NCBI GenBank assembly: GCA_021372615.1
Contig: JAJFUB010000121.1
Location: 62,001 to 126,000, forward strand
Direction of reading: 5' to 3'
Length of the DNA: 64,000 nt
DNA from: a bacterium
Lineage (GTDB): Bacteria > Armatimonadota > Zipacnadia > Zipacnadales > UBA11051
Shown: piece by piece, positions 1 through 64,000 of the stretch
Layout of the letters: each line of letters opens with the position of its first letter
How positions within the stretch are numbered: the first letter of the stretch is position 1
Program-made: the position numbers and the translations under genes
Notes under the pieces: model-generated
The model's input: the letters and a program-made list of their open reading frames with translations, nothing else
Databases searched by the model: none
Told to the model about the DNA's origin: nothing

Positions 1-1428
1 GCCCCAGCTCCACCCGACCGAGACGCCTGTGTAGTACAGGTCACTGATGTCATTGTGGGTGACCTGGTTGTCGCTGCTCTGGCCGATCCACACGCCGACG
101 GCGCCGGGAAAGGTCCGCCCGCCGGCGTGGATGAGGTTGTTATCCGCGACGCAGCCGTGCGTCTGCAGCGCCTCCTTCGACTGGATCAGCGTCTCGCCAA
201 TCTTGATACCCCCGGCGCCGAGGTCGAAGAACTCACTCTGCGTCACGCGGCAGTTGCGGCAGCCCCGCCGGAACCACAGCCCGTACGTGCCGCCGGTATG
301 GGCGACGTAGAGACGATCAAAGGTGACATTGCGCGCGCCATCCACCATGATCGCCGCGGGCACGCTCACCGCTGCCTGTCCGTCCCCATGGCCCTGCGGC
401 TCCAGCGTGTGTGCGGTGTAGAAGAAGTCCAGGCCGCGCAGCGTGACATGCTCGACATACAGGCCCGCCTCCGGGTCGCCCTGCACGCGGATGAACTCGG
501 GGATGACCGGCGCCACGACCGTGGCGGTCGTCATGTCCGTGCCGGGCAGGGGCATGACGCTGAGTGTGCCGTCGCGGTCCAGGTACCACTCGCCCGGGGC
601 ATCCAGGGCCGCGCGGAAGTTCTCCAGATGGTAGCGGTGGTTCACGCCGAGCCACTGGAAGGCCCAGGGAGCGTTGCCGGTGGTGATGACCGCGCCGGTC
701 TGGAGGTCTACAGACTGCAAGCGATGGCGCGCCGTCTCCCACGCGTGGTACGATACCAGTGTTACGTCGTTGAGGCCGTTCTGGGGAACGTCGGCCAGGC
801 AGGCCACGTCCCCGGGGCGGGCGTAGAAGGCGCGGCGGCTCATGTCCACCTGCTGCCCGGTGACCGGGTCCACGCCGAAGGGCATCTTCTTCCACACGTA
901 CAGGTAGCGCGGCTGTGGGGTCTCGCCCGGGTCCTCGGCGTTCGGCGTGCGGGCGCGGATCATGCGCCGGCCGTTGATCCAGAGCTGCTCGAAGTAGTAG
1001 TCGCCGGCGGCCACTCCGGGGACCGTCGCCTGCCACACGCCCCCCGGCCCGGGCTTGAAGCCCGTGATCTTGCGCCCACCGGGGAAGATGGACCGGTAGG
1101 GCACGCCCTGATAGGTGATGGGGGCCTGCTCCGTGCCGGAGTCCTGCGGTTCGAGCACCAGCGGCTCGGCCATGACGTACGCCCCCGGGCTGATCCTGAC
1201 CGTCACTGGTTCAGTCAGGGGGCCCTGAACCTTGAGGCGGCGGACAGCGTCCCGCGCACCTGTCAGTGAGGCCACCGGGCCATCGGTCTTCTGACGATTG
1301 GCGGTCTGCAGCTTCCCCGACCAGGCATCGTTGCCGTCGGGAGAGACGTAGAGGGTGAGGCTGAAGGCGGGAAGGCACAGGGGTATTGCCACCAAGCCGA
1401 GCAGGAGACGGACGTAGTTGGTCTGCAT
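1..1428 (-). CDS. Secreted right-handed beta-helix protein, C-terminus cut off by the window edge
   Basis: The frame stays open from an ATG at 1428 to the first base of the window, giving 476 codons without a stop, so the 3' end lies outside. The N-terminus ([19 protein letters not shown]) is a signal peptide. It is followed by the motif [15 protein letters not shown], which also opens the two other beta-helix proteins on this strand. The rest has the N-terminal sandwich plus Asn/Gly/Val-rich turns ([20 protein letters not shown] at the cut end) of parallel beta-helix polysaccharide-active proteins. It is a clear paralogue of the gene ending at 2730, with which it shares strand and domain order. 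Expected to be extracellular or periplasmic; lyase, hydrolase or binding function cannot be told apart by sequence. Confidence 0.85.
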
Positions 1429-1478
1429 GGGAGATCACCGTTGGCTGGGCAGAGGTGACGAACTGGACGAGACAGCAA

Positions 1479-1663
1479 ACCCCTCCCTTCAGGGAGGGGT
1501 CGCCGCGCAGCGGCGGGGGTAGGCAGTCTTGTGTACGGCGTCCTACCCCCCAGCCCCCTCCCTATAGGGAGGGGGGGAGCTTCAGCCCTCCTCTGCGGGG
1601 AGGGGGAGACGGCCTTACCCCTCCCCCGTGGGGAGGGGTCGCGCCGTAGGCGCGGGGGTGGGT
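1479..1663. repeat. Array of GC-rich palindromic elements (family A)
   Basis: Three to four copies of a short inverted repeat (CCCCTCCC, short loop, GGGAGGGG, flanked by a G-rich tail such as GCGGGGGTAGG) fill the gap between two beta-helix-cluster genes. Copies lie near 1480-1521, 1541-1578, 1586-1609 and 1616-1663. Related copies lie inside coding sequence at 15160-15203 and 19220-19291. No gene is seen in 1429-1667. The hairpins could also act as transcription attenuators. Confidence 0.75.
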
Positions 1664-1667
1664 GGCC

Positions 1668-2696
1668 TTACGGCACCAGCACCACGTCACAGGCCATGAT
1701 CGTGCCCAGCCGCGCGTTGGCCGGGACGCCGTGGCTGCCGATGCTCAGCGTGTTCAGCTTCGCCAGGTCCAGTTGCCCATTGTCGTCCTTGGGGCCCCAG
1801 GTGGCGTTCTTGAACTCCGACAGGGGGATCGTCATCTCGGCCCAGTTCGCCGGCACGTCGCTCGGCTGCTTCTCCACGAAGTAGATCGGGCCGCCCTGTT
1901 CGGAGAACTGGATGAGCAGCCGCATTCCCTGCGGAATGTCGCCCTTGATCTGGAAGCGGAGCGCCTTGTAGCCCTCCAGGTCGTCGGCGATGATCGCGGT
2001 GCTGGGGCAGGCGAACATGTGCTTGCCGGCCGGCACGTCGAACTCGTACTTGAAGCAGGTCTTGCCGCCGGGGCCCTCGGCCGGGGCGCTGATCGTCGTC
2101 TTCGCCGCCGGGTCATGGCTGTCGCCGAACTTGGCGGCGACGTTGATGATCGCCACCGGCTCTGTGGGCACGACCGGGATATCCGTCAAGCGTACGCCCG
2201 TCACTGCGGCGCTACCCGCGGCGGGACCGTCAAAGATGAAGCCGACCCAAAGGCGCTTGACGTTGCCCCACTCGAGTTGGCCGCTGGCATCCGTGCTGAA
2301 GGCCGTCTGGATGAGGCCCGCCGTGGACACGCGGCCCACACCCGCCCCGTCGGTCTTCACCGACCGGGCGCCCACCTTGTACCAGCTCCCGCCGTCGCTG
2401 TCCCAGGCGATGACCGCCAGGCGCGGGGCCTCGCCGGTCGTGACAGACACCTGGTACTTCACCTCGGCGGCCAGGGCCCCGGAGAGATTCCCCGCCGGAG
2501 CGCCCTCCACGGCCAGCAACCGCCGCTCATCGCCGGTCTTCTTGAAGGCGAAGGTCACGCCGCCCGCGGCGGTGGAGGCCTTGGCCGCGAAGCCGGACGT
2601 AACCGCGGGCTTCAGGTTCTGCAGCGGCACATCCACCGCGGCATAGGCGGTGGTGACGGCCAGCAGCACCAGCACAGCGAGGATCGTCCTGAGCAT
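1668..2696 (-). CDS. Small secreted beta-sandwich (carbohydrate-binding-like) protein
   Basis: The protein has 342 residues from the ATG at 2696, chosen over a TTG three codons upstream because GGGAG lies nine bases before it. A signal peptide (LRTILAVLVLLAVTTAYAA) leads the protein. The remainder holds two galactose-binding-like or CBM11-like beta-sandwich modules. The second runs from about residue 180 and has the pattern of an aromatic-rich sugar-binding jelly roll (ALRFQIKGDIPQGMRLLIQF). No catalytic motif is visible. It lies between two secreted beta-helix genes on the same strand, suggesting a shared role in recognising extracellular polysaccharide. The family assignment is by pattern only. 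Confidence 0.7.
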   Translation of the reverse strand: MLRTILAVLVLLAVTTAYAAVDVPLQNLKPAVTSGFAAKASTAAGGVTFAFKKTGDERRLLAVEGAPAGNLSGALAAEVKYQVSVTTGEAPRLAVIAWDSDGGSWYKVGARSVKTDGAGVGRVSTAGLIQTAFSTDASGQLEWGNVKRLWVGFIFDGPAAGSAAVTGVRLTDIPVVPTEPVAIINVAAKFGDSHDPAAKTTISAPAEGPGGKTCFKYEFDVPAGKHMFACPSTAIIADDLEGYKALRFQIKGDIPQGMRLLIQFSEQGGPIYFVEKQPSDVPANWAEMTIPLSEFKNATWGPKDDNGQLDLAKLNTLSIGSHGVPANARLGTIMACDVVLVP

Positions 2697-2729
2697 GGCT
2701 ATCAACTCCCTGAGCGCATGGTTGGCGAC

Positions 2730-5438
2730 CTACTTCTCGTTGCGCAACTGGATGTTGTCCAGGTAGAACGCCGTCTTGTCCGTGGCCGAGCTGCTCCAGC
2801 CCACCCACGTGAGGTTCTTGAAGCCGGGGCCGTTGTCGAACTCGAGGGACTGCGGCTGACCGCCGGGCAGTGTCACCTGCAGACGCCACTTGCCGTCCAC
2901 GTCCGACCCGACCTTCGCCGACACCTCGACATGGAACCACTCACCCACCGGCAGGGCCAGCACGTCCTGGTCCGCGACCCGCAGCTTCCCGTCCCTGATC
3001 CAGAAGGACGGGCCGACGCGGTAGGGGTTCACGTCCCAACTGCGCCACTCGTTGTACATGACGACGCCGGGCGTGATCTGCATGTCGACGCTACAGATGG
3101 CGACGCCGCTCTGATAAGCCGGGTGGTAGGCGAAGTGGGGGTTGTACTCGTACTGCAGGCCAGGCGCGTCCACGATCTTGAGGCAGTGCTTGCTGCCCCC
3201 GGCGCCCCTCTCGTCGGTCACGCCGATGCTGTCGCCCTTGTTCTCGGTAATACAGGTGCGGGCATCAGCCGGCTTGGCGCCCACAGGGGCCATCTCGAAG
3301 TCGTCGCTCACCACCAGCGGCGGCGGGGGCGGGGGCTCGGGCGCGAACTGCACCTGGGCGTACTTGAAGCTCCGGGCCAGCGCGGCCCACTTCGGGTCGC
3401 CGTAGACGCCGGCCTTGGTATAGTCGAAGGGCTTGAAGCCCAGGTTCAGCGCCGGGGAAGCGGGGCTGAGCGTGAAGTCGTAGTGCTCGGCGTCCTTGAA
3501 CAGTGGGTCGGCCACGATCGAGCCCTGTTCCTGCCCCTGCTTCTGCCATTCGTCCAGCGTGAACTCGTGGAACATGACGGGCTGTTTGGAGGTGACCCAG
3601 TAGCAGTTGTTGCGGGTGATGAACTTCAGGTTGCGCCAGTTGCCCCGCAGCAGGTCGCCCTCCTTCCAGTACACGATGTTGTTCTCGAAGGTGAAGGAGA
3701 TGTGGTCCTCGACCCGCGAGCGCTGCAACTGGCCGTTCATGCTGAAGGCCAGGATGTTGTTGCGGACGGTGTTCTCCTCGCCGTAATGCTGATGGTAGGT
3801 CCCGGTCTTCGTGTTGTAGACCAGGTTGTTCTCCATCGTGATATGGCTGCTGCCCTCGTCGTTATACAGCCCCCAGCCACCCCCGCCATAGCGGTCGTAG
3901 GAGTAGACATCGTGGATGACGTTGTTGCTGACGGTCGTCCCGTCGGAGATGCCCAGGGTGTAGACGCCGCCCATGTCGCTGAGCACGCCCCAGCCGAGGT
4001 GGTGGATGTGGTTGAACTCGATCTTGTTGCGCTGGGCCAGCGACCGGTTGTAGCCCCAGCTCCACCCCGCCGAGACACCCGTGTAGAAGAAGTCGCTGAT
4101 GTCGTTGTGAGTGACGACATTGTCGGCGCTATGGCCGATCCACACGCCGTGCGCGCCGGCATGGAGGCGCCCGCCGCTGTGGATGATGCAGTTGTCCACC
4201 GTGACGTGGCCGGTGTGCGTCGTCGGGTCGGTCAGACTCACCCCCCAGCCCTCACCAATCTTCACGCCTCCCGCGCCCATGTCGTCGCAGTAGGTGCGCG
4301 TCACCCAACAGTCCTTGACGCCGTGGCGGAACCAGATGCTGTAGAGGCCGTGGTGCTTGATCTCGCAGTTGTCGAAGCTGATGTTGCGCGCGCCGTCCAC
4401 CATGACGACGGCGGGGACAGTCACCTCCGCCTGTCCGTCCGAATGGCCGCCGGGCGGAAGCAGGTACTGCCCGTGCTGGAAGCTGAGGCCCTCGAAGGCC
4501 ACGTTCTCGACGAGGAGTCCCAACTCCGGCTGGCCGGCGAGGCGGAGGAACTCCGGGCAGACCGGGGCGATGACCTCGGTCTTGGTCATGTCCTGGCCGG
4601 GGAGCGGCAGATAGGACAGCGTGCCATCGCGATCCAGGAACCACTCACCGGGCTGATCCAGCGCCGCCTTCACGTTCTCGATGACGTAGCGCATGTTGGG
4701 CCCCCAGTAGTTGAGGGTCCACGCGATGCGCCCGGTCAGGACAACGAGTTGGGTCTTGGGGTCGTAGGAAGCAATGCGCGAACGGGACGACTCCCACGAG
4801 TGGTAGGCGACGATGTTGACCTCGTGGAGTTGCTCGGGCGTGAGGCCCGCGAGGCACTGGAGGTCCTCGGGGCGGCCGGTGAAGGCGCGGTTGGAGAGGT
4901 CTGTCGGCTGCCCGGTCTGCGGGTCGGGGCCGCCCTTGGGGGCGGAGAGGATGTAGTGGTAGAACTCGTTGGGCGTACGTGCCCGTGTGGCGCGGCGGCC
5001 GTTGACCCAGAGCTGCTCGAAGGTCCACTTGCCGGCGGCGACGTCAGGCACATGGGCCGTCCACAGGCCGCCGGGGCCCGGCTTCCAGCCGGTGATCTTG
5101 CGCCCCCCGCTGAACACGGGCCTCGCGCCGGGAGCGGCCTCGTAGGTGACGCCGCCATCCTGCGGGCCGAGCACCAGGGGCTCGCCCAGGGCGTACGTGC
5201 CGCCCGCGATGATCACCTGCACCGGAGCCGTGAGTGGCCCGGCGGCCCGGAGCTTGCGGACGGCATCCCGCGCGCCCTGTAGCGAGGCCAGCGGGCCGTC
5301 CGTCTTCTGCTTGTTCGGGGCGGAGAGCTTGCCCGACCAGGCGTCATTGCCGTTAGGGGCGACATACAGGGTCGCCGCCGACGCAGGCCACACCAGCAGG
5401 AGTAGCGCGAGGGTGAACCACCAGGACCCAACAGACAT
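2730..5438 (-). CDS. Secreted right-handed beta-helix protein with C-terminal ConA-like domain
   Basis: 902 residues from the ATG at 5438, which has a GGAGTTGAGG stretch just upstream; an extension to 5522 would place a poor leader before the signal peptide. Order: signal peptide (about 1-22), [13 protein letters not shown] motif and N-terminal sandwich, a parallel beta-helix rich in Asn/Gly/His turns over roughly residues 330-620, a proline linker (PEPPPPPP) near residue 700, then about 200 residues resembling a laminin-G/concanavalin-A-like sandwich ending in [12 protein letters not shown]. Secreted polysaccharide-active proteins use this architecture. It is a paralogue of the gene truncated at the left edge. 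It diverges from the beta-helix gene starting at 5570 across a 131-bp gap. Enzymatic activity is not assignable. Confidence 0.85.
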
Positions 5439-5569
5439 GGCCTCAACTCCGTGCGCGGCGTTCTGGACTGTCCCGGACGGGGAGGTGTTCGCCCCGGCCG
5501 GGGCCAATCCCTCTGTGCCCACAGGCCGGCCGGCCCGGCGCGGGCACCGTTCGTCTCGGGAGGACTCGC

Positions 5570-8347
5570 ATGAAGCCTACTCTCGTCACAGTGGCGGCGG
5601 CCCTCGTCTCCTATGCGCTCGCCCAGGCCCCGGCGCCCCAGGCCCCCGCCCCGTGCATGGGCAAGATCGCCTCCTTCGAGACGGAAGCCGACAACCCGTT
5701 CACGGTCCAGAACACGAACATCTCCTTCACGCGTGTGAAGGAACACGCCAGCGACGGCGAGTGGGCCCTGCGCGTGGTCGCCAAGGGCTCGGACCAGCCC
5801 TCCTGGCCGGCGCTCTTCCTGATCCCCAAGACCGAGTCGAACTGGTCGGCGCGGCAGTACCTCGTCATGGATCTGTACGTCGAGAGTGCGGAGGAATTCG
5901 ACTACGGCGCCCAGCTCTGCATTGAGGGGAACAAGGGCGCCACGACGCAGTCGCTCGGCCGGCTGGGGCCCGGATGGCACAAGGACCTCACGCTCGACGT
6001 CCGGGGCTTCGGCTGGGACCTCACCCGCGTGGCAAACCTGTGCTTCTACGTCGGCCGCCCGGCGCGCGATGTGGTCTACACGATAGACAACGTCCGCTGG
6101 GAGATGGACGAGCAGAAGCGGAGCGATGGCCGGTGGCTCAGCGTGGCCGACTGCGAAGCCTCCGGCTCGAACTTCGAGACGACGGCCACCGTCACTGCGG
6201 GCTCCAAAGAGATCACCGTCGCCGACCCGGGCGACTTCAGGGCCGGGCAGGGGATCGTCCTCAGCCGCGTCAACGTCCGCTACGACAACCCGCGACTGTA
6301 TGGCCCGGGCAGCCCCTACAGCAAGTCCGTGCCGCTCGCCGACAGTGTCGAGATCCGGGGCTATGACGGCAGCGCCGGGAGCTGGATTGTGTACTTGCTG
6401 GAGGTAGACGGCGAAAGCCCGGCGACCTTCCGCTGGAGCGACGACCTGGCGCGCACGTGGAAGGGCAACAAGGTGCCGGTCACGTACGACTGGCAGGCGC
6501 TGAGCAACGGGGTGGAGGTGAAGCTCAAGCGGCAGGAGTGGAAGATCAGCCACATGGTATCCTTCGCCGCGCGCGACCAACTCACGACCGTGATCGAGAA
6601 GGCGGAGGGCAACAAGCTCACGCTCCGCGACGTCCCCAATCGCTCCTTCACCGGGGCCGCGGTGCGCCACCACGACACCTGGGCCCTGCAGGACGCGATC
6701 AACAAGGCGGTCAAGGAGAAGCGCAACCTGTACTTCCCCGCCGGGTACTACCGCCTGGCCGGCAGCCTGCGCGTCGCCAATGCCAACATCACCATCGAGG
6801 GACAGAGCGCCGGCAACGTCACACTCGATCTCAGCGACGGAGTCGGCTCCTGCCTGGCGGTGCAGGCTGGCGGCGATGTCACCATCCGCAACTTCACGCT
6901 CCTGGGGCATACCGGCCTGGCCGAGAAGGCCGGCTCCTTCCGCATGTCCAACGGCGTGGACAGCTTCTGGGCCTGCGCCCTCAAGAGCTGTAGCGCCATC
7001 ACCGTCACCAGCACCGAGCGGGTGCTCATCGAGAACTGCCACGCCCGGCGCATGGCCTCGGAGGCCTTCTACTGCCAGGGCGCCATGCGCACCAGCACCA
7101 ACGAGCCCAGGCAACTGACCAAGTCGCTGACGTGGCTGCGCTGCTCAGCCATTGACTGCGCCGCCAACGGCTTCAACAACAACGACGTCTCCGAGAACAT
7201 CTACCTGCTGCAGTCGCGCGTGGACGGGGTGGGCTGGCACGCGTACGAGGGCCCGGCGCGGTTCATTCGCCTGCAGAACAACTACGTGCGCAACGCCGGG
7301 CCGTTCACCATCGGCGACATGAGCCATCGCGCCGAGGACCTGCACCAGCTCGGCTGCGGACAGGCCATTGTCAGCGGCAATGTGTTCGAGGGCATCGGCC
7401 GGGCCGAGGGGGTGGCGGTCAACCACGGCGCGGGCGAGGTGGTCATCTCCGACAACCTGTTCATCAACTACAACGGCCCGGCCATCAACGCCAGCAGCTA
7501 CACCGTGCCGACTTCGTACCCCTCCAAGAACATCACGGTCAGCAACAACATCATTGACATGACCTGCCAGGGCGACAAGCCCAAGCCTTGCACGGCCATC
7601 ACCGTGACCGCCCCCGGCACGATCGTCCATGACAACCACATTTACGTGCGTGGGCAGACCGACGCGCGCGTCACCGGCATCGTCATCGGCGAGCAAGCCC
7701 TGAACGCCCAGGTACATGACAACCTGATTGAGAACTGCGGACGGGGGATCGTGACCACGAGGCTACGGGGACGGATCACTGAGGCGGCGGACGACAAGAC
7801 GTTCGTGCAGGACGGTCTGCCCAACGAGTGGGCGGACTCGGACTGCTACCGGGGCTGGCACTTGGTGTGGATGAGGGACGGCAAGCCTGGCGATCAGTCC
7901 GTCGTGGAGGCTTTCGACCCCAAGACGCTGCGGTTCACGCTGCGCGAGTCGCGCCCGACGAAGGTGGGGGAGGTTTTCGAGGCCTTCCCGCCCTACCCCA
8001 CCAACTGGCGGATCGTGGGCAACACCATCACCGGCTGCCTGAGCCCGGTCATCCTCGACAGCTACGGCGGCGCGGCGTGCCGGTTCAGCGGCAACGTCAT
8101 CACGCGGGGGACAGCGACGTGCGTGCGGGAAGCGGTGGTCGTCAAGGGCCTGTTCCAGATCCTCGGCAACCAGATCAGCGGGTTCGATGAGACCGGCAGC
8201 GTCGGGCTGTCGCTCTACCCCGATCCGTTCGGCAAGCCGCTGCCGAACGTCATCCGGGGCAACGTGATCGAGCACTGCACGGCGCCGGTGGGCGAGAGCG
8301 AGAAGGGCCTGTGGGAGGCGGCGCAACGCGCGAGCGCGCAGGAGTGA
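5570..8347 (+). CDS. Secreted beta-helix protein of the pectate-lyase-3 superfamily
   Basis: 925 residues. The ATG is preceded by GGGAGG seven bases away. Signal peptide cleavage is likely after SYALA, followed by a short Ala/Pro stretch. Residues about 25-190 look like a carbohydrate-binding sandwich. From about residue 370 ([11 protein letters not shown], then [10 protein letters not shown]) the typical pectate_lyase_3 entry into a right-handed beta-helix is seen, and helix turns continue to about residue 880. It is not a close paralogue of the neighbouring minus-strand beta-helix proteins, which have a different N-terminal domain. Presumably extracellular and active on, or binding, polysaccharide. 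It ends against a strong hairpin facing the convergent acetyltransferase gene. Confidence 0.85.
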
Positions 8348-8380
8348 GCGTGTGCCGCCCCCGCGGGGGGCGACACACGC
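8348..8380. terminator. Bidirectional hairpin between convergent genes
   Basis: GCGTGTG and CACACGC arms enclose CCGCCCC/GGGGGC, giving a long GC stem in the 36-bp gap between two converging stop codons. There is no T-run, so efficiency as a factor-independent terminator is uncertain. Confidence 0.5.
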
Positions 8381-8383
8381 CCT

Positions 8384-9619
8384 CTAGTAATCCCAGTCCG
8401 CCCGCGGCACAGGCAGGCGGATCAGGGCATCCAGCGCCTCGAGGAGCCCCTCCGGCGCCGTCATGTCATCCGTCATCGCCAGCCCGCTCGCCGGCCGCAC
8501 CCCCAACCATAGCCGCGTGAAGGCATTGACTGTCGTCTGCATCGTCGGCAGAGCCGCGTCCTCGCCCGGGCAGACCGACGACTCGGGCCCCAGCGTCACG
8601 ACGTACTCCCCGGCCACGCCCCGCCACGGCGCCTCCGCGGCCAGATAGTGCTCGATCGGGTCGCTCAGCTTGAGGTTGAAGCGCACCGGCTTGCCACACA
8701 GGTGCGTCTGCGCCAGGCATGCCGGCAGGTCGCAGATGCGCATCTGCCACCAGGCCGCGGCGTCCAGCTTGGTCGCGTGGCTGGACCCACGCGTCACGTC
8801 GAGGTTGCGGAAGGGCTGGTGTACCAGGTCCTGAAGCTGGACCTCGGACGGCTCATGCAGCGTGATCGAGAAGACCTGGTCGCCAAGCGACTTGAGCAGC
8901 GCCATGAGTTCGAGGAACTGCTCGCGCGTGCGGTAGACGAGGTACCTCACCTCATAGGGGCCGCGGGCGACGTTGCCGGTCGTGCACCAGACCAGGTGCG
9001 TGAGGCCGCCATCGGGATCATCGGCATAGCCCAGACCAAAGGCGGTGCCGCTCGTGTCGTGCATGCGACCGCGCGTGAAGGCCGCTGGATGGAGGCTGCC
9101 CGAGGCGTGTTGCCGGCGGCGCTTCAGGCGCGCGGCGTGGATGGCTTCCCAGTCGTCGAGCGTCAGGCGCTTCGGCACGCGCGGCGTCACGTCCACCTTG
9201 AGCTCCGGGGTCGGGAGCGTGATGCGGTGCTCGTAGGCGCCGGTGCCGAAGCCCAGGCGGTTGTAGAAGCCCTGCTCGAACATCCCCAGGCCCACGACGA
9301 TGGCGCCGTCGGCGACGCAGTCGGCCACGGTGGCGGCCGTGAGCCGCCCGGCCAGGTGCTGCTTGCGGCCCACGCGGCTCGTGGTCACGCCGGTGATGCA
9401 GCCAAAGGGCAGCAACTCGTCCTGATAGCGCACATCCCCCGGCGCGCTGGTCACGAGGCACTCCGCCTCGCCGCCCATCTCGGCCACGAAGGCCTTGCCG
9501 CCGTTGGTCCAGAACCAGTCCAGCCCCTCGGCGTCGTCGCTCTGAACCCACCCGACCTCCTTCCAGATGCGCAGGCAGGCAAGCTTGTCCCTGGCGGAAT
9601 CGTAGGGGCGGTGAACCAT
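8384..9619 (-). CDS. Eis-like GNAT acetyltransferase with SCP2-type C-terminal domain
   Basis: 411 residues, the usual size of the Eis family (about 400). The ATG at 9619 has a perfect AAGGAG six bases upstream. The first 160 residues have the GNAT pattern, with the predicted acetyl-CoA region around GVTTSRVGRKQHLAGRL and the typical GLGMFEQGFYNRLGFG segment. A second GNAT-like region follows. The last 100 residues have the sterol-carrier-like fold ending, as in Eis, with an aromatic residue near the C-terminus (ADWDY). Family members N-acetylate aminoglycosides, peptides or lysines; the substrate here is unknown. A smaller relative is encoded at 43740. The gene is divergent from the DUF4091 gene at 9752. 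Confidence 0.8.
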   Translation of the reverse strand: MVHRPYDSARDKLACLRIWKEVGWVQSDDAEGLDWFWTNGGKAFVAEMGGEAECLVTSAPGDVRYQDELLPFGCITGVTTSRVGRKQHLAGRLTAATVADCVADGAIVVGLGMFEQGFYNRLGFGTGAYEHRITLPTPELKVDVTPRVPKRLTLDDWEAIHAARLKRRRQHASGSLHPAAFTRGRMHDTSGTAFGLGYADDPDGGLTHLVWCTTGNVARGPYEVRYLVYRTREQFLELMALLKSLGDQVFSITLHEPSEVQLQDLVHQPFRNLDVTRGSSHATKLDAAAWWQMRICDLPACLAQTHLCGKPVRFNLKLSDPIEHYLAAEAPWRGVAGEYVVTLGPESSVCPGEDAALPTMQTTVNAFTRLWLGVRPASGLAMTDDMTAPEGLLEALDALIRLPVPRADWDY

Positions 9620-9751
9620 GGTGTACTCCTTCGTGCCCGACGGGTATGCGATGCCCTTCGCGGCGCGTGCGGTGTGCTCCTGCAGGAAGTCTCTGTAGAC
9701 TGACGGAACGATTCCACAAGGGACTGTAGGGCGCTACTACCACGGACACAG

Positions 9752-12469
9752 GTGATCATCGTGACCCACGCCACGCTCGGCCTACTCGGACTGGCCGCTC
9801 TCGCTGCGACGGGCAGCCTCATCAGCAATGGCGACTTCGAGCAAGGGGCCGCCAACTGGTCGCTGTCGCACGACTGGTACGCCAAGCCGCCGGGCGCCGG
9901 GCTGTCGCAGGCAACCGTCGTCGAGGGCGAAGGCCGCAACGGCAGCAAGTGTCTGAAGATCATCGGCGGCGGCAAACGCGGCATCGCCATGCAAGTCTTC
10001 GCCGTCAATCCCGGCAAGTACCGCGTCACGGGGTGGATCAAGTGCGAGAACCTCACGACCCACGCCACCATCCTGTGTGAGTGGATGAGCAAGGAGAACA
10101 AGTGGCTGCGCGGCGACCAGGCCGGCAGTGTCACCGGCACGCAGGACTGGAAGCAGTTCGACACCGTCGTCGAGGCGCCGAAGGAAGCGCGGTCGGTGCA
10201 CCTCGACCTGCTGACCGGCGAGCCGAACAACGGCACCGCGTGGTTCGATGACCTCGCGATGGCGCGCGAGAAGACGGGCTACCCCTCGCCGCAGCCGCCG
10301 CAGATCAGCGCCGAGACGCCGCCGGGGCAGGAGGGCTGCCTGCAGGTGACGTGCGACCCGGAGAGCCTCACCGAGGGTGCGCTGCAACTGCTCGTGTACT
10401 GTGAGGAGAAGCCGCTGGCGCAGGTGCAGACGCCGCTGCCGCAGGGCGTTCTCGACCTGGACGAGGCCCGGGCGACGATCCAGTCGCTCGAGGTCGGGAA
10501 GACATATTACGTGGCGGCGCAGGTCATCAACGGCGATGGCGAGGCCTCGGCGCTGGGACCGGAAGTGACCGCGCAGGTGCTGGACCGGCAGGCCCCCAGG
10601 CCGGGGTGGCTGGACGTGGCGCGGGTCGGCACGACGCTGAGTTGCCGGTGGCAGCCGCATGTGCTCGACGCTGATGTGAGGCGCGTCGAGTTTGTCGTGC
10701 CCGGTGAGGGCGAGACGGCCAAGGTCGTCAAGACGCTGACGATACGCGAACCAGCCCTCGACCCGGACAATCCCGAGCTACTGAACCTCGAGAACCAGGT
10801 CGCGCAACGGGTGGGCGTGCGCTGTACGGACGCGGCCGGCAATGTCGGCGAGATCGGCTGGGTAGACGTGCCGCCGGAGCAGTCGAGCGCCACACTGACG
10901 GACTGCTCTACGTGGCTGGTCGCGCCGACAGAGAACGTCGCTCGTAACGCCGAGCCTCCGGCCACGTCGCCGGCTCTCAAGCCGGTGCTCATGCGCGGGC
11001 AGACCAAGACGCTACAGGTCGTCGTCAAGCCGCCGCGCGACCTGCACGGTGTCTCCGTGACGGTCTTCCCCACCCATCAGCGCATGAGCTACGTTTTCGG
11101 TCGCGCCGCCTTCGTCAACTACGTTCACCTGGACAAGAACTCCATCGCCACCCCCAAGGAAGAGCTGGTCTGGCCGGCTCCGGGCGACTACCCGGACGAG
11201 ATCAGCGACGACGTGGTGCGTGATCTGCCCGCCGGCCAGGCCCAACCGGTCTTCGTGCGCCTGATGGCCGGCCGCAACGCCGTCCCGGGCGACTGGAGCT
11301 TCGAGGTCCGGGTTCGGTCGGCCGAGGGACAGGTCGCGATCCCAGTCTCGTGCACCGTCTCGCCCATCGCCCTCCCCGACCCCGTCCGCCTGCCCTTCGT
11401 CTACTGGTTCTCGTGGGGCGACCCGTGCCAGGAGTTCGGCGTGCCGGAGCGCTCCGCCGACGGTTGGCGAGTGCTGTATCAGCTCGGTCGGCTCATGCGC
11501 ACCCATCACCAGCGCGTGGTCGTCGTGCCCTGGAGCATGGTGCGCACGTGGCGCGACCAGGACGGCAAGCTGCGGCACGACTTCCGCGACTTCGACCGCT
11601 TCATCCGCACCTTCCAGGCCGCGGGCGTGGACCAGCTCTTCTGCCTAAGCCACATGGGCTCGCGCACCACGGGCGACTGGGAATGCCCGACCATGGGCTC
11701 GCACCGGCAGTCCGTGCGCGACCTGGCGACCGGCCAGGCGGCGCCCAACATGGACTGCGTGGACTTGCTCCCGGCGTTGCAGGATCACATTGAGAAGCTG
11801 GGGCTGCTCGACAAGTTCTGCGTCCACGTCGCCGACGAGCCGATCCCGGTGAACTTGGAGAGCTACCGGGAGCTGTCCGCCCGCGTCCATGCCGCCGCGC
11901 CGAAGCTCCCGCGCCTTGACGCCATCCACGTGCCGGACCTGCAAGGCTCGTTGGAGATCTGGGTGCCACAACTGAACTACTTCGACCAGTGGCACGATCA
12001 GTACCGCCAGGCACAGGCAGCGGGGAACAAGGTGTGGACGTACATCGCGTGGGTGCCGCAGGGCAAGTTCCCCAACCGCATGATTGATAGCAGCGCGATC
12101 AAGCCGCGCGTGCTGCATTGGCTCAACGCGCTGGACGACACGGACGGCTACCTGCACTGGGCGCTGAACCACTGGCACATCCCGCTGACGAGCCTGAACT
12201 CGCCAGGCGACCAGTACATCTGCTGGCCCAGCAAGCGCTTCATCGCCAACAGCTCACTGCGCTACGAGGCGGAGCGGGAGGGGCTGGAGGACTGCGAACT
12301 GATGTTCATGGTGCGCGACAGGCTCATGAAGCAGGGGCTAACGCGCGCGCAGGCGCAGGCGAAGATGGAAGCCGTCGGGCGGAAGGCCGTGCGCGGCGTG
12401 CAGGACTACACGCGGTCGTGGCTGGAGCTCGAGGCCGTGCGGGTGGAGCTGCTGGGGATGCTGAAGTAG
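9752..12469 (+). CDS. Secreted DUF4091 / GH123-like glycoside hydrolase with N-terminal binding domain
   Basis: 905 residues from a GTG at 9752; a GTG three codons on is equally possible because the ribosome site is weak. An N-terminal hydrophobic leader is followed by NGDFEQGAANW, the standard start of a CBM4/9-type jelly roll (about 22-170), then a fibronectin-III-like stretch. The C-terminal half contains the DUF4091 signature, including a likely catalytic Asp-Glu pair at 695-696 (VADEP) and a closing block around residues 790-850 (LHWALNHWHIPL, then WPSKRFIANSSLRYEAEREGLEDCE split by a few residues). GH123 enzymes hydrolyse beta-N-acetylgalactosaminides by substrate-assisted catalysis using such a pair; the exact sugar here is inferred only. 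Confidence 0.85.
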   Translation: MIIVTHATLGLLGLAALAATGSLISNGDFEQGAANWSLSHDWYAKPPGAGLSQATVVEGEGRNGSKCLKIIGGGKRGIAMQVFAVNPGKYRVTGWIKCENLTTHATILCEWMSKENKWLRGDQAGSVTGTQDWKQFDTVVEAPKEARSVHLDLLTGEPNNGTAWFDDLAMAREKTGYPSPQPPQISAETPPGQEGCLQVTCDPESLTEGALQLLVYCEEKPLAQVQTPLPQGVLDLDEARATIQSLEVGKTYYVAAQVINGDGEASALGPEVTAQVLDRQAPRPGWLDVARVGTTLSCRWQPHVLDADVRRVEFVVPGEGETAKVVKTLTIREPALDPDNPELLNLENQVAQRVGVRCTDAAGNVGEIGWVDVPPEQSSATLTDCSTWLVAPTENVARNAEPPATSPALKPVLMRGQTKTLQVVVKPPRDLHGVSVTVFPTHQRMSYVFGRAAFVNYVHLDKNSIATPKEELVWPAPGDYPDEISDDVVRDLPAGQAQPVFVRLMAGRNAVPGDWSFEVRVRSAEGQVAIPVSCTVSPIALPDPVRLPFVYWFSWGDPCQEFGVPERSADGWRVLYQLGRLMRTHHQRVVVVPWSMVRTWRDQDGKLRHDFRDFDRFIRTFQAAGVDQLFCLSHMGSRTTGDWECPTMGSHRQSVRDLATGQAAPNMDCVDLLPALQDHIEKLGLLDKFCVHVADEPIPVNLESYRELSARVHAAAPKLPRLDAIHVPDLQGSLEIWVPQLNYFDQWHDQYRQAQAAGNKVWTYIAWVPQGKFPNRMIDSSAIKPRVLHWLNALDDTDGYLHWALNHWHIPLTSLNSPGDQYICWPSKRFIANSSLRYEAEREGLEDCELMFMVRDRLMKQGLTRAQAQAKMEAVGRKAVRGVQDYTRSWLELEAVRVELLGMLK

Positions 12470-12490
12470 CGGCTACGGCACGGCTCTGCT

Positions 12491-12533
12491 CTGCCTCACC
12501 CGGCAATCGCGCCACGAGCACCGGGTGAGGCAG
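12491..12533. terminator. Strong hairpin between convergent genes
   Basis: A perfect 13-bp stem (CTGCCTCACCCGG with CCGGGTGAGGCAG) with a 17-base loop occupies the gap between the converging DUF4091 and Gfo/Idh genes. No T-run is adjacent, but it probably ends both transcripts. Confidence 0.65.
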
Positions 12534-12544
12534 ATACATACTCT

Positions 12545-13540
12545 CTACTTCACCCTCACCACCGTCTCGGTCTCCAACGACTCAATGGCCGCGGCCAGGA
12601 CCTTCTGGGCCGCCAGACCGTCGGCGCCGGAGCCGTCTATGTCCTCGGGGGCCACGCCCTCGTCCACCTGCTGCACGAACCGCTTGATGCGGTCGCGGAA
12701 GGTGTCCACGAAGTCGCGCATCCCGCCGAACAGCGAGGGCTCGGTGTAGACGATCTTCTCCAGGCTGCCGGCTGGATAGAGCGTGACCTGCTTGAAGATG
12801 TCCTCGATGACGAAGCGCCCGCCCGTGCCGGCGACTTCGCAGCGCTCCATCGGGTGCCCGCGCGCGATGTCATAGCTCCCCGTCAGCGACCCCACCACGC
12901 CATTGGCAAAGCGCATGTTGAACTGCGCCGTGGACCAGATCTTCCGGCCCGGGGCCTTGGTGGCGAAGCACTGGACCGCCTCGATGTCGCCGCAGAAGTA
13001 GCGCATGATGTCCACCGTGTGCGGGTGGAGCGCCTTGAGCTGAAAGTAGGGCGAGCTTTCGCGCGGGTTCATGATCCACATGCCCATGTTGATGAACAGC
13101 AGGTGGCCCAGCCGCCCCTCGTCCACCCACTGCTTGGCCAGCCGGTGGGCCGGGTTGAAGCGGTGGTTGAGGTCAATGCCGAAGCAGCGGTTCATCCGCC
13201 GCGCGGTCTCGACCATCTTTACGGCATCGGCGATGTCGTTGGAGATGGGCTTTTCGCACAGGACATGGCTGCCGGCCTCAAGCGCCTGGATGGTGGGCAG
13301 GGCATGGTCGCTGCCGTACTCCTCGCCGCCGGTGGCGATGCTGCAGATGTCCGGCTGCAGTTCAGCCAACATCGTCGGCGCGTCGTAGAACGCCGGCACG
13401 CCCAGACGCGCGGCGGCTGCGTCGGCGCGCTCCCGGATGATGTCGCACACGCCCACGAGCTGGGCGAGGGGGTTCTCCTGATGGATGTCGGCATGTCGGT
13501 TCCCGATGGGGCCGAGGCCGATGACACAAACACGTTGCAT
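12545..13540 (-). CDS. Gfo/Idh/MocA-family NAD(P)-dependent sugar oxidoreductase
   Basis: 331 residues from the ATG at 13540, which opens directly into the Rossmann motif RVCVIGLGPIGNRH; the upstream extension to 13597 is Arg/Gly-rich and looks spurious. The family hallmark EKP (VLCEKPIS) lies near residue 97, with the downstream alpha/beta substrate domain (FGIDLNHRFNPAH, then HPHTVDIMRYF, where the His-x-x-x-D helix is typical). Members oxidise or reduce sugar ring hydroxyls, for example inositol or glucose derivatives. Probably cytoplasmic and part of carbohydrate catabolism, in keeping with its neighbours. The substrate is not predictable. Confidence 0.9.
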   Translation of the reverse strand: MQRVCVIGLGPIGNRHADIHQENPLAQLVGVCDIIRERADAAAARLGVPAFYDAPTMLAELQPDICSIATGGEEYGSDHALPTIQALEAGSHVLCEKPISNDIADAVKMVETARRMNRCFGIDLNHRFNPAHRLAKQWVDEGRLGHLLFINMGMWIMNPRESSPYFQLKALHPHTVDIMRYFCGDIEAVQCFATKAPGRKIWSTAQFNMRFANGVVGSLTGSYDIARGHPMERCEVAGTGGRFVIEDIFKQVTLYPAGSLEKIVYTEPSLFGGMRDFVDTFRDRIKRFVQQVDEGVAPEDIDGSGADGLAAQKVLAAAIESLETETVVRVK

Positions 13541-13567
13541 GACTGCTGATGCACCTTTCGATCTGCC

Positions 13568-13670
13568 GCGTGGGCGGGTGTGTCCTCGCACCCGCAACTG
13601 GTCGCGTGGCCGGGTGTGTCCTCACACCCGCAGCCCTCATTGGGCGCGTGAGGACACGCGCCCCCACGCG
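13568..13670. repeat. Three-copy GC-rich repeat, third copy inverted
   Basis: Two direct copies of GCGTGGGCGGGTGTGTCCTC followed by RCACCCGC (13568-13595 and 13604-13631) and one inverted copy (13642-13670) occupy the 179-bp gap between the alpha/alpha-barrel gene and the oxidoreductase gene. Each unit is itself a near-palindrome (GCGGGTGTG...CRCACCCGC). No coding signal is seen here. Confidence 0.7.
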
Positions 13671-13719
13671 ACATCCTTGCCCCACGCGATCTGCACGGCT
13701 GTTTCGCGTCCCGGCCGCC

Positions 13720-16098
<2,379 letters not shown>

Positions 16099-16208
16099 CA
16101 GGTCAACTCCGCGCAAGGCATGGGTGCACACAACGCGCGGAGTGTTCACTGCGGGGAGAGCGAATACCTGTCTGGCGTGGGTGCGGACCTCCCGGACGCG
16201 CCGGCGCT

Positions 16209-16943
16209 CTACCACCAGGCGATGAGCAGCGCCAGCACCCCCATGGCGGTGAAGACCACGAGCAGGCTCAGTGAGCAGAGCCGTCGCCGGCCGGTCTCCA
16301 GCAGCGGCAGACGCACCCAGGCCAGGGCGGCGGCAAGCAGGCCCGCCCCGGCCAGCACCAGCGCGATGGCCCCCGGCCATGGTGTGATCCCGCGCGCGCC
16401 GACCCGGAAGGCGACGGTGGCGAGGTCGCCCAGCGCCAGGGCTGTCACAGCCGCCAGGCCCGCCGCCATGGGCGGCGATCCTACCAGCGCCGACGACAGC
16501 AACCCCAGCGTGTACGCGCTGGCCAGCAGCGCGACGAAGCAGTGCTGCACCTGACGCGCCTCGGCCAGCCCTAGCGGCAGGCTCCACACCTGCTGCGCCT
16601 GCGGGCCCACGATCGCCACGCAGCAGGCATACCCCAGCCCGATGGCCGCAGCGGCTGTGGCGGCTCCGGCCGCAGCCTTCAGGCCCCACACCGCCCCCCG
16701 GCGGAGCGGCCAGGAGGCCAGGAAGACCTGCTGGGCGCGGCTTTCGCGGGCCAGGGCCTGCGCGCCTCCGAACAGCGCCAGGGCGAAGCTGAGCACGATG
16801 TAGAACCACAGGCTGCTGCCCAGGTCCTGCCCGCGGAAGCGGTGCGCACGCACATCCAGCAGGGCCATCAGCACCATGGCCCCCCACGCCAGCAGCGCGG
16901 GCAGGAGCACTTCCCGCAGCTCTTTGACCAACAGGGCCCTCAC
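16209..16943 (-). CDS. ABC-2 type transporter permease
   Basis: 244 residues from the GTG at 16943, whose first bases overlap the TGA of the preceding gene (GTGA), so translation is probably coupled. The start VRALLVKELREVLLPALLAWG matches the cytosolic amphipathic helix that opens ABC-2 permeases. About six hydrophobic segments follow (near 15-35, 50-72, 90-115, 145-170, 180-200, 215-240). It presumably forms the membrane part of a transporter with the ATPase at 19048 and the larger permease-propeller protein. The substrate is unknown; the YtrA-type regulator suggests a cell-envelope stress or drug-related role. Confidence 0.8.
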   Translation of the reverse strand: MRALLVKELREVLLPALLAWGAMVLMALLDVRAHRFRGQDLGSSLWFYIVLSFALALFGGAQALARESRAQQVFLASWPLRRGAVWGLKAAAGAATAAAAIGLGYACCVAIVGPQAQQVWSLPLGLAEARQVQHCFVALLASAYTLGLLSSALVGSPPMAAGLAAVTALALGDLATVAFRVGARGITPWPGAIALVLAGAGLLAAALAWVRLPLLETGRRRLCSLSLLVVFTAMGVLALLIAWW

Positions 16944-19051
16944 GGTTGGGCTCCCGGGCCGGGACGTGACGGGGCTTTGGGCTTCTTCCGGGACCTCTCC
17001 ATCTCGTCCGTCAGCCAACTGTGGGCCTGCACGATCGTGCGCTCCTGGCCATCCGGAGTGAGGGCGACCAGGGTCTCGTCATCGCGCTGCATGACGAACT
17101 CGCCGGTGGCCGTCCAGCCCACCAGCCCCCCCGAGGCGAACCCGCCCAACTGGCCGGCGGGGATGGTCCTCATCTGGCCCGAGGCCTCCAGGAGGATCAG
17201 CTTACTCGCCGACTGTTGGCCCTCCCATTGCTCCAGCATGAGCACCAGCCGCCGCTCATCCGGCGACCACACCGGGCCCTCCAGCTGACTATGCCACGTG
17301 GCGGCGGGGAGGGTGAACCAGGGCCCTACCCGGCCGGAGGCCAGGTCCAGCAAAGCCACCCGCCCCGACCGGGGCGGCTCCTCGAGGTAGGGGCGCTCCC
17401 CATCGCTGACCAGGCAGTATCGCCCCTCCGGGGACAGGCCGTCGTCAAGCGGCTCCACCCCGGCCACCTCGAAGCGTGGTCCGCCGTCCAGGCGGAAGAA
17501 CGTGGTCTTCAGCCAGCGCTTCTGGGTATTGGTGCGATAGGTGACAGTCTTCTGCGTGCGCTTGCCGTCGCGGCCGACAGTGTCCACGGTGCGCGTGACC
17601 GTCTTCTGTTGGCTGCGCGGTGTCGGCGTCCAGGTGCTGCTGTCGCCGGCGAACCAGACGGTGCTCTGCGAGAGCGGGTCGGCGCCGATGATCGCGAGGC
17701 CCGGGCTGGCCCCCGGTGGCCGCCAGGGCAGCTTTGCCTCCGTAACCGCGCCCGAGGGCACGGCGATGCGCTTGAGCACCTCGCGGTACGGCTGCTGCTG
17801 GTGCTCGCGCACGAGGATGGCGCTGTCGTCGGGCAGCCAGGTCACCAGCCAGGGCTCGTAGCGGGGCGGGGTCACCTGGCCCATCTCGCGCCAGGTGCCA
17901 ACCTCGATGATCTGGCCGCCGATGAGCAGGTACTTCCCCTGCGGTGAGGCATACAGGCGCTCCCCCCCGGTGTAGACCGGTTGCGCGGCGGGTCGGGCAG
18001 CCTGCGTGTCCAGCACACTCCACTGCACCTGGCCGTTCGCCGAACTCCAGGAGCGCGTGAGCATGCGGCCGGGCCCGCGGGTCACCGTCTCGATCTCATT
18101 GCTGAGCAGCAGTCGCCGGCTGTCCTTGAGCCAGCAGAGCTGACGCACCCTCTGGCGCGACAGCCGGCGCAGCTTCGTGCCATCGGCGTTGACCAGCCAC
18201 ACGCCCTGCCCGAGCATCCCGTCCGCGAAGGCGATCTGGCGGCCATCGGGGCTCAACTGGGGCTGCATGACGCCCTGCGGTGCGGGCTTGCGCAGCACCA
18301 CGGAGGCCACACTGGCGAGGCTCAGCAGAACCGCCACGGGCAGAATCAGGACCGTCGCGGCCAGCAGCCCGCGCTTGGCCCGCCGGCCGTAGTCCAGGAG
18401 CGGCGCCGTCGTGAAGGCATACACCGACGACGCGAGCAGGGCCACGACGGACCACAGCCAAAATGCCAGCGTCAGTTTGAGGGAGAGCCGAGGGTCCAGG
18501 TCCATGCGCGAGAAGCGCAGCACCGTACCGACCACCACCGGGACCGCGGAGATCGCGGCGACGGCGTAGCCCAGAACCAGGGTCAGGCCGAAGGCATACA
18601 GCGACGTGCGGGTGATGCTCGAGGCGAAGAACGCCGTGACGAGGCCCACCCCCACCGTGGCGAGCAGCGTGGCCAGCAGCGTGCCGAGCCCCGTGCTCCC
18701 GCCCGACTGTGCCGGGTGTAGGGCGGACAACCACACAACGGCCAGGGCGACGGGAACGGTGGCGAGGCACGTAGTCACCACACGCGTCAGCAGCTTGGCG
18801 AGCCACCAGCGCGCCCGCGACACCGGCCACCGCCCGCCCCATTCCACCATCCCGCGCCCGCCCTCGCCGGCGAAGGCTTCACAGCCCATGTACGCCACGA
18901 ACAGCCACAGCCCCATGGTGTACAGGCCGGCCGTGCCCTTGCTCCACCAGTGCTGCAGGTACAGGATGGCGGTCAGGAGGGCCATGAAGGCGACAAAGCC
19001 CAGCGGCACCCAGATGGTCTCGCGCAGCTCCTTGCGTAGCAGGCCGATCAT
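16940..19051 (-). CDS. ABC-2 permease fused to a TolB/WD40-like beta-propeller
   Basis: 703 residues. The ATG overlaps the TGA of the ATPase gene (ATGA). Residues 1-270 contain about six or seven membrane segments and begin MIGLLRKELRETIWVPLGF, a typical ABC-2 permease N-terminus. From about residue 280 the sequence changes to repeating blades with SPDGRQIAFAD, LLSNEIE, YASPQGKYLLIGG and WSPDERRLVLM, the pattern of TolB/WD40-like propellers. The fusion places a propeller directly after the last membrane helix. By the positive-inside pattern I could not settle on which side of the membrane it lies. It may sense or bind a ligand for the transporter. Confidence 0.8.
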   Translation of the reverse strand: MIGLLRKELRETIWVPLGFVAFMALLTAILYLQHWWSKGTAGLYTMGLWLFVAYMGCEAFAGEGGRGMVEWGGRWPVSRARWWLAKLLTRVVTTCLATVPVALAVVWLSALHPAQSGGSTGLGTLLATLLATVGVGLVTAFFASSITRTSLYAFGLTLVLGYAVAAISAVPVVVGTVLRFSRMDLDPRLSLKLTLAFWLWSVVALLASSVYAFTTAPLLDYGRRAKRGLLAATVLILPVAVLLSLASVASVVLRKPAPQGVMQPQLSPDGRQIAFADGMLGQGVWLVNADGTKLRRLSRQRVRQLCWLKDSRRLLLSNEIETVTRGPGRMLTRSWSSANGQVQWSVLDTQAARPAAQPVYTGGERLYASPQGKYLLIGGQIIEVGTWREMGQVTPPRYEPWLVTWLPDDSAILVREHQQQPYREVLKRIAVPSGAVTEAKLPWRPPGASPGLAIIGADPLSQSTVWFAGDSSTWTPTPRSQQKTVTRTVDTVGRDGKRTQKTVTYRTNTQKRWLKTTFFRLDGGPRFEVAGVEPLDDGLSPEGRYCLVSDGERPYLEEPPRSGRVALLDLASGRVGPWFTLPAATWHSQLEGPVWSPDERRLVLMLEQWEGQQSASKLILLEASGQMRTIPAGQLGGFASGGLVGWTATGEFVMQRDDETLVALTPDGQERTIVQAHSWLTDEMERSRKKPKAPSRPGPGAQP

Positions 19052-19989
19052 GCGTCCCCACCTCGCGCGTACGCCACGAAGATGTCCTCCAGCGACAGAT
19101 TCTCGACATACGCCGACAGCGCCCCCGCGTCGTGTAGGCGCTGGAGGGTGTCCACGCCATAGTCGCTCACGATCCAGACTTGCTGCCGCCCTTCGTCCTG
19201 GCGGTGCAACGTGCCGGGGAGGGTGAAGCCGACGGCATCCTCACCCCCGGCCCCTCTCCCTCGCGCTTCGCGCTCCGGAGAGGGGGGGAACGGCTCGGGG
19301 AAGGTGGCGACGACCCGCTTCACCTTCGCCTGCAGGTCCTCCAGCGACGACTGCACCACCAGCCGCCCCTCGTGCAGGATGCCGATCCAGTCCGCCACGC
19401 GCTCGACATCCTCCAGGATGTGCGAGGAGAAGAAGACCGTCGTGCCGGTCTCCGCCAGCGCCGCCACGATGCTCTCCATGAACTCGCGCCGCACGAGCGC
19501 GTCCAGGCCCATCGTAGGGTCATCGAGGATCAGCAGCTTCGGCCGCGACGCCAGCGCCGCCATGAGCGCCGCCTTGCCCTGCATCCCCCGTGAGAGTTGC
19601 CCGAGCTTGCGGTCGGCCGGCAGCTCCAGCCGCACGCGCAACTGCTCAGCCAGCGCCCTGTCCCAGCGTGGATGCACCCCAGCGCCAAAGCCCATCAGCC
19701 CCTGCACGGTCATCCAGTCGGGCATCTGCACCCGCTCGGGCACGTACGACACGACCCGCTTCATCGCCACGTCCTGCTTGAACGGGTCGTACCCCATCAC
19801 ACGGATGCTGCCCTGGTCGGGGAGCAGCAGCCCCATGAGCATCTGGATCGTCGTCGTCTTCCCCGCGCCGTTGCGCCCCAGGTAGCCGTAGACGCTGCCC
19901 TCGGGCACGGCGAGGCTCACCTCGTCTACCGCCACCACGCGGCCAAAGCGCCGGCACAGGTTAGCGGTGCTGATCGCGGCTTCACTCAT
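19048..19989 (-). CDS. ABC transporter ATP-binding protein (YtrB-like)
   Basis: 313 residues from the ATG at 19989, with GGAGGG six bases upstream. Walker A is GRNGAGKT at residues 38-45, the signature is LSRGMQGK, Walker B is LLILDDPTMGLD and the switch His is in FFSSH. The position usually held by the catalytic Glu after the Walker B Asp is Asp here. Near residues 233-258 the sequence PPSPEREARGRGAGGEDA is encoded by a family-A palindromic element and interrupts the C-terminal region. The gene overlaps the regulator by eight bases upstream and the permease by four bases downstream, so the four genes form one translation-coupled unit. Confidence 0.92.
   Translation of the reverse strand: MSEAAISTANLCRRFGRVVAVDEVSLAVPEGSVYGYLGRNGAGKTTTIQMLMGLLLPDQGSIRVMGYDPFKQDVAMKRVVSYVPERVQMPDWMTVQGLMGFGAGVHPRWDRALAEQLRVRLELPADRKLGQLSRGMQGKAALMAALASRPKLLILDDPTMGLDALVRREFMESIVAALAETGTTVFFSSHILEDVERVADWIGILHEGRLVVQSSLEDLQAKVKRVVATFPEPFPPSPEREARGRGAGGEDAVGFTLPGTLHRQDEGRQQVWIVSDYGVDTLQRLHDAGALSAYVENLSLEDIFVAYARGGDA
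19220..19291. repeat. Family-A palindromic element inside the ABC ATPase gene
   Basis: CACCCCCGGCCCCTCTCCCT, an inner GCGCTTCGCGC hairpin and GGAGAGGGGG make a long stem. Relative to the copy at 15160-15203 it is read in the opposite orientation, yet remains open and in frame. Confidence 0.75.
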
Positions 19990-20419
19990 CGTGATCCCTC
20001 CGTGGCCTGAGCGGTGAACCGGGACGTCCGACGACCCCTGCCTGCCCGGCTTCGTCAGTGATCTCATCAAAGGCCTGCCGCAGATCAGGCAGCGTCAGCC
20101 CCACGCTGAGCCCCAGGGCCACTATCCCGCGCATCTTCTGGCGCACGAGGTCGGCCGTCTGGCGGTCCACGCAGGCCAGCGCCTCGTCGGCGACAAAGGT
20201 GCCGCTGCCCTGGCGGGAGACCAGCAGGCCCTCGGCCTGCAACTCGCGGTAGACGCGAGCGACGGTATTGGGGTTGAGGCGGAGTTCGGCGGCGAGTTCG
20301 CGGACGGTGGGGAGCTGCTCTCCGGCCCGGACAGCGCCCGTGGCGACGGCCAGGCGCATCTGCTCTTTGATCTGCAGATAGAGGGGCGTGCCGGAGTGGG
20401 GGTCCAGCGAAAGGTACAT
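19982..20419 (-). CDS. GntR-family transcriptional regulator, YtrA subfamily
   Basis: 145 residues from the ATG at 20419. The winged helix-turn-helix spans about residues 5-75 (PLYLQIKEQM, then QLPTVRELAAELRLNPNTVA and GSGTFVAD). The short C-terminal helical region, lacking a FCD or UTRA effector domain, is typical of the YtrA subgroup, which represses an adjacent ABC operon. The stop codon overlaps the ATPase start. A perfect 16-bp palindrome overlaps the start codon region and is the likely operator, so the operon is probably autorepressed. An alternative upstream ATG at 20440 would lie within the operator and is less likely. Confidence 0.92.
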   Translation of the reverse strand: MYLSLDPHSGTPLYLQIKEQMRLAVATGAVRAGEQLPTVRELAAELRLNPNTVARVYRELQAEGLLVSRQGSGTFVADEALACVDRQTADLVRQKMRGIVALGLSVGLTLPDLRQAFDEITDEAGQAGVVGRPGSPLRPRRDHDE

Positions 20420-20458
20420 TGTACTAGTACAATAGTACAATCACTGGGGCGTTGTCAA
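20418..20458 (-). promoter_or_regulatory. Promoter and palindromic operator of the YtrA-type operon
   Basis: ATTGTACTAGTACAAT (20418-20433) is a perfect palindrome, and half of it (AGTACAAT) repeats directly to 20441. On the minus strand a TTGACA -35 (20453-20458) and a TACTAT -10 (20432-20437, 15-bp spacing) precede it. Transcription would start only a few bases before the ATG at 20419, giving an almost leaderless mRNA. Confidence 0.65.
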
Positions 20459-20492
20459 GGGTGATTGCGCCGGGGCAGGTTGCGCCGGGGCG

Positions 20493-21200
20493 TCAGGGCA
20501 GCCCGACCCACTCCTGCAGGAGCGCCAGGGCAGCCACGATGTCACTCACCACGCGGGCAGAGACATCGCCCAGTCGAGCCGGATCGCCTAGCCATAGCGG
20601 CAGGTCCACCTCTGGCATCATGGACAGGTCATTGCTCGAGTCTCCGACGGCGGCCAGGTGGGTCCTGGGCACCCCCAGGTGCGCCGCCAGGAGTGACAGG
20701 GCCGCCCCCTTGCTGAAGCGACGCACCGCCCAGTCCACGCTGTCGGAGTGAACGAACTGCTGCAGCGAGATGGGGTCACCCGGTCCGACCTCCGCGGCGA
20801 TCTGCTCCGGCGTCGGCGCCCCGGGCCCGGGGAAGGCGGTGACGTTGACAGTGTTGGGCTGGAGGAACACCCGGTCACCATAGCGCTCGGCGACTCGCTG
20901 GCGTACGCTCTCCAGGCCGGCGAGTTCGTCAGCCCGAAGCGGCTGGGCGAGTCGCTCGGCCGGCATGGTCGAGCCCAGCCAGATCTCGGCGCCGTTCTCG
21001 CCAATGAGGGACGTGTCCATCAGCCCCAGGCCGCGGGCCAGGCCGGCGAGGTAGACGCACGGCTTGCCCGAAGCGAAGACCAGGCGGACATCTGCGGCGA
21101 CCAGACGCTGCAGGGCCGCCACCACGCCGTCCTGCGGGGGCCTGTTGAGCGGCATGAGACAGTCATCAATGTCGAAGGCGATCAGATGATACGGTGGCAC
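20493..21200 (-). CDS. HAD-superfamily (type IIB) phosphatase
   Basis: 235 residues from the GTG at 21200, chosen because GAGGTG lies six bases upstream; a GTG three codons earlier is the alternative. Motif I is FDIDDCLMP (nucleophile Asp and general acid Asp), motif II lies in VFASGKP, the Lys motif in SKGAAL, and motif III/IV is GDSSNDLSMM. This set resembles Cof-type, phosphoglycolate or sucrose-phosphate phosphatases acting on small phosphorylated sugars. The start lies inside the end of the TIR-HD gene (19-bp overlap), so the two are almost certainly co-translated. It may remove a phosphate from a product of the upstream protein; this is inference. Confidence 0.85.
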   Translation of the reverse strand: MPPYHLIAFDIDDCLMPLNRPPQDGVVAALQRLVAADVRLVFASGKPCVYLAGLARGLGLMDTSLIGENGAEIWLGSTMPAERLAQPLRADELAGLESVRQRVAERYGDRVFLQPNTVNVTAFPGPGAPTPEQIAAEVGPGDPISLQQFVHSDSVDWAVRRFSKGAALSLLAAHLGVPRTHLAAVGDSSNDLSMMPEVDLPLWLGDPARLGDVSARVVSDIVAALALLQEWVGLP

Positions 21201-23545
21201 TGCCTGCACCTCGTAACGGATTGGGGGGTGAAGAGGGTGTCGTCGCCCTCACGGAACTTGTCCTCCGAGACAACGGCACTGACCAGGCCGGCAGGGACGG
21301 TCTCCGAGCGGGGGTATCTCTCACTGCTCCTGGCGACATACGCGGAGGCCTCGGCTTCGTGGACGTACGCCGATGCGGGCATCGGCCCAACTCGCCGCCC
21401 CGGGTCAGATCTCCGGTAGGGCGACCGTGGCACCAGGCTCGTGAGCTTCTTGGCTCGCTCAGCGAGAACCCATAGGGGCTTGCCGCAGCCGTGGACGATG
21501 TGGGCGAAGGTGAGACAGCCCAGGCTGTTGGCCACGAGTTCGTCCTGGCGGCCGATCCACACCTCGCAGCCCATGAGGGCTGTCGTGTGCTCGTGCTCCG
21601 GCCTCGTCAACAGGTGAGCCAGAGCCACGTCGGGAACGACTTCGAGCGTCAGCCCCGGGTTCTGGAGCTTGCGGAGCCTCTCGAGTTCCTCCACGGCCTG
21701 TAGCGTCGGGCCCTCGCCGACGGGGCGCATCAGCGGCACCAGCACTCGCACCTCTCTCCCCGCCAGGACGCAGTGCTGGATGAGCGTATGGACCGGGCGA
21801 CTGTGGCCGAAGATGACGAAGCTCAGGTCGCCCTCGGCGGGCAGCTTGGCGCAGGCATTCGCGGCCAGGGCCGACAGCGGGTAGTCGCACTGGAAGCACC
21901 CCTGGCGTCCCGCGGCCAGCGGAGCAGGCTGCCGGCCGCGCCGGAGCACCTCGAAGCGTCGCCGGAGCAACTTGAACGAGACATTCGCGGTTCTCTGCAG
22001 TTCGCTCCGCAGCCAGTGCGGCAACTGCAGTTCCGGCCGCTGCAGGATGATCCCATGGACCAGCCGGCGCATCGTATCGCGAGCTTCAGTCGGGCTGACG
22101 TGGCGCTGGTCCACCTCCTCCGTCAGCGCCAGAGCCGAACTGATGGCGTAGTCGGCGACCGCACTGGAGCTGCTGACCACCGCCTCCGGGTCGGTATAGG
22201 CTGACGCCCCCAGTAGGATGCAGTCCTGCCAGGTGAAGGCAGGCCGCCCTGCCGACGTCCTGCTGACGTCGGGCGTCACCGTCCACTCGCCAATCAGGGG
22301 CCGCAGTTGGAGCAGCATCCGCTCCAGGTAACCCCTGGCCTGGCGTGACACCAGGTCCAGGGCTGGCCCTGTCTGCGTGATGAAGAGGGTGATCTCCCGC
22401 TCGCGGCGGTCCGCGCGGACCGCCGAGACCATCTGGCTGCGCATCCAGAAGGCAGCGTCGGCGATCTGCTCGCCGCTGCCCTCGGCCGGCCGGCAGTCTC
22501 TGGGCAGCTCGGACGGGAAGCACCGGTCGCGGATGGTCTCCGTCCACGCGTTGGCCTGACCGTAGAGCTGCCAGTAGCTGGCGGGCCCGCGCAGCAACCC
22601 CAGGTCACAGGCGTTGGCGAGACGGAAGAGGGCCGCGGCTTCGGCGGCTGCCGGTCGGGCTGACAGCTCGTGCAGGTTGGTGCGGACGTTGTGGTAGTAG
22701 CACAGGTCGGCAATGAGCAGCGCTTCGTCAGGGCTCAGCTCCGCCTCGCCGGCCAGCTCGTAGACCGCCGCTCGCGAACGGCAGTGGTGCTGGCCGCGTT
22801 GGCTGGCTCGTCCCCCCGCAGACGAGCCCCCGCAGGCACCGGGGAAGCGACTGAAGCGGCCCCAGTCGTGCAGGCAGGCGGCGGCGGCCAGCGCGAACAC
22901 AGCCTCCCGGTCCTCGCACAGCGGCAGGGGCAACAGGCCACTCAGCGCCGTCAGAATGCCGTTGGTGTGGCGCAGGCCATGGACGGTCGGGTAGTCTGGG
23001 GACGGGGTGCCGCTGAAGTGGCGGACCGTCTCTGTGGCCAGCCATCTCAGACGCTCGCGGTCGTTTCCGTCCAACTGGACTGGCCCCAGGCGCTCCAACA
23101 GCAGATCGTGATCCAGACGGTCCCTGAGCGAGCCAACGCCATCCTCGCGTAGCCTCTTGGCGAGTTGAGCGATCCCCTTGCCCGTGTCTCCCCCGATCTC
23201 ATGGCGGTTCAGGGAGGCTACTGCTTGCCACAGCCACCCGGGCGGCAACCCGTTACCGAACATTACCGGGACGACATGACGTTGCTCGGCCAGGGCATGG
23301 GCGATCTCCTTGAGCACCCAGTCGGAGCGACGGGTGTCATCCCCGGCGACGACCAGCACAGCCTGGGACCGCGAGATGGCGCGGCAGATCACATCCCAGA
23401 ACTCCACCCCGAGCGGCACATTGTGATCCATCCAGCACCGGAAGCCCGCCTGCTCAAGCCCGCGGCGCACGTCCTCCGCAAGCCCCGTCTCATCGCGGTT
23501 GTAGCTGATGAACACATTGTGTCGGTCCCACACCATGTCCGGCAT
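21182..23545 (-). CDS. TIR - HD - eIF2B-like three-domain protein (candidate NADase immune or stress effector)
   Basis: 787 residues from the ATG at 23545, with GGAGGG six bases upstream. Domain 1 (about 8-130) is a TIR domain: VFISYNRDE, then SDWVLKEIAHAL, whose Glu80 aligns with the catalytic Glu of SARM1-type NAD+-cleaving TIRs. Domain 2 (about 185-400) has HD-phosphohydrolase metal motifs: His193 (GLRHTNG), His226-Asp227 (CLHDWGR), His253-His254 and His285 (CYYHN). Domain 3 (about 560-735) has a Rossmann-like pattern of the eIF2B/ribose-bisphosphate-isomerase fold (FVIFGHSRPVHTLIQH, EVRVLVPLMRP, CEVWIGRQDELVANSLG). The last residues end in a CxxC (RCRQCH). TIR and HD are confident from motifs, the third domain less so. 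It overlaps the HAD gene downstream and has no other defence gene adjacent. Confidence 0.85.
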   Translation of the reverse strand: MPDMVWDRHNVFISYNRDETGLAEDVRRGLEQAGFRCWMDHNVPLGVEFWDVICRAISRSQAVLVVAGDDTRRSDWVLKEIAHALAEQRHVVPVMFGNGLPPGWLWQAVASLNRHEIGGDTGKGIAQLAKRLREDGVGSLRDRLDHDLLLERLGPVQLDGNDRERLRWLATETVRHFSGTPSPDYPTVHGLRHTNGILTALSGLLPLPLCEDREAVFALAAAACLHDWGRFSRFPGACGGSSAGGRASQRGQHHCRSRAAVYELAGEAELSPDEALLIADLCYYHNVRTNLHELSARPAAAEAAALFRLANACDLGLLRGPASYWQLYGQANAWTETIRDRCFPSELPRDCRPAEGSGEQIADAAFWMRSQMVSAVRADRREREITLFITQTGPALDLVSRQARGYLERMLLQLRPLIGEWTVTPDVSRTSAGRPAFTWQDCILLGASAYTDPEAVVSSSSAVADYAISSALALTEEVDQRHVSPTEARDTMRRLVHGIILQRPELQLPHWLRSELQRTANVSFKLLRRRFEVLRRGRQPAPLAAGRQGCFQCDYPLSALAANACAKLPAEGDLSFVIFGHSRPVHTLIQHCVLAGREVRVLVPLMRPVGEGPTLQAVEELERLRKLQNPGLTLEVVPDVALAHLLTRPEHEHTTALMGCEVWIGRQDELVANSLGCLTFAHIVHGCGKPLWVLAERAKKLTSLVPRSPYRRSDPGRRVGPMPASAYVHEAEASAYVARSSERYPRSETVPAGLVSAVVSEDKFREGDDTLFTPQSVTRCRQCHRII

Positions 23546-23594
23546 GTTGGTCCCTCCCGCGCCTGTGCGCACAGCCTGCTCAGTTCATGCCCGC

Positions 23595-26500
23595 CTACGG
23601 CAGTACCTCCCCGTTCACCCGCAGCCACCCGAACCGCAGCGCCACGCCGTCGAAGTCCGTCTCCCGGTAGCGGTTCACCTTCTTGGCCTCGGCCAGGGGG
23701 ACACTGCGGTCGGGTATGTCCGGCAGCAGCTCGACGGTCACCGTGTGCTCCCCGGCAGGGCCCGACCAGAAGGTCAGCGCCGAGAGCCGCTGGTAGTAGG
23801 ACCACGGGTCTACCTGCTGGCGCGTGCCCGACACCTTGCCGTCCACGCTGACCCGCGCGATGCCGGTGTCGGGGCCCATCAGGTTGAACGCCCCGACCTC
23901 CGTGCCGCGGAAGCGGAAGGTCAGCTTCGCCCCGGGGGTGTTGGTGAACCACACCTCACGGAAGTGGTTGGCGAAGCCCCGCCCCCCGATGTTGTCCGGC
24001 GGGAGCTGCTCCCACTTGCCCTCCAGCATCTGCGGGTTGATGGGGACCAGGCGGGCGTTCTCCATGGCCCCCCGGTACAGCGGTGTGGGGAGAGGATGGT
24101 CCTTCGCCGTGGCGTTCTTGCTGAGTTGGTCGAGCGCCTGGGTGATGACCTGGGCGTACAAGTCGTTGGCCGCCGCACTGGGCCGCACGCCGTCGGTGGA
24201 GAAGACAATCTTGCCCTGCGGGTCCTTGGCCTGCTCGGGGGGCGCCTTGATGATGAGCCGATCCTCCCGCGCCCACTGCGCCACGCGGTAGGCCATGTTG
24301 ATCCCCGGAATGCCGTAGCGGGCCGCCAGCTTCTCATAGGCGGAGATGTGTGTCGGGTCATTGCCCTCGGCGAGCGCCGCCTCATCGCCGGCGCGGAAGG
24401 CGTAGACGAACACCACATCAAGCCCCGGGGCGGCCTTGCGGGCCTGGCGCACAACGCCCTCGACAGCGGCCCAGATGGCGTCCACATTGGTGGTCTGGTC
24501 GTCGGAGGCGAAGTCCACGAGGACGAGGTCCGGCTGCTGGCTCAGCACCGCCTGCTCGAAGCGCCACACACTGAAGCCTGACCCGCGGGAGCAGTCGCAG
24601 ATCGAGGCGTCAATCTCGCTGATCTCGGAGTTGGGGTTATGCTCGCGCAGCCACTTGAGCACCTTGGCGCGCCAGCCATCGGCGTAGTGGATGCCGCCGC
24701 CGAAGTACGCGACCTTGACCGACTTGCCGGCGGCGAGCTTGGCGAAGAAGTTGGGGGCGCCATCGCGCGGCACGAACTCCTCGGCCCGGACGGGCTCGTA
24801 GCCGGGAAGCTTGAAGAAGCGCTGGGTGGTGAACTCACCGAGGGCGCTGGCGCCGGGGGCCTCCACGATCGGCCACGAGGCCCGCAGCTCGTCCTGGTAG
24901 GGGCCGATCTTGTCCTGCGGGATGGGCTTGAAGCCCAGCTTCAGCGCCGGGGAGCCGGGCTTGAGAGCATAGTTGTGCTGGGCCGGGTCCGCGAACAGCG
25001 GGTCAGCCACGACGGAGGTCTGGTCCATGCCGGTGGCCCGCCACTCATCCCACGACAGCAGCTTGCCGGCGTCGGGCGCGCGGCGCAGGCTGATCTTCAT
25101 CTCGACGCCCGGCGGCGGCTGGATGACATTGCCGTCAAACTGGCACTGCCCGAAGGCCTCCCGGTCGGTGCTGTACGAGTACAGCAACTGCCCGCCCTGC
25201 CAGCTCGCGCTGCTCTTCTCGCGCAGCCACCTGCTGCCCTCGGCGGTGTAGGCAAAGATATTGCGCAGCACCTTCATCCCGGTCATGCCGGAGGGGTGCT
25301 GGATGTCATAGTGCGCCAGCTCGGGGTAGAGCTTCAGATAGGGCGAACCCTCCGTCTGCACGGCCTGGAGCTTCTTGACGATGTCGGGGTAGCATTCCCA
25401 GCCATCCCACAGCATCCCGGCGTTGAGCGCCGGGGCGTCCACGACGATGTTGTTCTCCCAGGTGTTGTCCCGCCCGCCGTGGTTGTGCAGCCCGCACATG
25501 GGCACCGACCACAGGATGTTGCCGTACACCAGCGTGCCGCTGGTCGGATCGTCCAGATAGATACCCCAGGTGAAGTGCGGGTAGCTGAAGCTGATCTTGC
25601 CGTTCTGCACCGGCGCCCACGAGTTGTCTTTGCCGAAGCCCCCGCAGTGGTGGAAGATGTTGAACTGGATCTTGTTGCCGCGCATGGTGAAGTCGCGCGA
25701 GCAGTAGTAGATGCCGCCCGTGTCCGCTGAGCCAAGGTTCGTGTGGTGGACGAGATTGTACTCGACCACGTTCTCGTTGCCGCTGAGCGTCATGCCGGCA
25801 TGGTACGTGTCGTGGATGAGGTTGTGGCTGGCGACGTTGCCCACGCCACTGACGTTGATCCCGGTGTTGTAGGTCTTGGCGAAGACGGCGATGTGGTGGA
25901 CGACGTTGTTGTCGGCGAAGTTGCGGCCCGGCTCCAGCGTCTTGCGATCGCCGCCGGTCAGCGCGATGCCCCCCGCGCCGGTGGCGTAGACGTCATTCCC
26001 CTTCGCGCCCGAGTCGTGCCCCCCGCTGATGCTGAGGCCCCAGCCCCCCGTATTGCGGACGATGCTCTGGGCGATCAGGCTACGCTCGCAGTTGGCGACG
26101 ACGACGCCCGTGCCGTCGCACCCCTCGATGGTGAGCCCCCGCAGCGTCGTGTACGAGGCGCCGTCGAGCTTGATGAGATCGCCCACGACCGGGGCGAGCA
26201 CCTCGGCCTTCGCCACGTCGCTCGGCGGCCAGAAGTACAGGCGGCTCTGGTCCGGGTCGAGATACCACTCGCCGGGCGCGTCGAGTTCCTCCAGCAGGTT
26301 CTGGACGAAGTAGCGGTCGCCGACGTGCAGGTCGTAGGAGACGTTGCCCTTGACGATGATCTGCCTGTCGTCGCGGTCCACGGCCTTGACCGGGACGACG
26401 TTCCAGGCCCAGTCGAAGTACGGGTGGATGCCGACCTCGGCGCGCTCGACGTGGGTCCAGCTCTTCTCCACACCCTCCACGTAGTGGAAGCGATCCTTGA

Positions 26501-27032
26501 TGCCATCGCCATCCACGGCGGCGACGTAGCCCCACTCGCCGCCGTGCGGGTCCTTCGGGTCGAAGTTGGGGCAGCGCGCCAGAACCTGCCGCTCGCCGTT
26601 GCAGAAGAGCTGGCGGAAGCGCACCTGCTCCAGCGGCGTGCCCTTCAGGTCGGCCACCATGACCTGGCCCTTCCAGGGCTGGAAGCCGGTGACAGCGCGG
26701 CATCCGGCCAGGAGGGGCTTCTCGCCCCTGAAGGCGACGTAGGTAATCGGGGCCTCAGCCGTGCCCGCATCCTCGGCGGTGAGGGCCAGTGTCTCGGTCA
26801 GCAGGTAGCGCCCGCCGCGCAGCACGATCTTGACGGGTCCGGCGGCTTTGAGCTTCCGGGCCTCGTCCCGCGCGCGAGCCAGGGTCGCGAAGGGCCCGTC
26901 CGGCCCCTTCGGCTCCGCCCGCGTTCCCGACCAGGCGTCATTGCCCGTAGGCGAGACGTACAGAACCGTCTCGGCGGCGTGGCTGGCGCTGGCGACGACC
27001 AAGGCGAGCAACACGACAGTCAGGGCACGCAT
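23595..27032 (-). CDS. Secreted beta-helix protein with a degenerate SGNH hydrolase domain
   Basis: 1145 residues. ATG with GAGGTG upstream. Signal peptide (about 1-20) and LYVSPTGNDAWSG as in the two paralogues near the left edge. N-terminal sandwich and beta-helix run to about residue 700. From about residue 765 an SGNH/GDSL-like domain begins: block I reads YFGGGIHYADGW, with Gly780 where the nucleophilic Ser is expected, and block V reads TDGVRPS, with Arg950 where the catalytic His is expected. A final jelly-roll region (about 1040-1145) is galactose-binding-like. The fusion may act as a polysaccharide deacetylesterase relative turned binding domain. It starts just beyond a terminator that separates it from the metF-metV operon. 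Confidence 0.85.
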   Translation of the reverse strand: MRALTVVLLALVVASASHAAETVLYVSPTGNDAWSGTRAEPKGPDGPFATLARARDEARKLKAAGPVKIVLRGGRYLLTETLALTAEDAGTAEAPITYVAFRGEKPLLAGCRAVTGFQPWKGQVMVADLKGTPLEQVRFRQLFCNGERQVLARCPNFDPKDPHGGEWGYVAAVDGDGIKDRFHYVEGVEKSWTHVERAEVGIHPYFDWAWNVVPVKAVDRDDRQIIVKGNVSYDLHVGDRYFVQNLLEELDAPGEWYLDPDQSRLYFWPPSDVAKAEVLAPVVGDLIKLDGASYTTLRGLTIEGCDGTGVVVANCERSLIAQSIVRNTGGWGLSISGGHDSGAKGNDVYATGAGGIALTGGDRKTLEPGRNFADNNVVHHIAVFAKTYNTGINVSGVGNVASHNLIHDTYHAGMTLSGNENVVEYNLVHHTNLGSADTGGIYYCSRDFTMRGNKIQFNIFHHCGGFGKDNSWAPVQNGKISFSYPHFTWGIYLDDPTSGTLVYGNILWSVPMCGLHNHGGRDNTWENNIVVDAPALNAGMLWDGWECYPDIVKKLQAVQTEGSPYLKLYPELAHYDIQHPSGMTGMKVLRNIFAYTAEGSRWLREKSSASWQGGQLLYSYSTDREAFGQCQFDGNVIQPPPGVEMKISLRRAPDAGKLLSWDEWRATGMDQTSVVADPLFADPAQHNYALKPGSPALKLGFKPIPQDKIGPYQDELRASWPIVEAPGASALGEFTTQRFFKLPGYEPVRAEEFVPRDGAPNFFAKLAAGKSVKVAYFGGGIHYADGWRAKVLKWLREHNPNSEISEIDASICDCSRGSGFSVWRFEQAVLSQQPDLVLVDFASDDQTTNVDAIWAAVEGVVRQARKAAPGLDVVFVYAFRAGDEAALAEGNDPTHISAYEKLAARYGIPGINMAYRVAQWAREDRLIIKAPPEQAKDPQGKIVFSTDGVRPSAAANDLYAQVITQALDQLSKNATAKDHPLPTPLYRGAMENARLVPINPQMLEGKWEQLPPDNIGGRGFANHFREVWFTNTPGAKLTFRFRGTEVGAFNLMGPDTGIARVSVDGKVSGTRQQVDPWSYYQRLSALTFWSGPAGEHTVTVELLPDIPDRSVPLAEAKKVNRYRETDFDGVALRFGWLRVNGEVLP

Positions 27033-27063
27033 CCGGGCACCTCGCAGACGTGTTGGCAGAGAC

Positions 27064-27108
27064 GAAAAGCCCCTCCACTCGGACGCCCGCGTCCGCCGGG
27101 AGGGGCTT
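27064..27108 (-). terminator. Rho-independent terminator after metV
   Basis: On the minus strand a stem AAGCCCCTCC / GGAGGGGCTT with an inner GGACGC/GCGTCC hairpin is followed by a short T-run. It lies 15 bp past the metV stop and ends the metF operon before the beta-helix/SGNH gene. Confidence 0.8.
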
Positions 27109-27122
27109 CCGGGTGCGACGGA

Positions 27123-27788
27123 CTACTTTCCGCGGCGCGGCTCGAAGACGCGCTTGCCGGGCCGCTTCGTCTTCTGGTAGTTCTTGGCCCCCGCGAAGCT
27201 GGCCTCCAGCTTCTCCTTGCCGGGCACCTTGTCGAACCGCTGGTAGATCAGCGTCCAGACACAGTCCTGCTCGGAGTCCACCTCGCACTTGCCCTTGTCG
27301 GTGCCGCCGCAGGGGCCGTTGAGCTGGCCCTTGGGGCAGCGAGTGACGGGGCAGATACCGCCGTAGTCAGCGATGACGCACTCGCCGCAGGTGCTGCACC
27401 ACTCGTGGAGCTGGCCCAGGCGGGTCGTGTCGGCAATGAAGAGCGAGTTGCAGCCCGGGTAGACCGGCTTGTCCTTCACGTTCTCGGTGGCGGCCTGCAC
27501 GCCGGCCCCGCAGGAGAGCACCAGCACGGCATCGGCGGCCTGCACGGCCGCCTTGTTCTGGCGCAGGAGGCGGCCCAGGTCCAGCACCTGGCACGTCGAA
27601 TCGGGGATGACACTGCCGGTGACGGTCTTGCCGTGCTCCTGCAGGAACTGCGTCATCTCCGCCACTTCCACTTCGCCGCCGGTCTGGCACAGCGTGGCGC
27701 AGTCGCCACAGCCGACGATGAAGATGGCGTCATCTTCCTTCAGCAGGTCGAGTATCTCTTCGCGCGTCTTCTGCTCGGTGGCAGTCAT
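27123..27788 (-). CDS. metV: MetV-type methylenetetrahydrofolate reductase partner (MTHFR C-terminal domain protein)
   Basis: 221 residues, the usual size of the zinc/iron-sulfur MetV subunit (MTHFR_C family). Cysteine clusters are CGDCATLC near residue 27 and the dense WCSTCGECVIADYGGICPVT and CPKGQLNGPCGG in the C-terminal third. In acetogens and other anaerobes MetV pairs with MetF to reduce methylene-THF, often with electron carriers. The metF gene lies upstream in the same operon, although here two unrelated genes come between them. The C-terminal tail is basic (KTKRPGKRVFEPRRGK). Cytoplasmic, one-carbon metabolism. Confidence 0.85.
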   Translation of the reverse strand: MTATEQKTREEILDLLKEDDAIFIVGCGDCATLCQTGGEVEVAEMTQFLQEHGKTVTGSVIPDSTCQVLDLGRLLRQNKAAVQAADAVLVLSCGAGVQAATENVKDKPVYPGCNSLFIADTTRLGQLHEWCSTCGECVIADYGGICPVTRCPKGQLNGPCGGTDKGKCEVDSEQDCVWTLIYQRFDKVPGKEKLEASFAGAKNYQKTKRPGKRVFEPRRGK

Positions 27789-27819
27789 GTTCCAGGCTCA
27801 ACTCCTGTCAGCGTTTGGA

Positions 27820-28086
27820 CTACCTCACGTCGTCCCAGGTACGGGGCAGGATCAGGGCGATGCGCTGAGCGTCCGGCCCCAGTGCGGCCCTGATCGGGTC
27901 CCAGAGCATGTCCTGTCGCTCCTTCTGTGTGAGGTCCTCAAAGGCATCCGATATCACCACGAACTCCGCTCGGTCACGAGGTACCCGGGTGACCCTAATG
28001 GTGGCCTCGGGGTCGTGCAGAGCCTGCCGCACAATGCCTTTCACTACTTCCACCAGTTCCTCATAGTCGAGAGCCGTCTGGCTCAT
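27820..28086 (-). CDS. Small acidic protein of unknown function, BolA-reminiscent
   Basis: 88 residues, starting 12 bp after the HEPN-like gene and with no gap filler before metV. The central segment EFVVISDAFEDLTQKERQDM followed by LWDPIRAAL recalls the helix-strand pattern of BolA-like small proteins (VVSDAFEG..RH), but the usual His is absent, so the family is not assigned. Its tight pairing with the upstream HEPN-like gene suggests that the two form a module, possibly regulator and effector. No signal peptide or membrane segment. Confidence 0.6.
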   Translation of the reverse strand: MSQTALDYEELVEVVKGIVRQALHDPEATIRVTRVPRDRAEFVVISDAFEDLTQKERQDMLWDPIRAALGPDAQRIALILPRTWDDVR

Positions 28087-28098
28087 GGTGCGGCCTCC

Positions 28099-28587
28099 TT
28101 ACGGGCTCTGATTGCCCATCCACGTGACCAGATCGGATGCGGCGTTCACCAGTTGCTCAGCATCTACCCGCGCGCGGTTGGCGGGCGGGCGGTACCGCCA
28201 GTCAACCCGCCAGATGGCGCACGCACCCAGATTGGCGGTCATGGTGGTGCTTCGCATGCTCAACCCAGTTGCGTTCCACAGGTCGGTGAGCGAGTGCAGG
28301 TCCTTCAGCTTCTTTCCCAGCGCGGCGTCCACATGCGGCTGGATCTGGTCGAACGTGACGCCCGTACCGGGAGCCGGTGTCACCAGGGGGCCGAACCTCC
28401 TGAGCAGGAACTCCTTCAGCCCGCACTCCACCGCGTAGCCCGCGAGGTACATTGCCCCGACTAGGTGCCGTGTCATCGCATCGGCGCCGCCAGGATCCAG
28501 CGACGGCGGCTGCAGCAGTTCCGCCGCATCCCTGAGCTGCTGCTGGGAGGCAAGCTGGTACTCGGCCTGGGTCTCAAGCTTCGCCAT
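28099..28587 (-). CDS. HEPN-domain-like helical protein
   Basis: 162 residues, all-helical by pattern. AMYLAGYAVECGLKEFLLRR, then a histidine-containing segment LKDLHSLTDLW and the late WRYRPP, match the arrangement of HEPN nucleotide-binding or RNase proteins related to KNTase-C. The R-x4-H catalytic motif of RNase HEPN proteins is not present, so it could be a non-catalytic HEPN. It lies 6 bp after metF and 12 bp before the small 88-residue gene, inside the metF-metV operon. Family call is moderate. Confidence 0.55.
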   Translation of the reverse strand: MAKLETQAEYQLASQQQLRDAAELLQPPSLDPGGADAMTRHLVGAMYLAGYAVECGLKEFLLRRFGPLVTPAPGTGVTFDQIQPHVDAALGKKLKDLHSLTDLWNATGLSMRSTTMTANLGACAIWRVDWRYRPPANRARVDAEQLVNAASDLVTWMGNQSP

Positions 28588-28593
28588 CTGACC

Positions 28594-29517
28594 CTATCCC
28601 CCCACCGGTCCAATCCCCGCCCCGTCCAGGATCGCCGGGACGTGCTTGTCCCAGCCCAGCGGCATCATGTGGATGCCCTGGCACAGCGGCTTCAACTCCG
28701 CCACCAGCTTCGCGTGCATCTCGATGCTCTTGGGCACGCGGGTCTCCTTGTCCGCCAGGGCCTCGATCATCCAGTCCGGTACCGTCACGCCCGCCACGTT
28801 GGCGTTCATGTACTTGCCCATCATCGGCGTCTTGAGCACCACGACGCCGGCGAGGATGGGGATCGGGCAGTCGCCCAGTCGCTCCATGAAGCTCTCGAAG
28901 ACCGCCGCGTCGTAGACCGCCTGGGTCTGGCAGAACTGCGCCCCGGCGTCAATCTTCTTGCGCAGCTTCATGATCTGCGGCTCTAGCGGGTCAGCCCCGG
29001 GGTTGACGACGCAGCCGAGCGTGAAGACGGGCGGGTCGCCGTCGAGGGCCTCGCCGTCCACCATCTGATCGGGGTTCTTGCGGTCCGGGTAGTACGCCGA
29101 GTCCTTGCCCTCCATCAGACGGCTGGCGGCCTTCAGCAACTGCACCGAGTCATAGTCGAATACCGGCCTGGCCTGCGGGTGGTCGCCAAGGGTGGTGTAG
29201 TCACCCGTCAGGCACAGCACCTCGGTGACGCCCAGGGCGGCTGCGGAGAGCAGGTCGCTTTGCAGCGCCAGGCGGTTGCGGTCGCGGCAGACCATCTGCA
29301 GTACCGGCGACAGCCCGGCCTCCTGCAGCTTGACGCACCCGACGAGGCTCGAGGCGCGCATCACGGCCGACTGGATGTCCGTCACGTTGATGGCGTGCGC
29401 CCGGCCCCGGTAGAACTCGGCCTCCTCCACCATGTGCTCCAGGTGGCACCCCTTGGGCGGCGCCACTTCCCCGGTGATGATGAACTGCCCGCTGTCAATG
29501 GCTTCGCGAAGTCCCAC
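28594..29517 (-). CDS. metF: Methylenetetrahydrofolate reductase (MetF)
   Basis: 307 residues from the GTG at 29517, which has AGGAG seven bases upstream; a GTG twelve codons earlier has none. The protein shows the TIM-barrel MTHFR pattern: ITGEVAPPKG near the start (catalytic Glu in the first strand), NVTDIQSAVMRASS, CLTGDY and GAQFCQTQAVYD. The enzyme converts 5,10-methylene-THF to 5-methyl-THF with FAD. MetV is encoded downstream in the same operon, as is usual where a two-subunit enzyme is used. The inserted HEPN-like and small genes are transcribed with it. Confidence 0.93.
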   Translation of the reverse strand: MGLREAIDSGQFIITGEVAPPKGCHLEHMVEEAEFYRGRAHAINVTDIQSAVMRASSLVGCVKLQEAGLSPVLQMVCRDRNRLALQSDLLSAAALGVTEVLCLTGDYTTLGDHPQARPVFDYDSVQLLKAASRLMEGKDSAYYPDRKNPDQMVDGEALDGDPPVFTLGCVVNPGADPLEPQIMKLRKKIDAGAQFCQTQAVYDAAVFESFMERLGDCPIPILAGVVVLKTPMMGKYMNANVAGVTVPDWMIEALADKETRVPKSIEMHAKLVAELKPLCQGIHMMPLGWDKHVPAILDGAGIGPVGG

Positions 29518-29725
29518 TGTTCGGCTCCTATCTCGCTCATGTGGTAGCTTCACCTATTCGACAGGGGCGAGCCGATCCCTCCCTCGGCACAGGCCCCCCT
29601 CCTGACGCAGGTGAGGGAGCATTATGTAGCGCATGTAGACCCTGACAGCGGGGAAGAACTGGCGCCGGGCGGCACACCAATATGACAGTGCACCAGGCTA
29701 CAAGCGCCTGACCGGGAGGTCCAGC

Positions 29726-32700
29726 ATGTCACTCGATCCCCTCACCCACAGTCTCTGGCAGAACGTGTTCGTGGTGATCGTCATCGCCCTGACCGTCGGC
29801 GGGCTGCTGCTGGCAGCCACGCTGCCCGCGGACGCCGCGGACCTGTCGCCGCTGGGGCTGTATGTTGTCGGCCCCCGCGAGCTACTGGTAGACAGCACCG
29901 CCGCGCTCCGCATCGTCGTCACTGACCATCGGGCGCGCCGGTCCGCCCAGGGCGCGCTCGTGACCGTACGCCTGACCAAGCCCGACGCCGCCACCGGCGA
30001 ACTGCTCGTGAGCAACCGTGCGGACGCGAGCGGTGTGGTAGACGCCGGCTTCGAGGTGCCCGCGGCCGAGACGGGACAGTACGACCTGCTCATCCGCGCC
30101 CGCTACGGGGACCACCGCGAGGAGACGCGCCAGCGGGTGGCCCTGCGGGTCGCCAACCAGGTGCTGCTCACGACCGACAAGCCGCTGTACAAACCCGCGC
30201 AGATGATCCACATGCGGGCCCTGGCGCTGCGCCGGCCCTCGATGAAGGCGCTGGACGGCGCGCCCGTGGTCTTCGAGGTGAGCGACCCGCGCGGCAACAA
30301 GGTCTTCAAGCACAAGACCGCCTGCAATGACTTCGGCGTCGCCTTCGCGGAGTTCCAGTTGGCGGATGAGATCAACCTGGGCGACTACCGCGTGGTGGCG
30401 CTGGTCGGCGACGAGCGCGCCGAGAAGAGCATCACCGTCAAGCGCTACGTGCTGCCCAAGTTCAAGGTCACCCTCACCCCCGACAAGGCCTACTACCTGC
30501 CCGGTGAGACCGCGAGGGGCACCGTCCAGTGCGACTACTTCTTCGGCAAACCCGTCACGGAGGGGCAGGTCAAGTTGGCCATCAAGACCTTCGACGTGGC
30601 CTTCAAGGACATTGCCAACCTGACCGGCACGACCGACGCCAAGGGGACGTGGCCGTTCGAGGTACGGCTGCCGGCCAGCTTCGTGGGCCAGCCCCTGGAG
30701 CAGGGCAAGGCCTTCCTGCAGTTCGAGGCCGAAGTCAGCGACCAGGCCGAGCACACTGAACGGGCCGTCGTCAGTTCCCGTGTCGCCGCCGCGCCGCTGG
30801 AGATCAAGGCCGTGCCGGAAAGCGGCACGCTCGTGCCCGGCGTGGAGAACATCATCTACGTGCTCGTGACGCGCCCGACTGGCGAGCCGGTGAAGGCCAG
30901 AGTGCGATACGTGCCGGTCGAGGGCGGGCCCAAGGTGCAGGCGGTCTCGGCGGCCGAGATGACGACCGATGACCTGGGCATCGCGGAGCTGCACGTCATT
31001 CCCGAGGCCGCCGCCGGTGGCGCGGGCCCTACACCCAACGCCCGCTTCGGCCGGGGGCGCATGCCCTTCGCAGTCGAACAGCGCGCCTGGCGCGTTGAGG
31101 GCGACGGGCCGACGCAGCCCTGGGCGCTGAAGCTGGCCGCGGCCGCTGCTGACGGCTCGCAGGCCGAGCAGGCGCTGACCGTGCCCGTCGGGAGCGGCAG
31201 CGCGGAGAATGCGCTGCTGCTCCGCACCGACAAGGTGCTCTCCCGTGTCGGTGACGCCATCGAGGCCACCGCGTACACGAAGGGGGGCCGAGGCGCGGTG
31301 TACTTCGATGTCCTCAAGGACCGCCAGACGATGCTGACGCTCGCGGCGGAGCTGGAGAACGGCCAGGCGCGGGTGCGCGTACCGCTGACCCCGGACCTGG
31401 GCGGCAGCATCTGGCTCTCGGCCTACCGCATCGCCCCGAGCGGCGACACCATCCGCGCCACCCGGCCGCTATTCGTGAACCCGGCCAAGGACCTGAACAT
31501 CGGGATCAAGACCGACCACGACACCTATCGGCCCGGCCCCGACAACATCGCCCAGATCAGCTTCAGCGTGACCGATGCCGAGGGGCGGCCGGTCGCCGCG
31601 GCGCTGGGTGTGAACGTCGTGGATGAAAGCCTCTTCGCCATCCAGGAGATGCAGCCGGGCCTGGAAAAGGTCTACTTCTACCTGGAGCAAGAGCTCGCCA
31701 AGCCGCGCTACGAGATCCACGGGCTGGGGATGCCCGCGCTCATCGCGCTGAAGCCGGATGCAGAGCCGATCCCGGTCGAGCGCGACCCGCGCAAGCAGCA
31801 GGCGGCCCGGGTCATGTTCGCCTCGGTCAAGGCGCCCGACACTCCGATGTTCAGCGCCGACACCTACACCACGCGGCTCAACGAGGCCAAACAGAAGTGG
31901 CTCGAGCAACTGCAGCCGAAGGCGCAGAAGATCCAGCAGGCCATCCAGCAGTACAACGGCCGTGAGGGCGGCAGGCATGAACTCACGCCCAAGGACGGCC
32001 TGGCCCCGCTCGTGGCCGCGAAGCTGCTGACCAATGACGACCTGCTGGACGTGTGGGGCACCCCCTTTGGCATCAAGCCCATGGACCCCGAGGCCAAGGT
32101 GCTCTATGGCGTGATCCTGTGGTCATGGGGTCCGGACAAGGCGAAGGACACCGAGGACGACATGTTCCTCTCGACCGCTTGGAGTTGGACCTGGTTCTCC
32201 TCGCTGGAGGACGCCGCGGCGGGTGGTGGGCGGGTGCTGCGGGGGATGGCCATGGACGGCGCCATGCCGGTGCCGATGGTGGCCGCGGCCCCCGGCTTCG
32301 CCAAGGGCGCCCGCGGCGAAGCGGGCATGGGCGGGGCGGGGGCGCCGGCGGCGACGGCGGCCGAGAAGCCCGTGCGGGTGCGGCAGTTCTTCCCCGAGAC
32401 GCTCCTGGTCGAGCCGGCGCTCATCACCGACCAGCGCGGCCAGGCGACCCTCAAGGTCCCCATGGCCGACTCCATCACCTCCTGGCGCCTCACCGCGCTG
32501 GCCAACACGGTCAACGGCAGCCTCGGCTCCACGACCGGCAACCTGCGCTGCTTCCAGGACTTCTTCATTGACATTGACCTGCCCGTGTCGCTCACCCAGG
32601 GCGACCGCGTGTCCATCCCCGTGGCGGTCTACAACTACCTGCCGCAGGCGCAGAAGGTGCGTCTGGAGCTGACGAAGGCCGACTGGTTCGAGCTGACCGG

Positions 32701-34513
32701 CCCGGACAAGCACGAGTTGGAGATCGCGGCCAATGACGTGGATGTGCGCTACTTCACCATCACGGCCAAGAAGCTGGGCAGCGGCAAGATCCTCGTGCAC
32801 GGCACTGGCAGCCGCATGAGCGATGCCATCGAGCGCGTGGCCGACGTCGAGCCCAACGGCAAGCTGATGGAAGAGAGCAAGAGCGGACGGATCGGCGCCG
32901 GCGAGCCCGTCAGCCAGACCGTCACGATCCCGGAGGGGGCCGTCGCCGACGCCAGCAACATCCTGGTCAAGGTCTACCCCGGCATCTTCTCGCAGGTGGT
33001 CGAGGGTCTCGATAGCATCCTGCGGATGCCCTGTGGCTGCTTCGAACAGACCTCGTCGAGCACGTATCCGAATGTGCTGGTGCTCGACTACATGAAGTCC
33101 GTCAACAAGATCAGCCCCGAGATCCGCATGAAGGCCGAGGGCTTCATCAACACGGGCTACCAGCGGCTGGTGTCGTTCGAGGTCAAGGGCGGCGGGTTCT
33201 CATGGTTCGGTGACGCGCCGGCGAACAAGGTCCTGACCGCCTTCGGCGTGATGGAGTTCTCGGACATGGCGCGCGTGCACGAGGTGGACCCGAACCTGAT
33301 CGCCCGCACCCAGCAATGGCTGCTCTCCCAGCAGCAGGCCGACGGTTCCTGGCAGGCGGACAAGCAGTACCTGCACCAGGAGGCCTGGGGCCGCATCCAG
33401 AACAGCGCGCTCCCGCCGACCGCGTACCTCAACTGGGCGCTGGCCTATAGCGGCTGCAAACTCGAGGGCGTGAAGAAGGCCGATGGCTGGCTGCGACAAC
33501 ACGCCGACGAAGCGCAGGACCCCTACGTGCTGGCCATGGTCGCCAACGCCCTGGTGCAGGGCGACCTCGTGCTCGGCGGCGCATCGCGGAGCGATGCGCG
33601 CGGCGAGACGACCAGCGTCACCAACAGGGCCTTGGACCGGCTCATCGGCATGGCCAAGCGCGAGAAGGGGCAGATGTGGTGGGAGAGCAAGATGACCGGC
33701 ATCACGCACAGCAGCGGCCAGAGCGCAGACCTGGAGGCCACCGGCATGGCGGCCCTGGCGCTCATCGCCGCCGCCCGCAGCGGTGAGGCCACTGAGGTCC
33801 TCAACTACCTCATCGCCAAGAAGGACCCGCAGGGCACCTGGTACTCCACCCAGGCGACGACGCTGGCCCTGCGCGCCCTGATGGCTGCCCAGAAGGGCGC
33901 GACGGCCCAGGTGGACGCCCAGGTGGCGGTGGAGGTCAACGGCAAGACGCTGGACACCTTCAAGCTGACGCCTGACAACGCCGACGTGTTGCGGCAAGTG
34001 GATGCCCGGTCGGTCGTCAAGCCCGGCGCGAACACCGTGAGCATCAAGTTCACCGGCAAGGGCAGCAGCCTGTATCAGGTCGTCGGCAAGTACTACATGC
34101 CGTGGGCGCAGATCAAGCCGGCCCCCGGCGAGGCGCTCGACATTGACCTGAAGTACGACCGCACCACCCTCGCCAAGGATGACATGGTCACGGCCGATGT
34201 GACCGTGACGAACAAGCTGCCCGCCACCACGAGCATGATCATCGTGGATCTGGGCATTCCGCCGGGGTTCGAGGTGCAGGCTGAGGACTTCGAGAACCTG
34301 ATCGAGAAGGAGACGCTGCAGAAGTACACGCTCACAGGCCGGCAGGTCATCTGCTATGTGGAGAAGCTGACCCCGCAGCAGGTCCTGAAGTTCAGCTACC
34401 GTCTGCGGGCCAAGTACCCGATCCGCGCCCAGACGCCCAAGAGCCGTGTGTACGAGTATTACAACACGGACCGCCAGGCCGAAGCGCGGCCGGTAGATGT
34501 GGTGGTGCAGTGA
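29726..34513 (+). CDS. Alpha-2-macroglobulin-family thioester protein
   Basis: 1595 residues. ATG with GGGAGG six bases upstream. A membrane-spanning leader (about 12-34) suggests secretion or anchoring. The macroglobulin beta-sandwich repeats run from about residue 40 (YRPGQ-like KPLYKPAQMIHMRAL). A bait-like Gly/Ala-rich stretch (about 835-880) precedes FFPETLLVEPALITD. The thioester motif CFEQ is at 1105-1108 (Cys1105, Gln1108), followed by the alpha/alpha terpenoid-cyclase-like thioester domain and a C-terminal receptor-binding-like sandwich. Such proteins trap proteases covalently and protect the cell envelope. The common partner penicillin-binding protein 1C is not adjacent. A strong hairpin and repeats follow. 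Confidence 0.93.
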   Translation: MSLDPLTHSLWQNVFVVIVIALTVGGLLLAATLPADAADLSPLGLYVVGPRELLVDSTAALRIVVTDHRARRSAQGALVTVRLTKPDAATGELLVSNRADASGVVDAGFEVPAAETGQYDLLIRARYGDHREETRQRVALRVANQVLLTTDKPLYKPAQMIHMRALALRRPSMKALDGAPVVFEVSDPRGNKVFKHKTACNDFGVAFAEFQLADEINLGDYRVVALVGDERAEKSITVKRYVLPKFKVTLTPDKAYYLPGETARGTVQCDYFFGKPVTEGQVKLAIKTFDVAFKDIANLTGTTDAKGTWPFEVRLPASFVGQPLEQGKAFLQFEAEVSDQAEHTERAVVSSRVAAAPLEIKAVPESGTLVPGVENIIYVLVTRPTGEPVKARVRYVPVEGGPKVQAVSAAEMTTDDLGIAELHVIPEAAAGGAGPTPNARFGRGRMPFAVEQRAWRVEGDGPTQPWALKLAAAAADGSQAEQALTVPVGSGSAENALLLRTDKVLSRVGDAIEATAYTKGGRGAVYFDVLKDRQTMLTLAAELENGQARVRVPLTPDLGGSIWLSAYRIAPSGDTIRATRPLFVNPAKDLNIGIKTDHDTYRPGPDNIAQISFSVTDAEGRPVAAALGVNVVDESLFAIQEMQPGLEKVYFYLEQELAKPRYEIHGLGMPALIALKPDAEPIPVERDPRKQQAARVMFASVKAPDTPMFSADTYTTRLNEAKQKWLEQLQPKAQKIQQAIQQYNGREGGRHELTPKDGLAPLVAAKLLTNDDLLDVWGTPFGIKPMDPEAKVLYGVILWSWGPDKAKDTEDDMFLSTAWSWTWFSSLEDAAAGGGRVLRGMAMDGAMPVPMVAAAPGFAKGARGEAGMGGAGAPAATAAEKPVRVRQFFPETLLVEPALITDQRGQATLKVPMADSITSWRLTALANTVNGSLGSTTGNLRCFQDFFIDIDLPVSLTQGDRVSIPVAVYNYLPQAQKVRLELTKADWFELTGPDKHELEIAANDVDVRYFTITAKKLGSGKILVHGTGSRMSDAIERVADVEPNGKLMEESKSGRIGAGEPVSQTVTIPEGAVADASNILVKVYPGIFSQVVEGLDSILRMPCGCFEQTSSSTYPNVLVLDYMKSVNKISPEIRMKAEGFINTGYQRLVSFEVKGGGFSWFGDAPANKVLTAFGVMEFSDMARVHEVDPNLIARTQQWLLSQQQADGSWQADKQYLHQEAWGRIQNSALPPTAYLNWALAYSGCKLEGVKKADGWLRQHADEAQDPYVLAMVANALVQGDLVLGGASRSDARGETTSVTNRALDRLIGMAKREKGQMWWESKMTGITHSSGQSADLEATGMAALALIAAARSGEATEVLNYLIAKKDPQGTWYSTQATTLALRALMAAQKGATAQVDAQVAVEVNGKTLDTFKLTPDNADVLRQVDARSVVKPGANTVSIKFTGKGSSLYQVVGKYYMPWAQIKPAPGEALDIDLKYDRTTLAKDDMVTADVTVTNKLPATTSMIIVDLGIPPGFEVQAEDFENLIEKETLQKYTLTGRQVICYVEKLTPQQVLKFSYRLRAKYPIRAQTPKSRVYEYYNTDRQAEARPVDVVVQ

Positions 34514-34519
34514 CGGTGG

Positions 34520-34556
34520 GGGCTGGGGATTGGGGATTGGGCATTGGGCATTGGGG
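34520..34556. repeat. G-rich direct repeats
   Basis: Tandem GGGGATT and GGGCATT units form four to five closely spaced G-runs on the plus strand, just after the macroglobulin stop. They could fold into a G-quadruplex; no gene is seen in 34514-34677. Confidence 0.5.
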
Positions 34557-34569
34557 AAGGACGAGGCAG

Positions 34570-34592
34570 GGCCGGCCATGGTGGCCGGCCCT
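34570..34592. terminator. Hairpin downstream of the macroglobulin gene
   Basis: GGGCCGGCCATGGTGGCCGGCCC is an almost perfect palindrome between the converging macroglobulin and solute-binding genes. There is no T-run, so its termination activity is uncertain. Confidence 0.5.
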
Positions 34593-34602
34593 GCCGTTTG
34601 GA

Positions 34603-34677
34603 CCGCGGGCTTTCCAGCCCGCGGGGTCGTACGTGAGGACGGCAAAGGCGCGGGCTGGAAAGCCCGCGCTCCTACGG
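34603..34677. repeat. Two inverted copies of a palindromic element (family B)
   Basis: CCGCGGGCTTTCCAGCCCGC (34603-34622) and GCGCGGGCTGGAAAGCCCGC (34648-34667), the second followed by GCTCCTACGG. The pair abuts the stop codon of the solute-binding protein gene. The same core plus GCTCCTACGG is found in frame in the GH2 gene at 61619-61645. Confidence 0.7.
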
Positions 34678-35994
34678 CTACTTCCCCCGCAGCTTCTGCA
34701 GCATGGCGTTCACATCCGCCGCGGCCTTCTTCAGGCCCGCCTGCACTGTGGTCTTGCCCACCCAGATCAGATCGAGCTGGTTCTGGATCAGGTCCTTGAC
34801 CTGCGACCACTCGGGGATGTTCTCGGCCTGACGGGCATAGCTCAGGGCGTCCACGAAGACCTTGCGGTTGTAGTCGGTCTCAGTCTGGGCATAGGCGCCG
34901 TTGAGCACCGACAGTCGCGAGGGCATCTTCTCCAACCGGTCGGCCATCATCGTCTGGGCCTCGGCTGACAGCAGGTAGTGGAACAGCTCCCAGGCCTCGT
35001 CCGGGTGCTTGGTGCCCGACCAGATGCCGTAGTTTTCGGTCCCCAGCAGCGTAGCCGGCGCCTGCTTGCGCGGCAGCGGCGCCACATCCCACTGCAGGTT
35101 CTTGGTCTGGCGCAGCAGTTGGATGTCCCACGGGCCGGTCATGTACATGGCGATGTGGCCCTGTACGAAGGCGTTGAGGGCCGCGTTCTGCTCGGCGTTG
35201 TCCGACGAGGCCGCTACCTTGTGCTTGTAGCGCAGGTCGTACAGGAACTGGACGGCCTCCGTGGCCGCGGGGGAGTCGAGCACGCACTGGCTCCGGTCCT
35301 CGCTCATCAGCGCGCCGCCGTTCTGCCACAGCCACGGGTACATGCGCGCGCCCCAGAAGTCTATCACGCAGCCCCACTGGTCCGGCTTGCCGTCGCCGCT
35401 CGTGTCCTTGGTCAGCGCCTTGGCGCTCTTCAGATAGTCATCCCAGGTCCACGACTTGCCGCTGGCCGGATAGGGCACTTTGGCTTCGTCGAACAGGGTC
35501 TTGTTGTAGAAGAGCGAGTAGACGGAGGTGTAGCGCGGGAGGGAGTACAGCTTGCCCTCGTAGCGGCAGATGTCCAGGATGGCCGGGCTGAAGTCCTGCT
35601 CGTCGCCAGCCTGCTTGACGCGGTCGCCGATGTCCAGGAGCGCGCCCTTGGCGGCCATGGGGATGAAGAAGGCTCCGTGGATGGCCATGACATCCGGTCC
35701 GGCCTGCCCCGAGATCATCGTCTGCAGCTTCGTCATGGCCTGCTGGCTGCCGCCGGGAGCGTTCTGCAGCTCCACGGTGATCTTCGGGTGCGACTGCTCG
35801 AACTTCTTGATGAGTTCGAGGTTGACGGCCTCCTCATCGGGAGGCGTGTAGGTGAACAGCACGAGCTTGGTGCCGGCGCCCTGGCCGGGCCCGGCGGCCG
35901 CTCCGGGCGGCTGCGTCGGCTGCTCCACACGGGTGCAGCCGTAGAGCGTCAGGACCAGCAACGGCAGCAGCAACAGTAACCACCAGCGAGACAT
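34678..35994 (-). CDS. Sugar ABC transporter substrate-binding lipoprotein (family 1)
   Basis: 438 residues from the ATG at 35994, with GGAGGG upstream. The signal peptide ends in a lipobox with Cys20 (LTLYGC), so it is a membrane-anchored lipoprotein. The mature part matches extracellular solute-binding proteins of family 1 (VLFTYTPPDEEAVNLELIKK, DVMAIHGAFF, YSLPRYTSVYSLFYNK, FVQGHIAMYMTGPWD). These proteins deliver oligosaccharides to an ABC importer. No importer permease or ATPase gene lies beside it, so the rest of the system must be outside the window. Its neighbours on both sides are secreted proteins. Confidence 0.92.
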   Translation of the reverse strand: MSRWWLLLLLPLLVLTLYGCTRVEQPTQPPGAAAGPGQGAGTKLVLFTYTPPDEEAVNLELIKKFEQSHPKITVELQNAPGGSQQAMTKLQTMISGQAGPDVMAIHGAFFIPMAAKGALLDIGDRVKQAGDEQDFSPAILDICRYEGKLYSLPRYTSVYSLFYNKTLFDEAKVPYPASGKSWTWDDYLKSAKALTKDTSGDGKPDQWGCVIDFWGARMYPWLWQNGGALMSEDRSQCVLDSPAATEAVQFLYDLRYKHKVAASSDNAEQNAALNAFVQGHIAMYMTGPWDIQLLRQTKNLQWDVAPLPRKQAPATLLGTENYGIWSGTKHPDEAWELFHYLLSAEAQTMMADRLEKMPSRLSVLNGAYAQTETDYNRKVFVDALSYARQAENIPEWSQVKDLIQNQLDLIWVGKTTVQAGLKKAAADVNAMLQKLRGK

Positions 35995-36089
35995 GAGGAA
36001 CCCTCCGCTTGTCGTAAGCGCCATAGCGGCGCAGAAGTGTAGCGACTAGTGTCGCGTCGGCGCGCGCCCCCTTGTGCCTAGGCGGCGGC

Positions 36090-39000
36090 TCAGTACGCGA
36101 ACCCCGCCACCATGCCCTTGGCGGTCGTGATGACCACCTGAGGCTTTCCGCCGGCCGTCACGCCCATGATCTGGTTCGGGGTGCCGTCCACGTGGCCCCG
36201 CAGCGTGGTCTTGCCCTGCGCCCCCAGCTGCAGCACATCCCCGTTCTCCAGGCCGACGATCAGGGCCGGCGCGCCCTGGCTCGTGACCGCCTTCAGCACC
36301 GTCGCCGCCACCGGCAGCCGCACGGACCACAGCTTCTTGAGCTGGCAGTCCAGGACCACCAGCAGCCCGGCCGAGGTCGCCACGATGACCTCCTGCTTCC
36401 CATCCCCGTTGAGGTCCATGATATCCAGGTCGCGCAGGTTGCGGGTGGGGATCGGGTCGCCCGGGCCGAACTGCGCGTTGTATAGTGGCGCGCCGTCCTC
36501 GTCCCACACCGTCACGCGGTTCCAGATGCCGTTGATCTCCGAGACGGCTTCCTTCTTGCCGTCGCCGTTCAGGTCGGCAATGCACAGGTGGTCGCGGCTC
36601 ATGTTGGCCCAGCCGCCGACATAGGTATGCCCGGCCGGGACGCCGTGGAACGAGTAGTGCAGGTCCATCTTCTTGTTGTTCAGCACGTACACCGCGTGCG
36701 ATTCCGTCGGCTCCTTGGCGAAGAGCAGATCAGTGCTGCCATCGGCGCGGGGGTTGAGCCAGAAGTGACTGCCCGCACCCCAGAAGGCCGGCAGACGCTT
36801 GACCAGCTTGCCCTGCTCGTCCACGATCTCCAGCGTGCAGGCGCTACCCAGGAAGCACTGCTCCTGGCCGTCGAGGAAGACGCCGCTGCCGAGGCCATAG
36901 ATGCCCGGGTGGGCGCTCTTGAACCAGTACTGCTTGGCCGCCTCCAACACCGCCGGGTCCATCTCCGACACGAAGGTCCACTTCCGCTGGCCCAGCTCGT
37001 CGAAGGCGATGAGCTTCTCATCCACGCAGCCCGCCAGCAGCAGCTTGGGCTTGTCCCACCAGTGCAGGTTGCGGATGTTGCCGTCCGTCTCGAAGCGCCG
37101 CACCGGCTGCCCCTCGGGGGTGAGCACATGGATGACCTTGTCCGTGGCGATCGCCAGCAGCGGGCCCTGCGAGCTGTTCATCTGCACGATCGAGGAGGCC
37201 TTGGCGCCCACATTGGCCTGCAGCGCGGGTGCCCAGGCGGCGCCCTCGGGGGTGACGGGGCGGTTGGCCTCGGCCAGGGCGGCCGTGCGGGCCTGCTGCC
37301 CCTGCTGCAGCAGGGCGGCGAGGGCCGCAGCGTTGTCCGTCGCGGGCTTCGCGCCGGTGATCTCGACCCGGCCGGCCTGCAGCGTGACGGTGGTCAGGCC
37401 GTCGGCAGTTGTCGTTGGCAGCGCCTGCCCGTCGGCCATCAGCTTCGCCCCGGCCGCGAGGCGCAGTTGCAGCTTCGTATCGGCGGCCGTGACCACGCAC
37501 AGCTTGCCGCCGGCGAAGTCCCAGTCCGCGTTGACCGGCTGGTCGGCCTGCAGCACTGCCTCCTGCAGGCCCGCCGAGGTCATGTCATGGCCGTAGAGAT
37601 GATCGGCCGCGAGGAGGGCCAGCTTGGCCCTGTTCTTCTGGAACTCGCCGACGCTGGCAACGCCGGGGGCGGGGAGGGACAGCGCCGCGGCGTTCGGCGC
37701 GATCTGCAGGCACGCCAGCGGCGGCTGGCCTTCGGCGCTCTGCGCCAGCAGATAGAAGGCAGTGCGGCGCCCGTCCTTGTGCACCGGGCCCTGCCAGTTC
37801 ATCGTGATGGTCCCGCCGCCTGTCGTCCCCTGCACGTCGCCGGGGCGCAGTTCGAAGTACGAGGCGGTGCCGGCGCTGACGGCCTGTGGAGTCTTGAGGC
37901 TCAGCCCGCGCAAGGCCATGTTCATGAGGTCCACGCCGGGATGAGGCCCGATGACCTCGACGCGCAGCACATGCTGCCCCGCAGTGAGCTTGACCTGGCC
38001 CAGCGAGGTCTGACTCTCCACAATGCCATCGGCGTAGCCGTCGAAGTCCTTGCCGAGCGGCTTGCCGTCCAGGCTGAAGCGCACGACGCCGCGGTCTTTG
38101 TAGCTGAGGGTGTCGGCGAACAGCTCGCCGCTGACCTCGTTGGCGACCGTGAAGGGCATCTCCAGCCACTGCCCCGGCTGGCGACCACGCAGGAGGACCG
38201 CGCCGTAGCCGTCGAGCAACGCGATCATCTCGGGCGTGGGCGGATTGGTGGTGCACTTGGCTTCCGGCGCGCGCCACAGCACCCACCCGGGCAGGTTGAC
38301 CGCCGAGCCGGGGGCCTGCACCCGCACCGCCTGCTCCTTGGGATTCCACGCCCCGGAGACGACCTGCCATAGCGTCGAGACCTTCATGTTCTGGCTGTCT
38401 TCTGCGAAGGTCAGGTCATCCACGATGAGCCCGTACTTGCCGGTGCGGTGGACGAGGGTGCGCTGCCAGGCGCAGAAGGGCATGTTGGGCACTTCGCCCA
38501 CGGCGGTGGCCATGGGGCCCACGACGTCGCGGTAGCGCAGGGCGCCATCCATCGGCACCTGCGGGGACACCATGCCGTCGGCGCTGGTGAGCACCTGGTT
38601 CATGTAGCCCTGCAGCAGCGTGCGCCCGTTGAGACGGTATTCGAGCACATCGTAGGTGTGATACGGGTTGCGCGAGGCGCCGTTATACCCGTCGAGGAGG
38701 ATGAAGTCACCGCCGGCGTCGGGCGCGCTGCGGAAGCTGCCGTTGAGGAAGGACTCGTCGAGCTTGAAGCCGGTGCCGCGCCCCTGCCACATGGGCTTGG
38801 GTATCGGGTTGATGGTCCACTTCCCGACCAGGTCCAGCGGCATCGCGGGCTTGATGGTCTCCTCCGGCCAGAATGACTGCCCCAGGCGGAAGACGTTCGT
38901 GTCCATCCCGGTGCGTTCGCGGTAGGTGATCCAACGGCCATCGCCCGTCAGATACGCGGCCTTGTTCAGGAAGTCCAGTGCGGCCGAGCTGAGCGCCCAG

Positions 39001-40781
39001 TCCGGAATGCGGCCGGAGATCAGGGCCTCCTGCCCGCGGAGCAGTTGCTGCAGCACCCCGTTCTCCAGCGGCTTGCGGTCGCCACTGAGGATCATGTACG
39101 TCAAAATCGGCGCCATCCCCGTGTTGTACCAGAAGAGGTTGTCCGACTCGCCGCTCACCCAGGCGTGCTGGTGCAGCGAGCGGAAGTGCAACTGCCCGGC
39201 CAGCTCGGCGTGGGCCCACAGCGGGCTGGGGTAGTACTTGTTGAAGTACCGACCAAGGGTGTAGAGCGCCAGGGCCGACCACTGCCCATGGCGCGAGCCG
39301 ACCGCGCCCGGCGTGCTGTTGAGGCCGTACGTCCCCTTGTCCTGGGGGTGGTTCAGGCGTCGGGCGAAGGCGTTCGTGACCTTCAGCCGCTCGGCGTCGG
39401 TGAAGGCCGGGCTCTCCTCGATGAGGTCCCAGAACAGGATCAGCATCATCGCGTTGTAGTGGTACGGCCCGGCCAGCGGATCGCGCTTGTTCTCGATCCG
39501 CTCCTCGTCAATCTCGGAGATCTCCTTCATGGCCTGGGCGTCGGGGAAGGCCAGGCGGATGACCTCGCGGGCCTGGAACGGGTCGCCGGTCATGTAGTAC
39601 ATGGCCATGCGCTTGCTGATGCTGTTCCAGCCGAAGTAGCCGACGGAGCCATAGCCCTTGGACGCCTCCCAGGTGTCGTAGCCGTTCTTGAGGTCCGGTC
39701 CCGTGGGGGACTGGAGACCCTTGCCCAGCTTCGTCTCCATCAGCCAGCCGAGGCTGAGCGACTTACCCGCGGGCCTGGCGGCCTTGAGGAGCCGGGTCAG
39801 GGCCTTGGCGCCCTCGGCCAGACCCACCTCGTCGCTCGCGCCGACGAGAACGGCGCTGAAGCCGTTGCCGTACGGGTTGTGCAGGGAGCGAAGCGAGTAG
39901 CCCTCCGGCCCCGGGTACTTCAGGTCCATGAGGCTGTAGTAGGTATCGTAGAGCCCGCAGGAGGTCTTGCTTGTCGAGCGATTGCCCAGCACGATGAGGT
40001 TGCCGACGAGGGGCACCGCGGCAGCGGGGTCGGTGTCCCTGATGATCGGCACCGCGACTCCGGTCAGCCCCTTGATCTCTCTTGCGATGGCCTGTGCGGC
40101 CTCCTGGCAGGCCTGGCTGCCATTGCTGACGATGCCGATGGCGGGCTTGCCGTCCTGCACCAGCGGAATGGTCGGGTGCATGTCCTTGAGCTTGTCGTAC
40201 ACCGGCGGGACGGGCGGCGGCGGAGGTGGGGGCGGGGGCGGCGGCGGCTCAATGCCCGACACAACTCTCACGTCACTCACCATCACTTTCGGCGTGGGGT
40301 CACGGTGGCTGTACAGGTAGATCTGGGCCCTCTCCGTGCCGGGCGGCGCGAAGCCCTGAGCCGTCACCTCGTCCCAGTCGGCCGTGACGCCGGTGCCGAG
40401 CGGCACCTGGGTGAACTGGCCGGAGGGCAGGAAGCGGAACTGCAGGTACGCGCCGCCGGCGGGCCGATCGGCGAAGCAGCGCGTCTTCACGCGCACCTCG
40501 TAGCCCAGCCCCGGCTTGACGTCAAAGGTCTGCGTGATGCCGATCTCGGCCGCGGGGTCCTGGTCGTCGAGGATGACGGCCTTGCCCTGGGGGGCGATGC
40601 TGGCCCGTGCCTTGTCCGTGCCGGCGTACTGCTGCCAACCCACCGGCAGGCCGTTGGCCTGGCCGCCCTGGCTGAAGTCGCCATTGGCGATGGGCACAGG
40701 GGTGAGCGGCGCCGCCTCCACGGCGGAGAGCCCGACGATCATCATGACGAGTGGCAAGGCAAGGCGCACGGAATCGGTCAC
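36090..40781 (-). CDS. Giant secreted multidomain polysaccharide-active protein with FG-GAP propeller
   Basis: 1563 residues from the GTG at 40781, which has GGAGG six bases upstream and leads directly into the signal peptide; upstream ATG and GTG alternatives add an unlikely 24-residue extension. Order: jelly-roll binding domain (about 25-175, IANGDFSQGGQANG), poly-proline linker, a GH67-N-terminal-like alpha/beta domain (about 200-330, GIVSNGSQACQEAAQAIAR), an (alpha/alpha)-barrel resembling polysaccharide lyases (about 350-660), beta-sandwich regions, and a C-terminal propeller with calcium-binding FG-GAP loops (ADLNGDGKKEAV, MDLNGDGKQEVI). The combination suggests a large extracellular lyase or hydrolase for uronic-acid polysaccharide; the catalytic residues could not be assigned. 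Confidence 0.8.
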   Translation of the reverse strand: MTDSVRLALPLVMMIVGLSAVEAAPLTPVPIANGDFSQGGQANGLPVGWQQYAGTDKARASIAPQGKAVILDDQDPAAEIGITQTFDVKPGLGYEVRVKTRCFADRPAGGAYLQFRFLPSGQFTQVPLGTGVTADWDEVTAQGFAPPGTERAQIYLYSHRDPTPKVMVSDVRVVSGIEPPPPPPPPPPPPVPPVYDKLKDMHPTIPLVQDGKPAIGIVSNGSQACQEAAQAIAREIKGLTGVAVPIIRDTDPAAAVPLVGNLIVLGNRSTSKTSCGLYDTYYSLMDLKYPGPEGYSLRSLHNPYGNGFSAVLVGASDEVGLAEGAKALTRLLKAARPAGKSLSLGWLMETKLGKGLQSPTGPDLKNGYDTWEASKGYGSVGYFGWNSISKRMAMYYMTGDPFQAREVIRLAFPDAQAMKEISEIDEERIENKRDPLAGPYHYNAMMLILFWDLIEESPAFTDAERLKVTNAFARRLNHPQDKGTYGLNSTPGAVGSRHGQWSALALYTLGRYFNKYYPSPLWAHAELAGQLHFRSLHQHAWVSGESDNLFWYNTGMAPILTYMILSGDRKPLENGVLQQLLRGQEALISGRIPDWALSSAALDFLNKAAYLTGDGRWITYRERTGMDTNVFRLGQSFWPEETIKPAMPLDLVGKWTINPIPKPMWQGRGTGFKLDESFLNGSFRSAPDAGGDFILLDGYNGASRNPYHTYDVLEYRLNGRTLLQGYMNQVLTSADGMVSPQVPMDGALRYRDVVGPMATAVGEVPNMPFCAWQRTLVHRTGKYGLIVDDLTFAEDSQNMKVSTLWQVVSGAWNPKEQAVRVQAPGSAVNLPGWVLWRAPEAKCTTNPPTPEMIALLDGYGAVLLRGRQPGQWLEMPFTVANEVSGELFADTLSYKDRGVVRFSLDGKPLGKDFDGYADGIVESQTSLGQVKLTAGQHVLRVEVIGPHPGVDLMNMALRGLSLKTPQAVSAGTASYFELRPGDVQGTTGGGTITMNWQGPVHKDGRRTAFYLLAQSAEGQPPLACLQIAPNAAALSLPAPGVASVGEFQKNRAKLALLAADHLYGHDMTSAGLQEAVLQADQPVNADWDFAGGKLCVVTAADTKLQLRLAAGAKLMADGQALPTTTADGLTTVTLQAGRVEITGAKPATDNAAALAALLQQGQQARTAALAEANRPVTPEGAAWAPALQANVGAKASSIVQMNSSQGPLLAIATDKVIHVLTPEGQPVRRFETDGNIRNLHWWDKPKLLLAGCVDEKLIAFDELGQRKWTFVSEMDPAVLEAAKQYWFKSAHPGIYGLGSGVFLDGQEQCFLGSACTLEIVDEQGKLVKRLPAFWGAGSHFWLNPRADGSTDLLFAKEPTESHAVYVLNNKKMDLHYSFHGVPAGHTYVGGWANMSRDHLCIADLNGDGKKEAVSEINGIWNRVTVWDEDGAPLYNAQFGPGDPIPTRNLRDLDIMDLNGDGKQEVIVATSAGLLVVLDCQLKKLWSVRLPVAATVLKAVTSQGAPALIVGLENGDVLQLGAQGKTTLRGHVDGTPNQIMGVTAGGKPQVVITTAKGMVAGFAY

Positions 40782-40994
40782 GGGGGGCCTCCACGTGGGT
40801 CGTGTCGCTTGGGTTGATATGTGCATGATGGCAACTCGGGGCGCAATAGTCAACCGCGCCCTGGGCGCGCCATGACGCCTGGCGCCTGCAGGGCGGGTGA
40901 ACGCTTTTGCCGATTTCTTACCGAATGCGTCTGAGGCGACAGCTTAGAATATAACGTTGCTACCTTTGGTTGCTCATGCCATAGAGGGCTGCTG

Positions 40995-41522
40995 ATGAAG
41001 CTGAGACATGTCATGCTGTGTCTGGCCCTGACGGTCGCCGCCGCTCACCTGGTCGGCTGCAGGCCGCCAAGCGGCGGGAGCGGAACGGCCGCCGCATCTC
41101 GCACGGTCCGCGTGCTCGCCTACATCAATGTCAGCAGCGGGTGTCAGCAGGCAACGGTGGACTTCCTCCAATCGCTGCCCGCCAAGTACCCGGGGGTGCA
41201 GGTAGAGCTAGTGGACTTCGGTGATGGTGGCGCGGGTGCGGCCCGCTGGGAGCAATCGGGCCTCAAGTGCATGACCCTGGAGATCAACGGTCACTCCATC
41301 GTGAAGTTCCCGGTAGACGGCGCGGCCAAGGTGATGGCGTTCCGCGCCCCGGCCGGGCTCTACTGGACCCACGAGGACCTGACGGCGGCGGTGCAGGCTG
41401 CCCTGCAGGGGACGCTGAAGCCGGCCACGGAGGAGGAGTTCCTGAGCGGGGGTGGCTCGGCGCCCAGCGAAGGCGACCTGCGCCAGTACCAGTCACAGCA
41501 CAAGCCGCCGGCGCGGCAGTAG
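40995..41522 (+). CDS. Thioredoxin-fold-like lipoprotein
   Basis: 175 residues. The signal peptide ends in the lipobox HLVGC (Cys22). After a Gly/Ser/Ala linker the mature part (about 38-120) reads VRVLAYINVSSGCQQATVDF and continues CMTLEINGHSIVKF, a pattern consistent with a thioredoxin-like fold that has one Cys in the first helix and one near the edge strand but no CxxC. It may be a periplasmic redox or metal-related protein. It stands alone on the plus strand. A TAGAAT stretch near 40945 could be part of its promoter but no good -35 is seen. A candidate small RNA locus follows it. Confidence 0.65.
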   Translation: MKLRHVMLCLALTVAAAHLVGCRPPSGGSGTAAASRTVRVLAYINVSSGCQQATVDFLQSLPAKYPGVQVELVDFGDGGAGAARWEQSGLKCMTLEINGHSIVKFPVDGAAKVMAFRAPAGLYWTHEDLTAAVQAALQGTLKPATEEEFLSGGGSAPSEGDLRQYQSQHKPPARQ

Positions 41523-41617
41523 CCTCACGGGGCAGCAGCACGAGATCAGACGGCCCGCCAGAGCGGCGGGCCGCTGTGTTCCAGGGGCAGACTGTGGGAA
41601 AGGTGGCCGTGGCGAAA

Positions 41618-41685
41618 TACGTAGAACTACGTACACAGAATACGCATCAATGCGCATTGGCCGCCAGCCGACACTATGGTTTACT
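41618..41685 (+). promoter_or_regulatory. Candidate NarL-type regulated promoter with two 7-2-7 sites
   Basis: TACGTAGAACTACGTA (41618-41633) is a perfect inverted heptamer pair with a 2-bp spacer, and TACGCATCAATGCGCA (41641-41656) is a near-perfect second one, centred 23 bp away (about two helical turns). TTGGCC (41657-41662) and TTTACT (41680-41685) with a 17-bp spacer follow. If transcription starts near 41692 the sites are centred near -43 and -66, as expected for activation by a NarL/FixJ regulator. Confidence 0.5.
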
Positions 41686-41691
41686 ACTTGT

Positions 41692-41826
41692 GATGAGCGT
41701 GAAACGGCGGTGCGGTAGCGGGGGGAAGCCCCCCGTGGCTTCCGAGTTTCGGACCTGGGCAGGGTACCGAAAGATGTCATCCGGGGGGCATTGATGAGCA
41801 GCCGCTATGCGGCTGTTCATCTTTTT
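41692..41826 (+). ncRNA. Candidate small RNA of unknown family
   Basis: About 135 bases with no convincing ORF lie between the predicted promoter and a very strong terminator. Internal hairpins include CGGGGGGAAGCCCCCCG (41719-41735) and CCGAGTTTCGG (41742-41752). It points towards, and stops 41 bp short of, the convergent response-regulator gene, so no gene follows on this strand. I compared it by eye with c-di-GMP, SRP, 6S, RNase P and tmRNA consensus features and found no match. Confidence 0.4.
41793..41826 (+). terminator. Strong rho-independent terminator
   Basis: A 13-bp stem (GATGAGCAGCCGC with GCGGCTGTTCATC, one G-U pair, TAT loop) is followed directly by TTTTT on the plus strand. 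The minus strand has no T-run on its 3' side, so it serves plus-strand transcription only. Confidence 0.9.
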
Positions 41827-41867
41827 CTGCCAGCACTTTGCCCGCCCCCTCTCCCTGTCGGCCCCGC

Positions 41868-42515
41868 CTAGCGGTCGTCTGACTCCAGGTTCAGGAAGAA
41901 CCGCGCCAGCTCCACCTCGTTGTGTAGCCCCAACTTCTGCATCGCGCGCGACCGATGCGTCTCGACCGTGCGGCGACTGATGAAGAGCTGCCTGGCAATG
42001 TCGGCGCTGGTCCGGCCGGTGGCCGCCAGGCGGATGATCTCAGCCTCGCGCTCGGTGAGCTGGTCCAGCTTGCGCTCCTCCGCGCTGGGCACCCCGTCCA
42101 CATAGGCCGCGTAGGCGTGCTGAGCCAGCATCGGGCTGAGGTGCTTCTCGCCGGCGACAGCCGCGCGGATGGCCCGCACCAGCTCCTCCGCGTCCTCCTC
42201 CTTGTTCACGAAGGCCATGGCTCCGGCTTGCATCGCCTCGCGCACGCGGGCCTCGGTGGCCTGCCCGGACATCATGACCACCGGCACCTCCGGGTGCAGG
42301 CGCCGGACCTGCTCGAGCAGCCCCAGACCCGCCGCGCCGGGCACGTACAGGTCCAGCAGCAGCACGTCCGGTCTCAGCTTCTCCAGCAGCGCCAGTGTCT
42401 CGGGGGCGTTGGCCGCCTGCCCGACGATGTCAATGTCCTGCTGTCCGTCGAGCAGCAGGCACAGACCGTACCTCACGATCTCATGGTCGTCGGCACACAA
42501 CACCCGGATACCCAT
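41868..42515 (-). CDS. NarL/LuxR-family response regulator, no kinase nearby
   Basis: 215 residues. The receiver domain (1-120) has the acidic pocket Asp9-Asp10, phosphoacceptor Asp55 (LLLDLYVPG), Ser/Thr switch in MMSG and Lys in VNKEED. The C-terminal GerE/LuxR helix-turn-helix (about 150-210) reads LTEREAEIIRLAATGRTSAD then RTVETHRSRAMQKLGL. Regulators of this class bind inverted heptamers as dimers. No histidine kinase gene lies in the window, so it is an orphan here. Possible targets are the divergent gene at 42673 or the convergent small-RNA promoter at 41618-41685. Small cytoplasmic protein with a clear ATG start. Confidence 0.95.
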   Translation of the reverse strand: MGIRVLCADDHEIVRYGLCLLLDGQQDIDIVGQAANAPETLALLEKLRPDVLLLDLYVPGAAGLGLLEQVRRLHPEVPVVMMSGQATEARVREAMQAGAMAFVNKEEDAEELVRAIRAAVAGEKHLSPMLAQHAYAAYVDGVPSAEERKLDQLTEREAEIIRLAATGRTSADIARQLFISRRTVETHRSRAMQKLGLHNEVELARFFLNLESDDR

Positions 42516-42672
42516 CGTGATCCCTATGCGTGCAAGAACTGCCCCCGAGCACGCCCGATTCTACAATCCTCGCCTACATCCTTCAACCCCAACGTGCATG
42601 CAGCCCTGGGCCGGCAGGCAGGAAACGACCGTCTCGCCGCGAAATGTCCCTACCACGCGAGGAGTATGGAAC

Positions 42673-43164
42673 ATGAACCAGGGCTGCCTGAAGGCCTTTG
42701 CTATCGTGCTGCTACTGCTCGGGGTGCTGCTGGGCTTCCTGGGGCTGGTCTTCGCTATCGCCCCGGGGCGGGCCGGCACTGGACTCGTCATGCTGGTGCT
42801 CGGCATCGCGATCATCGGCTTTGCGGCCACCCGCCTGAAGGCGATGCAGGCGCTGTCGCCGGAGGGGGTGGAGCAGCAGATCACCCGCGTGGCGGCGGAC
42901 TCCAACGGCGACCTCACCGTGGGCGCGCTAGCCGGACAGACCGGGCTGCCCGATAGCGCCGTGCGCGACGGCCTCCAGCGCCTCCTGGACAAGGGCCTGG
43001 CCAAGATCGAGTTGCGGGACGGCGTAGAGCACTACGTGTTCGCCGGTCTCAAGCAGGAGAAGATGATCAAGAAATGCCCGTACTGCGGCAATGAGTACCC
43101 CGTGAGCCAGGCCGGGCGGACCTGCCCCTCGTGCGGGGGCAACCTGGAGGTTCGGCCCCAGTAG
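42673..43164 (+). CDS. Membrane protein with winged-helix-like region and zinc ribbon
   Basis: 163 residues from the ATG at 42673, with GAGGAG eight bases upstream; the longer open frame is antisense to the regulator. Two membrane segments (about 5-30 and 35-52) are followed by a winged-helix-like block (about 65-115, ITRVAADSNGDLTVGALAGQ then GLPDSAVRDGLQRLLDKGLA) and a C-terminal zinc ribbon with CPYCGNEY and CPSCGGNLEV. Divergent from the response regulator across 157 bp, so the two may share control. It could be a membrane-tethered DNA-binding or scaffolding protein; no named family recognised. Confidence 0.75.
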   Translation: MNQGCLKAFAIVLLLLGVLLGFLGLVFAIAPGRAGTGLVMLVLGIAIIGFAATRLKAMQALSPEGVEQQITRVAADSNGDLTVGALAGQTGLPDSAVRDGLQRLLDKGLAKIELRDGVEHYVFAGLKQEKMIKKCPYCGNEYPVSQAGRTCPSCGGNLEVRPQ

Positions 43165-43184
43165 CCACGCCCCGGAGGGCGAGC

Positions 43185-43640
43185 CTAGACGGCGCGGCCG
43201 AGCAGGCGGTAGTCGCGGTTCTCGGCGAAGCCCCGCTTGCGGTAGAAGGCATAGGCCGGAGCGTGGCGGTTGGCGATCAGCTCGATGTGGGTGAGTCCCC
43301 GGCGCCGGTAGTGGTCCAGCACGTAGTCTAGCAGGGCCGAACCGACGCCCTGCGCCTGGCACTCCGGGGCCACCGCGAATTCCTCGATGGTGGCGCGCAC
43401 GTCCGCCAGGCTGCTGCAGAGGATGAACCCCTGCAGGACGCCATCACGCTCGGCCACGAAGCACTCGTGCGGGAAGAGCCGCAGCACGTCGTGGATGATC
43501 CGCGCGGCGGTCGCTTCATCCCAGGCGCCGCCGTAGCAGGGGGCAGACACGTAGGCGCGCTGGTACAGGCGCGCGCAGGCGGGGACGTCCGCGGCCAGCA
43601 ACGGCCTGATCGGCACAGCCGGAGACGAGGGTGCGTTCAT
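43185..43640 (-). CDS. GNAT-family N-acetyltransferase
   Basis: 151 residues from the ATG at 43640. The acetyl-CoA-binding motif is in AVAPECQAQGVGSALLDYVL (the Q-x-x-G-x-G/A loop) with the typical late strand IELIANRHAPAYAFYRKRGF. It belongs to the single-domain GNAT group acting on small amines or protein N-termini; the substrate is unknown. It diverges from the operon starting at 43740 with about 100 bp between. Confidence 0.88.
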   Translation of the reverse strand: MNAPSSPAVPIRPLLAADVPACARLYQRAYVSAPCYGGAWDEATAARIIHDVLRLFPHECFVAERDGVLQGFILCSSLADVRATIEEFAVAPECQAQGVGSALLDYVLDHYRRRGLTHIELIANRHAPAYAFYRKRGFAENRDYRLLGRAV

Positions 43641-43739
43641 GGCGGGACACGTGCCTCCGCAGATTCGTCCTTGCATCCCCTAGTGCACCCTGTGCTATCC
43701 TAGCAGCCAGGGCGCACACCCAGCACAGACGGAGTTGTC

Positions 43740-44741
43740 ATGAGCACCGAGATCCGCGGGCTCAAGGAGTCCGAGCTGCCGGACCACAGCCGGCTTGTCC
43801 ACCAGTCATACTACGAGTACGTCGCCAGCGGCGAGCGCACCTTCCTGGCCGACCCCGAATGGTGGCTGAAGGGAGCGCAGGCCGATCCGTACTACCGGCC
43901 GGAGCAGACCCGCGTCATGGTGATGGACGGCCGCCTCGTCGCGAGCGTGACCAACTACACGCGAGATGTCTACGCCGACGGCCGCATCGCCAAGGTCGGG
44001 TGCATCGGCAGCGTCTGCACTCATCCCGAGTACCGCCGGCGGGGGCTGGTGCGGCAGGTGCTGGCCGAGTCCATCGCGTGGATGGAGCAGAACGACTACC
44101 ACTGGTCCTTCCTGTTTGGCAAGGAGGATGTGTACGGCGGCAGTGGTTGGCGCATCGTTACCGCGTTCGAGTTGATCGCTGACCTGCGCCTGCGCGGCGA
44201 CGCTCCCACGGACGCCCAGGTCAGGCCCGCCGACCCCGAGCAGGACGTGGCGACGCTGGCCAACATCTACGAGCGCTTCAACCGCACCATGACCGGCCCC
44301 ATCGTGCGGACCGAGGCGTACTGGCGGCAGCGCGTGCTGCGCAGCCGCTTCGGTCGCACCCCGGCCTACTACCTCGTGGAGTTGGGCGGCTTTCCCATCG
44401 GCTATTTCGCCGGGGCGGACGGTCATGTCAACGAGATCGCCTGGCTAGACGCGCCGGCCCACCTCTTCGCCGCCATCCTCAGCCGCTGGTCGGGCACGCC
44501 CATCCGCTTCCATTGCTTTGTTGCCGACATGGTGCGCTACCTGCGGCAGATCACGGAAGTCCCAACGGCCGCGGCCCAGGCAGAACACGCCGGCGGCCTG
44601 ACCTTGCCGGAAGTCTACAAGGGGCTGTGGCGCTACATTGGCGATAGCTGCCGCTGTTTCCCGGAGATCGCCGACACAGACAGTCTGCGACGTTTCCTGC
44701 GGCAGCACGAGTACAACTTCTGGGGCGTGGACGGTTTCTGA
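43740..44741 (+). CDS. Eis-like GNAT acetyltransferase, shorter form
   Basis: 333 residues. ATG with GGAG five bases upstream. The first GNAT domain carries IGSVCTHPEYRRRGLVRQVL, the canonical acetyl-CoA pyrophosphate loop, and FGKEDVYGGSGWR. A second GNAT-like half follows, but the SCP2-type C-terminal domain of full Eis proteins (as in the gene at 8384) is short or missing. First gene of an operon with the CHAD, RdgB and glycosyltransferase genes; only 11 bp separate it from the CHAD gene. Confidence 0.82.
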   Translation: MSTEIRGLKESELPDHSRLVHQSYYEYVASGERTFLADPEWWLKGAQADPYYRPEQTRVMVMDGRLVASVTNYTRDVYADGRIAKVGCIGSVCTHPEYRRRGLVRQVLAESIAWMEQNDYHWSFLFGKEDVYGGSGWRIVTAFELIADLRLRGDAPTDAQVRPADPEQDVATLANIYERFNRTMTGPIVRTEAYWRQRVLRSRFGRTPAYYLVELGGFPIGYFAGADGHVNEIAWLDAPAHLFAAILSRWSGTPIRFHCFVADMVRYLRQITEVPTAAAQAEHAGGLTLPEVYKGLWRYIGDSCRCFPEIADTDSLRRFLRQHEYNFWGVDGF

Positions 44742-44752
44742 GGCGAGACACA

Positions 44753-45694
44753 TTGCCCAAGGCTTGGGTCGCTGACAACCTCCGTCCCGACATGCCGCTC
44801 GGACAGGCAGCGGCGCTGACCCTCAGCGTCAAGCTGCCGGAGGTCATGCACTACGAGAGTGCGGCCCGGGCCGGCAAGGTCTCGGGTATTCACGACATGC
44901 GCGTGGCCGCCAAGCGGATGCGCGAGGCCGTGCGGATGCTGCGGCCGGCCTTCAGCCGGGAGGCCCGCCGCAAGCTGCTGCCGGTGGTCGAGGAGCTGAA
45001 CGACGCCCTGGGGGAGGTGCGTGACCGGGACGTGCTGCGCCAGGCCTTCAAGCGGATGCTGCAGCACGACCCGCGCCTGGCGGACCTGCAGGCCGTGCGG
45101 CGGCGCCTCGCCAAGGAGCGGCGGTCCCACCACGCTCGGCTCCTCAGTGTCCTGGACGGACTGAAGCAGAGCGGCTTTGGCCGCAGGTACGCGCGGCTGA
45201 TGACGGAGCTGGAGCAGCAGGAGCCGTCACCCGGCGGGGCCGTGGTGGCCCAGTTCGCGGCGGAGGCCATCGGCTCCCGGCTGCAGGATGTCACGGACAA
45301 CCTGCACGCCATCACCGGCCGGTACCAGTGCGATCGGTTCCATCGGCAGCGCATCCGCGTCAAGCGGCTCAAGTACGCCCTGGAGCCCTTCCTGCCGCTC
45401 CTGCCGCCCGAGGCCGACGAGCTCTACGCCCTCGTCAGCGATCTGCAGGAGCTGATGGGCCTGATTCATGACGTGGATGTGCAGCGCGAGGTGCTGACGG
45501 TGTGGGTGGCGGCGCACGGGCTCAGCGAGGGCCTGCGGCGGGCCCTGCAGCAACTGGCCCGGGAGCGCGCGGGCCTGCTCACGCAGACGCGCGGGCACCT
45601 GCAGCAGATGCTCGCCCAGGACTGTGAGGGCCGCTTGCAGCGGGCCCTGCAGGACCTGGCGGACGCCAGCCCAGCCCCGCAGGTGGCAGGCTGA
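44753..45694 (+). CDS. CHAD-domain protein (polyphosphate-associated)
   Basis: 313 residues from a TTG at 44753; an ATG at codon 14 is an alternative. The sequence is rich in conserved basic helices typical of CHAD domains: GIHDMRVAAKRMREAVRML, EVRDRDVLRQAFKRML and FHRQRIRVKRLKYALEPF. CHAD proteins bind polyphosphate through these His/Arg/Lys faces and associate with polyphosphate granules. It is followed after one base by the RdgB gene, an inorganic-phosphate-releasing pyrophosphatase, which fits a phosphate or nucleotide housekeeping theme. No CYTH domain is fused. Confidence 0.92.
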   Translation: MPKAWVADNLRPDMPLGQAAALTLSVKLPEVMHYESAARAGKVSGIHDMRVAAKRMREAVRMLRPAFSREARRKLLPVVEELNDALGEVRDRDVLRQAFKRMLQHDPRLADLQAVRRRLAKERRSHHARLLSVLDGLKQSGFGRRYARLMTELEQQEPSPGGAVVAQFAAEAIGSRLQDVTDNLHAITGRYQCDRFHRQRIRVKRLKYALEPFLPLLPPEADELYALVSDLQELMGLIHDVDVQREVLTVWVAAHGLSEGLRRALQQLARERAGLLTQTRGHLQQMLAQDCEGRLQRALQDLADASPAPQVAG

Positions 45695-45695
45695 C

Positions 45696-46301
45696 ATGCT
45701 GGGCCGCTGCCGGCGCCGTCTGCTCGTCGCCTCCGGCAATGCGGGCAAGGTGCGCGAGATCGCGCTCCTACTGGCCGACTTGCCCCTGGAGGTCGTCGGT
45801 CTGGGCGCCGTGCCGGACATGCCCGAGCTGCCCGAGCCGTATGACACCTTCCACCAGAACGCCGCGAGCAAGGCCCAGACCGCGGCGGCGGTTGCTCGCT
45901 GCTTCGCCCTGGCCGACGACTCGGGACTGCAGGTGCCGGCGCTGGGCGACCGACCGGGTGTGTATTCCAGCCGCTACGCGCCGACCGATGCAGAGCGTAT
46001 TGCACGGCTGCTGGAGGAGATGAGCGGCCTGACCGGCGAGCAGCGCCGGGCCCGCTTCGTGTGCGTCGTCGCCCTGGCGGATGACGCGCGACTGCTCGGC
46101 CTCTGGGAGGGCGTCTGCGAGGGCTTCATCGCTGAAGAGCCCCGCGGCGCGGAGGGCTTTGGTTTCGATCCGGTGTTCCTGTATGGCGACCGGACCTTCG
46201 CACAAATGACTGCTGCCGAGAAGAGCCGGGTGAGCCACCGTGGCCAAGCCCTGCGCGCCTTCCGGCATGGCCTACCTGGACTGCTGAATGAGTGTGTCTG
46301 A
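45696..46301 (+). CDS. rdgB: Non-canonical purine NTP pyrophosphatase (RdgB/HAM1)
   Basis: 201 residues from the ATG at 45696, one base after the CHAD stop. Signature motifs are LLVASGNAGKVREI (nucleotide-binding SxNxxK), FALADDSGLQVPALGDRPGV and GAEGFGFDPVF. The enzyme hydrolyses dITP, ITP and XTP to monophosphates, keeping deaminated purines out of DNA. The size and motif set are complete, so it should be active. Its end overlaps the start of the glycosyltransferase by 14 bp. Confidence 0.95.
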   Translation: MLGRCRRRLLVASGNAGKVREIALLLADLPLEVVGLGAVPDMPELPEPYDTFHQNAASKAQTAAAVARCFALADDSGLQVPALGDRPGVYSSRYAPTDAERIARLLEEMSGLTGEQRRARFVCVVALADDARLLGLWEGVCEGFIAEEPRGAEGFGFDPVFLYGDRTFAQMTAAEKSRVSHRGQALRAFRHGLPGLLNECV

Positions 46302-47406
46302 GAATCTGCCTAAGCTGAGAGTACTACAAGTCATTACGGCGCGCCGGTTCTATGGCGCGGAACGCGTACTGGTGCACCTGTGCGAGGGGCTGCGCGAGCG
46401 CGGCCACGAGGTGTGGGTGGCCTGCAAGCCCAACGAGGACGTCGAGCGGGAGCTACGCGACATCGGCATCACAGTTTTCTCGATGCCCATCGCCGGCAAG
46501 GTGAACCCGGTCGCGCCGTTCCGCCTGGCGGGGCTGGCCCGCCGCCTGAAGGTGGATGTGATCCATACGCACCTGTCCAGCGCCAGCCTGTGGGGAAGCG
46601 TCGCCGGGCGCATGTTGGGAGTGCCTGTCGTCGCCGAGGTGCATGCGCTCAACTCGCGCCGCTGCTTCATGTTGGCCAACCGCATCGTGACGTGCAGTGA
46701 GGGCGTCCGGAGACACCTGCTCCGGCTGCGGGTGCCGGCCGAGCGCATGGACGTGCTCTACAACGGGCTCCCCTCGCGCCTGTTCGAGGGGCTCAAGAGC
46801 CGGGACGAGGTGCGCCGCGAGTTGGGGCTGCCGCTGGACACGCCGGTGATCGGCGCTGTGGCCCACCTGGCGCCCAAGAAGGGCCAGCGTCATCTGCTGG
46901 AGGCCGTGCTGCTGCTGCGCGCGCGCTTCCCGAACCTGGTCTGTCTGTTTGTAGGCGAGGGCGAGACGTTCCTGGAGTTGGAGGAACTGGCCGAGCAGAT
47001 GGGCGTGCAGGACGCGGTCCGCTTCCTGGGCTTCCGGTCCGACGCGGTGCAACTCATGGTGGGGCTCGATGTCGTGGTGCTGCCCTCGGTGGCCAAGGAG
47101 GGTCTCGGCGTCGCACTGATCGAGGCCGGGTTCCTGGGCAAGGCGGCGGTCGCCAGCGACTGCTCGGGCATTGATGAAGTCATCGTAGATGGCGAGACCG
47201 GCCTGCTGGTGACGCCCGGCGATAGCTGGGCGCTGGCCGATAGCATCGCCAGCCTGTTGCTGGATCCGGCACGCGCCGCACGCCTCGGCGCCGCCGCCCG
47301 CGAGCGGGTCAGCGGGCTGTTCACCATGGGGGCCATGGCGCGGCGCGCCGAGGAGATCTACTACGAACTCCTGCGCCGCCACCACCGTCTTCCCCGGATC
47401 ACGTGA
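46288..47406 (+). CDS. GT4-family glycosyltransferase
   Basis: 372 residues, two Rossmann-like halves (GT-B). N-terminal acceptor half starts VLQVITARRFYGAERVLVHL, a Gly-rich GT4 loop. The C-terminal donor half has VGAVAHLAPKKGQRHLLEAV-like strand (VIGAVAHLAPKKGQRH), FLGFRSDAV, and the E-x7-E region EGLGVALIEAGFLGKAAVASD. Enzymes of this family transfer sugars from nucleotide donors to lipid, protein or glycan acceptors. Last gene of the acetyltransferase-CHAD-RdgB unit, with a 14-bp overlap. Probably in envelope glycan synthesis; substrate not predictable. Confidence 0.92.
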   Translation: MSVSENLPKLRVLQVITARRFYGAERVLVHLCEGLRERGHEVWVACKPNEDVERELRDIGITVFSMPIAGKVNPVAPFRLAGLARRLKVDVIHTHLSSASLWGSVAGRMLGVPVVAEVHALNSRRCFMLANRIVTCSEGVRRHLLRLRVPAERMDVLYNGLPSRLFEGLKSRDEVRRELGLPLDTPVIGAVAHLAPKKGQRHLLEAVLLLRARFPNLVCLFVGEGETFLELEELAEQMGVQDAVRFLGFRSDAVQLMVGLDVVVLPSVAKEGLGVALIEAGFLGKAAVASDCSGIDEVIVDGETGLLVTPGDSWALADSIASLLLDPARAARLGAAARERVSGLFTMGAMARRAEEIYYELLRRHHRLPRIT

Positions 47407-47603
47407 TTCCTCGGCCCTGGGGCGGGGCCGGGTTGAGCACCCCTTGAGCATAGGTTCAGGGCCAGTTTACCTGGCTGATGCAGAATCCATACTAGCCCAC
47501 CGTTCCGGCGACGCCTACCGTCGCGTCACGGCGGAGGACGGCGGTCGGTGCGGTGGGGGTGCCGCTTGGCGGGCAACACCCGGGCGGCCGCGAGGAATCG
47601 CCA

Positions 47604-50291
47604 ATGAACTGGGTTCAGTACCTGGGTCGGGCCCTGTTGGCTGTTGGCGTCATCGCCATCGCTGCGTGGGCGACCGCCAACAAGCTCATAGACATGCCGG
47701 TCCACGTCTTCTGGACCGGCATCCTGTCCTATCTGGTGGCGGCCGAAGTCGGGTGGACGCTCGCCGAACGCCACGCCAACAGCAGGCAGCAAGCCCTGCC
47801 ACGCCGCGGTCTGCTCAAGCTCACCCGCCAGGATCGCCCGAGCCCCGTGCTGCCGCGTTGGTTCGCCCAGGGGGGGCGCGTGCGGCTGTCGGATGTGGTT
47901 GCCCGGCATGACAGCCAGCGCGAGGCGCTGGCCGCCGTGCAGACCGTCGTGATGGCGCGAGTCTCCGGGCCGCGCCTCCACCTGCTGGCCGGCGCGCCCG
48001 GCAGCGGCCGCAGTACCTTCCTGTACCGCCTCGGCCGCGCCCTCGTGGAGGCGAGCCAGGAAGTCTTCCTCGTATTGCCCACGCCGGAGCTGCTGGCCCT
48101 TGAGCAGGTTCTCCAGGCGGCCAAGCGCGGCCAGACATACCTGCTTGTGGACGATCTGGACCTCCGTCCCGAGGCCGAGGAATGGCTGTACGAACTCCAG
48201 CGCTTCGGGCTGCCGGTTGTCGTCGTCGCCACCATCGCACCCGCCGCCGAGGCGGCACGCGAGGGGCTGGCGGCGGCGCAGCCGGTCTCCCTGGTCAGCC
48301 AGGCCACGGTGCATGACATCAGCGTGGCTCACGGCGACGTCGTGGCCCTCTCCCGCAAGCTGGGGACAGAGGGTGATCTGCAGCGTGTGGGGTTGTCGCT
48401 GGAGGAAGTGGACAGCCTGCTGACGGCCAGCCGGGCCCTGCGCGGCAGCGACGGGCACCGGGGCCTCTGGCACGATCTCGACCAGGGCGAAGGGCTGCCC
48501 GCCGAGGGCAAGCTCATGGTCGCCCTCGCCGGCTGCGCCGAGATGGGCTTCCCTGAGCCCCTGTGGCTGAAGCTGTTCGGGGCCGGTAGCCTGAGCCGCT
48601 GGCAGAAGGCCAGTCTGGTCGCCAGCGACAACTCGTTGGTTCTCCCCCCCCATCGCCTGGCGTGTCTGGAGCACCTGACCGATGCCGGCGCCGACAGCCC
48701 GGCGGTCGCGGCGGCGCTCGCGACGCTGTGCCGTGAGTCAGTGGCTACTGAGCCGGCCTTTGCGGCGCGTCTGCTGGGCGCCCTGGCGCGTCTGCCGGAG
48801 ACCCGGGACCTCGCGCGGGCCCAGATGGAGCAGGTGCGAGCCGCCGGCGCGGCCGCAGAGGCGCCGGCCGCCGTGCAGCGGCTGTGGCACCGGGCCCTCG
48901 ACGCTCTGGACATGCTGCCGGCCGATGCCGCTCTCTCCGATTACCCACCCGAGATCAACCTGCTTGTCCACTCGGCGTTCGCGCATCAGGCCTACGCGCG
49001 CATGCTTGAGTTGGCCGGAGGGCTGGGCAGCAACCCCGTCTACGGTAGCGCCGCACACTACGACACGGCCCTGGCGCTGGCGCACCTGGGGGAGCTGGGG
49101 CGCGCCGAGGGCGAACTGGACGCCGTGCAGGGCGGAGTAGTGGGTGCGCAGTACCTGCGCGGTGTCCTGGCCGAGATGCAGGGCGACGTGGTGCGGGCGC
49201 TCGACGCCTACGAGGCGTCACGCAAGGCTGACGAACTGCAGCTTGCCAGCACGCGCGCCCTGGCCTTTGCGTATGTCAAGGCCGGGGCGCCTCGCTCCGC
49301 CATTCCGCTGTTCGAAGCCCTGCTGGCCTACCACCCGCGCGAGGCCGAGCTGTATGCGGGCCTGGCGGTGGCCCACCTGCTGGCCGGCACAGCGCAGCGC
49401 GCCGCCGCCCAGAGCGCGCGCGCCATCCAGGCCGGGGTGGACCCGATCGAGGCCCGTAAGGCTGTCGCCAGAGCCTGCGCCGGGGTCCACGCCTACAGCC
49501 GCGTCGCGCCCGAGTTGGAGGCGTGCGTCTCCTACGATGAGACTGACATGGAGGTCTGGGAGGGGCTGGCGGTCGCGTGCCGCTGGCTGGGACGGTTTGC
49601 CCGCGAGGAGGAGTGTCTGCGCCGGCTACAGAGGCACGACCCGCAGAACGAGGAGCACCGGCTGGAGATGGCGCGGTGCCAGCGCGACCTGGGCCGCGGC
49701 AGCGAGGCCTACGAACTGCTACAGCCCCTGCTGGCCGGCGAGAGCCCGGACCTGAGGGCCCTCTTGCTGGCGGTCGAGGTCGCGGCTGCCGGGAGGGACC
49801 AGGACACGCAGCGGGCCCTGGCTCTGCGCGCGCTACAACTGGGCGATGACAGCGGGTGGAGCCAGTTCTGGCTCGGCGACAGCCGGCCGGAGCTCGATGA
49901 GGAAGCCCGCGCCGCCTATCGGACGGCCATCCGGCAACTGCAGCACCAGGTTCAGGAGGGCGCGACCCCGCGACAGACGGCCACCGTCTGGCAGGCGATC
50001 TACCTGGCTGCGGCCCGCCTGCAGGACACCGACCTGGCCGATCAGGCGCTCCGCAAGGCGACACAGGAGGCGGCGATCTGCGAGGCGCTGGGCGCCGAGA
50101 TCCACTCCATCGCCCACCGGCGAGCCGTGCCGCCGGACGTCTTCCTCGATAGCCTGCCGCCCCATGACGTCCCGCCCTCGGCGCCACCCGCCGTCGAGCC
50201 ACAGGCTCCCGACAAGCCGAACGTGAAACCCGTGACGGCGCCCACGGAGTCCAGCACGATCCGCAACCGTCGCCTGCGCGGCAATAGCTGA
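47604..50291 (+). CDS. Membrane-anchored STAND-like P-loop NTPase with TPR repeats
   Basis: 895 residues from the ATG at 47604, with GAGGAA upstream. Two membrane segments lie in the first 55 residues. A P-loop NTPase follows: Walker A GAPGSGRST at 130-138 and Walker B YLLVDDLD near 179-186, then a helical region. From about residue 440 to the end there are many TPR-like helical pairs (AHLGELGRAEGELDAVQ, LRGVLAEMQGDVVRALDAYE, LAVACRWLGRFAREEECLRR). This layout (NTPase plus repeat sensor) is that of STAND-type signalling or immune NTPases, but here it is tethered to the membrane and no effector domain is evident. It could also be an envelope stress or assembly ATPase. Preceded by a 197-bp gap. 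Confidence 0.75.
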   Translation: MNWVQYLGRALLAVGVIAIAAWATANKLIDMPVHVFWTGILSYLVAAEVGWTLAERHANSRQQALPRRGLLKLTRQDRPSPVLPRWFAQGGRVRLSDVVARHDSQREALAAVQTVVMARVSGPRLHLLAGAPGSGRSTFLYRLGRALVEASQEVFLVLPTPELLALEQVLQAAKRGQTYLLVDDLDLRPEAEEWLYELQRFGLPVVVVATIAPAAEAAREGLAAAQPVSLVSQATVHDISVAHGDVVALSRKLGTEGDLQRVGLSLEEVDSLLTASRALRGSDGHRGLWHDLDQGEGLPAEGKLMVALAGCAEMGFPEPLWLKLFGAGSLSRWQKASLVASDNSLVLPPHRLACLEHLTDAGADSPAVAAALATLCRESVATEPAFAARLLGALARLPETRDLARAQMEQVRAAGAAAEAPAAVQRLWHRALDALDMLPADAALSDYPPEINLLVHSAFAHQAYARMLELAGGLGSNPVYGSAAHYDTALALAHLGELGRAEGELDAVQGGVVGAQYLRGVLAEMQGDVVRALDAYEASRKADELQLASTRALAFAYVKAGAPRSAIPLFEALLAYHPREAELYAGLAVAHLLAGTAQRAAAQSARAIQAGVDPIEARKAVARACAGVHAYSRVAPELEACVSYDETDMEVWEGLAVACRWLGRFAREEECLRRLQRHDPQNEEHRLEMARCQRDLGRGSEAYELLQPLLAGESPDLRALLLAVEVAAAGRDQDTQRALALRALQLGDDSGWSQFWLGDSRPELDEEARAAYRTAIRQLQHQVQEGATPRQTATVWQAIYLAAARLQDTDLADQALRKATQEAAICEALGAEIHSIAHRRAVPPDVFLDSLPPHDVPPSAPPAVEPQAPDKPNVKPVTAPTESSTIRNRRLRGNS

Positions 50292-50304
50292 CGCTGGCAG
50301 GCGG

Positions 50305-52395
50305 CTACACCCGCGACCACTCCACCGCCAGTCGCAGCCGGCCCTGCAGTCCTGCGGGCAGCAGGACGACGTCCTCCTGCAACGGCAGCGGCACGTCCCG
50401 CAGCCGCACCGCCGTCACGCGGCCCTCGGGCAGCCGCAGCCGCAACCTGATCTGTGCGGCCACGGGCTCCTCTGGCAGGCGCAACTTCACCGTCCCCGTG
50501 TCGTCACCGCTCAGCGCAATCGAGAAGCCCACCCGGCCGAAGCGCGTGGGGACACGTCGCACCTTGATGGTCTCGCCCGCCGCCAGCCAGCGCCGCGGCA
50601 CGGCCCGGCACAGCCACAGCACGTCGGCCTCGCGCTCCTCGTAGACCAGGCCCCAGCGCAGCATGATCGGGACCATGACCTGGCAGGGCAGTACCTGCCA
50701 GGCGACGAGGTGACGGAAACCGTTGTCACCAGGAATGACGCCGGCCTGCTCGTACGAGGCGAGGGTGCCGGCGGCGCCGTGGTGCGCCCAGTGGGCGTAC
50801 ATGAGCATCAGGTAGCGGTCCGCCTCGTCCTGCTCCAGCAGTGCCCGCGCGATGTGCAGCGCCGGCCAGTCGTCCAGGGTCCCCTGGAAGGTCGTCATGC
50901 CCAGCAACTCCCCGCCATGCGCCCGCCGCCACTGCAGCACCTGGTGCACCGTCTCCGGCGCGAGCATGTCCGCCGAGATCATCTCGGGGAAGTAGCGGTA
51001 GTTGCAGTACGAGGCATGGCGGTTGGCGGTCATGCACGTGAGCGGCTCGAGTTGGTCCGGCCCGGGCGGGACATAGCCCACCTCGGCCTGCGTCGTCTGC
51101 TCCACCGAGCGCCGGAGGTCCGCCTCATAGGCTTCGGACTCGGCCACCAGCGCCTCGCCCTCGCGGCGCAGCGGCTCGTCCGGCAACTCCTCCAGCACCC
51201 TCCCGACGTCCCGCAGGCCCCGGCACGCCCAGACATCACCCGAGTAGTAGAACGTCTGCCACTGGTCAGCCTGTCCGTGGTAGTCGGCCTCGGGCAGGCC
51301 GGGGATCAGCCCGTGGTGGGGGTCATCCGACGGGAACTGCTGCTTGCTCTCCGCGCGCAGGGCCAGCAGGCGCTGCCAGGCCGGCCGCAGCAGCGTGAGC
51401 CGTCGCACCAGCCACTCCGCGTCGCCGCTGAGGCGCACGTACTCGGCGACGAGCGCCAGCACCTGGCCGTACTCCGCCAGCGCCGGGCCGTAGTAGTCGA
51501 AGGTGCCGTCGGGCTTCACGTAGCGGGACACGTAGTGACCGAGGATCTGCTCGGCGCGGCCGAGATGCCCCCACGAGAGCAGGGCGTGCAGCAGGAAGAT
51601 CGTGGCCGGCGGAAAGCTGTTGTGCCGCTCCTCCGCGTAGCCCATGGCCCCGTAGCGGGGAGCCAGGCCGCGGAAGGTGAGGACGCCAGACAGCAGCATG
51701 GCCTGCGCCGCGTCCAGCAGGTCCGGCTCGGGCACCTGCAGCTTCGCACCCGCCCGGCGGAACTCACGCCAGTGCTCCCACAGACTCAGGAGCGCGGCGT
51801 AGAACTCCTCAGGCGAGGCCGCCGCCCCGTTCGCCTGGTAGGCAAGCTGCTCCTCGCCACCATCTCGGGTCGTCGTGTGCAGCCGTCGCCAGGCGGTGAG
51901 GTCGCCCCGCGCGTCGCAGGCGCCGAACACGAGCTGCTCGACCGTGTCGGTCTCGGTCTCGTACCGATGGCACAGGACGGGCAGCCAGCCATCCAGCAGG
52001 CCTGTCCGCGCGAGGCTCTCGGGCGCGGGGAGGGGGAGGCCTTCGCACCCGGGCACGACGCCATAGGCGTCCACATCCACGCGCTCGAGGGCTGCCTCGT
52101 CGCCGATGGCGCAGGGGCCCAGGAGCGGCACCAGCAGCCCGGCTATGGTGGCGAAGTCGGGCTCTCCCGCCGCCAGCAGGCGCCCGGCCAGCGGGTCGTC
52201 CGGCGCCGCCAGCAGGGCCTCATAGTAGCGCGGCTCCACCTGCGGCCCCGCAGCGGCGGTGACGTCGCGCAACTCCGTCTTGCGCAGGGCGCAGAGCTGC
52301 TCCGTCTCGCCCGTGAAGATGATCTCGCCCGGGGTCTCGCTGACGACAACCCCCGGCAGCTTCGCTCGCACCACGGCCCCGGCTCTGTCGCTCAT
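50305..52395 (-). CDS. Six-hairpin glycosidase-like protein
   Basis: 696 residues from the ATG at 52395, with GAGGAG seven bases upstream; the longer open frame is antisense to the amidase gene. Residues about 300-600 show repeated helix pairs with aromatic and acidic residues typical of (alpha/alpha)6 glycosidases such as amylo-alpha-1,6-glucosidase or trehalase relatives (FPPATIFLLHALLSWGH, FDYYGPALAEYGQVLALV, CNYRYFPEMISADML). N- and C-terminal beta regions flank it. No signal peptide, so probably cytoplasmic. It ends the six-gene operon starting at 56906. The exact GH family is uncertain. Confidence 0.65.
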   Translation of the reverse strand: MSDRAGAVVRAKLPGVVVSETPGEIIFTGETEQLCALRKTELRDVTAAAGPQVEPRYYEALLAAPDDPLAGRLLAAGEPDFATIAGLLVPLLGPCAIGDEAALERVDVDAYGVVPGCEGLPLPAPESLARTGLLDGWLPVLCHRYETETDTVEQLVFGACDARGDLTAWRRLHTTTRDGGEEQLAYQANGAAASPEEFYAALLSLWEHWREFRRAGAKLQVPEPDLLDAAQAMLLSGVLTFRGLAPRYGAMGYAEERHNSFPPATIFLLHALLSWGHLGRAEQILGHYVSRYVKPDGTFDYYGPALAEYGQVLALVAEYVRLSGDAEWLVRRLTLLRPAWQRLLALRAESKQQFPSDDPHHGLIPGLPEADYHGQADQWQTFYYSGDVWACRGLRDVGRVLEELPDEPLRREGEALVAESEAYEADLRRSVEQTTQAEVGYVPPGPDQLEPLTCMTANRHASYCNYRYFPEMISADMLAPETVHQVLQWRRAHGGELLGMTTFQGTLDDWPALHIARALLEQDEADRYLMLMYAHWAHHGAAGTLASYEQAGVIPGDNGFRHLVAWQVLPCQVMVPIMLRWGLVYEEREADVLWLCRAVPRRWLAAGETIKVRRVPTRFGRVGFSIALSGDDTGTVKLRLPEEPVAAQIRLRLRLPEGRVTAVRLRDVPLPLQEDVVLLPAGLQGRLRLAVEWSRV

Positions 52396-52406
52396 GGCAC
52401 ATCTCC

Positions 52407-53288
52407 TCAGAAGCGCAGTTGCTTCAGCAGCGTTCGCGGGATGCTCACCCGCATCCCCTTGAGCGGGTCCACGATCTGGTTGACCCGCAGGTCGCACAGC
52501 AGGCTCTGCAGCATGAGGCCCTCGGCGTCGCTGACGCCCAGTTGCTCGACCAGCAGGTCGCGCGCGGCCCCGACCGCCAGGTCGGCCGCCTCGTCGAGTG
52601 TCGGCGCTGCCGTCAGCACCGAGATGTGGTCGGGCCACTCCGCCAGCGGCCAGGGGCTGATGAGGCGCGGCAGCAGCGACAACCGCACCAGGACCTCGGC
52701 GGCGACCTCGATGCCCATGCCGCCACTCTCGCCGTCGCCCTGCAGGGCATGCACGTCGCCGAGGGCGAAGAGCGCGCCGGGCACCGTGATGGGCAGGTAC
52801 AGCACGCCCCCCGGCTTGACCTCCGTGCTGTCCATGTTGCCGCCATGCCGCCCCGGCGTCGTCGTGGGGATCTCGCCCAGGGCGGGGGCGACGCCGATCA
52901 CGCCGATCATCGGGTCAAGCGGGAAGCTCAGATCGCGGTTGAACTGCGCCTGGCCGTCGGCGATGTGCGGCACGAGCAACTCCACCAGGCCAGTGTGCCG
53001 GTCGCTGGCATAGATGAGCCCCTCCGGGGCGCACGCGATGTCCAGGAGGTCCACGCGGAGCGTCATCCCCGGCTCAGCACCGGCGATGGCCACCGGGCCT
53101 GTGGCGGGGTTGCCGTAGCCGGCGACGGCATGCGAGAGAGACGTGGCGTCCGGCACGTGGGGGATCTTGTTGTCAAAGCAGTCGCGTGTCTGCAGCAGCA
53201 CCTCGTCGCCGGACGCGACCGTCAGCGCCGGCTCGTGCCGGCGCGAGAAGCTGTGGATGCAGTGCTCGCTGCTCAGTTCGTGACGCAT
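52407..53288 (-). CDS. Acetamidase/formamidase family amidase
   Basis: 293 residues. Matches the FmdA/AmdA fold: PALTVASGDEVLLQTRDCFD near the start, the long conserved core DPMIGVIGVAP, PTTTPGRHGGNMDSTEVKPG (the strongest family signature) and LFALGDVHALQGDGE. Enzymes hydrolyse formamide, acetamide or related short amides to ammonia and acid, with metal at the HGGNMD region. It sits 13 bp after the UbiA gene and 11 bp before the six-hairpin gene. Cytoplasmic. The role beside prenyl-transfer genes is unclear. Confidence 0.92.
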   Translation of the reverse strand: MRHELSSEHCIHSFSRRHEPALTVASGDEVLLQTRDCFDNKIPHVPDATSLSHAVAGYGNPATGPVAIAGAEPGMTLRVDLLDIACAPEGLIYASDRHTGLVELLVPHIADGQAQFNRDLSFPLDPMIGVIGVAPALGEIPTTTPGRHGGNMDSTEVKPGGVLYLPITVPGALFALGDVHALQGDGESGGMGIEVAAEVLVRLSLLPRLISPWPLAEWPDHISVLTAAPTLDEAADLAVGAARDLLVEQLGVSDAEGLMLQSLLCDLRVNQIVDPLKGMRVSIPRTLLKQLRF

Positions 53289-53301
53289 GGAGACATCTCT
53301 C

Positions 53302-54225
53302 TCAGAATGGAGTCAGTCCGGCGCAGAAGAAGCCCAGACCCAGAAGGACGCTGGTGGCCAGGTGCGTGGCGACCGTGGCGGCGTTGGCGGGCGTCAGGCG
53401 CGGCAGGTCATCATGGTAGCGCAGGGCCACCTGGCAGGCCTTCACCGCCAGCGGGATCGCCAGCAGCGCGACCAGCGCCGTCGGGGGGAACAGGTGTATG
53501 GCGACGGCCAGGATGATACTCAGGAACGTCGCCCCCATCAGCCCCACGTGCACCCACGCTGAGCGCCGCCGTCCCAGGCGCACCACCCAGTGACGCTTGC
53601 GCACGGCCGCATCGGCCTCGGCGTCCTGGAACTGGTTGATCCACAGGATCGCTGTGATGAGCAGCCCCACCGGTACGCTGGCCCAGAAGGCCTCCAGGTC
53701 AAAGCGCCCGACCTGCAGGTAGTAGGCACCCAGCACCGGCAGCAGCCCGAAGTCGAGGAAGATGAAGACCTCGCCGCCGCCGCGGTAGGCGAACTTCAGC
53801 GGCGGAGCGGTGTAGAACACGCCCGTCAGGCCGCCGATGAGTCCCAGCCACAGGATCGGCCAGCCGCCGCGGTAGACCAGGTAGAAGCCGATGATCGCCG
53901 CCAGGACCAGGCAGACGAAGGCCGCCGCCGACACCTCCCACGGCCTCGCCTCGCCCTGCTGGATGACGCGGCTGCCGCCGGTGAAGGGCGAGGCGAAGGT
54001 CGTGTTGAGGCCATCGGTGCCGCTGAGGTGGTCGAAGAAGTCGTTGGCGAGATTGGCGCAGGCGTGCAGGAGTATCAGTGATACCAGCGCCAGGACGGCG
54101 AGATCCCACTGCACCCTCCCCCCGGTGACATAGTAGGCCGCACCCGTGCCCACGAGAATGGGCGCCAGGCTTGCGGTGAAGAACGGGGCCCGCGCGGCAC
54201 GAAGCCAGAAGAGGATGGCCCGCAT
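53302..54225 (-). CDS. UbiA-family prenyltransferase (MenA-like)
   Basis: 307 residues from the ATG at 54225, two bases after the URO-D-like stop; the longer frame overlaps that gene and is rejected. About nine membrane helices. The two Asp-rich prenyl diphosphate-binding motifs are present: NDFFDHLSGTD near residue 63 and DAEADAAVRKRH near residue 190. MenA-type members attach a polyprenyl chain to dihydroxynaphthoate for menaquinone; other relatives make ether lipids or carotenoid parts. No other menaquinone gene is nearby, and the operon contains an isoprenylcysteine-methyltransferase-like gene, so an unusual quinone or prenyl lipid is also possible. Confidence 0.88.
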   Translation of the reverse strand: MRAILFWLRAARAPFFTASLAPILVGTGAAYYVTGGRVQWDLAVLALVSLILLHACANLANDFFDHLSGTDGLNTTFASPFTGGSRVIQQGEARPWEVSAAAFVCLVLAAIIGFYLVYRGGWPILWLGLIGGLTGVFYTAPPLKFAYRGGGEVFIFLDFGLLPVLGAYYLQVGRFDLEAFWASVPVGLLITAILWINQFQDAEADAAVRKRHWVVRLGRRRSAWVHVGLMGATFLSIILAVAIHLFPPTALVALLAIPLAVKACQVALRYHDDLPRLTPANAATVATHLATSVLLGLGFFCAGLTPF

Positions 54226-54227
54226 AC

Positions 54228-55226
54228 TCAGGACACCCCACCGGCATAGACTGTGGCGCCGTAGTTCACGAACTCCTCGGCCATCGCGTCTATCTTCTCC
54301 TGGCTGTGCTGCACCGCCTGGGGGGAGGCGTACCACTGGGCGATGAAGCCGCCGTTGTAGCACCCAAGCTTGTCAATGAGCATCCGCGCGTAGGCGCGCA
54401 CTTCCTCGACCGTGCCATGCACCATCGTCTGCTGGATGTCCACCGGGCACCAGAAGCACAGCCGCCCGCCGAAGCGCTCCGCCAGCGTATCCACGCCCAT
54501 GTTCTCCTGCTGATCTTGCTGGATGACATCCAGCTCCGCCTCGATGAAGTGCTCGAGCAGGTCGGTGATGTGCCCGCAGCTATGCAGGAACGTGAGCATC
54601 CCGCGCTCGTGGGCATGATGATAGACGCGCTGGTAGACGGGCTTGAAGAACTCGGCGAAGGTGGCCGGCGAGAGCATCGGGCGGTCCTGCAGGCCCCAGT
54701 CGTCGCAGGACATGATGCCATGGGCGCCCAGGTCCGCCAGCCGGTCAATGGCCTGGATGGCGATGTCGCCCAGCTTGCCCAGCAGCGTGTGCAACTGCTC
54801 GGGGTACTCGTACGGGTCCGTCCAGGCCTCGATGTGGCCGCGGAGGTACTCCAGCCGATGGATGAGGCTCATCGGGATGCCGCCGAGCAGGAACTTGTCC
54901 TCCGGGTTGCTGGCGCAGGCCTTCCTGGCCCCCTCGTAGCGCGCCTCGACGGTGTAGTCGGGCCACGCGAAGTCATCCAGCATGGCGTAGTCCTTGAGCG
55001 GGTGGCCGACCACCTGCCCCATGGTCTTGTCGCCCGGCAGCTTGCGCCAGATACTGTGGAATTCGTCTTCCCACTCCGTGTCGGTCTTGACGCACGGCTG
55101 GAAGCTGGGGTCGCCCCCGGCGCCGCAGCCGGCGATGTCAGTGCCCCACGGCGCGGGGAGGTTGAACGGCACCCGGTCGGGCCCCTGGAAGGTCACGGCG
55201 CGGACGACACGTTCATGCGAAGTCAT
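54228..55226 (-). CDS. Uroporphyrinogen decarboxylase-like (MtaA/CmuA-type) protein
   Basis: 332 residues from the ATG at 55226. The TIM-barrel URO-D pattern is seen in SHERVVRAVTFQGPDRVP at the start, GIMSCDDWGLQDRPMLSP, FLHSCGHITDLL (the His-x-Cys metal region typical of corrinoid methyltransferase relatives) and GGFIAQWYAS. Unlike haem-pathway HemE, such proteins are common in carbohydrate-degrading environmental bacteria and are often methyltransferases or of unknown function. Stop precedes UbiA by two bases, so they are co-translated. Haem synthesis is unlikely since no other hem gene is present. Confidence 0.85.
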   Translation of the reverse strand: MTSHERVVRAVTFQGPDRVPFNLPAPWGTDIAGCGAGGDPSFQPCVKTDTEWEDEFHSIWRKLPGDKTMGQVVGHPLKDYAMLDDFAWPDYTVEARYEGARKACASNPEDKFLLGGIPMSLIHRLEYLRGHIEAWTDPYEYPEQLHTLLGKLGDIAIQAIDRLADLGAHGIMSCDDWGLQDRPMLSPATFAEFFKPVYQRVYHHAHERGMLTFLHSCGHITDLLEHFIEAELDVIQQDQQENMGVDTLAERFGGRLCFWCPVDIQQTMVHGTVEEVRAYARMLIDKLGCYNGGFIAQWYASPQAVQHSQEKIDAMAEEFVNYGATVYAGGVS

Positions 55227-55270
55227 GGCAGGCCTCGGAGCATGGAGTTGGGGGGCTGATACGCCCGGCA

Positions 55271-56344
55271 TTATGGCCTCGGAGCAGCCTCCGGGTCAAT
55301 CAGGGCCTCGGGGAAGCGATATTCGACGAAGTCCGGCACCCAGAGCCAGTCCGGCAGGTTCTCCGTGGCGACGCGCGCTCCGGCGACGAAGCTGGCGCGG
55401 TCGCCGACGACGGTGCTGTGGTTGCCGCCGCTCTTGCTGATGAGCCATTCCGCGGCCAGCAGCCGCTCCCCTTTCCAGACGCCGCCCGTGGCCAGAAGCA
55501 GGCCGAAGCGGCACAGGTCCAGCGCGGACATAACGACCCATCCCGGGCCGCCGCGGACGGCGCGGCCGTTGATCTCGAAGGGCGGGTCCACATAGTCAGC
55601 ATAACCCGGCGTGGCCGGGTACATATCGCGCGCGGCGCGGGCCTCGGCCAGCGTGAGCCATTGCCAGCGTTCGGGCGGCAGGCCCATCCTGCTGAACAAC
55701 TCCCGGTCCAGTAGGTCCTTCAGGTCCATGCCCCACAGCGCCGTCAGCGCCTGCCCAAGGCGGACATAGCCGGCGCTGCTGTAGTAGCGGCGGCCGGGCG
55801 GGCGGAGGGCATACATGTCAAAGACGGGGTCGCCGCTCCACTTCGCGCGGATCCAGTCCTCATCGGGAAGGTTGCCCTCGCGCCAGTGGCAGGCGTTCTC
55901 GATCCCGAAACCGGCCTCGTGGTTCACGAGGTGACGCCAGGTGATGTCCTGGTGGGTCTCGTTGTCCATGTGCTTGTGGGGGTGGGAGAGTCGCACGGCG
56001 CCGGTCCACGTGCGGCAGACCGGCTCGTCGGGGTTGAGGCCGAGCTTCTCGACGGCGAGTCCGAGGGCGGCCCGGGTGAAGGCCTTGCCGACCGAGGCCG
56101 TCTGGTAGCGGTAGTCGGCAGCCCGGCCCCAGGCGCGGACGAGATAGCCGCCACGCGTGAGCGCTGCGCCGAAGTCGCCGGGGGCGTGGCGCTCGCCCCA
56201 GAAGGTCGAGGGGCGCGGCTCATGTGCGGCGACGGCCCGGTCGAAGTCAGGCTGGCGGAACCCCGCCTGCGCGGGCGTGAGCGTCCGCCATTCGGCCTCG
56301 GGATAGACGAGCCAGTCGGGTAGGCGTTCTGCGGTGACAGACAC
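55271..56344 (-). CDS. Serine beta-lactamase-fold hydrolase (class C-like)
   Basis: 357 residues from the GTG at 56344, which starts one base after the stop of the methyltransferase gene. The active-site SxxK is Ser84-Val-Gly-Lys87 (TASVGKAFT), and the Tyr motif is probably YYSSAGYVRLG. The C-terminal block with GGPGWVVMSALDLCRFGLLL supports the class-C/esterase family. Lacks a signal peptide, which argues against a secreted penicillin-interacting enzyme and for an esterase or amidase. Part of the six-gene operon, with 44 bp before the URO-D-like gene. Confidence 0.88.
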   Translation of the reverse strand: MSVTAERLPDWLVYPEAEWRTLTPAQAGFRQPDFDRAVAAHEPRPSTFWGERHAPGDFGAALTRGGYLVRAWGRAADYRYQTASVGKAFTRAALGLAVEKLGLNPDEPVCRTWTGAVRLSHPHKHMDNETHQDITWRHLVNHEAGFGIENACHWREGNLPDEDWIRAKWSGDPVFDMYALRPPGRRYYSSAGYVRLGQALTALWGMDLKDLLDRELFSRMGLPPERWQWLTLAEARAARDMYPATPGYADYVDPPFEINGRAVRGGPGWVVMSALDLCRFGLLLATGGVWKGERLLAAEWLISKSGGNHSTVVGDRASFVAGARVATENLPDWLWVPDFVEYRFPEALIDPEAAPRP

Positions 56345-56345
56345 G

Positions 56346-56906
56346 CTACAGATACCGCCCCACGCGCTGGCAGTACTGCGCATACTCATCGCCGAACACC
56401 GTGCGCAGATGCGCCTCCTCGGCCAGGATGATCTGATGGTGAACTGCCACCGCGTAGACTGCGACCAGCAGCACCAGCGGGTTCACCGTGTAGAGCACCG
56501 TGGCCAGGAGAGTGGCATAGACACCCAAGTACATGGGGTTGCGGCTGAGGCGGAACAGCCCCTCGGTCTTCAGGCCCGTTTGCTCCTTGGCCGAGCCAAT
56601 GCGGAACGACGCGCCGAGTCCGAGGCGCCCGCTGAGTAGTAGCAGGAAGCCGAGGCCCCAGGCCCCCAGGGCGATCCGGGTCAGCAGGTACGGGCTGCTG
56701 AGGGGCAGGAGACGCACCCCCCAGCCCTGAATGACCATCACCGCCCACAGCAAGACGATGGCGTACTTGCTGGTCACGAACAGCACCTTGTTGATGGGCG
56801 CCTTGCCGTCCATGTCAATGTTGCGCCGCCGCATCAGCGCCCCGCCGCCGAACAGCACGAACAGGAACAGCACGGGGAGGACCGTGACGATGATCGGCTC
56901 GAGCAT
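56346..56906 (-). CDS. Isoprenylcysteine carboxyl methyltransferase-like membrane protein
   Basis: 186 residues. ATG with a perfect AGGAGG six bases upstream. Four to five membrane helices with the diagnostic C-terminal block GLFRLSRNPMYLGVYATLLA and HHQIILAEEAHLRTVFGDEY of ICMT/PEMT-type methyltransferases. In bacteria such proteins O- or N-methylate lipids or small hydrophobic molecules with S-adenosylmethionine. First gene of the operon that also holds the UbiA prenyltransferase, so a methylated prenyl compound is a reasonable inference. Confidence 0.88.
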   Translation of the reverse strand: MLEPIIVTVLPVLFLFVLFGGGALMRRRNIDMDGKAPINKVLFVTSKYAIVLLWAVMVIQGWGVRLLPLSSPYLLTRIALGAWGLGFLLLLSGRLGLGASFRIGSAKEQTGLKTEGLFRLSRNPMYLGVYATLLATVLYTVNPLVLLVAVYAVAVHHQIILAEEAHLRTVFGDEYAQYCQRVGRYL

Positions 56907-56978
56907 GGTGTGCCTCCTGGTGTGATCAGCACGAAGGGAACGGTGCGTAGACGTTGTGCCGATGCGTGCCCAACTCTC

Positions 56979-58610
56979 CTACGACGACCGGCCGGCGCCG
57001 TAGCCGGGGATGGTTACCGGCAGCTTCCCGGTCGGCACGATCTCCCCGAACAGCGCCTCGACGCACGCCTCAATCGACTCGGGGCAGTCCTCGTCGTAGG
57101 TCAGCAACGTGCCCTGCGCGCGGGGCAGGTCGGCGATGATGTAGGGGTTGCCGAGACCGAGCAGGATGGTTGGCTTGCCGAGGGCGGCGACGCCGGTGAT
57201 GAGCTGCCGGTACGGGGGAGCGAGGCTGATGCTGTCCTCGTTGTAGCACAGCACACGGGTGAAGAGCCCGAAGATGATCACGTCGGCCTCGCGGGCGGCC
57301 TGCAGGGCGGCGGCGAGCTCCTCCGGCGCCAGCTTCTCACTCAGCGTGATCGTCGGCGCCTGCGGGAGACGCCGGCGGATCGCCGCGTGCAGTCGCTCGT
57401 GCGCCGGGGCATGCGTGACATCCATGTCGATGTTGACCGCCTCGCCGCTGCCGTTGGCGATGACCAGCGCACGCGACGGGTCGGCGGGGGAGAGGGGCAG
57501 GGCGGCCCCCTCCAGGCACGTCACGGCCCGGCGCGCCAGTTCCATCGCGAAGGCCTTGTTCGCCGGAGTGGCCACCAGTTCGGAGATGCGCGCCGGGTCG
57601 GTGAGGCGCTCCTCGAAGAGCCCGAGCCATGCCTTCAGGCGCAGCACGCGCGCGCAGGAGGCGTCCACCTGGGCTTCGGGGATGCGCCCGGACCGCACGG
57701 CCGCGACGAGGGCCCGGTGCGTGATCATCGGGTCGGACTGATAGTCCTGCAGGATGATGTCGTGTCCGGCCAGGACCGTCAGGATCGCCGCCTCCTCGAT
57801 GCCGTAGGCGTCCTTCATCGGCTTCATGGTCAGGCTGTCGGAGGTGATGATGCCCTCGTAGCCCATCCGCCCGCGCAGCAGGTCGGTGACGATCTCGGGG
57901 CAGATGGTCGCCGGCCGCGGCGCGCCGGCAACGAGGCCGGGATAGTAGTTGTGGTTCGTGCAGAGGCCATTGATGAGGCCGCGCTCGATCGCCCGCCGAT
58001 AGGGCAGCAGATCCAGCTCCCAGATCGTCTCGGCGGGGCGGTCGTCAACGGGCATGACGATGTGGGAGTCGTGGATCGTCGCCCCGTGGCCGGGGAAGTG
58101 CATCGCGCACGTGAGGCCCCGGGCGTCCATGACGCCGCGCAGGACCTCCAGGCCCAGCTCGCACACCAGGTCCACGTCGTCGCTGATCGCACGCGTGTTG
58201 ATGATCGGGTTGCGCGGCTCGGTGTTGACATCCAGCACCGGCGTGCCGGGGAAGTGGAAGCCGTAGCCGCGCTGCTCGGCGGTCTCGATGTATCCCAGCT
58301 TGTAAGCCAGCTCCCGCGACCGCGTCGCGCCCAGGCGCATGAGGTTGCCCTTGAGCAGCCCGGTGCCGCAATCGCAGCAGGCGAAGCCGAAGGCGACCAG
58401 GGCGGGAAGCTTGCTGAGCGTCTGCAGGCGGTTCAGCTCGTCCACGACCGCCTCGGCGCTCAGTCCCTTCATCCCGAAGTAGAACGACCCGGCCCAGCCC
58501 CGCGCAAGCATGTCGGCGAGGATGTTCCGATCCGGGTAGCGGACCATGAGCATCTGGCCGAGCTTCTCTTCGAGGCTGAGGTCAGCGACAAGCGGCACCG
58601 GTGTCTGCAT
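56979..58610 (-). CDS. GH3 beta-N-acetylhexosaminidase-like enzyme
   Basis: 543 residues. ATG with AGGAG upstream. N-terminal TIM barrel of NagZ type: DLSLEEKLGQMLMVRY, the loop AMHFPGHGATIHDSHIVMP carrying the catalytic His-Asp pair of NagZ (the usual Lys before HFPGHG is Met here) and GIITSDSLTMK with the nucleophile Asp. A second alpha/beta domain (about 360-540) follows, as in two-domain GH3 enzymes. No signal peptide, so intracellular. It would release GlcNAc or other beta-linked sugars from imported fragments. Divergent from the amidohydrolase at 58716. Confidence 0.88.
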   Translation of the reverse strand: MQTPVPLVADLSLEEKLGQMLMVRYPDRNILADMLARGWAGSFYFGMKGLSAEAVVDELNRLQTLSKLPALVAFGFACCDCGTGLLKGNLMRLGATRSRELAYKLGYIETAEQRGYGFHFPGTPVLDVNTEPRNPIINTRAISDDVDLVCELGLEVLRGVMDARGLTCAMHFPGHGATIHDSHIVMPVDDRPAETIWELDLLPYRRAIERGLINGLCTNHNYYPGLVAGAPRPATICPEIVTDLLRGRMGYEGIITSDSLTMKPMKDAYGIEEAAILTVLAGHDIILQDYQSDPMITHRALVAAVRSGRIPEAQVDASCARVLRLKAWLGLFEERLTDPARISELVATPANKAFAMELARRAVTCLEGAALPLSPADPSRALVIANGSGEAVNIDMDVTHAPAHERLHAAIRRRLPQAPTITLSEKLAPEELAAALQAAREADVIIFGLFTRVLCYNEDSISLAPPYRQLITGVAALGKPTILLGLGNPYIIADLPRAQGTLLTYDEDCPESIEACVEALFGEIVPTGKLPVTIPGYGAGRSS

Positions 58611-58715
58611 GGTCGGCTCCTGGTGAAGGTTCCGGGGTGCGGCCTACCGAACTGGCCACGCAGAATTGGCCGACGGGGCCGCCGAATCCTGTCTGGCCGC
58701 CAGTGGAGGACTGCC

Positions 58716-59516
58716 ATGGTCATTGATTGCCACCATCACATTCCCGCCCAGGACCCCGAGGGCTATGTCGCCCGGCTGCGTGCCGAGTGCGAGCGCCTGG
58801 GCATTGACCGCGTCGTCGTCATGAGCGCCGGGCCGCCCGACTGGGCCAGCAATGAGAAGGTCGCCGAGCTGCAGCACGCCAACCCGGACCTGCTCATCGG
58901 CCTGGGCTATCTGCAGCTCGGGGCCGTGACGGTCAAGGATGTGGATCGCGTGTACGAGCTGGGGCTGAAGGGCCTCAAGTTCATCTGGCCGCTGGCGAAC
59001 TACGATGATGATGCCTTCATGCCCATCTACGACCGGGCGGCGGCGCTGGGCCTGCCGTCGTTGTTCCATCTGGGGATCGTGGCGCGCGAGCCGGGCCAGC
59101 ACCTGAAGGATGTCTCCATGGCCCGCATGAGGCCCGTGTTCCTGGACCGCATCGCGCGGCGGCTGCCCGGCTTGCAGATCATCGGCGCGCACTTCGGCAA
59201 CCCCTGGTATGAGGAGGCCGCCGAGCTGGCGCGGATGCACCCCAACGTGTTCTTCGACCTCACCGGCTCGACGCTGAAGAAGAAGTCCCCGGCGTACATT
59301 GATGACCTGCTCTGGTGGGCCAGGAACGCGCAGTACGGGCGGATGGGCGACAACCACCCGCACCAGAAGATCGTGTTCGGCACCGACGTAGGGGTGGAGA
59401 TGATGGAGGACGTGCTGACCGACTACCGCGCGGTCATGGACCACATGCAGATGAGCGAGGACTTCCGCGCGCTGGTGATGGGCGGCACGGCGGCGCGCAT
59501 CTTCGGGCTGGAGTAG
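58716..59516 (+). CDS. Amidohydrolase-2 family metal-dependent hydrolase
   Basis: 266 residues from the ATG at 58716, with GGAGGA five bases upstream; the longer open frame is antisense to the GH3 gene. The metal-binding HxH is in VIDCHHHIPA, followed by GLKGLKFIWPLANYD, IIGAHFGNPW (metal His) and VFGTDVGVEM (metal Asp). This family (TIM-barrel amidohydrolases) includes decarboxylases and lactonases. In a sugar-degrading context a lactonase is plausible. Ends eight bases from the stop of the convergent GH43/GH130-like gene. Confidence 0.92.
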   Translation: MVIDCHHHIPAQDPEGYVARLRAECERLGIDRVVVMSAGPPDWASNEKVAELQHANPDLLIGLGYLQLGAVTVKDVDRVYELGLKGLKFIWPLANYDDDAFMPIYDRAAALGLPSLFHLGIVAREPGQHLKDVSMARMRPVFLDRIARRLPGLQIIGAHFGNPWYEEAAELARMHPNVFFDLTGSTLKKKSPAYIDDLLWWARNAQYGRMGDNHPHQKIVFGTDVGVEMMEDVLTDYRAVMDHMQMSEDFRALVMGGTAARIFGLE

Positions 59517-59524
59517 CCTCCGCG

Positions 59525-60979
59525 CTACCGCACCCGCACGTAGGCCACGCTGGCGTACGTCTCGTGGGTGCCGAGGCCCACGTGCGTCGGCGCCGCGGCC
59601 AAGGCCCTGAACAGGGCCGCACTCGTGTGGCATTCACCCACCAGTCGCCCGTCCAGCGACAGGCGGTTGCGGTCCCCGTGTACCTCGACGCGCCACTCAT
59701 GCCAGTCGGCATCGCAGGCGTGGTTCGGCCCGATCTGTTGCGGCTCGCTGAGAAGCCCCTTGAGGCACTCCTGGTAGTAGGCGTGCCCCGAGTCGTGCAG
59801 CCAGAACCGCGCGCAGGTGTTGGCGTCCGCGTAGCGTACGACCAGCGACACGCGGTGCGTGGCCCCCGCGTAGCACTGGATGCGCGCTTCCACGGTGTAG
59901 CTGTCGCGGACGCCGGGCACCGGGGCCGCCAGGGGCGTGCGGTCAGTCGCGCTGTCCGCCAGCTTGAGGGTGCCGCCCTCGACCATCCCGTAGGGTGAGG
60001 GCAGCCATCGGGCCAGCGGAGGGCGCCCCAAGCGCCGCGTGAGGTCTGCGATCGTGCCCGCGAAGGTTGCGACGCCCAGCGGCGTCTGCGCGCCCTGGTA
60101 GATCAGGAAGACTGTGCCCTCCGCTTCACAGACGGTGGCATCGGTCAGGTGACCGTAGTAGCCGGCCGTGGTGCCGCCCTGCTCCGGCGGCACGCCGCGC
60201 TCCCAGGGCTGCGTGTAGCTGAGCTGCGGCCCACCACCCACCTCATGCCAGTGGATCATGTCCTCGCTGCGGCGGCAGTAGAGGCGCAGCGAGCCGCCCT
60301 CGGTCCGCGAGTGCCAGGTGTAGTACTGGCCGCCGCACTGCACCAGGCATGGGTCGCCGCCATAGAAGCCCGTGATCACCGGGTTGTGCGGGTACTTCGT
60401 CCACTGCACGCCGTCGGTCGAGTGGGCGTAGCCGAAGTAGCCCTTGTGGTGTTGGCCATCGGCGCGGTCAATGCGTGTGTAGAGCATCTGCCACACCCCG
60501 GCCTCGTCCACGACGACCGCCATGTTCGATAGCGTCCCCTCTTCCCATTCCTGGTCGGCAACCATCACCAGCCGCTCATCGGCCCAGCACATGCCGTCCT
60601 CACACTGCCATCGGCGCATGGTGCTCGGGCCACGTCGGCCGAACTCGTCATCCACCGCGAAGCAGTAGTACACACCCTCGTGCTCCATGACCGAGGGACG
60701 GTGCACCTCACAGTGCGCCGGATGGAGGACCGGATTGCCCGGGTGCTTGGTCCAGGTGGTGCCGTCAGGGGAGGTCGCGTAGCCCAGGGCGGTGCGGCCA
60801 TCGGGCGGGAACATCTGCGAGAACCAAAGGCGGAACAGGCCGTCGCGGTAGAGCAGGTTCGGCTCGCAGATGTAGTCGCTCTCGGCCCACGGCTGATCGC
60901 GGCGCAGCACGGGGTTGCCGGGGTGCTTGGTCCACAGGCCGTCGCTGAAGTCGTCGTAGAAGGCGTCGGCATCAGGCAT
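59525..60979 (-). CDS. Five-bladed propeller glycosidase-like (GH43/GH32/GH130-type) with C-terminal ConA-like domain
   Basis: 484 residues. ATG with GGAGGTGAG upstream. The first 320 residues form propeller blades with the characteristic TKHPGNPVL repeats (residues about 17-25 and 76-84), YICEPNLLYRDGLFRLWFSQ, VHRPSVMEHEGVYYCF and YGGDPCLVQCGGQYYTW. The acidic residues in these blades are candidates for catalysis. A laminin-G/ConA-like sandwich follows (about 325-484). No signal peptide. It follows the GH2 gene in the same operon with a 40-bp gap. Could be a glycosidase or a mannosyl-phosphorylase relative; not resolvable by eye. Confidence 0.8.
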   Translation of the reverse strand: MPDADAFYDDFSDGLWTKHPGNPVLRRDQPWAESDYICEPNLLYRDGLFRLWFSQMFPPDGRTALGYATSPDGTTWTKHPGNPVLHPAHCEVHRPSVMEHEGVYYCFAVDDEFGRRGPSTMRRWQCEDGMCWADERLVMVADQEWEEGTLSNMAVVVDEAGVWQMLYTRIDRADGQHHKGYFGYAHSTDGVQWTKYPHNPVITGFYGGDPCLVQCGGQYYTWHSRTEGGSLRLYCRRSEDMIHWHEVGGGPQLSYTQPWERGVPPEQGGTTAGYYGHLTDATVCEAEGTVFLIYQGAQTPLGVATFAGTIADLTRRLGRPPLARWLPSPYGMVEGGTLKLADSATDRTPLAAPVPGVRDSYTVEARIQCYAGATHRVSLVVRYADANTCARFWLHDSGHAYYQECLKGLLSEPQQIGPNHACDADWHEWRVEVHGDRNRLSLDGRLVGECHTSAALFRALAAAPTHVGLGTHETYASVAYVRVR

Positions 60980-61019
60980 CGCGGGCTCACCTCCCTCCCC
61001 GGCGCAGGTGGCCGGGCCG

Positions 61020-63797
61020 CTACAGGCTGCAGGTAACCTCCGCCAGGTGCAGGAGTTGCTCGCGCGGCAGCTCCGTGGCCGGCGCCGCCGTCTGCCGGCT
61101 GACGCACTGCAACAGGTACCGGGCCTCGGGCCAGGACGGCTGCACGTCGAAGGCGGAGATGATGAGCCGCCCCGCCCCGCAGGCGCGCTCGACGAGATAG
61201 CCCAGCGGGTGCAGCACGGGGTAGCGGTGGATCGAGCGCACGATCGGGTCCTCGTCGTCCAGCCCGAACGGCTGCAGCATCAGCGGCGGCGCGCCGTCAA
61301 TGAGCCGGAAGAAGGGCAAGTCCGCCCAGCCCTCGTGGGGGAAACCGCCGAGCAGCGGGTGGTCGCGGACGATCGTCCCGTTCTGCCCGTCCTCATACGG
61401 CCCATAGTTCGCCGGCGGTGTCAAGAAGTGCCGCACGGTGCCGAACAGCGGGCGATGGGGCCGCACGAGGCCCTCGCTTGCGGCCAGCAGCACCCTCCCG
61501 CCGCCCTCCATGAAGGCCAGCAGCGCCTCGTCGAGCACCTCCGTCAGCACCAGGGCGTCCGGCGGGAGGTTCTCGGCGGTTACCGATGGCAGTTCCTGCC
61601 ACAGCTTCAGCCATGTCTGCCAGCTGGAAGCTGGCGCTCCTACGGCCCGGCCCCCGACGTAGCGAACGACGCCGGGGACGCTCTCCAGCCGGGGGAAGAG
61701 CCACAGCGGCCAGGCATTCGTGACGGTGCGTTCCCCATCGGTCAGGGCGGCGCTCAGTTCCAGGCGGCAGGGCTCCTGTACGTGCGGCAGTGTCGCAATG
61801 GCCTCGCCGGCCGGGCAGGTGGTGAACGGCCCATGGGCCCAGCGCGGCTCGCCCGTGGCGATCTCCCCCGCGTCCGAGCGCAGCGCCCACGTCAGCAGGG
61901 GCTCCGCGAACGGCGGGTGGGAGAAGTCCGAGACCGAGAGCCGGCAGCGGAACTCCCCTCCCGACGGCAGCACGCGGTTGTCGAACCCGAGGTCGGACAG
62001 GATGACCGTGTCGCCCATGGTCTGCTGCCACGTCGCCGCGTCAATGAGCTTGCGTTCGTAGAACTCGTCAATGACGCCCTGCGGCGACGGGTTGGCATCC
62101 ATCGCGTTGAAGTGAGAGACGCCGGCGAGGAACGGCCGGTCGCGGCGGAGCTGCTCCATCTTCGTCTTGGCTTCGAGGAACTGCAGGCGCTGGCTGCTTT
62201 GCGCGTACTCCTCCAGCAGGTCCTCCTGCCCGTGTGTGCGGGCAGCCGCACGGGCGATGTCGGCGGCGTAGTGGCGGATGGCCCCGCTGTACTTCCCCGA
62301 CAGGCGCACATCGGGGAACGAACTCCACCAGCGGAACTCGTGCTCGATGACCGGCTTGTCGGGCGGCTCCTGGCCCTCCGGCCAGTTGGTGTTGATGAAG
62401 TCCCCGGGCAAGTCCGCGTGGTAGCCGCCATCGGTCCAGATGACCAGCGCGTGCGGCTTGATGGCCTTCGTGTCGTCATGGCAGCGCCACGCCACGCGCG
62501 GGAAGAACGTGCTCGCACCCAGCTCGTTGCTCATGCAGTAGATGCAGGCCGAGGGGTGGTTCACGTCGCGCCGCACGACGAGGTCCCATTGGCGCTTGAG
62601 GGTCGGGTAGTGATCCGCCGTCGGTGCGGGCCAGGCGTAGATGTGCCACTGCGTGTTGCTGCCCCACGCGCCCAGCATCCCCATCTCGCTCTGGATGAGC
62701 AGCCCCGCCTCGTCGGCCGCGTCGAAGTACTCGGGCGCGTAGACGTACGACTGGCACCGCACCTGGTTGTAGCCGTAGTCGCGCAGGGCCTGCAGCTTGC
62801 ACCGCCAGCGGTCGCGGTCGGTGTCCGGGGAGCCGGTCTCGGGGCAACTGACGAAGTCGCCCGTCCCGCGGATGTAGTACGGCTCGTCGTTGACCAGGAA
62901 GTGGCGGCCCTCCCCGGCCAGCTTGACGAAGCCGGTGCGTTCCGTGAGGGCATCGAGGGTCTCGTCACCCTCCGCCAGTGCGGCGTCCACGCGGTAGAGC
63001 TGGGGTACATCGGGGCTCCACAGGCGCGGGCCGGGGACGGCAAGGTCGCCGGCGGCGAGACCGTCGCGGACAGGCAATTCGGCCGCGATGGGGGCGGCCG
63101 AGCCGTCGGCCGGAGCGACCGTCAGCCGCAACACGGCGTCCGTCCCGGCCTCCGGCGCCGTGGCCCACACGTGCAGTGTCTCCCGATCCACATCGGGCAG
63201 CAGGCGTAGTTCATGCACACGGGCCGCGCCGGTCGCCGTCAGCTCCACATCCCGGTACAGCCCCGACCAGTTGCCCTGCCAGTTGTAGGCCAAGCCGTAG
63301 AGGCGGTTGTGCTCGTGGATGCGCACCACGAGGTCGTTGTCGGCGGCCTCCCGCGTCCGCCCCGTGACCTCGAAGCCGAACGGGACGAAGGGGAGGTCAT
63401 TGCCGCCGAGGGGCTCGCCATTGAGCCACACCTCAGCGCTGGGGTGTGCGCCGCCGAAGTTGAGCCACAGGCGCCTGCCCTGCCAGTCGCCGGGCACGCG
63501 GAACGTGCGGGCATACCAGCCGGTGCCCTGGTAGGTGGCGCGGAAGACACGGCCCTGGAGGCGGAAGTCCCAGATCTCGTCCATACCGTCATGCCCGAAG
63601 CCTTGCCCCTGCCAGCAGCCGGGAACGGCAATGGGGTCGGCGATGGTGTCCGGGTGGCGGAACCAGCGGTCGCCCAGGCCGACGCCATCGGGATCGAGCC
63701 GGAAGCGCCACGAGCCGCTGAGGCTGTGGCGCAGCTCGCGAGGGTGGCAGAGGACGGGATTGACGCGGACGGGGCGGCTCACATCGATCTCTGGCAT
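61020..63797 (-). CDS. GH2 family glycosidase (beta-galactosidase/glucuronidase type)
   Basis: 925 residues from the ATG at 63797, with GGAGGAG seven bases upstream. Order: sugar-binding sandwich (about 25-170, SLSGSWRFRLDPDGVGL, WYARTFRVPGDW), immunoglobulin-like domain, TIM barrel (about 280-620) with acid/base Glu425 (CMSNELG) and nucleophile Glu487 (VIEHEFRW), then further sandwich and an additional C-terminal region with a glutamine-amidotransferase-like fold (VLLAASEGLVRPHRPLF). A family-B palindromic element (61619-61645) adds AVGAPASSWQ in frame in that region. No signal peptide. Would act on imported beta-galactosides or glucuronides. Confidence 0.9.
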   Translation of the reverse strand: MPEIDVSRPVRVNPVLCHPRELRHSLSGSWRFRLDPDGVGLGDRWFRHPDTIADPIAVPGCWQGQGFGHDGMDEIWDFRLQGRVFRATYQGTGWYARTFRVPGDWQGRRLWLNFGGAHPSAEVWLNGEPLGGNDLPFVPFGFEVTGRTREAADNDLVVRIHEHNRLYGLAYNWQGNWSGLYRDVELTATGAARVHELRLLPDVDRETLHVWATAPEAGTDAVLRLTVAPADGSAAPIAAELPVRDGLAAGDLAVPGPRLWSPDVPQLYRVDAALAEGDETLDALTERTGFVKLAGEGRHFLVNDEPYYIRGTGDFVSCPETGSPDTDRDRWRCKLQALRDYGYNQVRCQSYVYAPEYFDAADEAGLLIQSEMGMLGAWGSNTQWHIYAWPAPTADHYPTLKRQWDLVVRRDVNHPSACIYCMSNELGASTFFPRVAWRCHDDTKAIKPHALVIWTDGGYHADLPGDFINTNWPEGQEPPDKPVIEHEFRWWSSFPDVRLSGKYSGAIRHYAADIARAAARTHGQEDLLEEYAQSSQRLQFLEAKTKMEQLRRDRPFLAGVSHFNAMDANPSPQGVIDEFYERKLIDAATWQQTMGDTVILSDLGFDNRVLPSGGEFRCRLSVSDFSHPPFAEPLLTWALRSDAGEIATGEPRWAHGPFTTCPAGEAIATLPHVQEPCRLELSAALTDGERTVTNAWPLWLFPRLESVPGVVRYVGGRAVGAPASSWQTWLKLWQELPSVTAENLPPDALVLTEVLDEALLAFMEGGGRVLLAASEGLVRPHRPLFGTVRHFLTPPANYGPYEDGQNGTIVRDHPLLGGFPHEGWADLPFFRLIDGAPPLMLQPFGLDDEDPIVRSIHRYPVLHPLGYLVERACGAGRLIISAFDVQPSWPEARYLLQCVSRQTAAPATELPREQLLHLAEVTCSL
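61619..61645. repeat. Family-B palindromic element inside the GH2 gene
   Basis: GCCAGCTGGAAGCTGGC followed by GCTCCTACGG, the same arrangement as the intergenic copy at 34648-34677. Read on the minus strand as AVGAPASSWQ, with no frame change. Confidence 0.75.
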
Positions 63798-63855
63798 GGA
63801 GTGACTCCTCCCGGTGACCCGACGCGAGGGCACCGTCAGGCGATACTCACGGATA

Positions 63856-64000
63856 CTATCGGGGCAGCCCATTGGCTGCGAGCAGTATCGCCTTCTCAAC
63901 AATGCAGCCGAAATGGTCAAGTTCGCTTTGCTTGATCGTCTCGAGGACTTTGCCGTGCTGGACTGCATTGCGCGCTCTGCGCATCCGTTGCCAGGTGAAT
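63856..64000 (-). CDS. C-terminus of a HEPN-domain-type protein, 5' end beyond the window
   Basis: 48 codons are visible before the TAG at 63856-63858. They read RRARNAVQHGKVLETI then DHFGCIVEKAILLAANGLPR. The R-N-x-x-x-H block (RNAVQH) is the catalytic motif of RNase-type HEPN domains, and the end with a helix of small residues and Gly-Leu-Pro is common in their C-termini. The gene is on the same strand as, and 58 bp upstream of, the GH2 gene. Only a fragment is seen, so the full domain content is unknown. Confidence 0.6.
   Translation of the reverse strand, partial: FTWQRMRRARNAVQHGKVLETIKQSELDHFGCIVEKAILLAANGLPR

Follow-up and report, generated by a model that had tools for sequence, protein, structure and literature searches.

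Our analysis indicates that positions 41611-41826 of the window (the whole 64-kb stretch of DNA that was analysed) on balance probably hold a lineage-specific noncoding small RNA unit that is activated by the neighbouring FixJ/NarL-type regulator. The original prediction had described a dedicated RNA switched on through NarL-type sites; its observations are mostly right and its interpretation is right in kind, but off in detail. A dedicated regulator-activated RNA is still the best-supported reading, as both the sites and their promoter register recur at homologous regulators, whereas the NarL-type label did not hold and the RNA shows neither sequence conservation nor significant internal structure. 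From the sites, hexamers, terminator and recurrence that can be read in the sequence, we infer that the orphan regulator, when phosphorylated, would bind two TACGTA-type palindromes as dimers. The dimer centred near -43 from the proposed start would then contact RNA polymerase at a promoter with poor -35 and -10 hexamers, the upstream dimer (-66) would assist activation, and the resulting RNA would end at a strong intrinsic terminator right before the convergent regulator gene. The parts of the locus are as follows.

Intergenic DNA, 345 bp, between the lipoprotein-like gene at 40995-41522 (plus strand) and the response regulator at 41868-42515 (minus strand)
About 41550-41573: hairpin 3' of the lipoprotein-like gene, with a poor T tail
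41618-41633: site 1, TACGTAG-AA-CTACGTA, a perfect 7-2-7 palindrome of FixJ-like appearance, centred about -66 from the inferred start
41641-41656: site 2, TACGCAT-CA-ATGCGCA, pairing 6/7, centred about -43 from the inferred start and abutting TTGGCC
41657-41662, plus strand: -35-like TTGGCC, the same hexamer at the same offset as in the homologous loci L018 and L020
41680-41685, plus strand: -10-like TTTACT, weak, 17 bp after TTGGCC and in the register of TATGAT/TATCGT of L018/L020
41675-41680: alternative -10, TATGGT
41692-41826, plus strand: proposed small RNA, about 135 nt long from its putative start
Between the -10-like hexamer and the terminator hairpin: a stretch of about 100 nt
41793-41821, plus strand: intrinsic terminator hairpin of 13 pairs with a loop of 3, followed by T5 at 41822-41826
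41868-42515, minus strand: orphan NarL/FixJ-family response regulator of 215 aa with receiver and GerE HTH, the proposed activator

The two inverted heptamer pairs with 2-bp spacers are present as first described (7/7 and 6/7, centres 23 bp apart). The 7-2-7 geometry is not rare, since the window contains 20 perfect palindromes of this kind and also five pairs of a perfect and a near-perfect one whose starts lie 16-40 bp apart. The perfect site 1, TACGTAGNNCTACGTA, occurs a single time in the 6.4-Mb genome, with three other places at two mismatches, and TACGYAKNNMTRCGYA, a pattern itself derived from the two sites, matches only sites 1 and 2 without mismatch; TACGTAGAAC is present twice in the genome. 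When the consensus was used to look for a regulon, places with one mismatch were mostly found inside genes, and no clear promoter or terminator lies downstream of TCCGTAGAACTACGAA at C130:2602. Calling these NarL-type 7-2-7 sites is right for the geometry (inverted heptamers with a 2-bp spacer, as at napF and yeaR), but not for the sequence: the NarL palindrome is TACCCCTAAAGGGGTA (PMC4549865), and neither TACGTAG nor TACGCAT agrees with a NarL heptamer like TACCCCT. The phospho-FixJ operator oligonucleotide of B. japonicum contains TTACGTAGAACCC and shares TACGTAGAAC with site 1, an identity over 10 bases (PMC11164954), and fixK of R. palustris carries GTACGTAG (PMC13327599). The FixJ-type TACGTAG core is found in site 1, and site 2 (TACGCAT) fits it only in part, so that FixJ-like is a better name for the sites than NarL-type. 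NarL activates yeaR and napF from sites centred near -43 (PMC4549865), and the high-affinity site of StyR lies at about -40 (PMC2442086); site 2, at about -43 relative to the proposed start, is positioned as at the NarL-activated promoters and close to the site of StyR. This match to the FixJ operator, the centre near -43 and a terminator that is outstanding in the window all favour a regulator-activated RNA.

The response regulator expected beside the unit is indeed present and convergent with it, 42 bp past the RNA end. It matches Pfam PF00072 Response_reg (1.9e-25) and PF00196 GerE (2.3e-20), which places it in the NarL/FixJ (LuxR-type) family, and it scores below the cut-offs of both the NarL (134.7 bits against 250) and the FixJ (91.8 bits against 255) equivalogs of NCBIfam. 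Its best solved-structure match is NarL. The recognition helix of the window regulator reads SRRTVETHR and that of FixJ is SPRTVEVHR, with RTVExHR in common, and by its sequence the former resembles the helix of FixJ more than that of NarL. There are six GerE matches in the genome, four of them strong (at least 68 bits) and including the window regulator, and the other two (25-29 bits) are probably sigma-factor-like HTHs. That the unique perfect site adjoins one of the four strong regulators again favours activation by this neighbour; by a rough post hoc estimate, a randomly placed unique site would fall within 250 bp of any of the four GerE genes with a probability of <0.001. No FixL-type kinase lies beside the window regulator, and the sole HisKA_3 kinase found in the genome adjoins another regulator and may be considered a candidate partner. 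Upstream of the start of the window regulator itself we saw no FixJ-like site, and the local output may therefore be the RNA rather than autoregulation.

The regulator shares at most 45% identity with any protein in the phylum and about 40% with its best matches in the order, and a search of genome contigs with the regulator gave 44% at best, in Chloroflexi, and no close orthologue. Since the RNA also has no relative at the DNA level among related genomes, all of them from other genera, conservation was sought in the arrangement. Similar (TACGTAGAANTACGTA-like) sites adjoin homologous regulators, in the order and further off, at L003, L004, L012, L020, L033 and L117. In its occurrence close to the regulator gene at 51 loci, the motif outdid all but 1/250 scrambled palindromes at 12/14 and all but 3/250 at 11/14, in a sample in which L003/L004 and L018/L020 are same-genus pairs and most regulator loci are without a site.

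The top-scoring regulators of the order (G020, locus L003; G016, locus L004) have sites on both sides of the gene. Upstream, CGCGTAGAAATACGCA / TCCGTAGAAATACGTA is followed by TTGACT-16-TACAAT reading away from the regulator, and then by a candidate small RNA of about 110 nt (L004:1225-1335, minus strand; L003:2280-2391, plus strand) with a long closed hairpin and T7 (z = -5.0), of which about 70 nt are identical in both species while the flanks differ. Downstream, TATACT/TATAAT lies behind TAGGTAGTTCTACTTA / TGGGTGATTCTACGTA and GGTACGTATACC and is followed by a conserved noncoding stretch of about 190 nt on the regulator's strand (L003:1140-1340, minus strand; L004:2286-2480, plus strand; fold z = -2.5). 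A long frame in this downstream region was set aside as a protein, as the differences between the species are mostly amino-acid-changing and include a frameshift.

The promoter register of the window is found at two further loci. In G034 (L018), GGGTACAAATACGTA abuts TTGGCC-17-TATGAT 3' of the regulator, and in G036 (L020), TGAGTAGAAATACGTG abuts TTGGCC-17-TATCGT, likewise 3' of the regulator, so that the register from site through TTGGCC and 17 bp to the -10 is identical in the window, L018 and L020, and a TACGTAGAANTACGTA-like site abuts this promoter in two genera. Behind it lies a structured RNA (L018:1170-1352, minus strand; L020:2267-2455, plus strand; z = -5.4), in the stems of which 5/38 pairs have changed on both sides and are still paired (n=2 sequences). 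A covariance model of this RNA matches only those two genomes; it finds nothing in the remaining 39 of the order, and in G000 it matches neither the window RNA nor any other place. The composite promoter pattern occurs at six places in 41 genomes, while the controls gave no hit, three of the six being the window, L018 and L020, which had been seen before the pattern was made.

Similar sites, the promoter register and the conserved or covarying RNAs that follow them at homologous regulators thus favour the regulator-activated RNA. The reading is weakened because most homologous loci are without the site, because the composite pattern is post hoc, and because the RNA after the regulator in L003/L004 and L018/L020 shares the strand of the regulator instead of converging with it as in the window. 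It is also weakened by the sites at L033 and L117, which precede protein genes and argue that this type of regulator is not RNA-specific: at L033:3668-3717 (Chloroflexi), two TACGTA-type sites lie right after the regulator, before TATAAT and an acyl-CoA-synthetase-like gene, and at the more distant homologue L117, TACGTAGATATACGGA lies 110 bp after the regulator and the next gene encodes a protein. The RNA bodies are not homologous across genera, and on this comparison the recurring element is the switch, not the product. It is conceivable, though rather doubtful, that NarL/FixJ-type regulators of the order repeatedly carry a dedicated RNA beside their gene, with the TACGTAGAANTACGTA-like switch kept and the RNA body and orientation changing by genus. 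If the recurrence holds, promoters would have been kept while RNAs were turned over, which bears on the origin of new small RNAs.

The recurrence also bears on whether the unit could be a true small RNA gene that is constitutive or under another regulator, with the GerE neighbour coincidental. The genome has three further strong GerE regulators, and, since TACGTA is itself palindromic, the sites could serve proteins from other families that bind 10-bp direct repeats as well. The unique site, however, lies next to a member of this set of four, and homologous regulators too have similar sites close by; we consider this explanation unlikely. Marginally less likely again is that the unit belongs to the lipoprotein-like gene as its 3' untranslated region, with the hairpin at 41793 as a second, read-through-catching terminator. 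The gene is on the same strand and the first hairpin behind it has a poor T tail; this would leave unexplained the two sites, the register shared with L018 and L020 and the 220-bp spacing. The lipoprotein-like gene has no Pfam match; its own genome contains one relative at 55% identity, and 21/41 genomes of the order have relatives, mostly within longer open frames. On the other side of the unit, the next plus-strand gene starts only at 42673, so the unit is no leader of a nearby gene.

The promoter and the terminator of the proposed RNA gene differ in quality. The -35 and -10 hexamers with 17-bp spacing are where they had been placed, but are weak (4/6 and 4/6, the -10 without A at position 2), and TTGGCC-17-TTTACT is not among the matches of a sigma-70 scan. 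The terminator deserves the name textbook, its 13-pair hairpin and T5 being beyond chance: no other hairpin with 12 or more pairs and a T-rich tail was found on either strand of the 64 kb, and in six plus strands generated from a Markov model the same search counted 0, 0, 0, 0, 1 and 2. The 68% GC window is nearly devoid of textbook intrinsic terminators, with only three weaker candidates besides that at 41793. A chance coincidence of paired palindromes with a hairpin, in intergenic DNA that is antisense or not transcribed, would fit the abundance of 7-2-7 palindromes, the weak promoter and the unconserved RNA; it is improbable in view of the terminator quality, the uniqueness and sequence type of the perfect site, and the recurrence of such sites near homologous regulators.

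The body of the RNA gives little to hold on to. Omitting the terminator, it folds no better than shuffled sequences (z = -0.5), so the internal hairpins are no evidence, and this chance-level fold, together with the weak promoter and the unconserved body, counts against the regulator-activated RNA. BLASTN of the unit against its own genome and 60 relatives, none of the same genus, matched only itself; lack of conservation in relatives had been named beforehand as grounds for giving up the prediction, and the RNA sequence comes near to that in a comparison that includes no same-genus genome. A match to a known leader class, the other outcome named, was not found, as no Rfam family matched the unit at its gathering score. 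The match to SraL (RF01408; 21.8 bits, E = 0.007, gathering score 39) was judged chance, as were P9 and hammerhead matches below gathering; SraL is similar in its G-rich hairpin and long terminator, and differs in coming from an unrelated organism and sharing no RNA body. As first noted, the unit contains no convincing ORF, and a small protein or leader peptide is very improbable: a 33-codon frame is open from ATG at 41693 to TGA at 41792-41794, where it abuts the terminator, but its codon score is -0.38 bits per codon, where the median for genes is +0.53, with no Pfam match and no Shine-Dalgarno seen.

This particular RNA is new, and the circuit type is already known in other bacteria. UvrY activates the small RNAs CsrB/CsrC (PMC4682653), and the UvrY/SirA/GacA systems with CsrB/CsrC or RsmY/RsmZ are alike in that a LuxR/GerE-type response regulator acts directly on small RNA genes as its main targets, and these have an inverted repeat upstream (PMC4682653). 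They differ in the sequence of the site and in its position, far upstream in those systems and near -43 in the window, and in the window the genes for RNA and regulator lie side by side. Nothing suggests that the window RNA titrates CsrA, because 41692-41826 contains only two GGA triplets, unlike the many in hairpin loops of the CsrB/RsmY type. Compared to the FixJ promoters of B. japonicum and of fixK in R. palustris, which share the operator, the window's target is an apparent RNA and not fixK. The locus would offer a concrete regulator-RNA pair in an uncultured lineage, with an operator that is defined and testable in vitro.

The likeliest roles of the RNA are trans-acting antisense, or feedback on the regulator, whether by antisense pairing or by transcription that converges on the 3' end of its gene. 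On the minus strand 3' of the regulator, no T-tract stands behind the hairpin, so the regulator mRNA may extend into the RNA gene; this mRNA and the RNA could then act on each other as antisense, and a trans target elsewhere is possible as well. The unit also contains two short repeats. GCATTGATG at 41788-41796, right before the terminator, repeats CATCAATGC of site 2 (41645-41653) exactly, in inverted orientation, and TGATGAGC is found at both 41692-41699 (the inferred RNA 5' end) and 41792-41799 (the 5' arm of the terminator), through which the 5' end of the RNA could compete for the terminator 3' arm (seven pairs by eye).

Follow-up and report, generated by a model that had tools for sequence, protein, structure and literature searches.

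The gene for a GH2-family glycoside hydrolase studied here contains a palindrome that forms part of its coding sequence. The gene lies in the window, by which we mean the whole stretch of 64,000 nucleotides analysed (C121:62001–126000 of the genome G000, which comprises 6.41 Mb in 171 contigs). The question raised by this locus is whether the palindrome arrived as a mobile element, and if so, what moved it and how it is kept within a gene. The two features are:

61020..63968, minus strand: GH2-family glycoside hydrolase gene, 982 aa, with GH2 domains in the ORF (Pfam)
61619..61645, minus strand: GTAG-tagged REP copy, in frame in the GH2 gene

The plus strand at 61619–61645 reads GCCAGCTGGAAGCTGGCGCTCCTACGG, and the minus strand reads CCGTAGGAGC followed by GCCAGCTTCCAGCTGGC. 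The tag GTAGGAGC occupies 61636–61643, and the stem-loop, with a 7-bp stem and a TCC loop, occupies 61619–61635. The original prediction that this element is read in frame in the GH2 gene holds for the sequence, the ORF, the domains and the translation AVGAPASSWQ, of which the nine residues VGAPASSWQ are encoded by the REP. The copy is a single REP with no head-to-head partner. Our preferred reading, to which we give a probability of roughly nine in ten, is that it belongs to a non-autonomous family of GTAG-tagged repetitive extragenic palindromes (REPs) moved by a REP-associated tyrosine transposase (RAYT) encoded on another contig, C34, and that copies inside genes are kept where they are in frame and tolerated.

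The REP family and its sites in the window

The repeat unit is about 25 bp long and consists of the tag GTAGGAGC, a 7-bp stem and the TCC loop. A genome-wide search for the tag plus core at up to two mismatches, as the original prediction had proposed, returned 87 copies in G000, 86 of them beyond the reported one, and none in 40 related genomes, of which 6 share its family and 34 its order. The 40 include no member of the same genus, and accordingly no near-identical empty site came to light. Shorter probes give the same kind of excess. The motif CGCTCCTACGG matches 73 times genome-wide versus 15 times for the reversed control, and a hairpin with a score of at least 5 directly precedes the tail in 60 of the 73 matches versus about 6 in shuffled flanks. 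Similarly, the degenerate core CCRGCWTCCWGCYGG is found 85 times versus 0 for its control.

The 87 copies share a paired structure. Two stem pairs co-vary while the other five are nearly invariant: pair 12–22 is G-C in 45 copies, A-T in 40 and A-C in 2, and at pair 15–19 there are 56 copies with T-A, 25 with A-T and six with other combinations. The tag is GTAGGAGC in 67 copies, GTAGGACC in 6, GTGGGAGC in 5 and something else in 9. Neighbours less than 150 bp apart are arranged head-to-head in 17 cases, in tandem in 5 and tail-to-tail in none; 40 of the 87 copies lie in such neighbour groups and 47 outside them. A palindrome of 20–40 bp in many dispersed copies (here 25 bp and 87 copies), a stem-loop with an unpaired GTAG at one of its ends, and a stem kept through complementary changes at two pairs are the features of a GTAG REP, and all three were found. 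Part of the family also has the build of a REPIN, in which two REPs are inverted head-to-head as one unit.

Three further sites in the window were compared with this family:

34650..34675, minus strand: intergenic REP of a sister subfamily, GTAGGAGC-GCGGGCTTTCCAGCCCGC, assigned by sequence comparison
34597..34622, plus strand: degenerate partner of the 34650 REP, with tag TTTGGACC, head-to-head with it
15673..15694, plus strand: REP-like copy of the GTAG-T-GCGGGCTTCCAGCCCGC subfamily with tag GCAG, inside the minus-strand ORF 13720–16887

It had been proposed that one and the same composite element occupies 61619–61645, an inverted pair at 34603–34677 and a site at 15678–15694. This was rejected in favour of three related GTAG-tagged subfamilies, namely GTAGGAGC-GCCAGCTTCCAGCTGGC at 61619, GTAGGAGC-GCGGGCTTTCCAGCCCGC at 34650 and GCAG-T-GCGGGCTTCCAGCCCGC at 15673, the last group being found 10 times exactly and 16 times at up to two mismatches in the 538 kb sampled. 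Neither 61619 nor the intergenic pair contains GGCTGGAAGCC, the core given for the composite. The pair itself stands, at 34597–34675, with the tail GCTCCTACGG on its right member and missing from its left. At the third site the exact core is present, at 15681, without the tail. The tail is itself the tag of a REP: read on the opposite strand, it gives the GTAG tag and linker. The ORF 13720–16887 has no Pfam match, so its label 'alpha/alpha-barrel' is without Pfam support.

Exact copies of GGCTGGAAGCC are also found in the window at 5080 and 26677. They were rejected as REPs, having neither tag nor extended stem, and look like chance matches. Palindromes of other types occur as well. A GTGG-tagged one (GTGGGGGCGCGTGTCCTCACGCGCCC) lies on the minus strand of the window at 13642–13667, and another tagged palindrome, GTGGGAGCGGTCACCGACCGC, occurs 35 times without mismatch in the sampled 538 kb, partly clustered on C21.

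A transposase gene between REP pairs

The original prediction placed the mobilising enzyme outside the window and suggested a search for a RAYT or an IS200/IS605-like gene. Seven Y1_Tnp (Pfam) matches are present in G000, none of them on the contig of the window. One, a protein of 194 aa on C34, matches NF047646, the NCBIfam model for REP-associated tyrosine transposases, at 81.3 bits against a cut-off of 80, a narrow pass by 1.3 bits. Residues 93–186 align with TnpA-REP 4er8, including the HUH motif (HVH) and a tyrosine, and the aligned tyrosine of 4er8 is the one that we take to be catalytic. To the left of the gene lies a head-to-head pair of GTAGGAGC REPs, and an identical pair begins on its right, so that cognate REPs are inverted on both flanks, as expected of a RAYT. 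The right pair is complete only across the break between C34 and C36; the end of C34 and the start of C36 carry the same sequence inside the REP pair and probably join. The family with its tag and paired structure, its linkage to a RAYT gene and its restriction to this lineage are thus matters of direct observation. The suggestion of a unit mobilised by a RAYT located elsewhere gains support from the 87 copies and from the position of the gene between identical pairs.

For TnpA-REP of E. coli, S. maltophilia and Marinomonas, recognition of tag and hairpin and cleavage at a dinucleotide are described in PMC8266576. By analogy, the C34 RAYT would cleave its cognate REP as single-stranded DNA. 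Being an HUH/tyrosine transposase, it most likely recognises the tag plus hairpin in single-stranded form, would then cleave nearby at a dinucleotide, and could transfer REPs, singly or as head-to-head pairs, to other sites. The copies that survive would be mostly intergenic, and genic ones would last only if the frame is kept and the linker is tolerant; GH2, the helicase, SecA and other proteins would thus carry REP-encoded peptides. From these elements we infer mobilisation by the C34 RAYT through a single-strand mechanism, translation of the peptides, and a near-neutral effect on the proteins.

Alternatively, the palindromes may have spread without the C34 RAYT, through another transposase (there are six other Y1_Tnp genes), gene conversion or replication slippage. 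The number of Y1_Tnp matches leaves room for this, transposition by the C34 gene is something that we infer, and tandem copies spaced 11 bp apart point to duplication in place. Nevertheless, it is the C34 gene that is bracketed by GTAGGAGC REPs, whereas the genes on C56, C40, C146 and C160 adjoin different palindromes, and slippage leaves the dispersed single copies in unrelated genes unexplained. We therefore regard spread without the C34 RAYT as improbable. The four genes just named (L034 on C56, L035 on C40, L039 on C146 and L038 on C160) are IS200-like or RAYT-like, with their own palindrome types nearby; for instance, GTAGCCGTGGGCGGCAGCCCACGG surrounds the IS200-like gene on C56.

The distribution of RAYT genes is wider than that of the family. 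RAYT homologues were found in 31 of the 40 relatives, none of which has the GTAGGAGC REP, and the presence of a RAYT alone does not therefore predict the REP family. The best named relative of the C34 RAYT comes from a Verrucomicrobiia MAG (44%). The flanks were read for four RAYT relatives (L212, L213, L214 and L094). In two of the four, at 58% and 55%, the palindromes on either side of the gene share the GGAGC linker and have stems of similar length with different letters; a number of those flanking L212 are imperfect. The repeats flanking L213 (53%) and L094 (44%) are of a different build. RAYT and REP thus appear to diverge together in part of this set, as judged from the flanking sequences. 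Such co-divergence was proposed by Nunvar et al. (PMC2817692).

Copies within genes

Comparison with homologues was used to examine the GH2 copy as an insertion. Seven homologues, 57–73% identical, can be aligned across the site, and the nine residues, at about residues 776–784 of the window protein, are missing from all seven; an alignment of GH2 homologues was a check that the original prediction had suggested. The spacing from a conserved Tyr to a conserved Trp is 14 residues in the window protein versus 5 in the seven homologues. The length difference of 27 bp corresponds to the tag, the hairpin and two bases. In an eighth homologue, L082, this whole stretch of the protein is missing, and two remote homologues give no information; these three stand outside the count of seven. 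Read from the aligned proteins, the comparison shows the GH2 REP to be an in-frame insertion.

Similar copies are found in other genes. Genes were called by a codon-usage gene finder rather than taken from annotation, so gene ends and intragenic counts are approximate. Of 116 sampled copies, 29, in 21 genes, are in frame in ORFs whose coding signal exceeds 3 on both sides, and for 22 of them it exceeds 8; the sample is no census, since it was built around type-A matches and holds too few copies of stem types B and C. Among the Pfam matches of the host genes are MutS, SecA, HypF, topoisomerase I and a DEAD-box helicase, as well as squalene-hopene cyclase domains, URO-D and GH31. Within these unrelated proteins the REP is read in different frames and on different strands. 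Four hosts besides GH2 were set against relatives. The DEAD-box helicase has 26 additional residues relative to 12 of 13 homologues, owing to a 71-bp REP pair, and SecA has 18 to 20 additional residues, also at a REP pair, relative to the three homologues alignable there. HypF was rejected as proof of insertion, the first copy adding 3 residues and the pair about 8 relative to homologues, and MutS was rejected because its linker length varies too much among homologues. The alignments show clean homologue support for insertion in GH2, the DEAD-box helicase and SecA.

The frames used within genes are uneven. Among the 24 type-A copies that lie within genes, 20 genes in all, antisense frame 1 (xQLEAGAPT) is used 10 times, sense frame 0 (VGAPASSxQ) 7 times and sense frame 1 (RRSAxFQPA) 6 times. 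No copy uses either of the remaining open antisense frames, so that three of the five open frames are in use. One copy, a GTGG variant, uses the sense frame that contains a TAG stop. Under equal use of the five open frames, leaving two empty among 23 has p of about 8e-5, or about 4e-4 when 20 genes are counted; these values allow for the choice of two frames, and paired copies are not independent. In a stricter test, 16 of the 87 type-A copies (18%) have a same-frame coding signal on both sides and none has signals in different frames or strands, versus 64% same-frame coding on both sides for random positions (n = 2000). Copies are thus rarer in genes than by chance and those present keep the frame, which is the mark of selection against disruption.

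A shared site of insertion was found in the helicase. In the orthologous DEAD-box helicases of two genera (L041:844-3768 on contig C62, and L148), the same loop just before the SAT motif is occupied, and in the nearest relative, G001, it holds an unrelated palindromic insertion (CTCACCCCCGGCCCCTCTCC...) as an in-frame inverted pair. The CTCACCCCCGGCCCCTCTCC repeat has 18 copies in G001 and 28 in G000 at up to two mismatches; a copy of it lies in the window at 19240–19259. A similar case is described for recB of two Xanthomonas species (Di Nocera 2013, PMC3733652).

These two patterns, the use of three of five open frames and the helicase loop filled by unrelated palindromes in two genera, could be taken to mean that intragenic copies are retained for useful peptides or hairpins, for example to tune the host protein or its mRNA. 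Yet removal of harmful insertions also yields a frame bias and a location in loops, and the under-representation of copies in genes speaks against a general benefit, which makes retention for usefulness quite unlikely. That the GH2 element is a palindrome arisen by chance in the coding sequence, or a motif of the protein family, rather than a mobile insertion has a negligible probability: the short motifs have no clear excess inside the window alone (7 matches each at up to one mismatch versus 3.0 and 6.1 expected), but the GH2 copy is one of 59 copies with zero mismatches to the 25-base consensus, and the other copies and the seven homologues described above speak for insertion. Insertion of a RAYT-mobilised REP followed by loss of disruptive copies remains our preferred reading. 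More speculatively, and less likely than not, the RAYT-linked family might provide conserved proteins with short loop peptides in a frame-selective way, with independent palindrome families entering the same loop in different genera.

Relation to known elements and significance

GTAG REPs, RAYTs, species-specific families, head-to-head dimers and intragenic REPs have been published (PMC3733652; PMC2817692), and intragenic REPs are reported in DNA repair genes and in genes of other conserved proteins (PMC3733652). The superfamily as described in PMC3733652 resembles the present family in having a tag 5′ of a short stem-loop, complementary stem subfamilies and a REP-flanked tyrosine transposase; head-to-head dimers prevail in most of its families, and several species have intragenic copies, with Opitutus terrae having the most among GTAG REPs. 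The likeness to the 24 families of that source is one of overall build. The RAYT/REPtron (PMC2817692; PMC8266576) is likewise described as a gene flanked by inverted REPs, with HUH and Tyr in the protein and a tag plus hairpin in the DNA. The C34 RAYT differs in having a whole identical head-to-head pair on each side. The present repeat is a new, lineage-specific, GTAG-tagged REP family of an already known type.

REPINs, reportedly defined by Bertels and Rainey in 2011, are head-to-head REP pairs dispersed as units. The pairs found here, such as that of the helicase, agree with this, unlike the 47 copies outside neighbour groups. Rickettsia palindromic elements (RPEs) are also described in frame in conserved proteins (Ogata 2000; PMC2229807, PMC3733652). 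Those of Ogata 2000 are 105–146 bp long, against about 25 bp for the repeat studied here, which has a GTAG tag and a RAYT linked to it. RPE-4 and RPE-6 are described as belonging to the CGTC repeats, which lack an associated transposase (PMC2229807; PMC3733652). The effect of the GTAG REP on proteins is like that of an RPE, but having neither the CGTC tag nor the long form, it is not one. We recognised no report of this REP family or of its frame bias in the open-licence literature, supplementary case tables aside.

A prediction made from the sequence only was confirmed by copies across the genome and a RAYT elsewhere in it. Our study adds a lineage-specific REP family together with its probable transposase. 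The in-frame copies in SecA, the DEAD-box helicase and GH2 are natural test cases for the effect of a 25-bp mobile element, and the frame bias is a concrete, testable pattern. If the supply of loop peptides proves true, proteins would repeatedly gain in-frame insertions from REPs and RAYTs.
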